Below are positions 1 to 48,860 of a stretch of 48,860 bases of DNA, in pieces. The position numbers were made by a program, and so were the translations under genes. Every line of letters begins with the position of its first letter. Within the stretch, counting starts at the first letter, position 1. The notes beneath the pieces were generated by a model. That model was not told where the DNA came from. It ran no database searches and worked only from the letters and a program-made list of their open reading frames with translations. Source of the DNA: Propionibacteriaceae bacterium (GTDB lineage: Bacteria > Actinomycetota > Actinomycetes > Propionibacteriales > Propionibacteriaceae); contig JAUMWV010000008.1 of assembly GCA_030529455.1 (NCBI GenBank), positions 1-48,860 of the forward strand. Direction: 5' to 3'.

Positions 1-1
1 C

Positions 2-268
2 CCCACACCGACACCGGACCTCACCCCCACCCCGACACCGAGTACCACGCCGACACCCAGCGCATCCTCGTCACCATCGGTGAAGCCGCCAGCGGCATCG
101 CCGGGCGAATCACCCGCTGGTAAGGGGAAAGGCGCGACCTCACCCGGGTCTGCTCCGGGGGTTCGTCCGCTTCCCCGAACAGGTGCCGCGGCATTCGGGC
201 TGGAAGGGCTGGCGCTTCTTGGATGCCTGTCCGCCGGGATGATCGTCATCTCGTCACGGCGGCGCTGA
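2..268 (+). CDS. C-terminal end of an LPXTG cell-wall-anchored surface protein (partial)
   Basis: Only the last 88 codons are inside the window; the frame is open to the left edge. The visible part is a low-complexity Pro/Thr/Ser stalk (PTPTP-type repeats), then a sortase sorting signal: LPRTG (bases 170-184), a hydrophobic segment of about 20 residues, and a positively charged RRR tail at the stop. Proteins with this ending are secreted, cut between Thr and Gly by sortase and linked to peptidoglycan; the stalk lifts an N-terminal domain off the wall. What that domain does cannot be told from this window. A GTG at base 80 could be taken for a start, but the stalk composition continues upstream in the same frame, so it is internal. 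Confidence 0.85.
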   Translation, partial: PTPTPDLTPTPTPSTTPTPSASSSPSVKPPAASPGESPAGKGKGATSPGSAPGVRPLPRTGAAAFGLEGLALLGCLSAGMIVISSRRR

Positions 269-317
269 ACTCACACTGGCCGGGCGCGCCAGCCAGCGGT
301 GGCCGGAAACCCTCCGG

Positions 318-1118
318 TCACCGGCGCCCCGAGCAGGGCAGGCATTCCACCAGCATCGGGTTGGACAAGACCTCGGCCACGCGGCGCATCTCGTCCAACA
401 CTGAGTCTCGGCGTTCCTCCACGTCGTCCGCCATGAACAGGGACGCGCCCAGCGCAAAACGTTCTTCCAGCGACGCTCGTGGGCTGACCAGCACAGCGAG
501 GCCCAGTACCGCCGGGTTGGTCTCCCCCCGGTCCACGGCATAGCCCTGGTTGCGCGCCTCCTCCAGCTTGGCGAGCAGCCCACTAAGCGTCGAGACCGAC
601 GCCGGAGTCCACTGTGCGAGGCGGCTCGGGTCCCGGTAGCGGTCGGTTACCACGGCTGGGTCCAGCTGGGCCAGCAGGATGTTGCCCACCGCCGTGATCG
701 AAGCCGGGAACCGGTCCCCGATCGTCGCCGACAGACGCAACGGTGCGCGGCCCTCGTGCCGGGCCACGTAGAGCACATCGGTCCCGTCGAGCACGGCCAG
801 CTGCAACAGCTCGTGGCGCAGCACCTCGGATTCCGAACACTGCCGGTAGAACTCACGCACCACGTCGAAAGTGCGTAGATAGGCCCCGCCCAGCTCGACG
901 ACGCGGCGCCCAAGGAAATAGCTGGAATCCCGCCTGGAGATCAGCCCCGCCTCTTCCAGCGCGTTGCACAGGTTGAACGTGGACGACTTCGCGAAGCCAA
1001 GGGCGCGGGCGATATCGGTGAGGCTCATCGCGGCCCCGGTGTCGGCCAGCAGCGTCAGGATCGCCGCTGCCCGGGTCACCGCAGGTGCCCCACCAGAGGA
1101 CGTGGTTCTCGGGCTCAC
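318..1118 (-). CDS. IclR-family transcriptional regulator
   Basis: A 266-residue protein of normal IclR-family length. Residues about 10-75 form the winged helix-turn-helix (around ALGFAKSSTFNLCNALEEAG) and the rest is the GAF-like effector-binding domain with the usual ITAVGNILLAQL-type stretch. The GTG start is chosen because AAGGAG sits 5 bases upstream. It is the last gene of the leftward sugar-acid series, 45 bases after the dehydrogenase gene, with a perfect 8-bp inverted repeat in the gap. IclR proteins bind small acids or sugars and commonly regulate the neighbouring catabolic genes, so it is inferred to control both divergent units of the island, probably through the repeat at 8886-8906. 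The effector is unknown. Confidence 0.88.
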   Translation of the reverse strand: MSPRTTSSGGAPAVTRAAAILTLLADTGAAMSLTDIARALGFAKSSTFNLCNALEEAGLISRRDSSYFLGRRVVELGGAYLRTFDVVREFYRQCSESEVLRHELLQLAVLDGTDVLYVARHEGRAPLRLSATIGDRFPASITAVGNILLAQLDPAVVTDRYRDPSRLAQWTPASVSTLSGLLAKLEEARNQGYAVDRGETNPAVLGLAVLVSPRASLEERFALGASLFMADDVEERRDSVLDEMRRVAEVLSNPMLVECLPCSGRR

Positions 1119-1140
1119 ACCTGCTCCTTCACCGCTCGTC

Positions 1141-1159
1141 GTGCTGGCGCCGCCAGCAC
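1141..1159. repeat. Perfect inverted repeat between dehydrogenase and iclR-type gene
   Basis: GTGCTGGC (1141-1148), GCC, GCCAGCAC (1152-1159): an 8-bp perfect palindrome with a 3-base centre in the 45-base gap. No T-run follows on either strand, so it is not a convincing intrinsic terminator. It may be an RNA hairpin that lowers read-through into the regulator gene, or an operator. Confidence 0.5.
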
Positions 1160-1163
1160 AGAC

Positions 1164-2171
1164 TCAGTCTAGTGCCACCAGCACCTTGAGCGAGCTCACC
1201 GGGTCGGCAGCACAGTCGAAGGCCTCAACCAGTTGGGACAGCGGGAACTCATGGGTCACCACCTGCTCCAGTTCGGGGTGCCGGTCGAGTAGCGTGATCG
1301 CCTCGTCGAGTTCCTCGTTGAAGCGGAACGAGCCCAGGTAGCGCAGCTCGCGGGTGGTCAGGGCAGCAACGTCGACCGGCTGCGACCCGCCCGGCAGGAT
1401 GCCGAGCTGCACCATCAACCCGCCCCTGACCAGGGAGTTCAGGCACGGGGACAGCGCCGCGGGGGCACCAGAGGCCTCGAATACCACGTCGTAGTGTTCC
1501 GTCGGCAGCTCATCCCGGCCGACCACCACCCCGTGCGGGACGCCGAACGCCCGCGCCCGGTCCACCGCCTCCGGCAAGATGTCGCTGACCGTGACCTCGG
1601 CCCCCTTGATGAGGGCCGCTAGCGCCGTCAGGACGCCGATCGGCCCGGCACCGCTGACCAGGACGCGCCGTCCGGCCAGGTCACCGGCGATCTGGATCGC
1701 GTGCAGACCGACCGCCAGCGGCTCGGCCAGCGCCGCCCTCCGCAACGGCAGGCCCTCGGGCAGCACCCGGATGCGTTCGGCGTCCATCACGAAGAGTTCG
1801 CTCATCGCCCCCTGCTCGTGCGGCATGGTGGCGGCGCTGCCGAGATAGCGGCCATTCGGCCAGATGTTGGGCCGGTCCTCCAGGCCCGGCAGCGGGGTCC
1901 CCGGGGTCGCCGGGTGCACCGTGACCGGGGTGCCGGGCGCCAAACCGCCCTCCCGGTCGTCGCGGACCACCGTCCCGGCCAGTTCGTGCCCCGGCACCAG
2001 CGGCTCCCGCAGCACGAAGGCCCCCACCATGCCCTTGGCGTAGTAACTGAGGTCGGAGCCGCATACCCCGACGTGGCTGACCCGCAGGAGGACCTGCCCC
2101 GGGCCGGGAATGGGGTCGGGCACCTCGACGACCTTGAGATCGTGTGCGCCCTCGATCAGTGCTGCCTTCAT
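1164..2171 (-). CDS. Medium-chain dehydrogenase, L-idonate/polyol dehydrogenase type, without structural zinc cysteines
   Basis: A 335-residue MDR protein. The GroES-like domain has the catalytic-zinc residues (Cys37 in GVCGSD, His62-Glu63 in PGHE), and the Rossmann domain carries VSGAGPIGVL. Best family resemblance is to L-idonate 5-dehydrogenases and sorbitol-type enzymes, which oxidise a sugar acid or polyol with NAD(P). Unusual: the loop at residues 88-104, where relatives carry the four-Cys structural zinc site, reads PGTPLPGLEDRPNIW and has no Cys. ATG start with GGAGG 6 bases upstream. It lies between the SDR gene and the IclR gene; together with the SDR it could interconvert idonate, 5-ketogluconate and gluconate (inference). 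Exact substrate unknown. Confidence 0.82.
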   Translation of the reverse strand: MKAALIEGAHDLKVVEVPDPIPGPGQVLLRVSHVGVCGSDLSYYAKGMVGAFVLREPLVPGHELAGTVVRDDREGGLAPGTPVTVHPATPGTPLPGLEDRPNIWPNGRYLGSAATMPHEQGAMSELFVMDAERIRVLPEGLPLRRAALAEPLAVGLHAIQIAGDLAGRRVLVSGAGPIGVLTALAALIKGAEVTVSDILPEAVDRARAFGVPHGVVVGRDELPTEHYDVVFEASGAPAALSPCLNSLVRGGLMVQLGILPGGSQPVDVAALTTRELRYLGSFRFNEELDEAITLLDRHPELEQVVTHEFPLSQLVEAFDCAADPVSSLKVLVALD

Positions 2172-2225
2172 GATGTCCTCCTGCGGGTCTCGTCGCGAAC
2201 GGATGAATGAACGAAAAGGGTGGGC

Positions 2226-2990
2226 TCAGACCACGGCAGACATGCCGCCATCGACAAAGATGATCTGGCCGTTGACGAACCGGGAGGCGTCCGAGGCCAG
2301 GAACACGCAGGCGCCGACGAGGTCCTCAACCTCTCCCCAGCGGCCAGCAGGGGTCCGGGAACACACCCATTCGCTGAAGGCCTGGTCCGAGACCAGCGCC
2401 TCGGTCAGTTCGGTGGCAAAGTATCCCGGGGCCACGGCGTTGCACTGGATGCCGTGACCAGCGAGATCAGCACACAACCCCCTAGTCAGCATCACGATCC
2501 CGCCCTTGGAGGTCGAATACGGGGTGATGGAGGGACGCGCCAGCTGGCTCTGAATCGACCCGATGTTGATGATCTTGCCGCTGCCCCGGGCCATCATGCC
2601 GGGCGCCACCGCCTGCGACATCAGGAAGGCGCTGGTGAGGTTGGTGTTGATGATGAGATTCCACTGCTCCAGCGTGAAATCGGTCAGGGGGCCGCGCAGC
2701 TGCACCCCGGCGTTGTTGACCAGGATGTCGGGGGTTCCGAGGCGTTCGGTCAGCGCTTGGATGCCCGAGCGCACCGCTTCCGGGTCGGTGAGGTCGAAGG
2801 CCACCGTCTCAACAGTGTGCCCCCGCTCGGCGAGCTGCTCCCGGGCCTTCGCCAGCGTCTGCTCGTTGCGCCCATGCAGGACGACGCTGGCTCCCGCATC
2901 GGCCAGCCCCGACGCGAGCACCAGGCCGATGCCCCGGCTCGACCCGGTGACCAGGGCCACCTTCCCGTGCAGATCAAACAAATCCGTCAT
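2226..2990 (-). CDS. SDR-family oxidoreductase, gluconate 5-dehydrogenase-like
   Basis: A classical short-chain dehydrogenase of 254 residues. Near the N-terminus is the cofactor motif TGSSRGIG, in the middle NNAG, and the catalytic Ser...Tyr-x-x-x-Lys ends in YSTSKGG. The C-terminus (FVNGQIIFVDGG) is typical of the gluconate 5-dehydrogenase/3-oxoacyl-ACP reductase group. The ATG at 2990 was chosen over an in-frame start at 3071 because the protein then begins at its normal place (MTDLFDLHGK) and GGAGG precedes it. In this neighbourhood reduction of 5-ketogluconate or a related keto-sugar acid is the likeliest role. SDR sequences alone do not fix the substrate. Confidence 0.85.
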   Translation of the reverse strand: MTDLFDLHGKVALVTGSSRGIGLVLASGLADAGASVVLHGRNEQTLAKAREQLAERGHTVETVAFDLTDPEAVRSGIQALTERLGTPDILVNNAGVQLRGPLTDFTLEQWNLIINTNLTSAFLMSQAVAPGMMARGSGKIINIGSIQSQLARPSITPYSTSKGGIVMLTRGLCADLAGHGIQCNAVAPGYFATELTEALVSDQAFSEWVCSRTPAGRWGEVEDLVGACVFLASDASRFVNGQIIFVDGGMSAVV

Positions 2991-3039
2991 GTGTCCTCCA
3001 CTCCTCGACATAGCTCCCGCCCGGTGGCGGGCCGCCCGG

Positions 3040-3071
3040 GTGGGTGCGGGACGCCAGCGCCCCGCACCCAC
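3040..3071. repeat. Stem-loop after the binding-protein gene
   Basis: GTGGGTGCGGG (3040-3050) pairs perfectly with CCCGCACCCAC (3061-3071) around a 10-base loop. It lies in the gap after the solute-binding-protein gene and before the SDR gene on the same strand. No T-run follows, so it looks like an intra-operon hairpin that stabilises the 3' end of the binding-protein message or partly terminates transcription, as is common after such genes. Confidence 0.6.
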
Positions 3072-3079
3072 GTTTGGGC

Positions 3080-4249
3080 TTACTTGCCCCAGTTCTTCTT
3101 GTAGATGTCCCGGTAACCGGAATCGGGATCGAAGACGCCCTTCTCGGGGGCGTTGCTCGCGACGATCAGGCCGGGCTTGGCGACGAAGCTCGACGCCTGC
3201 TCCCCCGCCATGGCGCGGTTCAGCTCGTCCACCAGCTGCCAGCCCTGCAGGTACACCGGCTCGGCGACGGTCGCCGACTGGTAGTCGCGGTTGCGGATCC
3301 GCTGGAACTCGGCTGCGTCACCATCGCCCGCGGCGACGGCCTTCGGCGGGCCCTCGCCCTTCAGGCCAGCGGCACGCAGCGCGGCCTGCGCCCCACCGAA
3401 GTAGTTGCCGTTGATGCCCACCAGGTAGGTCAGCTTGTCACCGAACTGCTGCAGCTGCGCGGCGACCAGGGACGGCATCCGGGAGTCGGCCTCGGCGATC
3501 GGGCTGTTCTCGTAGGCCAGCACCGAACAGCCGCTGCACTTCTCAATGTAGGCCTTCATCGCGTCGGACTTGGCGACCGCGATGTCGTACTGCCGGTCGG
3601 TGTAGAGAGCGACCCCGGCGGTGCCCTTCGAGTCGGCGACCACGAAGGCGGCCGCGAGCGTCGAGACCTCGATCGCGTCGGTGGTCACGTTGGTGAACAC
3701 GCCGAACTCGGGCATCGGGCCCGCCTTCGGCCCGCCGTGCCAGGCGACGATCGGAATCTTGGCGTCCGCCGCCTTCTTGATCGTCGAGGCCTGCTCCTTG
3801 GAGTCGAAACCGCCCAGCACGATGCCCGCCGGGTTCAGCGCGATGGCCTGGCTGAGGGCCTCGGTGCGTCCCTGCACCGACCCCTTGCCGTCCAGGATCG
3901 TCGCGTTCCAGCCGATGGCCTGGGCGGCCTCCTTGACTCCCTCGCCCACGGCGTTGATACCGCCGTTGGTCAGGTCGGCGCCGACATAGGCGATCACCGC
4001 GCCGTCCTTCTGCGCCTTCGGGCCGCCCTCGGGCGGGGCGAAACCGGCGCCCTTGCCCAGGGCCGCATCGACGATGGCCTGAGACTTGGTGACGATCTCG
4101 GGATCGGGGGCGACCGAGGCCCCAGCCGAGGACGCCGCGGTCTGGGCGCCGGATGAGCCGCCTCCGCCAACCGAACCGGAGGAGCAGGCCGCGAGCGCCA
4201 GCGCCAGTATCCCGACGCCTGCTGCGAGCCGTTTACGGACGAACATCAT
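3080..4249 (-). CDS. Sugar ABC transporter substrate-binding lipoprotein (RbsB-like)
   Basis: A 389-residue exported lipoprotein. The N-terminus is a short basic stretch and hydrophobic core ending in lipobox LAAC (Cys22), then a Gly/Ser-rich linker. The mature part is a type I periplasmic-binding-protein fold of the ribose/xylose class (AVIAYVGADLTNGG, later GIVLGGFDSKEQA and GVFTNVTTDA). It captures the sugar or sugar acid outside the membrane and passes it to the permease. AAAGGGG precedes two consecutive ATG codons; either could start translation. The permease stop codon overlaps the start (ATGATG), so the two are translationally coupled. The ligand is not evident; the flanking genes suggest an aldonic or keto-aldonic acid or its lactone. 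Confidence 0.87.
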   Translation of the reverse strand: MMFVRKRLAAGVGILALALAACSSGSVGGGGSSGAQTAASSAGASVAPDPEIVTKSQAIVDAALGKGAGFAPPEGGPKAQKDGAVIAYVGADLTNGGINAVGEGVKEAAQAIGWNATILDGKGSVQGRTEALSQAIALNPAGIVLGGFDSKEQASTIKKAADAKIPIVAWHGGPKAGPMPEFGVFTNVTTDAIEVSTLAAAFVVADSKGTAGVALYTDRQYDIAVAKSDAMKAYIEKCSGCSVLAYENSPIAEADSRMPSLVAAQLQQFGDKLTYLVGINGNYFGGAQAALRAAGLKGEGPPKAVAAGDGDAAEFQRIRNRDYQSATVAEPVYLQGWQLVDELNRAMAGEQASSFVAKPGLIVASNAPEKGVFDPDSGYRDIYKKNWGK

Positions 4250-5382
4250 TGTCCCCTTTCGTCTGCGGATGGGGGGTCCGAGACGGAACTCTCGTCCCCC
4301 GGTGGTGTGGTCGTTTCTGGCTTCGCCGCGGGTGCGGCGTCGCCGGTCTGGGTGAACTTGCTGTCAGCCCGAGCCAGGCGCTGACGAGAGGCCATCGAAG
4401 CGATCGTGATGGCCGCGATCAGGGTGAGCCCGTTGAAGAGCGGCTCCAGGAAGTAGCGGCCCGGCAGCAGCTGCTGCAGGCCGGAGATGCCGACCGTGGT
4501 GATGAACACACCGAGCACGGTGCCCAGCGCGTTCACCCGGCCGGGTTTGATGGTGGTCGAGCCGAGGAAGGCCGCCGCCAGCGCCGGCATGAGGAAGTCG
4601 GGACCGATGTTGGCCTGCGCGATACCGGCCTGGCGGGCCGCCAGCAGAATCCCAGCGAAGGCCGCCAGGACGCCCGACGAGGTCATCGCCATGGCCACGC
4701 AGGTCCGCCGCGGAATGCCGGTGAGGCGGGCCGCCGCCGGGTTCGCACCGACCGCGTAGAGATAGCGGCCCACCGGCAGGAACTCCAGGACGGCCCACAT
4801 GAGCGCCGCGAGCAGGATGGCCACGATGAACGGGCCGGGCACCGGGCCGAGCGTCCAGGTCGCCAGGGAATCGAAGGCGATCGCCCGCGCCCCGTCGGCG
4901 TCGGTGACCTGCTGGCCGCCGGTGTACCACATGGTGATGGCGAAGATCACCTGGCCGGTCGCCAGCGTCGCGATGAAGGCATCGACCTGGGCGAGTTCCA
5001 CCAGCAGGGCGTTGAACAACCCGATCAGCGCGCCGCCGACCAGGCACAGCACAATGACGAGGCGGTAGTCCAGGCCGTTGATCTGCCACGACAGCGCCAT
5101 CACCTGCCACAGCCCGGCGGCATAGCCGGCGCTGAGGTCGATCTTTCCGGTCACCATGGGGATCGTCACGGCGAGCGCGATAATCATGAGCGGGGCCTTC
5201 GCCGAGGCCAGCAACTGGAAGTTGAGCAGCGTCGGGAAGGTGTCAGGTTTGGCGAGCGCGAAGATCGCCACGAGGACCACCGCGAGGATCACCATGCCGT
5301 AGATGGTGAGGAAGCGGCGGCCGAAGCCTACCGACCGGCCTGGCTCCAGGGCGGTCGATTTGATGGATGTATTCATAGACAT
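4246..5382 (-). CDS. Sugar ABC transporter permease (RbsC-like)
   Basis: A 378-residue polytopic membrane protein of the BPD_transp_2 family. It has about nine to ten hydrophobic segments, with recognisable KIDLSAGYAAGL and YAVGANPAAARLTGI stretches; the latter is the conserved cytoplasmic loop contacting the ATPase. The C-terminus has a hydrophilic Thr/Pro/Ser/Asp-rich tail after the last helix, longer than in most RbsC proteins. The stop of the ATPase gene forms part of its ribosome site (TGAGG, 7 bases before the ATG), so it is coupled to that gene. It forms the membrane channel of the uptake system with its two neighbours. Confidence 0.87.
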   Translation of the reverse strand: MSMNTSIKSTALEPGRSVGFGRRFLTIYGMVILAVVLVAIFALAKPDTFPTLLNFQLLASAKAPLMIIALAVTIPMVTGKIDLSAGYAAGLWQVMALSWQINGLDYRLVIVLCLVGGALIGLFNALLVELAQVDAFIATLATGQVIFAITMWYTGGQQVTDADGARAIAFDSLATWTLGPVPGPFIVAILLAALMWAVLEFLPVGRYLYAVGANPAAARLTGIPRRTCVAMAMTSSGVLAAFAGILLAARQAGIAQANIGPDFLMPALAAAFLGSTTIKPGRVNALGTVLGVFITTVGISGLQQLLPGRYFLEPLFNGLTLIAAITIASMASRQRLARADSKFTQTGDAAPAAKPETTTPPGDESSVSDPPSADERGQ

Positions 5383-5391
5383 GTGCGAGCC

Positions 5392-6885
5392 TCACTTGCC
5401 AGATGACGTGTCGGGAGTGGCCAGCCCTGACGCGGCGGCCATGAGGGTGGCGATGCTGAGGTGTTCGGCATCCACCTCGGTGCGGGGACGCCCCCGCTCG
5501 AAGACGATCGCGCGGTGACAGATCGCGGTGGCTTCCTCCAGGTCGGTGGTGACGACGACGATCGCGGTACCGGCGTCCGCGGCCTGCCGCAGCAGCTGGT
5601 AGATCTCGGCCTTGGCCCCGACGTCCACCCCCATGGTGGGCTCCTCCAGCACCACCAGGTCGTAGTCGAGGCTGAGCCAGCGCGCCAGCACCACCTTCTG
5701 CTGGTTGCCGCCCGAGAGCGTGTCGGCGGCGAGTTCCGGGTCGGGCGGGGAGACCGAATAGGCGGAGGTGATCTCCGTAGCCCGGGCCCGTTCGGGAGCC
5801 ATGAGGTTGGGCTGGAACCACTGGAAACCCCACAGGCTGGGGTTGAGGAAGAGGTTCTCCCGCACCGGCATTCCCGGAGCCAGCGACTCGGCCTCCCGGT
5901 TCGAGGTGACGAAGGCGATCCGGTGGCCGATGGCGTCCCGCACCGAACGGAACGACACCGGTTCGCCGTTGAGCTCCATGGTGCCCCCGGTGACCCGGTC
6001 CACTCCGGCGATCGCGCGTCCGGCCGGGCCCTGGCCCGCGCCCCGCAGGCCGCACAGGCCGACGATCTCGCCCGCACGGACGCTCAGGTCGATCGGTCCG
6101 ACCTCGCCCACCCGCAGCCCGGCCAGCTTGAGCCGGACCTCGTCCCGCGGCTTGGCGAACTTCACCGCGAAGGTCTCCTTGCCGACGATGAGGTTGACCA
6201 GTTCCTTGTGCGGCAGGTCCTTGACGATCCGGTCGCCGACCTTGACGCCGTTGCGCAGGATCACCGCCCGGTCGGCGATGGCGTAGATCTCGTCCAGCCG
6301 GTGCGAGACGTAGATCATGCCGGTGCCGCCGTCCTTCAGCCGCCGCAGCACCTCGAAGAGCCGTTCCACGTCGTGATGCGGCAGGGACGCGGTGGGCTCG
6401 TCGAGGACCAGCAGCTTCGGGTCGCCGACCAGCGCGCGTGCGATCGCCAGCAGCGAGCGCTCGGTGCGCGGCAGGTCGAACACCCTGGTTTGCGGGTCCA
6501 CGCCGCCACCGACCAGGTCGAGCACCCGCTCGGCCTGCTCATTCGCCGCTTTCCAGTCGATGAACGGGCCGCGCTTGGGGAATCCCATGCCGAGCGCGAT
6601 GTTCTCGGCGACGGTCATCCACTCGATCAGGCCGAGCGTCTGGTGGATGAACGAGACATCCTTGGCCCGCACCTCGTCGATGGGACGCCCCAACACCCGC
6701 ATGGTGCCCGCGTCGGGTTTGTAGACCCCGGCGAGCATCTTGATGACGGTCGACTTCCCAGCCCCGTTCTCGCCCATGAGGGCGACCACTTCACCGGCGT
6801 GGACGTCGAAGGACACGTCCTGCACGGCCTGCGTGGCGAAGAACGCCTTGCGCAGTCCGCGCACCTCCAGCAGCGCGGCGCTCAT
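5392..6885 (-). CDS. Sugar ABC transporter ATP-binding protein, two fused domains (RbsA-like)
   Basis: A 497-residue protein with two ABC domains, the normal size for RbsA/MglA-type ATPases. Domain 1 has Walker A GENGAGKST and Walker B LLVLDEPT, but a poor signature (LPRTE instead of LSGGQ). Domain 2 has a degenerate Walker A (GLRGAGQGPAG) and a good signature LSGGNQQK followed by LVVLEEPT. Such asymmetry is usual in this class, though the degenerate first signature is stronger than normal. GGAG lies just before the ATG. The start overlaps the lactonase stop (ATGA). It powers import with the RbsC- and RbsB-like neighbours. Confidence 0.87.
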   Translation of the reverse strand: MSAALLEVRGLRKAFFATQAVQDVSFDVHAGEVVALMGENGAGKSTVIKMLAGVYKPDAGTMRVLGRPIDEVRAKDVSFIHQTLGLIEWMTVAENIALGMGFPKRGPFIDWKAANEQAERVLDLVGGGVDPQTRVFDLPRTERSLLAIARALVGDPKLLVLDEPTASLPHHDVERLFEVLRRLKDGGTGMIYVSHRLDEIYAIADRAVILRNGVKVGDRIVKDLPHKELVNLIVGKETFAVKFAKPRDEVRLKLAGLRVGEVGPIDLSVRAGEIVGLCGLRGAGQGPAGRAIAGVDRVTGGTMELNGEPVSFRSVRDAIGHRIAFVTSNREAESLAPGMPVRENLFLNPSLWGFQWFQPNLMAPERARATEITSAYSVSPPDPELAADTLSGGNQQKVVLARWLSLDYDLVVLEEPTMGVDVGAKAEIYQLLRQAADAGTAIVVVTTDLEEATAICHRAIVFERGRPRTEVDAEHLSIATLMAAASGLATPDTSSGK

Positions 6886-7766
6886 CGCGAGCTCCAGGGC
6901 GTGGCGGCGGAGGTGAAGGTCTGAATCCGGTAGACGCTCGTGGAGGCCGCGACGAACAGCTGCGTCCCGTCCTGTCCACCGAAGCAGAGGTTCCCGACGA
7001 GTTCAGGCATCGGAATGGTCTCCAGCCAGGTCCCGTCCGGGGCGATCACCGTGACGTTGCTGCCGTGGCTCGTCCAGACCCGGCCCTCGGCGTCCACCCG
7101 GAACCCGTCGGCGAGGCCCTCGGTCATGACCGCGAAGACCCGGCCGTTCTTGCAGGCCCGGCCCTCGACGACGTCGTAGGCGCGGATGTGCCGGTTGCCG
7201 AGCCCCTCGGGGTGCAGCGCGGCCGAGGTGTCGGCCACGTACAGCGTCCGGCCGTCGGGGGCGAAGGCCAGCCCGTTGGGCTCCTCCACGTCGGTCACCA
7301 CGGCCCGCAGCTCCCCCGTGCTGGGGTCGAAGCGGAACACGTAGTGATCGTGGTATTCCCGCTCACCGGGGTGGCCTTCGTGGGCCTGGATGATGCCGTA
7401 GGGCGGATCGGTGAACCAGATCGCGCCGTCCAGGCCCACGACCAGGTCGTTGGGTGAGTTCAGGCGGGCCTGCCCGTACCGGTCGACCACCGGGGTCACC
7501 GATCCGTCGGCGTGCAGCTCCTCGACGGCCCGGCGGCCGTGGGAGCACTGGTACACCCGGCCGTCGGGGCCGACCGTGCGGCCGTTGCTGAACTCGGCGT
7601 CCTCGGCGAAGACCTCGAACCCGTCCTGCCTGTCCCAGCGCAAGATCCGGTTCGCCGGGATGTCCGACACCAGCAGGCCCCATGGCGTCCAGGCCGGGCC
7701 TTCCAGCCAGGTCCCGCCGGTGGCGAGCCGGGCCACCCCGGCTTCTGCGTCCCAAAGAGTCGTCAT
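6882..7766 (-). CDS. SMP-30/gluconolactonase-family lactonase
   Basis: 294 residues forming a six-bladed propeller of the SMP-30/regucalcin type. Seen are the N-terminal LEGPAW motif (metal-binding Glu), NSPNDLVVGLDGAIWFTDP (metal-site Asn/Asp), EEPNGLAFAPDG and YVADTSA. These enzymes hydrolyse sugar lactones to aldonic acids with a divalent metal. The start at 7766 is chosen because the family alignment begins there; the upstream in-frame extension runs through the coding strand of the preceding dehydrogenase gene. GAGGG overlapping the stop of that gene serves as ribosome site. In the island it would open a lactone produced or imported upstream. Confidence 0.87.
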   Translation of the reverse strand: MTTLWDAEAGVARLATGGTWLEGPAWTPWGLLVSDIPANRILRWDRQDGFEVFAEDAEFSNGRTVGPDGRVYQCSHGRRAVEELHADGSVTPVVDRYGQARLNSPNDLVVGLDGAIWFTDPPYGIIQAHEGHPGEREYHDHYVFRFDPSTGELRAVVTDVEEPNGLAFAPDGRTLYVADTSAALHPEGLGNRHIRAYDVVEGRACKNGRVFAVMTEGLADGFRVDAEGRVWTSHGSNVTVIAPDGTWLETIPMPELVGNLCFGGQDGTQLFVAASTSVYRIQTFTSAATPWSSR

Positions 7767-7777
7767 CGGAGTGGCCC

Positions 7778-8833
7778 TCAGTAGAACTCGACCGTGTTGA
7801 CCTGGTTGACCATCGGCTCGCCGTCCAGCAGGCGGGTCGCGTTGGCCACGAACAGGTCGGCGATCTGCAGGTCCTCGGTCTCGACCAGCCCAGCGGTGTG
7901 TGGGCTCACCACGACGTTCGGGTGCTCCCACAGCGGCGAGTCCTGGGCGAGGGGTTCGCTGTAGAACACGTCCAGAGCCGCGAACCCGACACGGCCATCG
8001 TCGAGCGCCTCGATGAGGGCCTCCTCGTCGATGACGGTGCCCCGCCCGACGTTCACGACGATCAGGCCCGGCGTGGCGCGCTTCAGCACCTCGGCGTCCA
8101 CCAGCTTGTGGGTCGCGTCCGTGCCGGGCAGCGCCACGACCAGCGCATCCGCCTGCCCGATGGTCTCCGCCAGGCGCTCGGGCGGGATGACCGAGGCCAC
8201 GCCGTCGATGTCTGCCGCGGGACGGTTGACCCCGATCACCCTGACCCCGAGGGCGGACAGCCGGGACGCGATCTGGCGCCCGATGGCGCCGAGCCCGGCG
8301 ACGATGACCGTCATGTCGGTGAGTTGCTTCATGCACCAGCGTCCCGACCATTCCTTGCGGGCCTGCTGGGCCAGCAGCCGGGGCAGCGACTTGGCGCCGG
8401 CGAGGACGCCGAACACCGCGAACTCGGCAAGCGAGCTGCCGTGCACCCCAGCCGAGGTGGTGAAGGTCACCCGGCTGAGGTCGTCCTGGCTCAGCTGGGC
8501 GGCCTTGACCTGGGCTCCGCCGCCAGCGGCCATGGTGTGCACCCAGCGCAGCCTCGGGTTGGCTTTGACCGTCCGGGCGAGCGCCGCGGCGTCCTCACCC
8601 GGGATGCCGTAGAGGGCATCGGCCGAGTCCAGCAGCGCCTCGAAGGCCTCCTGCTGGGCGGGGGTTCTACGGAACTCAGGATCACCGACGTGGTCGGCTG
8701 CCCACCTCATGGGCGGCAGCAGGGCCTGGTCCCGGACTAGTTCGATGCGCGGCTCGGCGCTTTCGATCCGCGCACAGAGTTCTTCGGACAAAGGAGTGGC
8801 GACTACCACTCGGAGTCGATCAGCACTGCTCAT
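7778..8833 (-). CDS. D-isomer-specific 2-hydroxyacid dehydrogenase
   Basis: 351 residues of the 2-hydroxyacid dehydrogenase family. The NAD(P)-binding segment is GLGAIGRQIASRL; the catalytic triad is visible as Arg in NVGRGTVID, Glu in YSEPL and His in SPHTAG. Relatives such as GhrB reduce glyoxylate, hydroxypyruvate and 2-keto sugar acids (2-ketogluconate to gluconate). ATG at 8833 with GGAAGG upstream is preferred over an in-frame ATG 20 codons earlier that lacks family similarity. It is the first gene of the leftward unit, so it lies directly behind the leftward promoter at 8875-8903. Confidence 0.85.
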   Translation of the reverse strand: MSSADRLRVVVATPLSEELCARIESAEPRIELVRDQALLPPMRWAADHVGDPEFRRTPAQQEAFEALLDSADALYGIPGEDAAALARTVKANPRLRWVHTMAAGGGAQVKAAQLSQDDLSRVTFTTSAGVHGSSLAEFAVFGVLAGAKSLPRLLAQQARKEWSGRWCMKQLTDMTVIVAGLGAIGRQIASRLSALGVRVIGVNRPAADIDGVASVIPPERLAETIGQADALVVALPGTDATHKLVDAEVLKRATPGLIVVNVGRGTVIDEEALIEALDDGRVGFAALDVFYSEPLAQDSPLWEHPNVVVSPHTAGLVETEDLQIADLFVANATRLLDGEPMVNQVNTVEFY

Positions 8834-8874
8834 GGCATACCCTTCCGCGGAGCTGCTTTGCCCCGCCGGAGGCG

Positions 8875-8903
8875 AGCATAACAGATGGTTCACAATCTCG
8901 AAA
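8875..8903 (-). promoter_or_regulatory. Candidate leftward promoter of the sugar-acid operon
   Basis: On the minus strand TTTCGA (8898-8903) and TATGCT (8875-8880) are separated by 17 bases. The -35 box lies within the inverted repeat shared with the divergent promoter. Expected start of transcription is about 40 bases before the hydroxyacid dehydrogenase ATG. Confidence 0.4.
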
Positions 8904-8906
8904 CCA
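8886..8906. promoter_or_regulatory. Candidate operator (inverted repeat) between divergent promoters
   Basis: TGGTT (8886-8890), 11 bases, AACCA (8902-8906). The repeat covers the -35 boxes of both divergent promoters, where a single bound regulator could control both units. IclR-family dimers bind imperfect palindromes of this size; the IclR gene at the end of the leftward unit is the obvious candidate. This assignment is inference. Confidence 0.4.
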
Positions 8907-8918
8907 GTTCGCTATGAT
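8889..8918 (+). promoter_or_regulatory. Candidate rightward promoter of the dehydrogenase-kinase pair
   Basis: TTCACA (8889-8894) and TATGAT (8913-8918) are separated by 18 bases. Both hexamers are close to the vegetative consensus, and the ribosome site GAGGAGG and ATG follow about 20 bases later. Confidence 0.55.
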
Positions 8919-8942
8919 GATCCGCAGACGAGGAGGTCTTCC

Positions 8943-9848
8943 ATGCCACACACCATTGGTTTCATTGGGCTCGGCGTCATGGGTAGCCCCATGGCCCGCC
9001 ACATTCTCGGCGCCCTGAAGACGACGGGCGGGCACCTGCTGGTGCGCGACTTCGACCGGTCCCGGCACGAGGACCTGATCGCGTCCGGGGCCGAGTGGGC
9101 GGACACGCCCGGCGAACTCGCACAACGCTGCGACATCGTCATCGCTATGGTTCCCACCATCGCCAACGTGCACGAGCTGGTGCACGGCCCCGACGGGCTG
9201 GCCGCCCACACCACGAAAGCCTGGACGCTGGTGGTCTCGTCCACCTGCTCCCCCCACGAGGTGCGCGAGCTACAGGCCGGGCTGGAGGCCGCAGAGATCC
9301 CCATCCGGGTCGTCGACGCGCCAGTCAGCGGCGGCGCCGAGGGTGCAGAATCCGGGACGCTGTCCATCATGGTGGGCGGAGACGAGGAGGTGACGCGACC
9401 GGTGTGCGAGGTTTTGAACGCCGCGGGAGAGGCCACCCGGATGGGACCGCTGGGCGCCGGACAGGTCGCGAAAGCCTGCAACCAGCTGATCGTCGCGGCC
9501 GAGGTCGTCGCGCTGGCAGAGGCCTCCCTGCTCGCCGAACGGGCCGGTCTCGACGTCGCCCAGCTCTTCGGCGTCCTGCAGAAGGGCTATGCCGCCAGCC
9601 GCATCCTCGAGGTCAAGGCCCACCGCTTCGCCAACCGCGACCACAGCCCGTCCGGTCCCGCGCGGTTCATGGTCAAAGACCTGCGCGCCGTCGCCGACGA
9701 GGCCCGGCAGAGCGGCCTCGCCCTGGTCAGCATCGAACACCTGCAGGAAGTGTTCCAGGCCGTGACCGACCAGGGCATGGGCGACAACGACACCTCGGTC
9801 GTCCAGGCCCTCATCGAGTCCAGGTCGGCCCCCTTCCCGCCCCGCTAG
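8943..9848 (+). CDS. NAD-binding beta-hydroxyacid dehydrogenase (HIBADH/tartronate semialdehyde reductase type)
   Basis: 301 residues. The N-terminus is the Rossmann motif GFIGLGVMGSPMA, then the substrate loop DAPVSGGAEGAESGTL and the catalytic Lys in GQVAKACNQL; the C-terminal all-helical domain follows. Family members oxidise or reduce 3-hydroxyisobutyrate, 2-hydroxy-3-oxopropionate or related C3-C6 beta-hydroxyacids. The ATG at 8943 has GAGGAGG at the right distance, and longer in-frame starts overlap the promoters. First gene of the rightward unit, 65 bases before the kinase gene. In sugar-acid islands it may handle tartronate semialdehyde or an aldonate; the substrate is not determined by sequence. 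Confidence 0.85.
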   Translation: MPHTIGFIGLGVMGSPMARHILGALKTTGGHLLVRDFDRSRHEDLIASGAEWADTPGELAQRCDIVIAMVPTIANVHELVHGPDGLAAHTTKAWTLVVSSTCSPHEVRELQAGLEAAEIPIRVVDAPVSGGAEGAESGTLSIMVGGDEEVTRPVCEVLNAAGEATRMGPLGAGQVAKACNQLIVAAEVVALAEASLLAERAGLDVAQLFGVLQKGYAASRILEVKAHRFANRDHSPSGPARFMVKDLRAVADEARQSGLALVSIEHLQEVFQAVTDQGMGDNDTSVVQALIESRSAPFPPR

Positions 9849-9913
9849 GACGCCGCCCTCGCCAGAGCCGCCTCAACCCAGACATCAGCCATCACAACAC
9901 CAGGAGCATGCCC

Positions 9914-10987
9914 ATGAAGTTTCGTACCGACGCCCACTGGTCCGTGGTCGTGCCGACCAGCATGGGGGTGAGGATCACCCCCGAGGCCGGGCAGACCGTG
10001 CATACCAGCGACCGCTTCGTCATGCACGCCACCTCGGCCGAGTCCAATGTCGCAAGCGTCTCCGCCGCCCTCGGCCTGCCCGCCAAGGTGCTGACGGCCT
10101 TCGTCGCGGGCAGCCCGGTCTCCGCCCTCATCAAGCGGGACCTGCGGGCCCGCGGCCTGTCCTACGAGGGACCCGAGGTCCCCCAGGGCGGGGCCTGGGG
10201 CTACCGCCACCAGTTCAACATCGCCGACTCCGGGTACGGGCTGCGCGGCCCCCGGGTGTGGAACGACCGGGCTGGCGAGGTCGGCACGACCCTCAACATT
10301 GAGGATTTCGACGTCGACCGCATCTTCGGCACCGAAGGGGTGGGCATCTTGCACCTGTCCGGGCTGATCGCGGCGCTGTCCCCCCAGACCAGCACGTTCT
10401 GCGTCGACCTGGCGCGGGCGGCCGCGGCGCACGGCACCGTCATCTCCTTCGATCTCAACCACCGGGCCTCCTTCTGGCGCGGACGCGAGGACGAGCTGCG
10501 CTCGGCCTTCCACGAGATCGCCGGGCTGGCCCAGATCCTGATCGGCAACGAGGAGGACTTCCAGCTCGCCCTGGGCATCCAGGGCCCCGAATCCGGCGGC
10601 AAGGAGATCGCCGCCCAGCTCGACGGATTCACCTCGATGATCGGGCGGATTCAGGACGCCTACCCTGGCGCCCGCGTGCTCGCCACCACGCTCCGGGAGG
10701 TCCGCAGCGCCAACAGCCACCTCTGGGGCGCGATCACGCGGGACTCATCCGGGACCTGTGTCATCGAACCCCGCGAGATCGGCGTCCTGGACCGGATCGG
10801 CGGCGGTGACGGTTTCGTCGGCGGCCTGCTCTACGGCTTGCTGCGGGGCTGGCCCCTGACCGAGGCAACCCGCTTCGCGTGGGCCAGCGGCGCCTATGCC
10901 GCGACCTGCCTGACCGACTATGGCCTGCCCGCCGACGAGGCGGCCGTCTGGTCCATCTGGGAGGGCAACGCCCGGGTCCAGCGCTGA
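9914..10987 (+). CDS. PfkB-family sugar kinase, 2-keto-3-deoxygluconate kinase type
   Basis: 357 residues. The substrate/ATP motif ISFDLNHRASFW resembles the FDxNxRxxLW motif of 2-keto-3-deoxygluconate kinases, and the C-terminal signature is IGGGDGFVGGLLYG with the catalytic Asp. The reaction would be ATP-dependent phosphorylation of a 2-keto(-3-deoxy) sugar acid, feeding an Entner-Doudoroff-like cleavage; no matching aldolase is in the window. Two ATGs are close together (9908 and 9914). AGGAG at 9902-9906 is 7 bases from the second and only 1 from the first, so the second is chosen. 2-ketogluconate kinase is an alternative activity. Confidence 0.82.
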   Translation: MKFRTDAHWSVVVPTSMGVRITPEAGQTVHTSDRFVMHATSAESNVASVSAALGLPAKVLTAFVAGSPVSALIKRDLRARGLSYEGPEVPQGGAWGYRHQFNIADSGYGLRGPRVWNDRAGEVGTTLNIEDFDVDRIFGTEGVGILHLSGLIAALSPQTSTFCVDLARAAAAHGTVISFDLNHRASFWRGREDELRSAFHEIAGLAQILIGNEEDFQLALGIQGPESGGKEIAAQLDGFTSMIGRIQDAYPGARVLATTLREVRSANSHLWGAITRDSSGTCVIEPREIGVLDRIGGGDGFVGGLLYGLLRGWPLTEATRFAWASGAYAATCLTDYGLPADEAAVWSIWEGNARVQR

Positions 10988-11020
10988 CCGGATGCGCGGC
11001 CCGGGCCCCACGGGATAGCA

Positions 11021-11055
11021 AAGCGGTCCGCCCCCTCGGGGACGGACCGCTTTTC
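11021..11055. terminator. Bidirectional terminator between kinase gene and rplL
   Basis: AAGCGGTCCG (11021-11030) pairs with CGGACCGCTT around a C/G-rich loop that extends the stem, followed by a short T run on the plus strand and TTTGCT on the minus strand. It sits between the 3' ends of two converging genes and probably ends both transcripts. Confidence 0.75.
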
Positions 11056-11081
11056 CCGTGATGCGCCCGAGGGCGCCGGGA

Positions 11082-11474
11082 TCACTTGAGCTCGACGGAA
11101 GCGCCGGCAGCCTCGAGCTGCTCCTTGGCCTTCTCGGCGACGTCCTTCTTGACGCCTTCGAGGACGGGCTTCGGGGCACCCTCGACGAGGTCCTTGGCCT
11201 CCTTCAGGCCGAGGCTGGTGAGGGCGCGCACCTCCTTGATGACCTGGATCTTCTTCTCGCCACCCGAGGTCAGGATGACGTCGAAGGAGTCCTTCTCCTC
11301 CGCCTCGGCGGCGGCCTCGTCGCCACCGGCGGCCGGGGCCGCAGCGGCAACGGTGACCGGAGCGGCAGCGGTCACGCCGAAGGTGTCTTCGAACAGCTTG
11401 ACGAACTCGGAGAGCTCGATCAGGGTCATCTCCTTGAAAGCCTCAAGGAGCTCTTCGTTGGTGAGCTTCGCCAT
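11082..11474 (-). CDS. rplL: 50S ribosomal protein L7/L12
   Basis: 130 residues: N-terminal dimerisation helix ([21 protein letters not shown]), an Ala-rich hinge, and the C-terminal factor-binding domain ([14 protein letters not shown] through [12 protein letters not shown]). It forms the ribosomal stalk with L10 and recruits elongation factors. GAAAGG precedes the ATG. It follows rplJ by 63 bases and is co-transcribed with it. Unlike the common bacterial order, rpoB does not follow; a terminator and a convergent sugar-kinase gene do. Confidence 0.97.
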
Positions 11475-11537
11475 GATTGGCGTCCTTTCGTGTGGTGCAG
11501 CCGTAGCTGCGAGGGTTGATTCGCAGTACTGCGCTGC

Positions 11538-12056
11538 TTAGTTGTCGTTCTTGGTGTCCTTGAGCGCGGCCATGGCGCGAGCGGCGCCAGACAGCGGAGC
11601 AGCGAGCAGGTAGACGGCCTTCGAGAGGTTCGCCTGCATCGCACCGGCCATCTTTGCCAGCAGCACCTCGCGGGATTCGAGGTTCGCCAGCTTCTTGACG
11701 GTCTCGGCGTCGAGGACGCGACCGTCCATGACGCCACCCTTGATCACCAGGAACGGGTTGGCCTTTGCGAAATCACGCAGCGACTTCGCCACGGCGGCGA
11801 CGTCACCTTGGATGAACGCGATGGCGGTCGGGCCGACGAGCTGCTCGTCGAGACCCTCGATGCCAGCCTTCTTGGCCGCCAGAGCGGTCAGCGTGTTCTT
11901 CGCAACGGCGTAGGTTGCGGTCTCGCCCAGGGACCTGCGGAGTTCCTTCAGATCCTTGACCTTGAGACCGCGGTACTCGGTCAGCACGGCCGCGCTGGAG
12001 TTGGTGAACTGTTCCGCCAACTCCGCAACCGCGGCAGCCTTATCCGGCCTCGCCAT
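11538..12056 (-). CDS. rplJ: 50S ribosomal protein L10
   Basis: 172 residues, typical L10 (starts [27 protein letters not shown]-terminal helix that binds L7/L12 dimers). The start at 12056 is supported by AAGGAG 6 bases upstream; an in-frame start five codons earlier lacks a ribosome site. A long leader precedes it with the L10-binding RNA element and an attenuator hairpin, so expression is probably autoregulated by the L10-L12 complex. Confidence 0.97.
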
Positions 12057-12106
12057 TGGGTCTCCTTCCATTTCCTGTGCCGTGGCCGCCGCCCGGCCCG
12101 GAAACG

Positions 12107-12135
12107 AAAAGAACCCCTCGCCAGGTGGCGCGGGG
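12107..12135 (-). terminator. Attenuator-like terminator in the rplJ leader
   Basis: Read on the minus strand: CCCC-g-CGCC, loop ACCT, GGCG-a-GGGG, then TTCTTTT. This is a textbook intrinsic terminator lying about 50 bases before the rplJ start, inside the transcribed leader. Transcription through it would depend on leader folding. Confidence 0.7.
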
Positions 12136-12226
12136 CGGGGCGTGCATAGCGCACGTCGTCTCAGCGTTCACCTGCGCGGGCTTCCATTCGGAACTTAGGA
12201 CGCGAGTCACCAGCGGTCTTCGGCAG
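12136..12226 (-). ncRNA. Ribosomal protein L10 leader (rplJL autoregulatory element)
   Basis: The minus-strand leader contains GAAGACCGCTGGTG and, after a variable arm, AGCCCGCGCAGGTGAACG. These are the conserved blocks of the L10 leader that forms the L10(L12)-binding kink-turn structure. It runs from the predicted transcription start to the attenuator. Binding of excess L10-L12 is known to lower rplJL expression; the placement of a terminator immediately downstream suggests attenuation as the mechanism here (inference). Confidence 0.75.
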
Positions 12227-12232
12227 TGCCTA

Positions 12233-12261
12233 ACTGTAGCCAAACCGGCCGCCCCGTTCAA
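12233..12261 (-). promoter_or_regulatory. Promoter of rplJL
   Basis: Minus-strand TTGAAC (12256-12261) and TACAGT (12233-12238) with a 17-base spacer, upstream of the L10 leader. Predicted transcription start near 12226. Confidence 0.6.
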
Positions 12262-12282
12262 ATCCCGAATCGACAGCATTGA

Positions 12283-12297
12283 TGATAATGGTTATCG
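12283..12297. promoter_or_regulatory. Candidate Zur box upstream of rpmF
   Basis: TGATAATGGTTATCG contains the perfect inverted repeat GATAA-TGG-TTATC and differs at two places from a TGATAATGATTATCA-type actinobacterial zinc-uptake-regulator site. It lies 31 bases upstream of the rpmF start, where a repressor would block transcription. The downstream protein is the zinc-free form of L32, a typical Zur target in some actinobacteria. Confidence 0.5.
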
Positions 12298-12327
12298 TTT
12301 CATCTCGTTTCGAGCCGAAGGAGAGCC

Positions 12328-12507
12328 ATGGCCGTCCCCAAACGCAGGATGTCGCGATCCAATACCCGCCACCGGCGGGCCCAGTGGAAGGCGAGCGCAC
12401 CCGACCTGGTGCCCATCACCATCCGGGGCGAACAGTTCATGGTGCCCCGGCGGCTCATCCGCGCTTATCAGCGCGGCCTCATCAGCGTCGACGAGTTGCG
12501 TCACTGA
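12328..12507 (+). CDS. rpmF: 50S ribosomal protein L32, cysteine-free (zinc-independent) form
   Basis: 59 residues. Starts [20 protein letters not shown], the highly conserved L32 N-terminus, and ends in the [14 protein letters not shown] stretch of actinobacterial C-minus L32. The zinc-ribbon Cys pairs of C-plus L32 are absent. AAGGAG is 5 bases before the ATG. It lies on the plus strand between rplA and rplJ, both on the minus strand. A Zur-like palindrome upstream suggests that it is made when zinc is scarce, in place of a zinc-binding L32 encoded elsewhere; if it is the only L32, that reading is wrong. Confidence 0.93.
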
Positions 12508-12555
12508 TCCCCCGCGGCTCTTCTGCCGCGCTGCTCTGGGGAGTAACGTTGCCGC

Positions 12556-13581
12556 ATGAGGAAACGCACCCTTGTGCTGTGCTCCCTGCTGCTGGCTGCG
12601 GTGTTCACCTGGTGGCCAAGCACCGCCCGCGCCTGCGCCTGCGGGGCCCTGATTACCGAGTCCGGCGCCAGCATTAACGGCGAGACCGCGCTGATCGTCC
12701 ACGACGGACGAACCGAAACCATCGACATGGTCATGGGCCTCAACGGCGAGGCATCCTCGGCCGCCTGGATCATGCCGGTTCCCGACGGCACCCAGGTGAG
12801 CCTCGGCAACCGGGAGGTCTTCGACCGGCTCCACGCCATCACCGCACCCAAGCCGCGCTACGTCTACGACTGGACGCCCGGCTTCGGCGGCTCCGCCCAG
12901 GACCGGGGGCCGACCACCGCCGCCGCTGGCGTCACGGTGCTGCGGACCCAGGTCGTCGGCCCGTTCGAGGTCACGACGCTGGACGGCACCAGCGCCTCCT
13001 CGGTCAACTCCTGGCTGGTGGACCACGGCTACCCGAGCCGGGAAGCCCTGGAGCCAACCTTCCAGGACTACCTCGACGACGGCTGGAACATCGTCGCGGT
13101 CAAGCTCGTGCCCGGCGCCGACGCCACACTGCTGGCCGCCGAGGGACTGGACGCGCTCCGCATGACCTTCGCCACCGACCGGCCCATCTACCCCATCAAG
13201 CTGTCCCAGCACGCCCAGGTCGAGCAGCGCCTGAGGCTGTACGTCGCGGCACAGCACCGCATGGACGCCTCGGGACCCACATCCAGGCCCGGCGAGCTGC
13301 TCCTCCGGTTCGCGGGCACGGTGCCGGGCAGCGAGATCGGGCTGGGCGAGGGCCAGTGGTTCCTGACCTCTTACCAGGCGACGCTGTTCCCCGCCGACAT
13401 CAGCACCGACATCGCGTTCACCCGCTCCGCGACCGACGAGCCCTACCAGGCGACCTACACCGTCGTGGTGCCGATCGGCACCTACGCACTGCTGGCGCTG
13501 CTCGGCACCGGCGCCCTGGCCGCCATCACGGTGCCCCTGCTCCTGCTGGTGCGGCGGCGCCGGGGCCAGCGTCCGGCCTAA
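12556..13581 (+). CDS. DUF2330 secreted, membrane-anchored protein
   Basis: 341 residues. N-terminal signal peptide ending before ARACACGALI, the Cys-rich start typical of DUF2330 proteins; the extracellular body includes WIMPVPDGTQVSLGNREVF; one C-terminal membrane helix (YALLALLGTGALAAIT) and a short basic tail RRRRGQRPA. Topology: outside domain, single C-terminal anchor. The role of DUF2330 is not known. The ATG is 6 bases after TAACGT, so the message is probably leaderless; no ribosome site is seen. It sits 48 bases after rpmF. Confidence 0.82.
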   Translation: MRKRTLVLCSLLLAAVFTWWPSTARACACGALITESGASINGETALIVHDGRTETIDMVMGLNGEASSAAWIMPVPDGTQVSLGNREVFDRLHAITAPKPRYVYDWTPGFGGSAQDRGPTTAAAGVTVLRTQVVGPFEVTTLDGTSASSVNSWLVDHGYPSREALEPTFQDYLDDGWNIVAVKLVPGADATLLAAEGLDALRMTFATDRPIYPIKLSQHAQVEQRLRLYVAAQHRMDASGPTSRPGELLLRFAGTVPGSEIGLGEGQWFLTSYQATLFPADISTDIAFTRSATDEPYQATYTVVVPIGTYALLALLGTGALAAITVPLLLLVRRRRGQRPA

Positions 13582-13594
13582 AGCCGGTATAGGC

Positions 13595-13628
13595 AGGGGC
13601 CCCGCCGTCTACCGACTGCGGGGCCCCT
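13595..13628. terminator. Bidirectional hairpin between DUF2330 gene and rplA
   Basis: AGGGGCCCCGC (13595-13605) pairs perfectly with GCGGGGCCCCT (13618-13628) around a 12-base loop. It lies between converging 3' ends. The T content after it is low (TATCGTCTTT on the plus strand), so termination may rely mainly on the strong stem. Confidence 0.65.
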
Positions 13629-13650
13629 ATCGTCTTTCATCACCCAGGGA

Positions 13651-14352
13651 TCAGGCCTCAGCGGGCTTCGTCCGCTGCGGATCGACCGGAACACCGGGGG
13701 TCATGGTCGCGGAGAAGGTGACCTTCTTGAGGTAGCGCCCCTTCGACGCGCTCGGCTTGAGCCGCAGCACCTCGTCCAGCGCCGCGAAGTAGTTCTCCAC
13801 CAGCTGCGCCTCGGAGAAGGAGGCCTTGCCGATGATGAAGTGCAGGTTGGCGTGGCGATCGACACGGAACTCGATCTTGCCTCCCTTGATGTCGCTCACG
13901 GCCTTGGCGACGTCCATGGTGACGGTGCCGGTCTTCGGGTTCGGCATCAGGCCGCGGGGGCCGAGCACGCGGCCGAGACGGCCGACCTTGCCCATCAGAT
14001 CGGGCGTGGCGACGACCGCATCGAAGTCGAGGTAGCCACCGGCCACCTTGGTGATGAGGTCGTCCGAGCCGACCTCGTCGGCACCCGCCGCGAGGGCCGC
14101 CTCCGCCTTCTCACCGGTGGCGAAGACGAGGACCCGTGCCGTCTTGCCAGTACCGTTGGGAAGGTTGACGGTGCCACGCACCATCTGATCGGCCTTGCGC
14201 GGGTCGACGCCCAGGCGCATCGCGACTTCGACGGTCTCGTCGAACTTCGCCGAGGCGATCTCCTTGACCAGCTTCACGGCCTCTTCGGGGCTGTACAGCT
14301 GATCGGCGTTGACCTTGTCCTGGCCCGCCTTGTATGCCTTGCTGTGCTTCAT
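13651..14352 (-). CDS. rplA: 50S ribosomal protein L1
   Basis: 233 residues, full-length L1 with the conserved block [15 protein letters not shown] and the start MKHSKAYK. L1 binds 23S rRNA at the mobile stalk and represses its own operon by binding mRNA. AAAGGA precedes the ATG. It is the last gene of the secE-nusG-rplK-rplA block; a 141-base gap with two hairpins separates it from rplK. Confidence 0.97.
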
Positions 14353-14370
14353 GTCTGGTTCCTTTCGATG

Positions 14371-14403
14371 TCAGCCTCGCAGGCTGATCCACCAGTCCTG
14401 GTG
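14371..14403. repeat. Two adjacent hairpins in the rplK-rplA gap
   Basis: TCAGCCT-cgc-AGGCTGA (14371-14387) and CACCAG-tc-CTGGTG (14390-14403), both perfect, lie 20-50 bases upstream of rplA on the transcribed strand. They may be a processing or L1-binding structure. Function not established. Confidence 0.4.
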
Positions 14404-14493
14404 CGGGGCAAGCACGCCCCTACCAGCGTTGTTCGGTTGGGTTCGCGGTGCCGGGCGGGTGGGCGGGTTCGCCGCGTCCGTCCAGCACGGGGA

Positions 14494-14922
14494 TCACTCG
14501 ACGGTGACGCCCATCGAGCGGGCGGTGCCTTCCACGATCTTCATCGCGGCCTCGACGTCGTTGGCGTTGAGGTCGGGCAGCTTGGTCGTGGCGATCTCGC
14601 GGACCTGATCCTTGGTGATCTTGCCGACCTTGTTCTTCAGCGGGTTCTCCGAGCCCTTCTGCAGACCGGCCGCTTTCTTGATGAGTTCGGCCGCGGGCGG
14701 GGTCTTGGTGATGAAGCTGAACGTGCGATCCTCGTAGATGGTGATCTCGACGGGGATGACGTTGCCACGCTGGGATTCGGTCGCGGCGTTGTAGGCCTTG
14801 ACGAACTCCATGATGTTGACGCCGTGCGGACCGAGGGCGGTACCGACCGGCGGTGCGGGAGTTGCGGCACCCGCGTTCAAGGCAACCTTGACGAGCGCCG
14901 CTACCTTCTTCTTGGGGGGCAT
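14494..14922 (-). CDS. rplK: 50S ribosomal protein L11
   Basis: 142 residues. N-terminal [20 protein letters not shown] is the L11 signature region around the thiostrepton-binding domain, and the C-terminal RNA-binding domain follows. It shapes the GTPase-associated centre of the ribosome. AAAGGA precedes the ATG. Located 54 bases after nusG in the same direction. Confidence 0.97.
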
Positions 14923-14976
14923 AGGTTGGGTCCTTTGCTTACTTGGATGGAATGCCGGTTACCCGGCACGTGAATC

Positions 14977-15804
14977 CTAGACGGCCTTGGCGACCTGCTT
15001 GAACTCAAGATCGACCGGGGTCTCCCGGCCAAGGATCTCGACGAGGGCCTTGAGCCGCTGGTTGTTCACGTTGATCTCGGTGATGGTGGCGTGGACGCCC
15101 GTGAACGGGCCATCGACCACCTGGACGGAGTCGCCGACCGCGAAGTCGACGACCTCGATCTTCTTGCGACGGGTGGGCTTACCCACGGCCGCGGCGGCGA
15201 CCTTCGCCAGCACCGACGGCGTGAGCATCTTCTCGACCTCGTCGAGGCTCAGCGGGATCGGCGTCTGCGCGTGGCCGACGAAACCGGTGACCGACGGGGT
15301 GTGGCGCACGACGCCCCACGACTCGTCGGTGAGGTCCATGCGGACCAGCACATAGCCCGGCAACACCGTGCGGGTGACGGTCTTGCGGGCGTTGTTGCGG
15401 ATCTCGACGACGTCCTCGGTGGGGACGATCGTCTCGAAGATGTAGTCCTCCATGTTGAGGGCCTTGACCCGGTTGTCAAGGTTCTGCTTCACCCGGTTCT
15501 CCATACCGGAGTAGGTGTGCACGACATACCAGTCGCCGAACTTGCTCTCCAGTTCGCTGCGCAGCTGGGCCAACGCCGCCTCGGCGGCGTCGTCGCCCTC
15601 GGGCTCCGGCTCCTCGCTGGCGTCCTCGGGTTCGGCATCGTCCAGGACCACGACGGTCTCGGTGGCCTCGGTGGCCTCCTCCGGTTCGCCGAGGCCGAGG
15701 TCGATCTCGATCTCGTCGGCGCGGTCCTCTACGGGCTCGTCGAAGCCGAGGTCGATCTCGAAATCGGCCTCGCGGGCGTCGTCAAAGTCAGGGGTATCAG
15801 TCAC
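14977..15804 (-). CDS. nusG: Transcription elongation/termination factor NusG with acidic N-terminal extension
   Basis: 275 residues. Residues about 1-85 are an acidic, low-complexity extension (many Asp/Glu). The NGN domain follows (WYVVHTYSGMENRVKQNL; LPGYVLVRMDL), then the KOW domain (VGDSVQVVDGPFTGVHATI). It binds RNA polymerase and links transcription to Rho and translation. Extensions of this kind are known in actinobacterial NusG. GTG start with GGAG 6 bases upstream. Follows secE by 19 bases. Confidence 0.96.
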   Translation of the reverse strand: MTDTPDFDDAREADFEIDLGFDEPVEDRADEIEIDLGLGEPEEATEATETVVVLDDAEPEDASEEPEPEGDDAAEAALAQLRSELESKFGDWYVVHTYSGMENRVKQNLDNRVKALNMEDYIFETIVPTEDVVEIRNNARKTVTRTVLPGYVLVRMDLTDESWGVVRHTPSVTGFVGHAQTPIPLSLDEVEKMLTPSVLAKVAAAAVGKPTRRKKIEVVDFAVGDSVQVVDGPFTGVHATITEINVNNQRLKALVEILGRETPVDLEFKQVAKAV

Positions 15805-15823
15805 GTCACACTCCGTGGGTCTC

Positions 15824-16240
15824 TCAGCCGAGCAGTCTCAGCAGCAGCGCACCGAAGCCCAGGTCAAGAAGGCTTACGTAGGTAATGACGAACAGCACGA
15901 AGATCAGCACGGCGAAGAAGTACTGACGAAGCTGGGTTGTGGTCGGCCAGTTGACCTGCTTCAGTTCCCCGACCGACTGCTTCACGAAGGTGACAGGACC
16001 GACCCGGCGATCACTTTCGAAGGATTCCCGGTGCTTGTCAGAACGCTTGGGTGTCGGCGCGTTCTTCCGGACGGGGGCCTTCGATAGCTTGCGCGGCACG
16101 GGGGCCGCGGTGATGACAGCCTCGGCTTGCGCGAGCACGGCCTGCTCAGATTCTTCGGCTTCGAGTTCGCCTTCGGCCGGGTCGACCACGGGGTCGGTGG
16201 AACGCTCCTGCTCATCTGAGGCTGGAGTCTTGTCGTTCAC
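15824..16240 (-). CDS. secE: Preprotein translocase subunit SecE with long N-terminal extension
   Basis: 138 residues. Residues 1-80 are hydrophilic (acidic, then basic around RKNAPTPKRSDKH). The conserved amphipathic helix and single membrane segment occupy the C-terminus (VGELKQVNWPTTTQLRQYF, then a hydrophobic stretch to the end). It stabilises SecY in the translocon. GTG start with AAGGG upstream. First protein gene after tRNA-Trp, followed by nusG, the usual bacterial arrangement. Confidence 0.95.
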   Translation of the reverse strand: MNDKTPASDEQERSTDPVVDPAEGELEAEESEQAVLAQAEAVITAAPVPRKLSKAPVRKNAPTPKRSDKHRESFESDRRVGPVTFVKQSVGELKQVNWPTTTQLRQYFFAVLIFVLFVITYVSLLDLGFGALLLRLLG

Positions 16241-16323
16241 ACGTCACCCTTCATCGCACCGACCAGGTCGGCAAACCCATGCCTTAGCGGCACCTACCAA
16301 GCGGAACCTTGCATTCCGCCTTG

Positions 16324-16396
<73 letters not shown>

Positions 16397-16464
16397 TTGG
16401 TGTACCGAGACCGTAGCCCGTTTTGCGGCAGGCTCCGACCTTGGCAAGAATCACCAAGACCGCA

Positions 16465-16494
16465 AGTGTAGGCGTTTTCCGCCAAGATTGCGAA
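16465..16494 (-). promoter_or_regulatory. Candidate promoter of the tRNA-Trp/secE/nusG block
   Basis: Minus-strand TTCGCA (16489-16494) and TACACT (16465-16470) with an 18-base spacer, about 60 bases before the tRNA 5' end. The -35 match is moderate. Confidence 0.35.
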
Positions 16495-16502
16495 CTCGCT
16501 GC

Positions 16503-17384
16503 TCAGCGCGGGTCCGGAAGCCAGGCTCCCGCCAGCAGCCTGGCGCGTTCCGCGTCCAGGTTGGCCCGGGCCCGATCCGCCCAGCGGAGCCGCCCCTCAG
16601 GCGTGTGGAACAGCCGGGTGGCGCTCAGCCTCTCAAGGACCGCGAGCCGCCCGGCGAGGAAGTCCGCCCGGCCCAGGTGGCGGTACTCCTGACGGATGTC
16701 GCGCAGCGAGACGTGGTAGCGCCCGGGCGAGGCGGCCAGGATCGCCAGGTCCGCGTCGCACAGCAGCGCACCGTGATCGTCCCCCTCCCCCGGCTGGTGG
16801 CTGACCGTGAGCCGGATCAGCCGGACGATCTCGGCGCGCTCCGGCGCCGCGACCGCTCCGTGCAGTTCGGCATCGGCCAGCGCGGCGCTGGCCTCCTCGT
16901 CCTGCCCCGGGATTCCGTCGTAGACCGCGTCGTGATACCAGGCCGCCAGCACCACCGGACGCGGCACCTGTCCGGCCAGCTCACCCAGCCGGGCCAACAC
17001 CTCGGCCAGGTGGCTCACGTCGTGGTAGCGGCGGTGCGGCTCCCGCCAGCGCGCCAGCACCCGGGCGCCGATCTCGGCGTCGAGCGGCCAGGCGGCGAGC
17101 AGGTCCCCGTCCGCCGGGTCGGGGCGCCGCCCTTGTGGCGGCACCCGCAGCCCCGAACCGTCCAGCCGGGCGGCGAGGTCACCCGGCCCGGTCAGGCGGG
17201 CACCCGCGTCGAGGGCCCGCTGCCGGAGCCGGGCGGGCAGCTCGTAGTGGTCGTGGTCGAAGGACGTCACGCTCAGGCCCGCCGCCCAGGCGAAGTCGTG
17301 CAGTTCCCACAGCGACTCGTCCGAGATCACACACCCGGCGACCGTGCCGGGTACCGGCCAGCGGGGCTCGTCCATCCAGATCAT
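16503..17384 (-). CDS. DUF4031-HD domain fusion protein
   Basis: 293 residues. The N-terminal part (MIWMDEPRWP; SFDHDHYELP near residue 45) matches DUF4031. The C-terminal half is a predicted metal-dependent HD domain: RYHDVSHL supplies a conserved His, and AAWYHDAVYD is the HD motif; downstream VSHQP and LLCDADLAIL supply further ligands. HD proteins usually hydrolyse phosphate esters of nucleotides. Start at ATG 17384 is chosen because DUF4031 begins there; TTG and GTG codons lie just upstream and no clear ribosome site is seen. Substrate unknown. Confidence 0.78.
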   Translation of the reverse strand: MIWMDEPRWPVPGTVAGCVISDESLWELHDFAWAAGLSVTSFDHDHYELPARLRQRALDAGARLTGPGDLAARLDGSGLRVPPQGRRPDPADGDLLAAWPLDAEIGARVLARWREPHRRYHDVSHLAEVLARLGELAGQVPRPVVLAAWYHDAVYDGIPGQDEEASAALADAELHGAVAAPERAEIVRLIRLTVSHQPGEGDDHGALLCDADLAILAASPGRYHVSLRDIRQEYRHLGRADFLAGRLAVLERLSATRLFHTPEGRLRWADRARANLDAERARLLAGAWLPDPR

Positions 17385-17493
17385 GCCCACCAACGATAGG
17401 CGCAGTGACCGTAGTCTGACCCCTAGTCACACTTTCGGCCTTATCGGGCTGGGCTTCTCGCCCGGGGTTCAACGCGGGAGTAACCTTCCACGC

Positions 17494-18459
17494 ATGACCG
17501 AGCTAGCCATCATGACTCGCGAGCTCACCAAGACCTACCGGCGGGGATCGGTGGTCGCGGTAAGCTCACTCGACCTGAACGTGCCGCGCGGGGGCGTGCA
17601 CGGGTTCCTCGGCCCGAACGGTTCGGGCAAGACCACCACGATCCGCATGCTGCTCGGCCTGATCCACGCCGATTCGGGGGCCATGGAGATTCTGGGTAGG
17701 CAGGTCCCCCGCGAGCTCGACGCCGTCATCAACGACGTGGGCGCGATCGTCGAATCACCCAAGTTCTTTCCCGAGTTCTCCGCGCGGAAGAACCTGGAGA
17801 TCCTCGGCCAGTCCATCGGGGTCGGCAAGGCCAGGGTCGCCGAGGTGCTGGAGTACGTCGGCCTGACCGGCCGGGCCAAGAGCCCGTACAAGACCTTCTC
17901 GCTGGGCATGAAGCAGCGGCTGGCGATCGCCGGGACCATGCTCAAGGACCCCGAGATCTTCATCTTCGACGAGCCAACCAACGGCCTCGACCCGTCCGGC
18001 ATCCACGAGATCCGCGAAACCATGCGCGGGCTGGGCGCGATGGGCAAGACCGTGCTGGTGTCGTCCCACATCCTGCACGAGATCGAACAGATCGCCGACA
18101 CCGTGACGATCATCGGACGCGGCCGCCTGCTCGCCGAGGGCAGCGTCGCCGAGATCCTGAAGAGCGGGCCGACCTCGGTGCGGGTCAAGCTGGGTGACCT
18201 GCGCCGCGGCGCCCAGGTGTTGGCCATGGCCGGGTTCGTCGCCACGGTCGAGAATGACGACCACGTCCTGGTCACCCACGACCAGCCGATCGACCCGGCC
18301 GAGGTGTCCAGGCTGCTCGGCGAGCAGGGCCTGTGGGTCAGCGAGCTCGTCACGCAGCGCCGCAATCTGGAGGAGGTCTTCCTCGAACTGACCGCCTCCG
18401 AGCACCTGACGATCACCCAGTCCGGCGGCGGCCGGGCCCGCAGGGGAGCAGCAGCATGA
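17494..18459 (+). CDS. ABC transporter ATP-binding protein
   Basis: 321 residues. Walker A GPNGSGKTT near residue 45, signature in FSLGMKQRL, Walker B IFIFDEPTNGLDPSG, and a C-terminal extension typical of the bacitracin-resistance/CcmA-like export class. It is expected to energise the permease encoded by the next gene, whose start overlaps its stop (ATGA). The ATG is 7 bases after TAACCT, suggesting a leaderless message; no good ribosome site is seen. Substrate not predictable. Confidence 0.88.
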   Translation: MTELAIMTRELTKTYRRGSVVAVSSLDLNVPRGGVHGFLGPNGSGKTTTIRMLLGLIHADSGAMEILGRQVPRELDAVINDVGAIVESPKFFPEFSARKNLEILGQSIGVGKARVAEVLEYVGLTGRAKSPYKTFSLGMKQRLAIAGTMLKDPEIFIFDEPTNGLDPSGIHEIRETMRGLGAMGKTVLVSSHILHEIEQIADTVTIIGRGRLLAEGSVAEILKSGPTSVRVKLGDLRRGAQVLAMAGFVATVENDDHVLVTHDQPIDPAEVSRLLGEQGLWVSELVTQRRNLEEVFLELTASEHLTITQSGGGRARRGAAA

Positions 18460-19394
18460 TCAACCTCGTCAAAGCCGAAACCTCGCGGCTGCTCGCCCGG
18501 CGGGTGCTGTGGATCGGGCTGCTGGCCGCATTCGCCGGGTGCGCCATGATGCTGATCGGGAACTACTGGTCGATCAGCCCGCCCCCGGAGCACGAGGTGG
18601 CGCAGCTACGCAGCACCTTCGACGAGCATCTAGCCGATTGGAAGCGCGACCCGGCGTTGGTGTGCCCGCCCACGGACCAGGCGTGCCACACCACCGAACC
18701 CACGTTCGAGACGTGGGCTGGGGTCCTCAGCCAGGGGTTCGGCGACTCGATGTCGTCGCTCGCCTCAAGTGCGGCGATGATCTCTTTCCTCGTGATGCTC
18801 ATCATCTCCGCCTCGTTGCTGGGTGCGGAGTTCGCCACCGGTTCCATCTCGAACCAGCTGAGTTTCGTGCCGAACCGGACGCGGGTCTACACCGCCAAGG
18901 GGCTCGTCACCGGCGCGGCTGGGGTTCTGCTGAGTGCGCTGCTGCTGGTGATCTGCCTGACGGTGGGCTGGCTCACCTACCTGGGCGTCCACGGGGCCGA
19001 GAAGGCCGTCGGGGCCGGGGCCGCCCTCCAGGGGGCGGCGCGGGGACTGACGCTGGGGCTGTTTGGTGCGCTGCTCGGGTTTGCCCTGACGGCGCTGCTG
19101 ACCCGCACCGCGGCCGTGATCGGCATCGTGCTGGGGTACACCTTCTTCCAGGGTCTGGTCTACCTGTTCGTGCACCTGTTCAAGGCCCCGTGGCTGTACC
19201 GCGTCGCCCCCGAGGTCAACCTCAAGGCCATCGCCAGCGGGACGGAGGTCAACTACTATTTCCCGCCTTCGGCGTCCTCGGATGCCATTGAGATCATCGT
19301 CACGGCGGGCGACGGCCTGCTCTATTGGGGAGTCCTGACCGCGATGCTGATCGCGCTGTCATGGTATGTGTTCAGCAGGCGCAGCCTGAGCTGA
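18456..19394 (+). CDS. ABC-2-type transporter permease
   Basis: 312 residues. An N-terminal membrane helix (VLWIGLLAAFAGCAMMLIG) is followed by an extracytoplasmic loop of about 75 residues containing two Cys (VCPPTDQAC). About five further hydrophobic segments occupy residues 110-312 in the ABC-2 pattern (AEFATGSISNQLSFVPNR between helices). Start overlaps the ATPase gene stop, so the two subunits are coupled. Probably an exporter or a membrane-stress transporter. Confidence 0.82.
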   Translation: MINLVKAETSRLLARRVLWIGLLAAFAGCAMMLIGNYWSISPPPEHEVAQLRSTFDEHLADWKRDPALVCPPTDQACHTTEPTFETWAGVLSQGFGDSMSSLASSAAMISFLVMLIISASLLGAEFATGSISNQLSFVPNRTRVYTAKGLVTGAAGVLLSALLLVICLTVGWLTYLGVHGAEKAVGAGAALQGAARGLTLGLFGALLGFALTALLTRTAAVIGIVLGYTFFQGLVYLFVHLFKAPWLYRVAPEVNLKAIASGTEVNYYFPPSASSDAIEIIVTAGDGLLYWGVLTAMLIALSWYVFSRRSLS

Positions 19395-19436
19395 GCCCGG
19401 CCAGCGCCGGGCGGCACCGCCCGAGTCGCACCGCAG

Positions 19437-19474
19437 ACGAAACGGCCGACCCCTCGCGGGGTCGGCCGTTTCGT
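19437..19474. terminator. Strong bidirectional terminator
   Basis: ACGAAACGGCCGACCCC (19437-19453), loop TCGC, GGGGTCGGCCGTTTCGT (19458-19474): a perfect 17-bp stem with A/T-rich ends, between the converging ABC permease and aldolase genes. Confidence 0.85.
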
Positions 19475-19487
19475 TGTCAGCCTAGGC

Positions 19488-20513
<1,026 letters not shown>

Positions 20514-20596
20514 GACAGCCTCTTTCTGGATAGATCGGAACACGACGCGCCGGGCCGACGCCTCGGCACGTGCGTACCTTCCCAGTCTCTCAAATG

Positions 20597-20626
20597 CCTA
20601 TACCGGATGCGTAATAGGGGTCATAA
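20597..20626 (-). promoter_or_regulatory. Candidate promoter of the aldolase gene
   Basis: Minus-strand TTATGA (20621-20626) and TATAGG (20597-20602), spacer 18 bases, about 85 bases before the aldolase ATG. The region is more A/T-rich than its surroundings. Confidence 0.35.
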
Positions 20627-21145
20627 CAGATCGTCAAGTGGGCGCAGATCCAGCCCGGGACGCCCATAGGCGCGCAGCGCGGCGTCGACGGTGCCCGGCA
20701 TGGCGTCCAGGAAACTGAAGGGGATCTGTTCCCAGTCCCCGGCGTAGGTCTGCACGACCAGTTTCGGACCGGCTCCCGAATAACCGCCCGCCGCCCAGAC
20801 GCGGCTGACCTCCGGCCAGGCGAAACGGCGCCCGTTGAGCCCGATACCCGAGGAGGACAGCGTCACCGCGGCGCCCACGCCGATGCGGTTGAGGTCTCGG
20901 CTGGCGCCGACCCAGGAGACGATGGAAACCACCAGCCAGAACGCCGACACCGACATCCACACCCCGAACATGCCGACCGTCATGAGCAGCGACCAGTCCC
21001 GGCCAAACTGGAAGTAGATGAACAGGCAGATACCGAGGCTCAGCGCCATGCCCACCGCCCGGAACCCGAAGGCCCACCGCGCGCGGGACAGGCGAGCCTG
21101 AGTGAGCGCCGGATTGAAGGCGACTACCAACTCGGTTAGGTTCAT
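20621..21145 (-). CDS. Two-helix membrane protein of unknown function
   Basis: 174 residues. Two hydrophobic helices are seen (around FRAVGMALSLGICLFIYF and FGVWMSVSAFWLVVSIVSW), then a cytosolic-looking C-terminal part resembling a PH-like fold (VTLSSSGIGLNGRRFAWPEVSRVWA; KLVVQTYAGDWEQIPFSFLD). That architecture occurs in many uncharacterised actinobacterial proteins. The start is uncertain: ATG codons at 21154, 21151 and 21145 are close together and overlap the start of the divergent DUF2079 gene. No function is assigned. Confidence 0.65.
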   Translation of the reverse strand: MNLTELVVAFNPALTQARLSRARWAFGFRAVGMALSLGICLFIYFQFGRDWSLLMTVGMFGVWMSVSAFWLVVSIVSWVGASRDLNRIGVGAAVTLSSSGIGLNGRRFAWPEVSRVWAAGGYSGAGPKLVVQTYAGDWEQIPFSFLDAMPGTVDAALRAYGRPGLDLRPLDDLL

Positions 21146-21152
21146 GCCCATC

Positions 21153-22538
21153 ATGGTAATCCGTACCCCCCACATCGTCGCCGCGTCGTGTGCCGCACTC
21201 ACTGCGCTGGCGTATGGTGTTCTGGCCTATCAGCAGTGGACGACCGGCTGGGTGCCGTCCTGGGATCTTGGCATTTTCAGCCAGCTGGCGAAGGCCTATG
21301 CGCATGGTGAGGTACCGATCGTGCCGATCAAGGGTGAGGGCTTCAACCTGCTCGGCGACCACTTCCATCCGATCCTGGTGCTGCTCGGACTGGTCTGGGC
21401 GGTGTGGCCGAGCGGGCTGGCCCTGCTGATGACCCAGGCGGTGCTGTTTGGTGTCTCCGCCTACCCGTTCGCCCGCTACGCCACCGAACGCTATGGGGCC
21501 GGTTTCGGCGCCGTGGTGGGCATCGGCTATGGGTTGAGCTGGGGGTTGCAGACGGCTGCGACCAGCCAGTTCCACGAGATCGCGTTCGCGGTGCCGATGT
21601 TCGCTTTCGGGCTGGTGGCCTTCCTTGAGCAGCGCTGGCTGGCGTCGGTGCTGTGGATCGGGGCGCTCGTCTTCGTCAAGGAGGATATGGGCCTGACCGT
21701 CACCGTGTTCGGGGCCGTGCTCTGGGGGAGGCATCTGCACTCCGGGAAGGCCTCGGTCTGGCCGCGGAACCGCGAGCAGCGGATGGCCCTCGGCCTGGCC
21801 GCCTGGGGCCTGGGCTGGCTGGTGCTGTCGACCGCGGTCATCCTGCCCGCCCTCAACCCCGGGCAGCGCTATGACTACACCGACCGGCTCACCGGGATCG
21901 GCGCCTCCCTCGGCCATTCCGAGACCTATATCGCGCTGGTGATGCTGGTGTGCGCGGCGGGCATCATCGGGTTGCGTTCGCCGCTGTCGTGGCTCATGGT
22001 CCCGACGCTGGCGTGGCGTCTGGCGGGCAACGTCAGCTATTACTGGGGCTGGGAATGGCACTATTCGGCCACGCTCATGCCGATCGCGGTCGCCGCGCTG
22101 CTCGACCAGGTGCGGCGCTGGTCCAGCGAGGATGGGCCGAGCGCCGCCGGGGCCCGCGTCCGCTGGCTGGCGGCCTGCATCCTGATCGTCTCCACGATCT
22201 GGCTGGGCGGCAAGCAGCCCATCGCGCGGCTCGGCCAGGAGGCCTTTTGGGACACCTGGCGGGCCCCGGGGATGGCCGCCGCGCTGCGCGTCGTCCCCAG
22301 CGGCGCCACCGTACTCACCGACATCGGGCTGATGGCCTATCTGGTCCCGGAGCGCACGGTGTACTGGGTCGGGACCCCGCACCCCACGCCCGACTACGTC
22401 GTCCGAAACGCCCAATCGATTCACTGGGAACAGAGCGCCATCACGAACCTAGCCGATTGGGCGAGCGAGCGGTTTGGCCAGCCCTACGAGATCGTCCACG
22501 ACGCCGAGCACTACGTCATCGCCCGCCGCGTCTCCTGA
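21153..22538 (+). CDS. DUF2079 polytopic membrane protein
   Basis: 461 residues with about ten membrane segments in residues 1-350 and a soluble C-terminal part. Characteristic stretches are SWDLGIFSQL, LLGDHFHPI and SQFHEIAFAVP, which mark DUF2079, a family related to membrane glycosyltransferases. The charged loop and DLGIFSQ segment are where such enzymes bind a lipid-linked sugar, but activity has not been shown from this sequence. The start at 21153 (MVIRTPHIV) is a choice among close ATG codons; it overlaps the divergent neighbour. Confidence 0.78.
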   Translation: MVIRTPHIVAASCAALTALAYGVLAYQQWTTGWVPSWDLGIFSQLAKAYAHGEVPIVPIKGEGFNLLGDHFHPILVLLGLVWAVWPSGLALLMTQAVLFGVSAYPFARYATERYGAGFGAVVGIGYGLSWGLQTAATSQFHEIAFAVPMFAFGLVAFLEQRWLASVLWIGALVFVKEDMGLTVTVFGAVLWGRHLHSGKASVWPRNREQRMALGLAAWGLGWLVLSTAVILPALNPGQRYDYTDRLTGIGASLGHSETYIALVMLVCAAGIIGLRSPLSWLMVPTLAWRLAGNVSYYWGWEWHYSATLMPIAVAALLDQVRRWSSEDGPSAAGARVRWLAACILIVSTIWLGGKQPIARLGQEAFWDTWRAPGMAAALRVVPSGATVLTDIGLMAYLVPERTVYWVGTPHPTPDYVVRNAQSIHWEQSAITNLADWASERFGQPYEIVHDAEHYVIARRVS

Positions 22539-22710
22539 GGTCGTGGCGACCACACCTGAGCGGCGAGCCGCCTGGAAATCCTCCGCGCGGACGCCGCTCT
22601 CCCTTGGGAAGACTTCATGCGGCTAATCCGGTAGTCCTGGCAAATGTCCTGCGGGCTAGCGGTTCTTCTGGTTGACTCGTCCCTACTGGCCCCGACCGGA
22701 AGGCCCGACC

Positions 22711-23799
22711 ATGGCTCACACCACCCCGATCCCCCTCGTAGCGCTGGGCTGCCTCTTGCCCCTGATCGGGGTGGGGGCCTGCACGACCCCACCCGCCCAG
22801 GGCTGCCCAGACGGCACCACCCAGATCGCGGTCTGGTCCTCCCTATACGACAAGCACAGCAAACTCCAGTTCCTCTCCGACACCCAAGTCCTGGGCCACC
22901 GCGACATCCCCGTCCAAGGCATCGAACTTTCCTTCCCGGCCACCATCATTGGCCGCAAGGCCTACCTCTTCGCCACCGGCAACATCAAGGCCGACCGCGC
23001 CCACCTGGTCGAGGTCGACCTCGACACCTGCAACGCCACCACCAGCCCACTCCAAGGCAAAGCCATGCTCGCCGGCCTGGTCGCCCCCACCTACGGCGCC
23101 AACTCCGTCAGCTTCCTCGACCGCACCGAGCTCTACCGCTTCAGCCTCGACGGCACCACCCAAGCCCACACCACCCTCCCCGACATCACCATCAACGCGA
23201 TGGTGCCCCACGAGTCCACCATCCTGGCCTTCACCATCGACAACACCGCCGAACACAGCACCCTGCTCGTCCTCGACGCCACCACCCTCACCACCCAACG
23301 CACCATCCCCCTACCCGGCATCGGCCTCGGCTTCAAAACCGCCGCCATCGTCGGCAACACCCTCTACTTCCCAGTCAACTCAAAGCCCGGTAAGGAAGGC
23401 GACGAGGACCGCCGCCTGGCCATGATCGACCTCACCACCTGGGAACTCACCACCACCACCCTCAACGAGGTCTCCCCCTACTTCACCTCCCCCACCCCCC
23501 ACGGCATCCTCATCGCCCACTCCTACCTCAACCCGAGCATCCGGCCCATGCACCAATACCGCCACATCACCCTCACCAACCCCGACGGCACCATCCTGCG
23601 CGAAACCGACCTCGACCTGGGCATCCTCACCATCCAGACCACCAGCGACCGCATCACCATCCTCGGCATCGACCCAGCCGAAGAACGACACGCCGCGACC
23701 TACCGGCTCAGTGACTTCACCAAGATCAGCGACATCACCCTCGGACCCACCGACCAATGGGGCTCCCACCACTACCCCGCCGAGATCCTCCCCCGCTAG
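22711..23799 (+). CDS. Predicted lipoprotein with propeller-like repeats, copy A
   Basis: 362 residues. The signal peptide ends in lipobox VGAC. The remainder has repeated short beta-rich units (TELYRFSLDG, TLLVLDATTL, LAMIDLTTWEL, THxxL-type turns) like a seven-bladed propeller, with no recognised catalytic motif. ATG 22711 has GGAAGG 8 bases upstream; an upstream TTG start is unlikely. It is 1.0 kb of near-identical sequence to the gene at 24474, with a secreted amidase gene between them. Codons are strongly C-ending and Thr/His-rich, unlike the flanking genes. Likely surface-exposed binding or scaffold protein; function unknown. Confidence 0.75.
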   Translation: MAHTTPIPLVALGCLLPLIGVGACTTPPAQGCPDGTTQIAVWSSLYDKHSKLQFLSDTQVLGHRDIPVQGIELSFPATIIGRKAYLFATGNIKADRAHLVEVDLDTCNATTSPLQGKAMLAGLVAPTYGANSVSFLDRTELYRFSLDGTTQAHTTLPDITINAMVPHESTILAFTIDNTAEHSTLLVLDATTLTTQRTIPLPGIGLGFKTAAIVGNTLYFPVNSKPGKEGDEDRRLAMIDLTTWELTTTTLNEVSPYFTSPTPHGILIAHSYLNPSIRPMHQYRHITLTNPDGTILRETDLDLGILTIQTTSDRITILGIDPAEERHAATYRLSDFTKISDITLGPTDQWGSHHYPAEILPR

Positions 23800-23806
23800 C
23801 CCACCC
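22741..23806 (+). repeat. Direct repeat, copy A (with copy B at 24507-25572)
   Basis: The two copies are exactly 1766 bases apart. Differences cluster in the first about 255 bases. From 22996 to 23781 (786 bases) I see no mismatch to 24762-25547. Copy divergence resumes only at the last few codons. The pattern fits a recent tandem duplication or gene conversion that spared the 5' end. Confidence 0.85.
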
Positions 23807-23822
23807 GAAAGCTGGCGACATC

Positions 23823-24470
23823 ATGAGGAAAATTACAACCGGGATCGCAGCACTGGTAGGCCTTCTCAGCCTCAGCCCCTCGCTCGCCTTCGCCAACGAC
23901 ACCACCGGGAACCCAGCAGACCCCTTCGCTCGGGATCCCGAAGCCATCCAGACCATGATCGACGAGGCCAACGCCAAACCGATCCTGCCCGACAAGGCCT
24001 CCGCAACCAACCCCGGCACCGCCCAACCCCTCGCTGGTTTCGGTAGCTATCCCCGCCGCCCCGGCGTCATCCTGGTCACCCCCGACAAGTACAAGAAGAT
24101 CATCCCCACCGGCCACGCCGCCATCATCTGGAGCAAAAAATCCGTCGTCGAGGCACTCGCCGAAGGCGTAGTGAAACGCCCCAACAACTGGAACAACGGT
24201 GACAGGAATCAGGTATATGGGGTTACCGTTCGGGGCACCACCGCCGCCCAGGACAATGCTGCCTCCAACTGGGCCTACGCCCAGATCGGCAAGCCCTACA
24301 ACTACTACAACACCAGCACCCGCTCGAAGTTCTACTGCTCCCAGCTGGTGTGGGCCGCCTTCAAAGACCTGTACAACATCGACCTAGACACCTGGCGATT
24401 CGGCCGGGCCATCCATCCCATGGAACTGGTCTGGACTGACCGCACCCACGTCATCTACCGGAAGGTCTGA
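23823..24470 (+). CDS. Secreted permuted-papain-fold amidase (YiiX/NlpC-P60-like)
   Basis: 215 residues with an N-terminal signal peptide (MRKITTGIAALVGLLSL..., cut after AFA). The catalytic His is in PTGHAAIIW and the catalytic Cys in KFYCSQLVWAAFKDLYN. His before Cys is the circularly permuted order of YaeF/YiiX-type papain-fold hydrolases, which act on amide or thioester bonds such as in peptidoglycan or lipoproteins. It sits between two near-identical lipoprotein genes, 23 bases after copy A and 3 before copy B. ATG has only a weak ribosome site, so translation may be coupled. Target not known. Confidence 0.8.
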   Translation: MRKITTGIAALVGLLSLSPSLAFANDTTGNPADPFARDPEAIQTMIDEANAKPILPDKASATNPGTAQPLAGFGSYPRRPGVILVTPDKYKKIIPTGHAAIIWSKKSVVEALAEGVVKRPNNWNNGDRNQVYGVTVRGTTAAQDNAASNWAYAQIGKPYNYYNTSTRSKFYCSQLVWAAFKDLYNIDLDTWRFGRAIHPMELVWTDRTHVIYRKV

Positions 24471-24473
24471 ACC

Positions 24474-25565
24474 ATGTCCCGAGTCGTGCATGCCCCCATC
24501 CTGCTGGCGCTGGGCTGCCTCTTGCCCCTAATCGGGGTGGGGGCCTGCACGACCCCACCCGCCCAGGGTTGCCCAGACGGCACCACCCAGATCGCGGTCT
24601 GGTCCTCCCAGACCGACAAGCACAGCAAACTCCAGTTCCTCTCCGACACCCAGGCCCTGGGCCACCGCGACATCCCCGTCCAAGGCATCCTGTTCTCTAC
24701 CCCGGCCACCATCATTGGCCGCAAGGCCTACCTCTTCGCCACCGGCAACATCAGAAAAGATCGCGCCCACCTGGTCGAGGTCGACCTCGACACCTGCAAC
24801 GCCACCACCAGCCCACTCCAAGGCAAAGCCATGCTCGCCGGCCTGGTCGCCCCCACCTACGGCGCCAACTCCGTCAGCTTCCTCGACCGCACCGAGCTCT
24901 ACCGCTTCAGCCTCGACGGCACCACCCAAGCCCACACCACCCTCCCCGACATCACCATCAACGCGATGGTGCCCCACGAGTCCACCATCCTGGCCTTCAC
25001 CATCGACAACACCGCCGAACACAGCACCCTGCTCGTCCTCGACGCCACCACCCTCACCACCCAACGCACCATCCCCCTACCCGGCATCGGCCTCGGCTTC
25101 AAAACCGCCGCCATCGTCGGCAACACCCTCTACTTCCCAGTCAACTCAAAGCCCGGTAAGGAAGGCGACGAGGACCGCCGCCTGGCCATGATCGACCTCA
25201 CCACCTGGGAACTCACCACCACCACCCTCAACGAGGTCTCCCCCTACTTCACCTCCCCCACCCCCCACGGCATCCTCATCGCCCACTCCTACCTCAACCC
25301 GAGCATCCGGCCCATGCACCAATACCGCCACATCACCCTCACCAACCCCGACGGCACCATCCTGCGCGAAACCGACCTCGACCTGGGCATCCTCACCATC
25401 CAGACCACCAGCGACCGCATCACCATCCTCGGCATCGACCCAGCCGAAGAACGACACGCCGCGACCTACCGGCTCAGTGACTTCACCAAGATCAGCGACA
25501 TCACCCTCGGACCCACCGACCAATGGGGCTCCCACCACTACCCCGCCACCATCCTCCCCCGCTAA
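24474..25565 (+). CDS. Predicted lipoprotein with propeller-like repeats, copy B
   Basis: 363 residues. Signal peptide with lipobox VGAC (MSRVVHAPILLALGCLLPL...). From residue about 95 the sequence equals copy A except for one residue near the C-terminus (AT instead of AE before ILPR). Differences lie in the first 90 residues (for example SQTDK versus SLYDK, LFS versus ELS, IRKD versus IKAD). The start follows the amidase stop by 3 bases, so the two are one transcript. No known domain recognised. The variable N-terminus suggests selection for diversity there. Confidence 0.75.
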   Translation: MSRVVHAPILLALGCLLPLIGVGACTTPPAQGCPDGTTQIAVWSSQTDKHSKLQFLSDTQALGHRDIPVQGILFSTPATIIGRKAYLFATGNIRKDRAHLVEVDLDTCNATTSPLQGKAMLAGLVAPTYGANSVSFLDRTELYRFSLDGTTQAHTTLPDITINAMVPHESTILAFTIDNTAEHSTLLVLDATTLTTQRTIPLPGIGLGFKTAAIVGNTLYFPVNSKPGKEGDEDRRLAMIDLTTWELTTTTLNEVSPYFTSPTPHGILIAHSYLNPSIRPMHQYRHITLTNPDGTILRETDLDLGILTIQTTSDRITILGIDPAEERHAATYRLSDFTKISDITLGPTDQWGSHHYPATILPR

Positions 25566-25572
25566 CCCACCT
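24507..25572 (+). repeat. Direct repeat, copy B (with copy A at 22741-23806)
   Basis: Second copy of the 1.06-kb repeat. Homologous recombination between the copies would delete the amidase gene and one lipoprotein gene, leaving a single intact lipoprotein gene. Confidence 0.85.
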
Positions 25573-25597
25573 GGGCACTAAACCCCAGCGGGAGGCC

Positions 25598-26230
25598 TCA
25601 GCGGTGGCGGTGTTGCAGGCTCCAGTGGTACATGGCGATCGCGGCGGCGGCGCCCGCGTTGATCGACCGGGTCGAGCCATACTGGGTAATCGCGACCAGG
25701 CGCTCGCAGCTGGCGACCACCTCATCGGTCAGGCCCGGCCCCTCCGACCCGAAGACGAGGCAGCAGGATGCGGGCAGATCGCTGGATTCCAGCGGGACCG
25801 AACCCGGCAGGTTATCGACCCCGATCGGGACGACGCCCAGCCCGCCGAGGTGGGCGATGAAATCGGCGACCCGCTCGTGGTGGATCACCTCAAGGTAGCG
25901 GTCGGTCACCATCGCCCCGCGCCGGTTCCAGCGCCGCCGCCCAAGGATGTGCACGGCCGCCACGTTGAAGGCGTTGGCGGTCCGCACGATCGAACCGATG
26001 TTGAAATCGTGCTCCCAGTTCTGGATCGCGATGTGCAGCCCCGCGCGCCTGGACGCCAGGTCGGCCCGGACCGCCTCGATGCTCCAGTAACGGTAGGCGT
26101 CCACGACATTGCGCCGGTCCCCCGAGGCCAGCAGGTCCGGGTCGAGGCGGTCATCGACCGGCCACGGCAGCGGGTGTGGGCCGACCCCGACGCTCGGTGC
26201 AGTCGGGTCGTCAACATCGTCGCTAGTCAC
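25598..26230 (-). CDS. SpoU/TrmH-family RNA 2'-O-methyltransferase
   Basis: 210 residues. The three SPOUT motifs are seen: NIGSIVRTANAFNV, LVFGSEGPGLTDEVV and SINAGAAAAIAMYHW. These form the deep trefoil knot that binds S-adenosylmethionine. Such enzymes methylate ribose 2'-OH in tRNA or rRNA. GTG start with AGAGG 5 bases upstream. Lone gene between lipoprotein copy B (convergent) and the DedA gene (divergent). The modified nucleotide cannot be told. Confidence 0.88.
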   Translation of the reverse strand: MTSDDVDDPTAPSVGVGPHPLPWPVDDRLDPDLLASGDRRNVVDAYRYWSIEAVRADLASRRAGLHIAIQNWEHDFNIGSIVRTANAFNVAAVHILGRRRWNRRGAMVTDRYLEVIHHERVADFIAHLGGLGVVPIGVDNLPGSVPLESSDLPASCCLVFGSEGPGLTDEVVASCERLVAITQYGSTRSINAGAAAAIAMYHWSLQHRHR

Positions 26231-26287
26231 GGCGTCCTCTCAATGTTCTCGTAGGGCAATCGCGGGTCACCGGTTAGGCTTGGGTGT

Positions 26288-26986
26288 GTGAAATCTGTCT
26301 TGATGCTGCCGCTGATGGCGCCCATGCTGTTGCCTCAATGGATGGACCCCGAGTATCTCATCCATGCCATGGGGAACTGGGCACTGTGGGGGTGCGCCCT
26401 CATCGTCTTCGCCGAGTGCGGCCTGTTTTCGCTGCTGCCCGGCGATTCGCTGCTGTTCACCATCGGCATGTTCGTGGCGCTGGGCACGGTCACCCTGGCC
26501 TCCTCACCGGTGGTGACGCTGGTCTGGACCTGCGTGATCCTGACCGTCGCCGCCATCCTCGGCAACATCGTCGGCTACTACCTGGGACGCCTCATCGGCC
26601 CGCCCCTGTTCAAACCCCGCCAGGGCTTCTGGGGCAAGGTCTTCGACCAGAAATATGTCGACATGACCCATGACTTCTTCGAGAAGTACGGCTCCCGGGC
26701 GCTCATCATCGCCCGTTTCGTGCCCATGGTGCGCACCTTCGTCACCCTCGTCGCGGGGGTGGCCAAGATGAGCTTCCGCAACTTCATCGTCTTCACCGCG
26801 ATCGGCGGCGTGCTCTGGGCGACCGGGGTGACCGTGCTGGGCTATTTCCTCGGCCAGATCCCCTTCGTGCACGACAACATTGAAGTCGCGATCCTGCTGA
26901 TCGTCTTCGTATCGATCATTCCGATCATCGTCGAGATGATGCTGGCGAAGCGCCGCAAGCGCGCCGAGGCGGCGGTAGCCGAATAG
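26288..26986 (+). CDS. DedA-family membrane protein
   Basis: 232 residues with about five hydrophobic segments. Characteristic stretches: FAECGLFSLLPGDSLLFT, GYYLGRLIGPPLF, EKYGSRALIIARFVPMVRTFV with the conserved Arg, and LWATGVTVLGYFLG. DedA proteins act in lipid flipping and membrane homeostasis. The GTG start lies 7 bases after TAGGCT with no ribosome site, so it is probably leaderless. Divergent from the methyltransferase gene. Confidence 0.88.
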   Translation: MKSVLMLPLMAPMLLPQWMDPEYLIHAMGNWALWGCALIVFAECGLFSLLPGDSLLFTIGMFVALGTVTLASSPVVTLVWTCVILTVAAILGNIVGYYLGRLIGPPLFKPRQGFWGKVFDQKYVDMTHDFFEKYGSRALIIARFVPMVRTFVTLVAGVAKMSFRNFIVFTAIGGVLWATGVTVLGYFLGQIPFVHDNIEVAILLIVFVSIIPIIVEMMLAKRRKRAEAAVAE

Positions 26987-27036
26987 CCCTCACCTGAGCC
27001 TCCCGGGCGGACAAGGCGCTCCCGGGGACCCCCGTA

Positions 27037-27885
27037 CTACTGTTGCGGGCCGCCTTGGGGCCAGCCATCCGGGTTCGGCGGCTGATAGCCTCCCGGGGCA
27101 GCCGGGGGCTGGTAACCACCCGGGGCCGCCTGCGGGGGCTGGTAGCCGCCGGGCGCCTGGGGTTGCTGATATTGCGGCTGATAGGCGGGCTGTTGCGGGG
27201 CCGCCGTGGGAGCCTGCACCGGCGCCTGCGCCCGGTAGGCATTCGGGTCGGGCAGCTGATTCTGTGCCGGGGACGCCGGGGCGGGGCGCTGGCTGATCTC
27301 GCCGAAGCTCACCGAGGGGGCCTGCCGCACGATCGCGTCGTTGACCTCGAAATAGGTGGCCTTCTCGAACTTGGCCAGGCCAGCGATGATGTTGGTCGGC
27401 ACCGACTCGATCTTGGTGTTGTACTCGCGCACGTTGGCGTTGTAGAACCGGCGGGCGGCCGCGATGCGGTCCTCGGTTTCGGTCAGCTCACGCTGCAACT
27501 CCAGGAAGTTGGTATTCGACTTGAGGTCCGGGTAGGCCTCGACCGCGACGATGAGGCTGCGGACGGCACCAGACAGCTGCTGCTCGATGGCGGCACGCTG
27601 TTCGGACGCCGCACCGTGCGTCTGGCCCGCGAGGGACGCCGCCTGGTTGCGCAGCCGGGTGACCTCTTCGAGCGTGTTGCGCTCGTGGGCGGCATAGCCG
27701 CGCACCGTCTCGACCAGGTTGGGGATCAGCTCGTAACGGCGGTTCAGTTCGACATCGACCTGCCGCCAGGATTCCTGAATCAGGTTACGGCCACGGACCA
27801 TGCCGTTGTACATGCCGATGCCGACCACGCCGAGCAGTACGATCAGCACCAGCGGCACCAAAATGATGAGCAGCATACTACCCAT
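27037..27885 (-). CDS. LemA-family membrane protein with Pro/Gln-rich tail
   Basis: 282 residues. One N-terminal helix (LLIILVPLVLIVLLGVVGIG) is followed by the helical LemA domain (QESWRQVDVELNRRYELIPNLVETV; NVREYNTKIESVPTNIIAG). The last about 80 residues are low-complexity, with three PGGYQPP-type repeats. AAGGAG 5 bases before the ATG. The role of LemA proteins is unclear; the repetitive tail is unlike core LemA proteins and may mediate surface or multimer contacts. Confidence 0.85.
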   Translation of the reverse strand: MGSMLLIILVPLVLIVLLGVVGIGMYNGMVRGRNLIQESWRQVDVELNRRYELIPNLVETVRGYAAHERNTLEEVTRLRNQAASLAGQTHGAASEQRAAIEQQLSGAVRSLIVAVEAYPDLKSNTNFLELQRELTETEDRIAAARRFYNANVREYNTKIESVPTNIIAGLAKFEKATYFEVNDAIVRQAPSVSFGEISQRPAPASPAQNQLPDPNAYRAQAPVQAPTAAPQQPAYQPQYQQPQAPGGYQPPQAAPGGYQPPAAPGGYQPPNPDGWPQGGPQQ

Positions 27886-27946
27886 GAGTTCTCCTTATCG
27901 GTCAGTCCGACCACCAAGACTACCCCTCCGGTAGTCAGCTGGGCAC

Positions 27947-28489
27947 TCAGAGCCCCAGATCGGCGAGCCCCACCGCGTAGCGATACGGCAGTCCGGCCGC
28001 CTCGACGGCCTCCTGGGCTCCGGTCGCACGGTCCACGATCACGGCGACCCCGACCACCTGTGCCCCGGCGTCCCGGAGCGCCTCGACCGCGGTCAGCGCC
28101 GAACCTCCGGTGGTCGAGGTGTCCTCCACCACCAGCACCCGGCGCCCGGCCACCTCGGTCCCCTCGATGCGGCGCTGCAGCCCGTGGGACTTGGATTCCT
28201 TGCGCACGACGAAGGCGTCCAGCCGCTGCCCGGCGGCGGCCGCGGCGTGCAGCATCGCGGTCGCCACCGGGTCGGCGCCCAGGGTCAGGCCGCCGACCGC
28301 ATCGAACTCCCAATCGGCCACCAGCTCGCGCATGACGCGCCCGACCAGCGGGGAGGCGACCCCGTCGAGGGTGACACGGCGCATGTCGACGTAGTAGTCG
28401 GCCTCCTTCCCCGAGGCGAGACGCACCCGGCCATGCACGATGGCGAGGGCGCGGATCTGCTCGACGAGGGCAGTGCGGTCATCTGTCAT
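27947..28489 (-). CDS. pyrE: Orotate phosphoribosyltransferase
   Basis: 180 residues. PRPP-binding motif VLVVEDTSTTGGSA, plus ASGKEADYYVDMRR near the N-terminus and LDAFVVRKESKSHG, are all diagnostic of OPRTase. It converts orotate and PRPP to orotidine 5'-phosphate in pyrimidine synthesis. The start overlaps the upstream sortase-like gene stop (ATGA), so the two are coupled; other pyr genes are not in the window. Confidence 0.93.
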   Translation of the reverse strand: MTDDRTALVEQIRALAIVHGRVRLASGKEADYYVDMRRVTLDGVASPLVGRVMRELVADWEFDAVGGLTLGADPVATAMLHAAAAAGQRLDAFVVRKESKSHGLQRRIEGTEVAGRRVLVVEDTSTTGGSALTAVEALRDAGAQVVGVAVIVDRATGAQEAVEAAGLPYRYAVGLADLGL

Positions 28490-29130
28490 TTCTTCATTTC
28501 CTTCGAGGTCAGGACGCCGAAAGCGACCGAACGGTCGGGGGAGGACACCAGGTCCTGGGCTGTCGTGATGGTGAGGATCGGCTCCCAGGGGACGGCCTCA
28601 CCCTTGCCCGGCACCGGGTCGAGCACCCAGCCCGCGTCCTCGGACACCGTCAGCTCGGAGGCCGGAACCACGATGGAGTAGGTGTAGGTCGCGTCGCGGG
28701 TCTCGACGGTGACCGTGTCCCCCGCCTTGAGGCCGGTGAGGCCCGCGCAGGGAGCGCCGTGGGTGATCCGGTGGCAGGCGAGCGCGAAATTGCCGATCTG
28801 GCCCGGCTGGGCGGACTCTGGGTACCAGGCGAACCCGCGATCCAGCGCACCCATGCCCGAGGAGACCGGCCAGGCGTAGGAGGCGCTGAAAGCGGGGATG
28901 CGGATGATCGCGAAGGCCTCGCCGTCCCCGATCCACACCGGGGCACCGGCGGCGGACGAGACCCCACGCTCGGCCCAGTCCTGGCGCAGCGCCTCCAGCG
29001 CGCGGTCCGCCCGGTAGGTGGCGGTCACGTTGCTCAGCCCGTACTGGTAGCCGAGCCAGGCGGCCACGGTGGCAATCAGCGCTACCAGCACCCACGTCAC
29101 GGGGCGGCGGTTGGGTCGGCGCGTCGGCAT
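28486..29130 (-). CDS. Class E sortase homologue lacking the catalytic cysteine
   Basis: 214 residues. N-terminal signal-anchor helix (residues 11-27). The beta-barrel follows with YPESAQPGQIGNFALACHR (His120 at the catalytic His place). The segment normally reading TLTTC-H-P is TITTA-Q-D (Ala191), so the nucleophilic Cys is replaced by Ala; Arg200 in SSPDRSVAFGVL matches the conserved Arg. No frame disruption is evident: the frame continues smoothly to a normal C-terminus. Unless another residue substitutes (Cys119 sits beside His120), it cannot do standard transpeptidation. The ATG is 7 bases after TATGAA (leaderless). Stop overlaps pyrE. Confidence 0.85.
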   Translation of the reverse strand: MPTRRPNRRPVTWVLVALIATVAAWLGYQYGLSNVTATYRADRALEALRQDWAERGVSSAAGAPVWIGDGEAFAIIRIPAFSASYAWPVSSGMGALDRGFAWYPESAQPGQIGNFALACHRITHGAPCAGLTGLKAGDTVTVETRDATYTYSIVVPASELTVSEDAGWVLDPVPGKGEAVPWEPILTITTAQDLVSSPDRSVAFGVLTSKEMKK

Positions 29131-29170
29131 GGCTCAATTCATACCAGACGACGCCGCCCCACCGGCACGG

Positions 29171-30304
29171 TTACAGCGAGAAGTCCACAACGGCGCGGCC
29201 GCCGACCTCACCGCGTTCGAGCGCCTCGTAGGCGTGCCCCGCCTGCTCCAGCGGGACGCGCAGCGTCACGACGTCAAAGTAGCGGATCATCCCCTTGGCG
29301 GCCATCGCGATGACCTGGGGCAGGTCGCAGCGGGTGTGCGCCCCGTAGGAACCGATGATGCGGATCGAACGGCGGACCGTCTGATTGATCGGCACCTCGG
29401 CGCTCTGCGCCCCGGCGGCGAGCCCGACCTGCACCATGCGCCCGCCGTCGCCGACGAAGGTCAGCGCCTGGGTGAAGGTGCGGGGCAGGCCCAGCGCCTC
29501 GATGGCGACGTTGACCATGCGCCCGCCCGTGATGTCGGCGATCGCCGCCTGGGCGTCCTGCGTGGCGGAGTTGACCGCGTGGGAGGCACCGAGCGCCAGC
29601 GCCGTCTCCAGTTTCTCGTCCTGGATGTCGACCGCGATGAGCGGGTCGGCGCCGAACTCCTTGGCTATCTGGATGATGTTCTGGCCAACACCGCCGACGC
29701 CGATGACCGCGACGGATTCGCCGTGCCTCAGATCGGCCGCGCGCCGGACCGCGCCGTAGGCGGTCATCGCGGCGCAACCCAGGATCGATCCGGCCACCGG
29801 GTCGATCTCGGACGGCAGTACCGCGACGGCCGTGGAGGGAATGACGCAGTATTCGGCCAGCCCGGCCATGGAGTACTGGGCGATCACCTCGCCGTCGGCG
29901 GAGGTCAGCCTGCTGGTGCCGTCGAACAGCTGCCCCCTGAGCCGGTTGAGGGTGAAGAACGGGCCGCACAGGTCGTCACGCCCGGCGGCACAGTCGGGGC
30001 AGGAGCCGCACGGCATGAGGAAGGCGCCCGCCACGCGGTCGCCCACCCGGAAAGTGTAGGACTCGTTGCCCGGGCCGATCTCGACGATCTCACCCGACAC
30101 CTCGTGGCCGAGCACGGCCGGGGTCGGGAACGCGATAGCGCCGTTGATGACGTGCAGGTCCGAGTGGCACAGGCCACAGGCCGTGGTGCGGATCAGGACC
30201 TCTCCGGTCTTGGGGCGCGGCACCGGGATGAGTTCAACTGACAACCCATCACCCGGCCGCCTCAGCACGGCAGCTTTCATGGTGGTTGGAAGAGTTGGAG
30301 CCAT
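29171..30304 (-). CDS. Zinc-dependent alcohol dehydrogenase (MDR family)
   Basis: 377 residues. Catalytic zinc Cys in GLCHSDLH and His-Glu in LGHEVSGEI; the structural zinc Cys set CGSCPDCAAGRDDLC is complete; NAD-binding GVGGVGQNIIQIAKE. It resembles glutathione-independent aryl/alkyl alcohol dehydrogenases of the AdhD/class III type. The start ATG 30304 is favoured over an in-frame ATG at 30280 because it lies 6 bases after TAGCGT (leaderless). No functional neighbours; substrate unknown. Confidence 0.85.
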   Translation of the reverse strand: MAPTLPTTMKAAVLRRPGDGLSVELIPVPRPKTGEVLIRTTACGLCHSDLHVINGAIAFPTPAVLGHEVSGEIVEIGPGNESYTFRVGDRVAGAFLMPCGSCPDCAAGRDDLCGPFFTLNRLRGQLFDGTSRLTSADGEVIAQYSMAGLAEYCVIPSTAVAVLPSEIDPVAGSILGCAAMTAYGAVRRAADLRHGESVAVIGVGGVGQNIIQIAKEFGADPLIAVDIQDEKLETALALGASHAVNSATQDAQAAIADITGGRMVNVAIEALGLPRTFTQALTFVGDGGRMVQVGLAAGAQSAEVPINQTVRRSIRIIGSYGAHTRCDLPQVIAMAAKGMIRYFDVVTLRVPLEQAGHAYEALERGEVGGRAVVDFSL

Positions 30305-30399
30305 GACACAACGCTACTTTTTGTCCATACAAATGACCATACCCGTCGGGGCATATCCCGTTGGCAATCCTCGGTCTAGCACAAAAAGACTGGACAAAA

Positions 30400-31214
30400 T
30401 TAGCTGAACCAGAAGTGTTTGCCCACCAGCGCCGGGGAGCGCTGCGCGTCCGCCTCGCCAAACGGCGGCGCCCCCGCACGCCAGCCCACCAGCTCCTTGT
30501 GGTTGAGCAGCCGGTAGGGGAAGGCCGAGGCGGCGCACCGCCTCGCGATGGCCCGCACCGGCAGCGGCACCGAAGAGCCCGTGGCCACCAGGTTCCCGAA
30601 GCGCCGCCCCTTGAAAACCGCCGGTTCGGCGCCGAGGACGAGGTGGCGGAAGTGCGCCGCCAGACCCGCCAGGCAGCGCCTGGACCACGCGAAGGGGGCC
30701 GAATCGATGAGGTTCATGACGACCAGCCCGCCGGGACGCAGCACCCGCGCGACCTCAGCGAACCACTCCGCGGTGGCCAGCTCGGCGGGCACCCGGCCCC
30801 CGTCGAAGGCATCCACGACGACGCAGTCGGCGTAGGCGTCCCCCATCGCGGCCAGGCCAGCCAGGCCGTCGGTCTCGCGGATCTTGATGCCCGAGCGGCG
30901 GGCGAGCGGCAGCTTCCTGCGCACCTCCGCCACCAGCGCGGCGTCCGGCTCCAGCACGATCTGGGCGGTGTGCGGACGCTTCCACTCCACCCAGCGGGGC
31001 AGCGTCAGGCCCCCGCCTCCCACGTGCACGACCCTCACCCGCTCGGCGGCCGGGCGCTCCAGCAGCGTGCACTCCAACACCCCGGCGATGTGCTGCACGT
31101 ACTCGAAGGCCAGGCTATCCGGACGCTCGGGGTCCACCCAGATTGGGCCGTATCCCCCAGCTGCACCCGGAACGCCCCGGGGTGGGACGGGTCTGGCACG
31201 ACGTACTCGCTCAC
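30400..31214 (-). pseudogene. Spermidine-synthase-like methyltransferase with a frameshift
   Basis: The SAM-binding fold is intact (VVHVGGGGLTLPRW, ADCVVVDAFDGG, LRPGGLVVMN), and proteins of this group are cytosolic and about 270 residues long. The N-terminus (SEYVVPDPSHPGAFRVQLG...) is in a different frame from the rest (VDPERPDSLAFEYV...). The switch is near 31138-31142, where adding one base would restore the frame. The GTG at 31214 is 6 bases after TATCCT, supporting it as the true start of an originally leaderless gene. Either a real inactivating mutation or a sequencing error. Confidence 0.7.
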
Positions 31215-31343
31215 CCCGCGAGGATACGCCAGCCCGGAACCGGACGCGGCCAGCCAGCGGACCGCGAAGCCGAGGCCACCCCGAGGCGTGACGGTTTCCG
31301 CTACTCCGCACGCCCGGCCGCTGGCTAGGTTTACGATCGGGTG

Positions 31344-31682
31344 ATGACGGCGACCTCTTTCCCCAGCGAATGGCTCCGCGGAGTACTGGAGATCTGCGTG
31401 CTGAAGGTCATCGCCGACGGCCCGACCTATGGCTATGCGATCACCGAGGTCCTCGCCAAGTCGGGTTTCGGCGCCGTCAAGGGAGGAACGCTCTACCCGC
31501 TGCTGAGCCGCCTGGAGCAATCCGGGCTAGTCGAGGTCGAGTGGCGGGCGGGTGAGGGCGGCCCCGGGCGCAAGTACTACCGCATCACCCGGGAAGGCCT
31601 GCGGACTCAGCGGGCATCCGCGGCCTCGTGGCGCCGCTTCGCACAGACCGCCACGGACTTCCTCGACCGCCCCCTGCCCTGA
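31344..31682 (+). CDS. PadR-family transcriptional regulator
   Basis: 112 residues: winged helix with GPTYGYAITEVL, GTLYPLLSRLEQSGLVE and GPGRKYYRITREG, all typical of PadR, then a short C-terminal helix. PadR proteins bind as dimers and often repress a nearby membrane or stress gene. The ATG at 31344 is 6 bases after TACGAT (probably leaderless). No cognate operon is adjacent: it stands between the frameshifted methyltransferase (divergent) and clpB (convergent). Confidence 0.85.
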   Translation: MTATSFPSEWLRGVLEICVLKVIADGPTYGYAITEVLAKSGFGAVKGGTLYPLLSRLEQSGLVEVEWRAGEGGPGRKYYRITREGLRTQRASAASWRRFAQTATDFLDRPLP

Positions 31683-31709
31683 TCCCGCGTCCCGCTCCCG
31701 GGCGCGGGC

Positions 31710-34286
<2,577 letters not shown>

Positions 34287-34348
34287 AGTCGCTACGCAAT
34301 CTCCTTGCTGGGGGAAGTCTGATCGCTCATACCCAGGTGTCCAACCCA

Positions 34349-34371
34349 AGTTGAGTCTACTACACTCAACT
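34349..34371. promoter_or_regulatory. HAIR operator (HspR site) upstream of clpB
   Basis: AGTTGAGT (34349-34356), 7 bases, ACTCAACT (34364-34371). It matches the HspR-associated inverted repeat CTTGAGT-N7-ACTCAAG at the core with a G/C change at the outer pair, and is extended by one base each side. It is between clpB and the divergent tricistron, so it may affect both. Confidence 0.85.
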
Positions 34372-34443
34372 CTTATCGGGGACGACGTATTCCCACGCCG
34401 CCGCGCATGCTGCGGAACCGCTCCCCTCACTACACTGGTGCCC

Positions 34444-35076
34444 GTGAGCGACACCGAGAAGGGCATCCAGCCTCTCAAGATCCTGGCCATGTTCAAGGAG
34501 TTCGCCACCCCCAAGTACGCCTGGCTGGCCTTCGGGCTCGTGGTCGCCCTCCTCACCTCGGCCTTCGGCGGCATGAACCCCGTGCCCCCCGAACCGGCCA
34601 AGCGGGGCGACGCGCCAGCCAAGATCGAGGCGGCCCCCTACACGCTGGAGGTCGGCACCGGCTGGGTCACCTCGGTCCAGCCCGGCTTCTCGGTCCCCTC
34701 GCCCAGGGAGCGGTTCATCGTGGTCCCGGTGACCTTCACCAACCAGTCCGCCGAGACCGTCTCCTGGTCCACGACCGCCGACAGCCTGCGGATGCGCGGG
34801 GCCAACGCCTACGGCTACGTCCGCGACCGGCTGGCGTCGGAATCCAGCCCCGAGTTCACCCGCGCCCTCGGCGGCGCCCAGAAGAAGTTGCAGCCCGGCG
34901 TCCCCACCGAGATGTTCGTTTGGTGGCACCTCCCCCACGGCGAGCCCATTCCGCAGGAGATCACCCTGATCGCACACAAGCACACCTGGCGGCAGGACTC
35001 CCTGCAGGGGCACATGCACTGGGCCGACCCCGAGGTGGTCTCGGAGGTCCGCGTCGTCCTGGAGCAGCGCCCATGA
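34444..35076 (+). CDS. DUF4352-like membrane-anchored protein, first of three
   Basis: 210 residues. One N-terminal helix (residues 23-45; [17 protein letters not shown]), then an extracellular beta domain with [18 protein letters not shown], the look of a DUF4352/immunoglobulin-like fold. The GTG start is 7 bases after TACACT, so translation is probably leaderless. The stop overlaps the next gene's start (ATGA). The function is unknown; the same layout appears in the next two proteins. Confidence 0.7.
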
Positions 35077-35630
35077 GGTTCACCCGCGAATCCCTCCTCG
35101 TCGGCGGCCTGGTCATCGCCGCGCTGTTCCTCGGCTCCTACATCGTGCAGCTGTTCCCGCCCCCGCAGGACATCACCCGCAGGCCGTTCCCGCACGCCGC
35201 GACGGTCGGCGCCCCCGTCGAGCTGCGCACCGGCACCCTCACGGTCACCTCCATCACCAAGACCCAGCAGATGGTGACCTACGGCGAACCGGTCCGCACC
35301 ACGGGGGCGTTCATCGTCGTCACATACCTGTTCCGCCCCCACCGCGAACCCACCCCGCCGAGCACCCTGATCGCCCGGGACGACAAAGGGCGCCGGTTCC
35401 AGGGGAGCCCCTCGACGATCGGGTGCCCCTACACCCTGCCCGGCATCACCTCGGTGTGCTCGCTCGTCGTCGAGGTGGCGGGGGACGCCACCGGGCTCAC
35501 CCTAGAGATCCCCGCACACATTCACCCCGATGGCGACGACGTCGCGGTCTACGGCGTCGACAAGATGACCACCGCCGAGAAGGTCGAGGTGGAGGCCCCT
35601 CGGGTGGCCAGGGAGGACGAACTGCGATGA
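35073..35630 (+). CDS. DUF4352-like membrane-anchored protein, second of three
   Basis: 185 residues. N-terminal helix ([18 protein letters not shown]), then a single beta domain: [37 protein letters not shown], a pattern close to DUF4352. It has two Cys (GCPYTL; SVCSL) that could form a disulfide outside the cell. Start and stop overlap the neighbours by 4 bases each (ATGA), so the three genes are one translationally linked unit. Function not known. Confidence 0.7.
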
Positions 35631-36196
35631 CCTGGTGGCACCGGAACCGCTGGGGACTGATCCTGCTGCTCCCGGCCCTCGCCTTGCTCGGTCTGACGAA
35701 CTCCCAGCGGCTCGTCTCGACCTACCTGCCGAGCAAATACACCGTGGAACACCCGCCCCAGGGATTCGACAAGACCGAACCCGATCCGCTCAATCCCGGC
35801 CAGTCGGTCCGCTACCAGCTCGACAGCATCAAGCTGACCAAGCTGGAACACTACGACAGCTCCGAAGAGCCCAAGATCCCCGCCGGGACCCGCGTCTGGC
35901 TGGTCACCGCGATGCTGGAGGCCCCGGTCGATGCGTCCATCTCCGCATGCCTGCTGCGAGTGTTCGACCAGCACGGCAGGGGTTACGACAGCACCCCCAC
36001 CCTCCTCGGGATCAACACCCCGGGGTCCCGGCCGCACTGCGAGCAGACCCCGCCGAAAGGCTCGCCCACCGACTGGAAACGCACCGACACCACGTGGCGC
36101 AAGACCTGGCTGTTCCTGCTGCCGGAGGGCGCCGAACCCCAGTGGCTACGAATTGCCTGGAGCCCTCCCGACTACATCCGGCTCCCGCTGAAGTGA
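35627..36196 (+). CDS. DUF4352-like membrane-anchored protein, third of three
   Basis: 189 residues. N-terminal helix (WGLILLLPALALLGLTN) and one beta domain with VWLVTAMLEAPV and LLRVFDQHGRGYDST, matching the same positions as in the two genes before it. Two Cys are present (SACLL; PHCEQ). Its last 51 bases lie over the 3' end of the convergent membrane protein gene, so the two messages are antisense there. Function not known. Confidence 0.7.
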   Translation: MTWWHRNRWGLILLLPALALLGLTNSQRLVSTYLPSKYTVEHPPQGFDKTEPDPLNPGQSVRYQLDSIKLTKLEHYDSSEEPKIPAGTRVWLVTAMLEAPVDASISACLLRVFDQHGRGYDSTPTLLGINTPGSRPHCEQTPPKGSPTDWKRTDTTWRKTWLFLLPEGAEPQWLRIAWSPPDYIRLPLK

Positions 36197-37399
36197 CACG
36201 ACCACCCGGTTGACGGCCGCGGCGAGCAGCACCGTCATGGCGGTCAGGTAGACCAGCCGCTCCACGGCGATCGCGTAGGGCTCCAGGGCGATCATCAGCA
36301 TGTCCTGCTGGGGCCCCACGATCCAGTGCGCGGCCCAGGCCACGCCCACCGTCAGCTGCTGGGCGAGGACGAACACCAGGCAGAACATCACCATGGGTCC
36401 GACGCCGGCCACCGCGATCTTGCGGAACGCCGTCCAGGCGGTCTTCACCGGGTCGGTGACCGGCGACACCACGTTCATCGCGGCGGCCTTCGCCCGCACC
36501 CGGGCCTCCCGCATGACCCTCTCGCGCCTGCCGACCGGGGCCTCCTCCACCGGGAGCGCGCGCCTCGGCTTGGCGTCCTCGGCGAGTTTGGTGCCGTAGA
36601 CCAGCGCACCGATCGACAGCCAGGCCACCGGCACCACGATGAGGGACCCCGCCGACGAGAACACTTTGCCGATGGCCCCGGCGGTGGCCTGGAGGAGGTC
36701 GCCAACCGGCCCGACGTAGGAGTGCACGGTGTCGCGGAGCCCGATCCACCAGCGCCAGGCCTGCCTGGACTCGACCCAGCCGGTGAGGTCTTTCACCAGG
36801 CCGGTCAGCAGGCCAGCGGCCAGCATCATCCACAGCACCTCGACGTAGACCGCCAGCGACCCCCACAGGCCATTCTTGCCGGTGAGCTCGAACCCGATGA
36901 GCAGCTTGCGGATCACTAGCGCGACGATCACCAGCGCGATCGCGACCCACCCCGTGGCGACGCTCAGCCGCTCCAGGTTGGGCCGGAACGGCTCGCCCAC
37001 GAGGTATTCGTTGTAGACGATCTCGTAGAAGAAGGAGCGCCGGTCCTCGGTGAGGAACCCCTGGGAGGCGTACACCGCCAGGAACGGCAACAGCACCGCG
37101 ATGATCCGCCGGTGGATCGAGACCTCGTCTTGCTGATCGATGACGCCCAGCCCCTCCAACGACGGGCGCACCGCATACAGCATGACGACGATCGCCACCA
37201 TCATCGCGATCGGGGCCAGGGGCAGGAGCAGCGCCCCCGCGGTCGGGTGCAGGTTCGTGGAGAGCACCGCCGCCCACAAGAACCCGTGCCGCAGCGCGAG
37301 ACCGAGGGCACAGACCGCGATCAGCGTCGGCCAGTGCCGCCCGAACAGGCGCAGGGCGTCCCACGGCACGCGGACCAGGTCGAGCAGTGTTCGCTTCAC
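36146..37399 (-). CDS. Multi-pass membrane protein of unknown function
   Basis: 417 residues. About seven hydrophobic segments: LIAVCALGLALRHGFLWAAV, an MVAIVVMLYAVR stretch, further helices near residues 140-210, and a C-terminal pair (MVMFCLVFVLAQQL; VYLTAMTVLLAAAVN). A basic cytoplasmic loop (RRALPVEEAPVGRRERVMREAR) lies at about residue 290. The GTG at 37399 is preferred to an in-frame GTG at 37420, because it is 6 bases after TACGCT. No family was recognised. Its 3' end overlaps the third DUF4352-like gene by 51 bases. Confidence 0.65.
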   Translation of the reverse strand: MKRTLLDLVRVPWDALRLFGRHWPTLIAVCALGLALRHGFLWAAVLSTNLHPTAGALLLPLAPIAMMVAIVVMLYAVRPSLEGLGVIDQQDEVSIHRRIIAVLLPFLAVYASQGFLTEDRRSFFYEIVYNEYLVGEPFRPNLERLSVATGWVAIALVIVALVIRKLLIGFELTGKNGLWGSLAVYVEVLWMMLAAGLLTGLVKDLTGWVESRQAWRWWIGLRDTVHSYVGPVGDLLQATAGAIGKVFSSAGSLIVVPVAWLSIGALVYGTKLAEDAKPRRALPVEEAPVGRRERVMREARVRAKAAAMNVVSPVTDPVKTAWTAFRKIAVAGVGPMVMFCLVFVLAQQLTVGVAWAAHWIVGPQQDMLMIALEPYAIAVERLVYLTAMTVLLAAAVNRVVVSLQREPDVVGRAPGNS

Positions 37400-37580
37400 G
37401 CCTTTAGCGTAGTGGCACACGTGCTTTCCCCTTGCCGCCCCGGATCAGCTCCCCTTCGCCGCCCCGTTCCTCACCAAAACAGGCGAGAAAATTCACCCTT
37501 TTAGGGGAAGCCGAAAGACCCCCGGGTCTGGTTCACTTGACATAGTCGGTGCACCGTGCGCCGACTGAGAAAGGACGAAC

Positions 37581-37853
37581 ATGAACCCCGCTGGACTGAT
37601 CGGGTCGCTCATCATCGGACTCATCGTCGGCGCCCTCGGTCGTTGGCTCGCCCCCGGAAAGCGTGACTTCAGCATCGTTGCCACGATCATCATCGGCGTC
37701 ATCTCCGCCATGCTGACCACCTGGCTCCTCGGCTTCGCTTTTGGCTACAACAACGCCAACGGCGGCATCCCGTGGATCGGATTGGCCATCAGCGCCGTGG
37801 TGGCGGCGCTCATCATCGTCGGCTACGGCCGACTGACCGGCAGCAAATCCTGA
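37581..37853 (+). CDS. GlsB/YeaQ/YmgE-family small membrane protein
   Basis: 90 residues with three hydrophobic segments. LIGSLIIGLIVGALGRWLAPGK, then FSIVATIIIGVISAM and WIGLAISAVVAALIIVGYGR: the standard layout of transglycosylase-associated (Gly-rich) family proteins, many of them stress-induced. It starts after AAAGGA (AAAGGACGAACATG). Followed by a hairpin terminator. Confidence 0.9.
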   Translation: MNPAGLIGSLIIGLIVGALGRWLAPGKRDFSIVATIIIGVISAMLTTWLLGFAFGYNNANGGIPWIGLAISAVVAALIIVGYGRLTGSKS

Positions 37854-37876
37854 TTCGCTGCATCATCCTCTAGGAA

Positions 37877-37909
37877 AGATCCCCTCGCGCTCAGTTCGCG
37901 GGGGGATCT
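37877..37909. terminator. Hairpin terminator between converging genes
   Basis: AGATCCCC-t-CGCG, 7-base loop, CGCG-g-GGGGATCT followed by a short T/C run (CTCTTC) on the plus strand. It ends the small membrane protein message, and its left-to-right partner region overlaps the stop codon of the LuxR-type gene, so it can also act on that strand. Confidence 0.7.
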
Positions 37910-38535
37910 CTTCGTACCCGCTCAATACCGAAACCCCGGGACATGGCCCACACCACGGCCTGGGAGCGCCGGGTGACCCCGATCTTGCGGTAGGCCGAGC
38001 GGATGTAGGTCTTCACCGAATTGGGGCTCAGGTAGAGCGAGGAGGCGATCTCGGCGTTGGTCAGGCCCTGCACCATCAGGGAGAGCATCTCAGCCTCGCG
38101 GTAGCTGAGCCCCTCCTCCCGGCCCGGCCAGTCCCCGGCCACCGGGGCGTTGGTCGTCGGCAGCCGCGAAAACACCTTCTTGCCCTGGTGGATGCGCCGC
38201 AGCGCCGCCACCAGCTCACGCGCGGGCAGCTCCTTGGACAGACAACCCGCGACCCCCACCTGCTTGGCCCACGAGATCAGCTGCTCCGACATCGTCCAGG
38301 TGTAGATGACCACCTGCCCCACCGCCGGGTTGTCCAACAGATCCAGCACCGCATCGGCGTGCCGCTGGCCCTGCCCGAACGAGTCGTACAGCGCGATATC
38401 GACGCTGTGCTTGACGTCGGCGTTGGCGAGCAGCTTGACGATCTCAATGTCGTCGTAGTGCTGGAACATCTGGTTGAAGCCCAGCACCACCACCTCGTAG
38501 TCGTTGACGAGTGAGACCCGGATCGTGGACGCCAT
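37891..38535 (-). CDS. LuxR/NarL-family response regulator, orphan
   Basis: 214 residues. An N-terminal receiver-like domain keeps an acidic pocket (VSLVNDYEVVV), a likely phospho-acceptor Asp in DIALYDSFG, a Thr in VVIYTWT and Lys in LSKELPARELV. The C-terminus is the LuxR HTH (LSYREAEMLSLMVQG; NAEIASSLYLSPNSVKTYIRS). No histidine kinase gene is adjacent. The ATG at 38535 is used; CAGAAT lies 6 bases upstream, a possible leaderless -10. A longer GTG start at 38556 cannot be excluded. Target genes unknown. Confidence 0.85.
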   Translation of the reverse strand: MASTIRVSLVNDYEVVVLGFNQMFQHYDDIEIVKLLANADVKHSVDIALYDSFGQGQRHADAVLDLLDNPAVGQVVIYTWTMSEQLISWAKQVGVAGCLSKELPARELVAALRRIHQGKKVFSRLPTTNAPVAGDWPGREEGLSYREAEMLSLMVQGLTNAEIASSLYLSPNSVKTYIRSAYRKIGVTRRSQAVVWAMSRGFGIERVRRDPPAN

Positions 38536-38566
38536 GAGTCCATTCTGCCGGATCACGGGAAAGCGA

Positions 38567-39877
38567 TCACAGCACCATGGCCGCCACCCAGCCAGCGGCC
38601 AGCAGCGGCAGGTTGTAGTGCAAGAAGGTGGGGATCACCGAATCCCGCATGTGGTCGTGCTGGCCGTCGGCGTTCAGCCCCGAAGTCGGGCCCAGCGTCG
38701 AGTCCGAGGCCGGGGAGCCCGCGTCCCCGAGCGCCCCGGCGGTTCCCACGATGCTGACCGTGGCCAGCGGCGAGAAGCCGAGCGAGACGCACAGCGGGAC
38801 GTAGACGGTCGCGATGATCGGCAGCGTCGAGAAGGACGAGCCGATGCCCATCGTCACCACCAGCCCCACGATGAGCATGATCGCCGCGGCCAGCGGTTTG
38901 CTGCCGCCCAGCAGATCCAGGCTGGCCGAGACCAACAGGTCGACGTGGCCGGTGTCCTTCATCACCTGCGCGAAGCCCTGCGCGGCGATCATGATGAACC
39001 CGATCATCGCCATGAGCTGGATGCCCTTGTTGAACAGCGAGTCCGCGTCCTTCCACCGGACGACGCCGGTCAGCACGAAGAACGAGAAACCGACCAGCGC
39101 ACCGATCAGCAGCGAGTCGGCCCACAGCTGCACCACGAAGGACAGCACCAGCGCCGACAGCCCGACCACCAGGCGGTAGCGGCTCACCTGGTGGGCGACC
39201 GGGTCGGCATCGATCTCGCGCTCCTCGTAGTCGCGGGGCTTGCGGTAGCTGACGAAGACCGCGATCACCAGGCCCACGACCATGCCGAGCGCCGGGATGC
39301 CCATGGCCGCCATCACGTTGATGCCGCCGACGTCGAGGCCCGCCTTGTCGATGTTGCCGAGCAGGATCTTCTTGAGGAAGATCTCACCGAACCCATAGGG
39401 CAGGTACATATAGGTGGTGACCAGGCCGAAGGTCAGGACGCAGGCGATGAGGCGCCGGTCGATGCGCAGCCGGTTCGCGACCAGCAGCAGCGGAGGCACC
39501 ACCAGCGGGATGAACGCGATGTGGATCGGGATGAGGTTCTGGCTGAGGATCGACATGACCAGCAGGCCGCCGATCAGGAGCCAGGACACCGTGCGCCTGC
39601 CCTGACCGGAGGCCGCGCGCCCGGTCAGCGCCGAGGCGAGCGCCTGGGGAAGCCCCGAGTGTGCGATGGCGACGGCGAAGGCGCCCAGCAGCGCATAGGA
39701 CAGCGCGATGCTGGCCCCGCCCTGGATGCCCGCCTCGAAGGATTTGAGGGTTGTCGCCAGCCCCAGCCCGCCCAGCAGCCCACCGACGAGCGCGCCGATC
39801 AGCAGCGCGACGACGACGTGGAGCCGCATGACGGCGAGGGCGAGCATGACGAGGACGGCGACCAGTACAGCGTTCAC
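38567..39877 (-). CDS. NhaC-type Na+/H+ antiporter family protein
   Basis: 436 residues with about eleven hydrophobic segments. Conserved parts are ALLIGALVGGLLGGLGL, NLIPIHIAFIPLVVPPLL, FIMIAAQGFAQVMKDTGH and GTAGALGDAGSPASDSTLG, matching the YuiF/NhaC group of sodium-proton exchangers or organic-ion transporters. The GTG start is 6 bases after TAAGGT (leaderless). Monocistronic; it sits next to the LuxR-type gene in the same direction. Confidence 0.82.
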   Translation of the reverse strand: MNAVLVAVLVMLALAVMRLHVVVALLIGALVGGLLGGLGLATTLKSFEAGIQGGASIALSYALLGAFAVAIAHSGLPQALASALTGRAASGQGRRTVSWLLIGGLLVMSILSQNLIPIHIAFIPLVVPPLLLVANRLRIDRRLIACVLTFGLVTTYMYLPYGFGEIFLKKILLGNIDKAGLDVGGINVMAAMGIPALGMVVGLVIAVFVSYRKPRDYEEREIDADPVAHQVSRYRLVVGLSALVLSFVVQLWADSLLIGALVGFSFFVLTGVVRWKDADSLFNKGIQLMAMIGFIMIAAQGFAQVMKDTGHVDLLVSASLDLLGGSKPLAAAIMLIVGLVVTMGIGSSFSTLPIIATVYVPLCVSLGFSPLATVSIVGTAGALGDAGSPASDSTLGPTSGLNADGQHDHMRDSVIPTFLHYNLPLLAAGWVAAMVL

Positions 39878-39937
39878 AGGGTCACCTTAGAGGTAGCCAA
39901 GCCCGGCTCACCTCCCGTCCGCCCAGCGAACGGCCGT

Positions 39938-40990
39938 TCAGCGCGGCGGCAGGAGGGTGACCGCGATCTCGTCGTAGGAGCCGCGTTCGTAGACGACCCC
40001 GATCTCCCCGGTGCCCAGGGGCAGGGCGACGGAATAGGCGGCCTCCCCCGGCCACACCGGGGTGGGTGGGGACCAGGTCTGGCCATCGTCGTGGCTGAAC
40101 CGGGCGACCAGGTTCGCCCGCCTCCCCCAGGCCAGGCCCGCGCCCTGTCCGCGGGTGGGGTCCAGGCCAGCCTCCAGCGGCTCCTGGGGCGGGTCCAGCA
40201 GCGTGCAGACCAGAGAACCGTCCCGCAGCCGCGCGAGGCCGCCGTTGCAGGACGGGTCGGGCAGGCCGGGGTGGGCGCGCGGGGCGGTGAAGGTCTCGCC
40301 CCGGTCGCTCGAGAACGCCTGTTTGCGCAGCGGATTCGCGCGTCCGTGCAGCAGCAGGCGCCCGTCGGTGAGTTCGGCGACCTTGTTCTCGTCGCAGTCC
40401 CGGACGGGGTGGCCCAGCTCCCAGGTCTCGCCGTGGTCGTCGGAGTAGGCCATGACCGCGTGCCGGTCGGTGGTCCGGGCGGGGCGGAAGACCATCGGCT
40501 GGATTAGCCGCCCGGACGAGTGCGCGACGCCGTGGCCGGAAGAGGCGAACATGGCCCCCAGCGGCCCGTCGGCCTCGATCCGGTCCGTGGGCAGGTTCAG
40601 CTGCCGGTGCGTCCAGGTCTGGCCCTCGTCGCCGGAGCGGGCGAGCCACAGCTCCAGGCCGCCGTCGTCCCAGAAGGACGCGCCCGTGCTGCCGACGTAC
40701 CAGCACCACAGCGTGCCCGTCACCGGGTCGTAGAGCAGGCTGGCGTCCCCGAACCCGTGCCCCGGTTCGTGGGACCGCAGGATCGCGGGCGCCGACCAGG
40801 AGCGGCCGTGGTCGTCGGAGGTGCGCACGACGATGTCGAACTCTCCGGGCAGGTCGAGGTGGTCGGCCCGGACGTCGTAGGCCACGACGATGCGCCCGCT
40901 GCCGGTGAGGGCCATCGCCGGAATCCGGTAACAGGGCGCGGCGAAGGCGGAACCGGGCAGCGGCTCGCCGCGACGGGCTAGGATCATCAC
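39938..40990 (-). CDS. BNR-repeat sialidase-like protein, probably cytoplasmic
   Basis: 350 residues in a sialidase propeller fold. The N-terminal CYRIPAM corresponds to the sialidase FRIP motif (Arg), and Asp boxes recur: SDDHGRSW, SGDEGQTW, SDDHGETW, SSDRGETF, SHDDGQTW. GH33 enzymes release sialic acid from glycans. No signal peptide or membrane helix is seen, so it would act in the cytosol or is exported some other way. GTG 40990 is preferred as start since it lies 6 bases after TACCGT. Neighbours do not encode other sialic-acid enzymes. Confidence 0.82.
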   Translation of the reverse strand: MMILARRGEPLPGSAFAAPCYRIPAMALTGSGRIVVAYDVRADHLDLPGEFDIVVRTSDDHGRSWSAPAILRSHEPGHGFGDASLLYDPVTGTLWCWYVGSTGASFWDDGGLELWLARSGDEGQTWTHRQLNLPTDRIEADGPLGAMFASSGHGVAHSSGRLIQPMVFRPARTTDRHAVMAYSDDHGETWELGHPVRDCDENKVAELTDGRLLLHGRANPLRKQAFSSDRGETFTAPRAHPGLPDPSCNGGLARLRDGSLVCTLLDPPQEPLEAGLDPTRGQGAGLAWGRRANLVARFSHDDGQTWSPPTPVWPGEAAYSVALPLGTGEIGVVYERGSYDEIAVTLLPPR

Positions 40991-41072
40991 CCCGCCACGG
41001 TACGCCACCGCGACGGTCCGCCTCCCCCGGGGTGGCCGGTCCGCTGGCGTGCCGAGGCCGGTCGGGGCAGGT

Positions 41073-41486
41073 TCAGCTCGCTGGCAGGGCCAGCTGGGCC
41101 CGGCGCCGGGTCCGGCCGAGGTATACCCCTCCGCCAGGATCGGCGGTGAACAGCCGGGACGCCGGGGGTTCGTCGTAGACCCGCTGCAGGGTCTCGGTGA
41201 GGCGGGCGATCTGTTCGCGCGCGGCGTCCAGCTCGGTCTCCAGGGCCAGGATGCGCCGGATACCCTCCAGGTTGATGCCCTCGCTCTGCGACAGGTGCTG
41301 CACGTGCCTCAGCCGGGCAATGTCGCGCAGCGAATAGCGGCGCCCCCGCCCCCGCGCGCGCCGCGGAACCACCAGCCCGAGCCGGTCGTAGGTCCGCAGC
41401 GTCTGCGGGTGCAGGTCGGCGAGCCGGGCCGCCACCGCGACGGTGAAGGCCGGGGCATCGGCGTCGAAGGGCTGGAGGTCAGCCAT
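41073..41486 (-). CDS. hspR: Heat-shock repressor HspR (MerR family)
   Basis: 137 residues. A MerR-type HTH (FTVAVAARLADLHPQTLRTYDRLGL; RRYSLRDIARLRHVQHLSQ) is followed by a helical part and a short basic C-terminus. HspR binds HAIR sites with DnaK as co-repressor and releases them on heat shock. It overlaps the dnaJ stop by 8 bases as the last gene of dnaK-grpE-dnaJ-hspR, and HAIR sites precede both this operon and clpB. Confidence 0.93.
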   Translation of the reverse strand: MADLQPFDADAPAFTVAVAARLADLHPQTLRTYDRLGLVVPRRARGRGRRYSLRDIARLRHVQHLSQSEGINLEGIRRILALETELDAAREQIARLTETLQRVYDEPPASRLFTADPGGGVYLGRTRRRAQLALPAS

Positions 41487-42621
41487 GGAACAGCCCAGAC
41501 CTCGGGTTGCTCATGCCGACCGCCGCCGAGAAGTCCTTGAGCGCCTTGCGGGCATCCTCGTTGAGGTCGGTCGGCACCTGGACGTCCACCGTGACCAGCA
41601 GGTCTCCGCGGGTGCCGTCCTTGCGGGGAATGCCCTTGCCCCGGACGCGGAAGGTACGCCCGTTCGGGGTGCCCGGCGGGACCTTCAGCGTCACCGACGG
41701 CCCGCCGAGCGTCGGCACCTGAATCTCGGCGCCGAGCGAGGCCTCGGTGAAGGCCACCGGCGCGGTGAGGGTCAGGTTGTCGCCCTTGCGGCCGAAGATC
41801 CGGTGGGGACGCACGTGCACGACCACGTACAGGTCGCCCGGTGCTCCGCCGTTCTCGCCGGAGCCGCCCTTGCCCTTGATCCGGATCTTCTGGCCGTCCG
41901 TCACGCCAGCCGGGACGCGGACCTGCATCGTCTTGGACGACCGGCCCCGGCCCGAGCCCTGGCACGCCGGGCACGGGTCGTCCACCACCAGGCCGCGGCC
42001 CCGGCAGCCAGCGCACGGCTCGGTGACGGCGAACACGCCCCCCGAAGTCGAGGTCTGCATCCCCGAGCCCTCACAGGTGGGGCACACCCTCGGCACGGTG
42101 CCGGACTTCGCCCCGGTGCCGCGGCACGAGGAGCACGCGGCGTCGGAGGTCATGTGCAGCGAGACGGTCGTGCCGTCCACCGCCTGGGCGAAGTCGATCG
42201 TGGCCTCCCCCTCGACGTCGGCGCCGCGGCGCGGACCCCTGCCCGAGCTGGGACGCCGCGTCTGCTGCGTCGCCTGACCGAACAGGTTCCCGAACAGGTC
42301 GCCGAAGCCACCCGCCGCGCCACCGGAGAACAGGTCGTCCATGTTCGGGGTGGCCCCGCCCCCACGGGGGAAGCGGAAACCACCGCCGAACAGGCTGCGC
42401 GCCTCGTCGTATTCCTTGCGCTTGGCTGGATCACTCAGCACGGCGTTGGCCTCGGAGGCCTCCTTGAACCGTGCCTCGGCCTTCTTGTTGTCCGGGTTCT
42501 GGTCCGGGTGGTTGTCCCGGGCGATCTTGCGGAAGGCCTTCTTGATCTCTTCTGCCGAGGCGTCCTTGGAGACGCCGAGAATCTTGTAGTAGTCCTTCTC
42601 GACCCAGTCCTTAGTGCTCAC
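41479..42621 (-). CDS. dnaJ: Chaperone DnaJ
   Basis: 380 residues. J domain (YYKILGV; HPD in DNHPDQ), a Gly/Phe-rich linker, the four CxxCxGxG zinc motifs (CSSCRGTG, CPTCEGSG, CAGCRGRG, CPACQGSG), and the two C-terminal substrate-binding domains. It delivers substrates and stimulates DnaK ATPase. GTG start with GGGAGG upstream, 15 bases after grpE. Overlaps hspR. Confidence 0.97.
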   Translation of the reverse strand: MSTKDWVEKDYYKILGVSKDASAEEIKKAFRKIARDNHPDQNPDNKKAEARFKEASEANAVLSDPAKRKEYDEARSLFGGGFRFPRGGGATPNMDDLFSGGAAGGFGDLFGNLFGQATQQTRRPSSGRGPRRGADVEGEATIDFAQAVDGTTVSLHMTSDAACSSCRGTGAKSGTVPRVCPTCEGSGMQTSTSGGVFAVTEPCAGCRGRGLVVDDPCPACQGSGRGRSSKTMQVRVPAGVTDGQKIRIKGKGGSGENGGAPGDLYVVVHVRPHRIFGRKGDNLTLTAPVAFTEASLGAEIQVPTLGGPSVTLKVPPGTPNGRTFRVRGKGIPRKDGTRGDLLVTVDVQVPTDLNEDARKALKDFSAAVGMSNPRSGLFHG

Positions 42622-42636
42622 GGCGCCTCCCTTCTC

Positions 42637-43169
42637 TCACTCAGTGGGCTGCGCAACGGCAACCCGCGCCGGACGAATGACCCGCTCACCGAGCTTGTAG
42701 CCGGGCTGCACGACCTGCGAGATCGTGGTCACCTCGACCGGCTCCGGCAGCGGGGCCTGCATGAGGGCGTCGTGCAGCGTCGGATCGAAGGCCTCACCGA
42801 TCTGCCCGAACGAGACGAGCCCGTACTTGTTGCCCAGCTTCTCCAGCTCGTCGGCGACCAGCTTGAAGCCGCCCTCCAGGTCGGAGTGGCTGCGGGCCAA
42901 CGCCACCGCGTCCAGCACTGGCATCAGGTCGGACACCACGGCCTCGATCCCGGCCTGGCGCGACAGCGCCCGGTCGCGGTCCACCCGCTTCTTGTAGTTC
43001 GCGTACTCGGCCTGGAGCCGCTGCAGGTCCTCGGTGCGCTCGGCCACGAGGGCCTCCAGCACCACGATCTCGGCCTGCTCGACGGCTTCGCCCTCGGGCG
43101 AGGGCGCTGGCTGCGCACCCTCGCCCGTCGGCTCCTCCTCGGGCACGAACTGGTTGTCCGGTTCGCTGG

Positions 43170-43173
<4 letters not shown>
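42637..43173 (-). CDS. grpE: Nucleotide-exchange factor GrpE
   Basis: 178 residues. N-terminal acidic Glu/Pro-rich region, a long helix ([19 protein letters not shown]) and the conserved C-terminal beta domain ([25 protein letters not shown]). It speeds ADP release from DnaK. The GTG start overlaps the dnaK stop (GTGA), so the two are translationally coupled. Confidence 0.96.
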
Positions 43174-45029
<1,856 letters not shown>

Positions 45030-45081
45030 GTGGTTCCTCCAGAGTTATCAGTGGGCCTGCTGCCCAGTAGTCTCGTTCATG

Positions 45082-45102
45082 ATTGAGCGGACGCGACTCA
45101 AC
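45082..45102. promoter_or_regulatory. HAIR-like site 1 (dnaK leader)
   Basis: ATTGAGC, 7 bases, ACTCAAC. Similar to CTTGAGT-N7-ACTCAAG, with mismatches in the outer bases and at the seventh base of the left arm. It lies just downstream of the predicted dnaK -10 box on the minus strand. Confidence 0.65.
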
Positions 45103-45128
45103 TTACACCTTGAGCCATCCAGACTCAA
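45100..45128 (-). promoter_or_regulatory. Candidate dnaK operon promoter
   Basis: Minus-strand TTGAGT (45123-45128) and TAAGTT (45100-45105) with a 17-base spacer. The -35 box is inside HAIR site 2 and the -10 abuts HAIR site 1, so bound HspR would block RNA polymerase directly. Confidence 0.5.
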
Positions 45129-45129
45129 G
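45109..45129. promoter_or_regulatory. HAIR operator 2 (strongest match) of the dnaK operon
   Basis: CTTGAGC, 7 bases (CATCCAG), ACTCAAG. Only one base of the left arm differs from the CTTGAGT-N7-ACTCAAG consensus, and it overlaps the dnaK -35 box. Confidence 0.88.
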
Positions 45130-45143
45130 TAGTGATCGTCAAA

Positions 45144-45164
45144 GTTGCGTCCAGCAGACTCAAC
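45144..45164. promoter_or_regulatory. HAIR-like site 3, upstream
   Basis: GTTGCGT, 7 bases, ACTCAAC. The right arm fits well; the left has one more mismatch. It extends the array away from dnaK toward rtcB. Confidence 0.5.
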
Positions 45165-45290
45165 CTTCGGGCGCCCCGGTTTATTCCGCGGTGGGCCGGG
45201 CACCTCCGCAGAAAATCGATTGCCCCGCCGAAGAGCCCCTGGCAGGCTGGATACCCCACGACGATCGAGAACCAGCCGAGAGGTACAGCG

Positions 45291-45359
45291 ATGAGACGCC
45301 AGCCGCGACGCGCCGAGAGCGTCCGCTGCGCGCTGCCCCGGCGCCAGCCGCAGCGCTGA
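45291..45359 (+). CDS. Possible 22-codon small ORF upstream of rtcB
   Basis: ATG with a good ribosome site (GAGAGG, 7 bases upstream) and a stop 53 bases before rtcB. The peptide is strongly basic (MRRQPRRAESVRC...). Nothing recognisable; could be a leader peptide or chance. Confidence 0.25.
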   Translation: MRRQPRRAESVRCALPRRQPQR

Positions 45360-45412
45360 CCCGCGCGGCCCGAACGCGCCGCCCGCATCCTCACCCATCC
45401 CCTGGAGACACC

Positions 45413-46624
45413 ATGACGAACTTCCCCATGCCCTTGTCGGGCACCGATAACACCCTGATGTGGGCCGACGAGGCCGCCATCGAACAGGCCGCCCAAGAGC
45501 AGCTGCGCAACGTCGCCCGCCTGCCCTGGACCCACGGGGTCCGGGTCATGCCCGACGTGCACTACGGCCTGGGAGCGACCGTCGGGTCGGTGATCGCGAT
45601 GCGGCAGGCCGTCGCCCCGGCCGCCGTCGGGGTGGACATCGGCTGCGGTATGACCGCGGTGCGGACGAACCTGCGCCCCGACCAGCTGCCCGACGACCTG
45701 GGCTGGCTGCGCCACCGGATCGAGCGGGCGGTCCCGGTCGGTTTCGCCGAACACCCCGGCGAGCCGACGGCCCTGAACCGGCACCGCGACCTGGCCAAGC
45801 GCTACCGCACGATCATGAGGGGCTTCGATGACCTCCACGCCGCCTCGCTGACGAAGGCCGCCCGCACCGGCAAGGCCGCCCGCAAGGCGTCCCACCAGGT
45901 CGGGACCCTGGGCGGGGGCAATCACTTCATTGAGCTCTGCGGCGGCGACGACGGCCGGGTGTGGGTGACGCTGCACTCGGGTTCCCGGGGCACCGGCAAC
46001 CAGCTGGCCCAGGTGCACATGAGCGCCGCCCAGAAGCTGTCCCACAACCAGGGCCTCGTCGACCGGGACCTGGCGGTCTTCCTGGCCGACACCCCGCAGA
46101 TGGACGCCTACCTCCACGACCTGTGGTGGGCCCAGGCCTACGCCCTGCTCAACCGGGACGTCATGCTGGCCGCGGTCTGCGACGTGCTGTCCGCGGCGAT
46201 CCCGGGGATCGGTTTCGAGACCCCGATCCGCTGCCACCACAACTACGTCGCCGTCGAGACCTACGACGGGGTGGAGCTGATCGTCACCCGCAAGGGCGCG
46301 ATCCGCGCCGGGCTGGACGACTTGGGCATCATCCCGGGTTCGATGGGGACCGGCTCCTATATCGTGCGCGGGCTGGGCAACGAGGCGTCCTACCAGTCGG
46401 CCTCGCACGGGGCCGGGCGCCGGATGTCGCGCGGCGAGGCCAGGCGCCGGTTCAGCGCGGCCGACCTGGCGTCCCAGACCGAGGGCATCGAGTGCCGCAA
46501 GGACGTCGGCGTGGTCGACGAGATCCCCGCGGCCTACAAGGACATCAACGAGGTCATCGACGCCCAGCGCGACCTCATCGAGGTCGTGGCGCGGCTGCAG
46601 ACGCTGCTCTGCGTCAAGGGCTGA
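45413..46624 (+). CDS. rtcB: RtcB-family RNA 3'-phosphate/5'-OH ligase
   Basis: 403 residues. Conserved VDIGCGMTAV (Mn-binding Cys), GGGNHFIEL, LHSGSRGTGN, RCHHNYV and SHGAGRRMSR, whose His is the guanylated residue, are all seen. RtcB joins RNA 2',3'-cyclic or 3'-phosphate ends to 5'-OH with GTP and Mn. ATG 45413 has GGAG 6 bases upstream; in-frame upstream sequence has no family similarity. Head-to-head with dnaK, 383 bases away. No RtcA or archease gene is in the window. Confidence 0.92.
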   Translation: MTNFPMPLSGTDNTLMWADEAAIEQAAQEQLRNVARLPWTHGVRVMPDVHYGLGATVGSVIAMRQAVAPAAVGVDIGCGMTAVRTNLRPDQLPDDLGWLRHRIERAVPVGFAEHPGEPTALNRHRDLAKRYRTIMRGFDDLHAASLTKAARTGKAARKASHQVGTLGGGNHFIELCGGDDGRVWVTLHSGSRGTGNQLAQVHMSAAQKLSHNQGLVDRDLAVFLADTPQMDAYLHDLWWAQAYALLNRDVMLAAVCDVLSAAIPGIGFETPIRCHHNYVAVETYDGVELIVTRKGAIRAGLDDLGIIPGSMGTGSYIVRGLGNEASYQSASHGAGRRMSRGEARRRFSAADLASQTEGIECRKDVGVVDEIPAAYKDINEVIDAQRDLIEVVARLQTLLCVKG

Positions 46625-46717
46625 GAGCCGGTGGGGTGGCTGGCCCACCCCACCGGGCAGGGGCGGGCGGCGCCGACGCGATCCGGGCAGCCGCGGTTGG
46701 CAACTACACTTTCGCCC

Positions 46718-48130
46718 ATGCGCTACATCTCGACCAGGGGCGGCGGCACCCCCCAGCGGTTCTGCGACATCCTGCTTGAGGGCCTAGCCCCGGACGGCGG
46801 TCTCTACCTGCCGGAGCGCTACCCCGACCTCACCGGCCTGCTGCCGCGCTGGCACCGCGCATATCCCGAGCTGGGCTACGCCGGGCTGGCCTTCGAGGTG
46901 CTGCGCCTGTTCATCGACGACATCGACGAGGACGACCTGCGGGGCATCTGCGAGCGGGCCTATTCCTATCCGAAGTTCTCCGACGAGCGGATCGTGCCCC
47001 TCACCCGGCTGAGCGACGGCACCTGGCTCGCCCACACCTCGCTCGGCCCGACCGCGGCCTTCAAGGACATGGCCATGCAGCTCCTCGGCGAACTGTTCGA
47101 CTACGTCCTGACCCGCCGCGACCAGACCCTCACCATCCTCGGCGCGACCAGCGGCGACACCGGTTCGGCCGCCGAATACGCGCTGCTGGGCAAGCCCCGC
47201 CTCCGGGTGTTCATGCTGACCCCGGCCGGGCGCATGACCCCCTTCCAGCAGGCCCAGATGTTCAGCCTCGACGACCCGGGCATCGTCAACCTCGCCGTCG
47301 ACGGGGTCTTCGACGACTGCCAGGACCTGGTCAAGGCGGTCAACGCCGACGCCGACTTCAAGGCCACCCACCGGATCGGGGCGGTCAACTCGATCAACTG
47401 GGCGCGGCTGCTGGCGCAGGTGGTGTACTACGTGGCGGCCTGGATTCAGGCCACCGGCTCCCCCGACGAACAGGTCTCCTTCGCGGTGCCGAGCGGCAAC
47501 TTCGGCAACATCTGCGCCGCCCACATCGCCCGCTGCATGGGCCTGCCGGTCGCCACGCTGGTGCTGGCCACCAACGAGAACGACGTGCTGGACGAGTTCG
47601 TCCGCACCGGCGTCTACCGGGTGCGCGGGGCAGCCGACACCCACGAGACCAGCTCGCCGTCCATGGACATCTCCAAGGCCAGCAACTTCGAGCGTTTCGT
47701 CTTCGACCTGCTCGGACGCGATGGCGCGCGCACCGCGCGGCTGTTCGGCAGCGAGATCCCCCAGCACGGATTCTTCGACCTGTCCACCGACCCGGTCTTC
47801 GCCGAGGTCAGCGACCGATACGGTTTCCGGTCCGGTTCCAGCACCCACGCCGACCGGATCGCGACCATCCGCGAGGTCTACGCCACCGACGGCGTGGTCA
47901 TCGACCCCCACACCGCCGACGGGGTGAAGGTGGCCCGCGAGTCCGGCGCACCGGATGTCATCGTGATCGAGACCGCGCTGCCGGTGAAGTTCTCGGCCAC
48001 GATCGTCGAGGCGCTCGGCACCGAACCGCCGCGCCCCGCCCGCTTCGCCGGGCTGGAGGACCTGCCCCGGCACGTCACCGCTCTGCCCAACGACGCCGAG
48101 GCACTGAAACGGCTGATCGCCAGCCGGTGA
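46718..48130 (+). CDS. thrC: Threonine synthase
   Basis: 470 residues, the longer E. coli/yeast-type. N-terminus MRYISTRGG, PLP lysine in TAAFKDMAMQL, GATSGDTGSAAEYAL phosphate loop and NSINWARLLAQVVYY are diagnostic. It converts O-phosphohomoserine to threonine. The ATG is 7 bases after TACACT, suggesting a leaderless mRNA. No other thr genes are adjacent. Confidence 0.95.
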   Translation: MRYISTRGGGTPQRFCDILLEGLAPDGGLYLPERYPDLTGLLPRWHRAYPELGYAGLAFEVLRLFIDDIDEDDLRGICERAYSYPKFSDERIVPLTRLSDGTWLAHTSLGPTAAFKDMAMQLLGELFDYVLTRRDQTLTILGATSGDTGSAAEYALLGKPRLRVFMLTPAGRMTPFQQAQMFSLDDPGIVNLAVDGVFDDCQDLVKAVNADADFKATHRIGAVNSINWARLLAQVVYYVAAWIQATGSPDEQVSFAVPSGNFGNICAAHIARCMGLPVATLVLATNENDVLDEFVRTGVYRVRGAADTHETSSPSMDISKASNFERFVFDLLGRDGARTARLFGSEIPQHGFFDLSTDPVFAEVSDRYGFRSGSSTHADRIATIREVYATDGVVIDPHTADGVKVARESGAPDVIVIETALPVKFSATIVEALGTEPPRPARFAGLEDLPRHVTALPNDAEALKRLIASR

Positions 48131-48137
48131 ACCGGCG

Positions 48138-48860
48138 TCAGTGCGCGGGTGGCACCCAGGCCAGCTGAGCGACCACGCACCCGGCGTCCCGGCTCACCAC
48201 CTGGGCGCGCCCGGCCGGGGTCTTCCGCGGCCTGATCCGGCCGATCAGGGCCCCCTCGTCGGGGTTGCCGGACAGCAGGATGCCGGTGCAACTGAGTTCG
48301 GTCATCGTCTGGAGCACCGGCTCGTACATGGCCCGGGACGCGCCGCCGCTGCGCCGGGTCACGACGATGTGCAGGCCGATGTCCTGGGCCTGCGACATGA
48401 GCGGCTGCAGGGCCGCGACCGGGTTGCCCGAGGCCGTCGCGACGAGGTCGTAGTCGTCGACCAGCACCCAGATCTCCGCACCCTGCCACCAGGAGCGGGA
48501 CCGCAGCTGTTCGGGGCTGACCGAGTCGTCCGGCAGCCGGGTGCGCAGGAACTCGCCCAGCTCGGACAGCTCCGAGGAAGCCTGCTCCCTGGTCGTGAGA
48601 TAGCCAGCCGAATATTCCGCCGGGATGTCGCCGAGCAGCGCCCGCCGGTAGTCGACCACGAGGAACTTCGCCTGGTCGGGGGTGTGGGTGCGCATGACCT
48701 CGTGGGCCAGCGCCCGCAGGAACGTCGATTTGCCGGACTTGGCGTCGCCGAAGAGGAACAAGTGGCTGTCGGCGCGGGGGTCGAACAGCAGCGGGCCGAG
48801 CCGCGACTCCTCCACCCCGAGCGCCAGCTGGCCGGTGTCGGGGGCCAGGGCGCGAACCTG
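48138..48860 (-). CDS. eccC: C-terminal part of type VII secretion ATPase EccC (FtsK/SpoIIIE family), partial
   Basis: The 3' 240 codons of a longer gene; the frame is open to the right edge and includes LALGVEESRLGPL as in EccC C-terminal modules. The last ATPase domain has Walker A GDAKSGKST, Walker B-like WVLVDDYDLV, and the ending GGASRAMYEPVLQTMTEL. EccC proteins carry several ATPase domains and drive export of WXG100-type substrates; the last domain recognises the signal. Other system genes would be beyond the right edge. Converges with thrC with a 7-base gap. Confidence 0.85.
   Translation of the reverse strand, partial: QVRALAPDTGQLALGVEESRLGPLLFDPRADSHLFLFGDAKSGKSTFLRALAHEVMRTHTPDQAKFLVVDYRRALLGDIPAEYSAGYLTTREQASSELSELGEFLRTRLPDDSVSPEQLRSRSWWQGAEIWVLVDDYDLVATASGNPVAALQPLMSQAQDIGLHIVVTRRSGGASRAMYEPVLQTMTELSCTGILLSGNPDEGALIGRIRPRKTPAGRAQVVSRDAGCVVAQLAWVPPAH

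What the first reader, a model, noticed from the sequence alone, without database searches (positions are those of the whole stretch)
28486..29130. Class E-like sortase with the catalytic cysteine changed to alanine
Seen: His120 (ACHR) and Arg200 are at the expected places, but the segment that in class E sortases reads TLTTC-HP is TITTA-QD, with Ala191 in place of the nucleophile, in an otherwise clean reading frame. Known: sortases need this Cys. Inference: a pseudo-sortase with a binding or regulatory role, or an enzyme using another residue such as Cys119. The frame continues to a normal C-terminus, which suggests it is maintained. Its stop overlaps pyrE, which is an odd partner. An LPXTG substrate is encoded at the left edge of the window.
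Basis: partly seen in the sequence, partly recalled or inferred. Interest (0 to 1): 0.75.

Follow-up and report, generated by a model that had tools for sequence, protein, structure and literature searches.

The report
Repeatedly evolved dead sortase beside pyrE
The window encodes a cell-surface protein of the sortase enzyme family that has lost its essential cysteine, and related bacteria show that the same enzyme has been switched off several times over while the protein itself kept being preserved, which suggests that it has a second, non-catalytic job.

Summary
The 214-aa ORF at 28486-29130 (minus strand) is a class E sortase-type protein with a membrane anchor, His120 and Arg200, and Ala191 (GCC) in place of the nucleophilic Cys. 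It is neither a miscall nor a lone oddity. Of 140 homologues fetched from its bacterial family, 61 lack the Cys (A, S, E, H, N, G, D, Q or R instead) and 60 lack the His. All 56 aligned loci from outside the family keep His-Cys-Arg, so the intact, pyrE-linked form is probably ancestral. On a neighbour-gene tree the Cys was lost 16 times if it cannot be regained, 9 times with weak branches collapsed. Dead copies are under purifying selection (median dN/dS 0.30 in 15 close pairs; intact 0.25). They keep the anchor, class E tyrosine and arginine, and several lineages gain cysteine pairs. In seven near-complete genomes, three single-contig, the dead copy is the only sortase found over the cut-off. 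Best explanation: a selected, catalytically dead pseudo-sortase acting by non-covalent binding in the cell envelope; ligand unknown. No report of natural pseudo-sortases appeared in the listings of the open-access searches made.

The parts
28486..29130 (-). class E pseudo-sortase ORF, 214 aa
29038..29100 (-). N-terminal membrane anchor, about residues 11-31 (limits read by eye)
   Evidence: sequence; best 19-residue hydropathy 1.76
28822..28824 (-). Tyr103, aligned with the class E Tyr (SrtE1 Tyr229)
   Evidence: alignment, codon, passage
28774..28776 (-). Cys119, query-specific (Gly in relatives)
28771..28773 (-). His120, catalytic His position retained
28747..28749 (-). Cys128, query-specific (mostly Phe in relatives)
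28558..28560 (-). Ala191 (GCC) in place of the catalytic Cys
28531..28533 (-). Arg200, catalytic Arg position retained
28486..28489 (-). ATGA overlap of the sortase stop and the pyrE start
27947..28489 (-). pyrE (name by recall; Pfam gives a phosphoribosyltransferase), conserved downstream neighbour
27037..27885 (-). LemA-family gene, conserved neighbour
30400..31311 (-). spermidine-synthase-like gene (name by recall; no Pfam match at 1e-5), conserved upstream neighbour
2..268 (+). 5'-truncated ORF ending in an LPRTG sorting signal (a possible sortase substrate)

Best explanation
It is a membrane-anchored class E pseudo-sortase: a descendant of an active, pyrE-linked class E sortase that can no longer form the thioacyl intermediate, because Ala replaces the nucleophilic Cys. 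It is kept by selection for a non-covalent role in the cell envelope. Shown: loss of the Cys here; recurrent loss of Cys and His in the family; retention of anchor, fold signature, class E Tyr and Arg; purifying selection on dead relatives. Inferred: that this copy is selected too, and that it works by holding a partner (a C-terminal sorting-type peptide or another envelope component) on the retained sortase cleft or surface without cutting it. About 0.9 that the group is dead and selected, about 0.4 that the old cleft is the binding site.
For: Cys lost in 61 of 140 fetched family copies; of these 51 also lost His but only 6 lost Arg. 56 of 56 aligned loci outside the family keep H, C and R, 16 of them with pyrE directly downstream. 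Losses of Cys if regain is barred, on the neighbour-gene tree (94 family rows, 16 outgroup rows): 16 on all branches, 14 with branches under 80 collapsed, 9 with those under 95 collapsed, the query alone being one of the nine. dN/dS in 15 close pairs that both lack the Cys: 0.18-0.41, median 0.30, each p < 1e-5 against dN = dS; 15 intact pairs: median 0.25. Among 70 degenerate copies Tyr103 is 93% and Arg200 91% conserved, and Gly110, Gly113, Tyr151 and Pro174 100%; a hydrophobic anchor passes the threshold in 69 of 70. Cysteine pairs: 52+145 in 16 Cys-lost copies, 121+191 in 8 of 9 His-lost/Cys-kept copies, 119+128 in the query, whereas 55 of 58 intact copies have only the nucleophile. 12 of the top 14 Foldseek hits are named sortase E, among them a solved Cys-to-Ala mutant, 9j0t, so such a change leaves that fold intact. 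Precedent for a dead envelope peptidase proposed to bind: SipA (abstract).
Against: Selection could not be measured on this gene: its genus has one held genome and the best relatives are 48-49% identical over the length, 52% over the domain. Plain parsimony on the same tree needs 13 changes, and starred branches alone force only 5; the sortase tree needs 8. SrtE1 Tyr229 mutants are unstable, so Tyr103 may be conserved for folding, not binding. His, at the cleft, is freely replaced in other members. 9 of 62 Cys-lost copies have an odd number of cysteines, which does not fit simple pairing. No partner or ligand was identified. The structure model is weak (mean pLDDT 56.6).
Confidence: 0.6

Rival explanations
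1. SipA-like accessory: the dead sortase binds sorting signals and assists or restrains an active sortase elsewhere in the genome.
For: 57 of the 70 genomes with a degenerate copy have two or more PF04203 matches (counted by hand; 60 of 70 after the looser search), though whether those others are active was not checked. LPXTG signals exist in this genome: C23 by PF00746, three over the TIGR01167 cut-off, plus the window's left edge. Precedent SipA (abstract).
Against: In seven genomes of 99% or more completeness, three of them single-contig, the degenerate copy is the only PF04203 match over the cut-off, so a partner sortase is not always there. No other sortase was found in this genome, which is 85% complete.
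Confidence: 0.25
2. The reading frame is kept only because its translation is coupled to pyrE (ATGA overlap); the protein does nothing.
For: 4-base overlap here; 47 of 70 degenerate copies have pyrE within 600 bases downstream.
Against: Coupling would keep the frame open but not the amino acids, yet dN/dS is about 0.3. 23 of 70 degenerate copies have no pyrE within 600 bases downstream (a few of these loci end near a contig edge), and pairs among them still show 0.21, 0.20 and 0.41 (L142/L151, L192/L205, L175/L176).
Confidence: 0.06
3. Recently dead gene drifting to loss.
For: Long end branch of the query in the sortase tree (1.4); 33 of 199 family genomes have no match.
Against: Intact frame, anchor and coding composition here; purifying selection in dead relatives and dead clades spanning several genera.
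Confidence: 0.06
4. Still an enzyme with another nucleophile: Cys119 in the query, or Ser191 in the His-to-Tyr/Cys-to-Ser (YSR) copies.
For: YSR is the commonest degenerate state (13 of 140) and also occurs in g15, apart from the main dead clade.
Against: Cys119 is query-only and neighbours His120 on the same predicted strand, so its side chain should face the other way (inference); it comes with Cys128. In g36 and g4 position 191 varies between related species, which speaks against a chemical role there. Tyr is not a usual general base (recalled).
Confidence: 0.05
5. Sequencing or assembly error.
For: The window comes from a fragmented genome (91 contigs, 85% complete).
Against: Two or more substitutions are needed from a Cys codon. 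The same kind of loss is seen in many other genomes, among them single-contig ones such as G069, G072 and G077.
Confidence: 0.02

Closest known systems
Class E sortases: SrtE1 of Streptomyces coelicolor (5cuw), SrtE of S. avermitilis (5go5), SrtE of Thermobifida fusca (9iok)
   Same: N-terminal membrane anchor, sortase domain, His/Arg positions, class E Tyr; best sequence and fold matches
   Different: Nucleophilic Cys is Ala; NCBIfam class E score 139.3 is under the curated cut-off of 160
SipA of Streptococcus pyogenes (signal-peptidase-like pilus assembly factor)
   Same: Membrane-surface peptidase fold whose catalytic residues are replaced, proposed to act by binding (abstract)
   Different: Signal peptidase fold, not sortase; lies in a pilus gene cluster
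Engineered Cys-to-Ala sortases (T. fusca SrtE C222A, 9j0t; S. pyogenes SrtA C208A with LPATS peptide, 7s4o)
   Same: Same substitution at the nucleophile; fold kept, and peptide bound in 7s4o by its title (listing)
   Different: Laboratory mutants, not natural proteins

Membership tests
Sortase (PF04203), as a fold family | Profile match over the curated cut-off | tested here: met
   60.2 bits against 26.6
Class E sortase (enzyme) | NCBIfam NF033747 over its cut-off | tested here: not met
   139.3 bits against 160, though the best of the four sortase models matched
[quoted passage not shown]
   Ala191
Class E sortase (enzyme) | Catalytic His and Arg | tested here: met
   H120, R200
[quoted passage not shown]
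   Y103 aligns with it; 93% Tyr in degenerate, 88% in intact relatives
Class E sortase (enzyme) | Transpeptidation of LAXTG/LPXTG signals | not testable with these tools
   needs an assay
Pseudoenzyme | Catalytic residue lost while the protein is retained under selection | tested here: inconclusive
   Met for the group of dead relatives; for the query itself loss is shown but selection could not be measured (no close relative)
pyrE-linked class E sortase lineage | Conserved place between a spermidine-synthase-like gene and pyrE-LemA | tested here: met
   in the window a zinc alcohol-dehydrogenase gene lies between the upstream gene and the sortase

The most novel reading that the evidence does not exclude
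One bacterial family has repeatedly turned its ancestral pyrE-linked class E sortase into a disulfide-locked, non-catalytic envelope receptor. In some lineages a new cysteine pair would trap the old nucleophile (Cys121-Cys191; an apparent intermediate, L102, still has the His), in others it would staple the N-terminal linker to the domain (Cys52-Cys145). The second job was already carried by the active ancestor, which is why loss of the chemistry keeps being tolerated.
Probability: 0.38. Interest if true: 0.85.

Novelty: new variant of a known kind. Interest (0 to 1): 0.7.

Why it matters
Sortases are treated as enzymes by definition, and profile-based annotation calls PF04203 proteins sortases. 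Here 70 of the 140 class E-like copies fetched from one family lack the catalytic His or Cys (they were picked by similarity to a dead query, so this is not an unbiased share), and in some closed genomes such a copy is the only 'sortase', so surface anchoring predicted from it would be wrong. Parallel losses in related species with intact sisters make a natural experiment: whatever function survives without the chemistry can be looked for directly, and it may be a hidden second role of active class E sortases too.

Tried and rejected
Lone artefact or miscall: rejected (two or more substitutions; many other genomes). Degeneracy of the 'QD' motif: rejected, it is common in intact relatives. Cys119 as nucleophile: not supported. 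A link between dead sortase and absence of LPXTG signals was looked at and left open: TIGR01167 at E 0.1 also rings in 8 of 14 control genomes, and hits per genome overlap between the 11 genomes with a dead copy and the 13 with an intact one. AlphaFold2 with a 7-row alignment gave a weak model (mean pLDDT 56.6, best 10-residue blocks 73-85); disulfide distances could not be measured because no coordinates are given. Stop/start overlaps (31 of 70 degenerate, 22 of 58 intact) do not separate the groups. High variability at positions 120 and 191 in the degenerate set is partly by construction (the set was defined by H, C or R); the conditional count is the fairer one. The sortase tree puts most degenerate rows into one clade, which may be long-branch attraction, so losses were counted on neighbour genes, with the caveats that 30 of those 110 rows are under half filled and a few have long branches. 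One search was a first alignment in which loci on the minus strand of their contigs were translated on the wrong strand; only its plus-strand rows made sense and none of its counts are used.

Full report
What is there. The ORF at 28486-29130 lies on the minus strand and encodes 214 aa: a basic N-terminus, one membrane anchor, a linker and a sortase domain (Pfam Sortase 2e-16; best NCBIfam model class E, 139.3 bits but under the cut-off of 160; best solved relative by sequence SrtE1 5cuw, E 6e-16). Against 5cuw the catalytic His and Arg are present (H120, R200), the class E Tyr is present (Y103), and the Cys is Ala191, codon GCC, two or more substitutions from Cys. The stop overlaps the pyrE start in an ATGA. 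A weak AlphaFold2 model (mean pLDDT 56.6) has class E sortases as its best solved matches (12 of the top 14 are named sortase E, the other two are C. diphtheriae SrtF).

The genome. The window is a whole contig of a 1.95-Mb, 91-contig, 85%-complete genome; no other sortase match was found, even at E 10. It does carry LPXTG signals: the left edge of the window and three places over the TIGR01167 cut-off (C32, C23, C39), two of which I read as KRPLPRTG tails (C32, C23). An active sortase may lie in the missing part. Neighbour names: LemA, zinc alcohol dehydrogenase, VTT-domain (DedA-like), SpoU methylase (TrmH-like) and ClpB have Pfam support; pyrE is supported only as a phosphoribosyltransferase and the spermidine-synthase-like gene not at all, so those two names are recalled.

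Relatives. In the family, 166 of 199 genomes have a match, best identity 48-49% over the length (52% over the domain alone). I fetched 140 of the 149 listed non-self matches; the 9 last listed rows and the weaker unlisted matches were not fetched. State at His/Cys/Arg: 70 H-C-R; 61 Cys lost; 60 His lost; 6 Arg lost. 70 of 131 genomes have a copy lacking His or Cys or both; the Cys is lost in 14 of the 28 genera sampled. Replacements are diverse: A, S, E, H, N, G, D, Q, R for Cys; Y, R, N, L, Q, P, T, V for His. Given loss of Cys, His is also lost in 51 of 61, Arg in 6 of 61. Outside the family, 56 of 57 loci could be aligned (53 distinct places) and all 56 keep H, C and R; 16 of them (15 distinct) have pyrE directly downstream at 70% identity or more (the loci are best-scoring matches, not a random sample). 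The gene order spermidine-synthase-like, sortase, pyrE, LemA, DedA, TrmH recurs in the family: 47 of 70 degenerate and 37 of 70 intact copies have pyrE within 600 bases downstream; 65 and 51 have at least one of pyrE, LemA or the upstream gene in place.

History. On a tree of neighbour genes (110 rows: the query, 93 of the 140 loci, 16 outgroup rows) the intact/degenerate label needs at least 13 changes; starred branches alone force 5. If the Cys cannot be regained, it was lost 16 times; 14 with branches under 80 collapsed, 9 with those under 95 collapsed; the query is one of the nine by itself. The sortase tree itself needs 8 changes for the label and 13 for His, perhaps because fast-evolving dead copies attract each other.

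Selection. In 15 close pairs in which both lack the Cys, dN/dS is 0.18-0.41, median 0.30, each p < 1e-5; in 15 intact pairs 0.13-0.58, median 0.25 (pairs chosen by hand, each row used once). In 70 degenerate copies (query left out), Gly110, Gly113, Tyr151, Val173 and Pro174 are 100%, Tyr103 93%, Arg200 91%; a hydrophobic anchor passes the threshold in 69 of 70, and in 51 of 58 intact copies, where start codons may be misplaced (12 intact rows of another subgroup or unlinked copies were left out of the intact set of 58). The linker Trp52 is 100% in intact and 56% in degenerate copies.

Cysteine bookkeeping. Beyond the anchor, 55 of 58 intact copies have one Cys, the nucleophile; two have 168+175+191 and one (L102) 121+191; the 12 intact rows left out have only 191. 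Of nine copies that lost His but kept Cys, eight have a second Cys at 121, next to the lost His; the ninth is L137, a lone His-to-Asn change. Of 62 copies without the nucleophile (query included), 37 have none, 14 have exactly 52+145 and two more have these plus one; the query has 119+128; four copies of g22 have 49 or 52 plus 72. Nine of the 62 have one or three, which simple pairing does not explain. Paired gains suggest disulfides, one kind of which would lock the old nucleophile, but no distance could be measured, and rows within a clade are not independent.

Is the dead copy ever alone? Of 13 genomes checked one by one, the degenerate copy is the only PF04203 match over the cut-off in 10: G069, G072, G077 (one contig each), G090, G092, G108 (99-100% complete), G164 (99%, but 7% contamination), G218 and G219 (76 and 81%), and G124 (86%, the lone His-to-Asn copy); G027, G003 and G100 have a second. 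So the function is not always that of an assistant to another sortase.

Mechanism. Without the Cys no thioacyl intermediate can form, so this is not a working sortase by known chemistry (established knowledge of sortases). Selection on the protein in relatives, retention of anchor, fold, Tyr and Arg, and cysteine pairs at new places point to a binding or scaffold role at the membrane. I commit to non-covalent binding, with the old cleft as the site at about 0.4; Tyr conservation may be structural, since Tyr229 mutants of SrtE1 are unstable (passages). SipA is the nearest precedent (abstract).

Literature. 'Pseudosortase' and 'pseudo-sortase' have no occurrence in the library; 'inactive sortase' occurs once in each of two Lactococcus lactis pilus papers, seen only as a listing. 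Six other combinations gave no paper; one search listed 10 of 13 papers, of which only the SipA paper was opened; one search listed 19 class E papers. Read: passages of PMC13251363 (nothing on missing catalytic residues in them) and PMC5148588, the abstract of PMC4049620. The library is open-access only and phrase-based, so 'not in print' is not shown.

Noticed in passing
L088, L096, L112, L115, L119, L120, L132, L141 (and L102): His-lost relatives that keep the catalytic Cys have a second Cys at position 121 (8 of 9; L137 does not); L102 still has His and looks like an intermediate. Possible disulfide that locks the nucleophile.
   Followed up: partly
L136, L168, L171, L174-L176, L178, L181, L184, L189-L192, L195, L196, L205: Linker Trp52, invariant in 58 intact copies, is Cys here and is joined by a Cys at position 145 in 16 of the 17 copies with Cys52 (exception L188).
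   Followed up: partly
window 2-268 (+), and G000 contigs C23 and C32: LPRTG cell-wall sorting signals, two of them at a contig edge (window start and C23), in a genome in which no active sortase was found; the genome is incomplete.
   Followed up: partly
window 29171-30304 (-): A zinc alcohol-dehydrogenase gene lies between the spermidine-synthase-like gene and the sortase; only one of 140 relatives' loci matched it, weakly.
   Followed up: no
L076 and L146 (G065); L129 and L169 (G157): Some genomes hold both an intact and a degenerate copy; which copy keeps the pyrE place differs.
   Followed up: no
L092, L095, L099 (g15) and YSR copies of g17, g28, g13, g27: The same His-to-Tyr plus Cys-to-Ser combination occurs in two separate places of the sortase tree; convergence by single-base steps is possible, as is a shared constraint.
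   Followed up: partly
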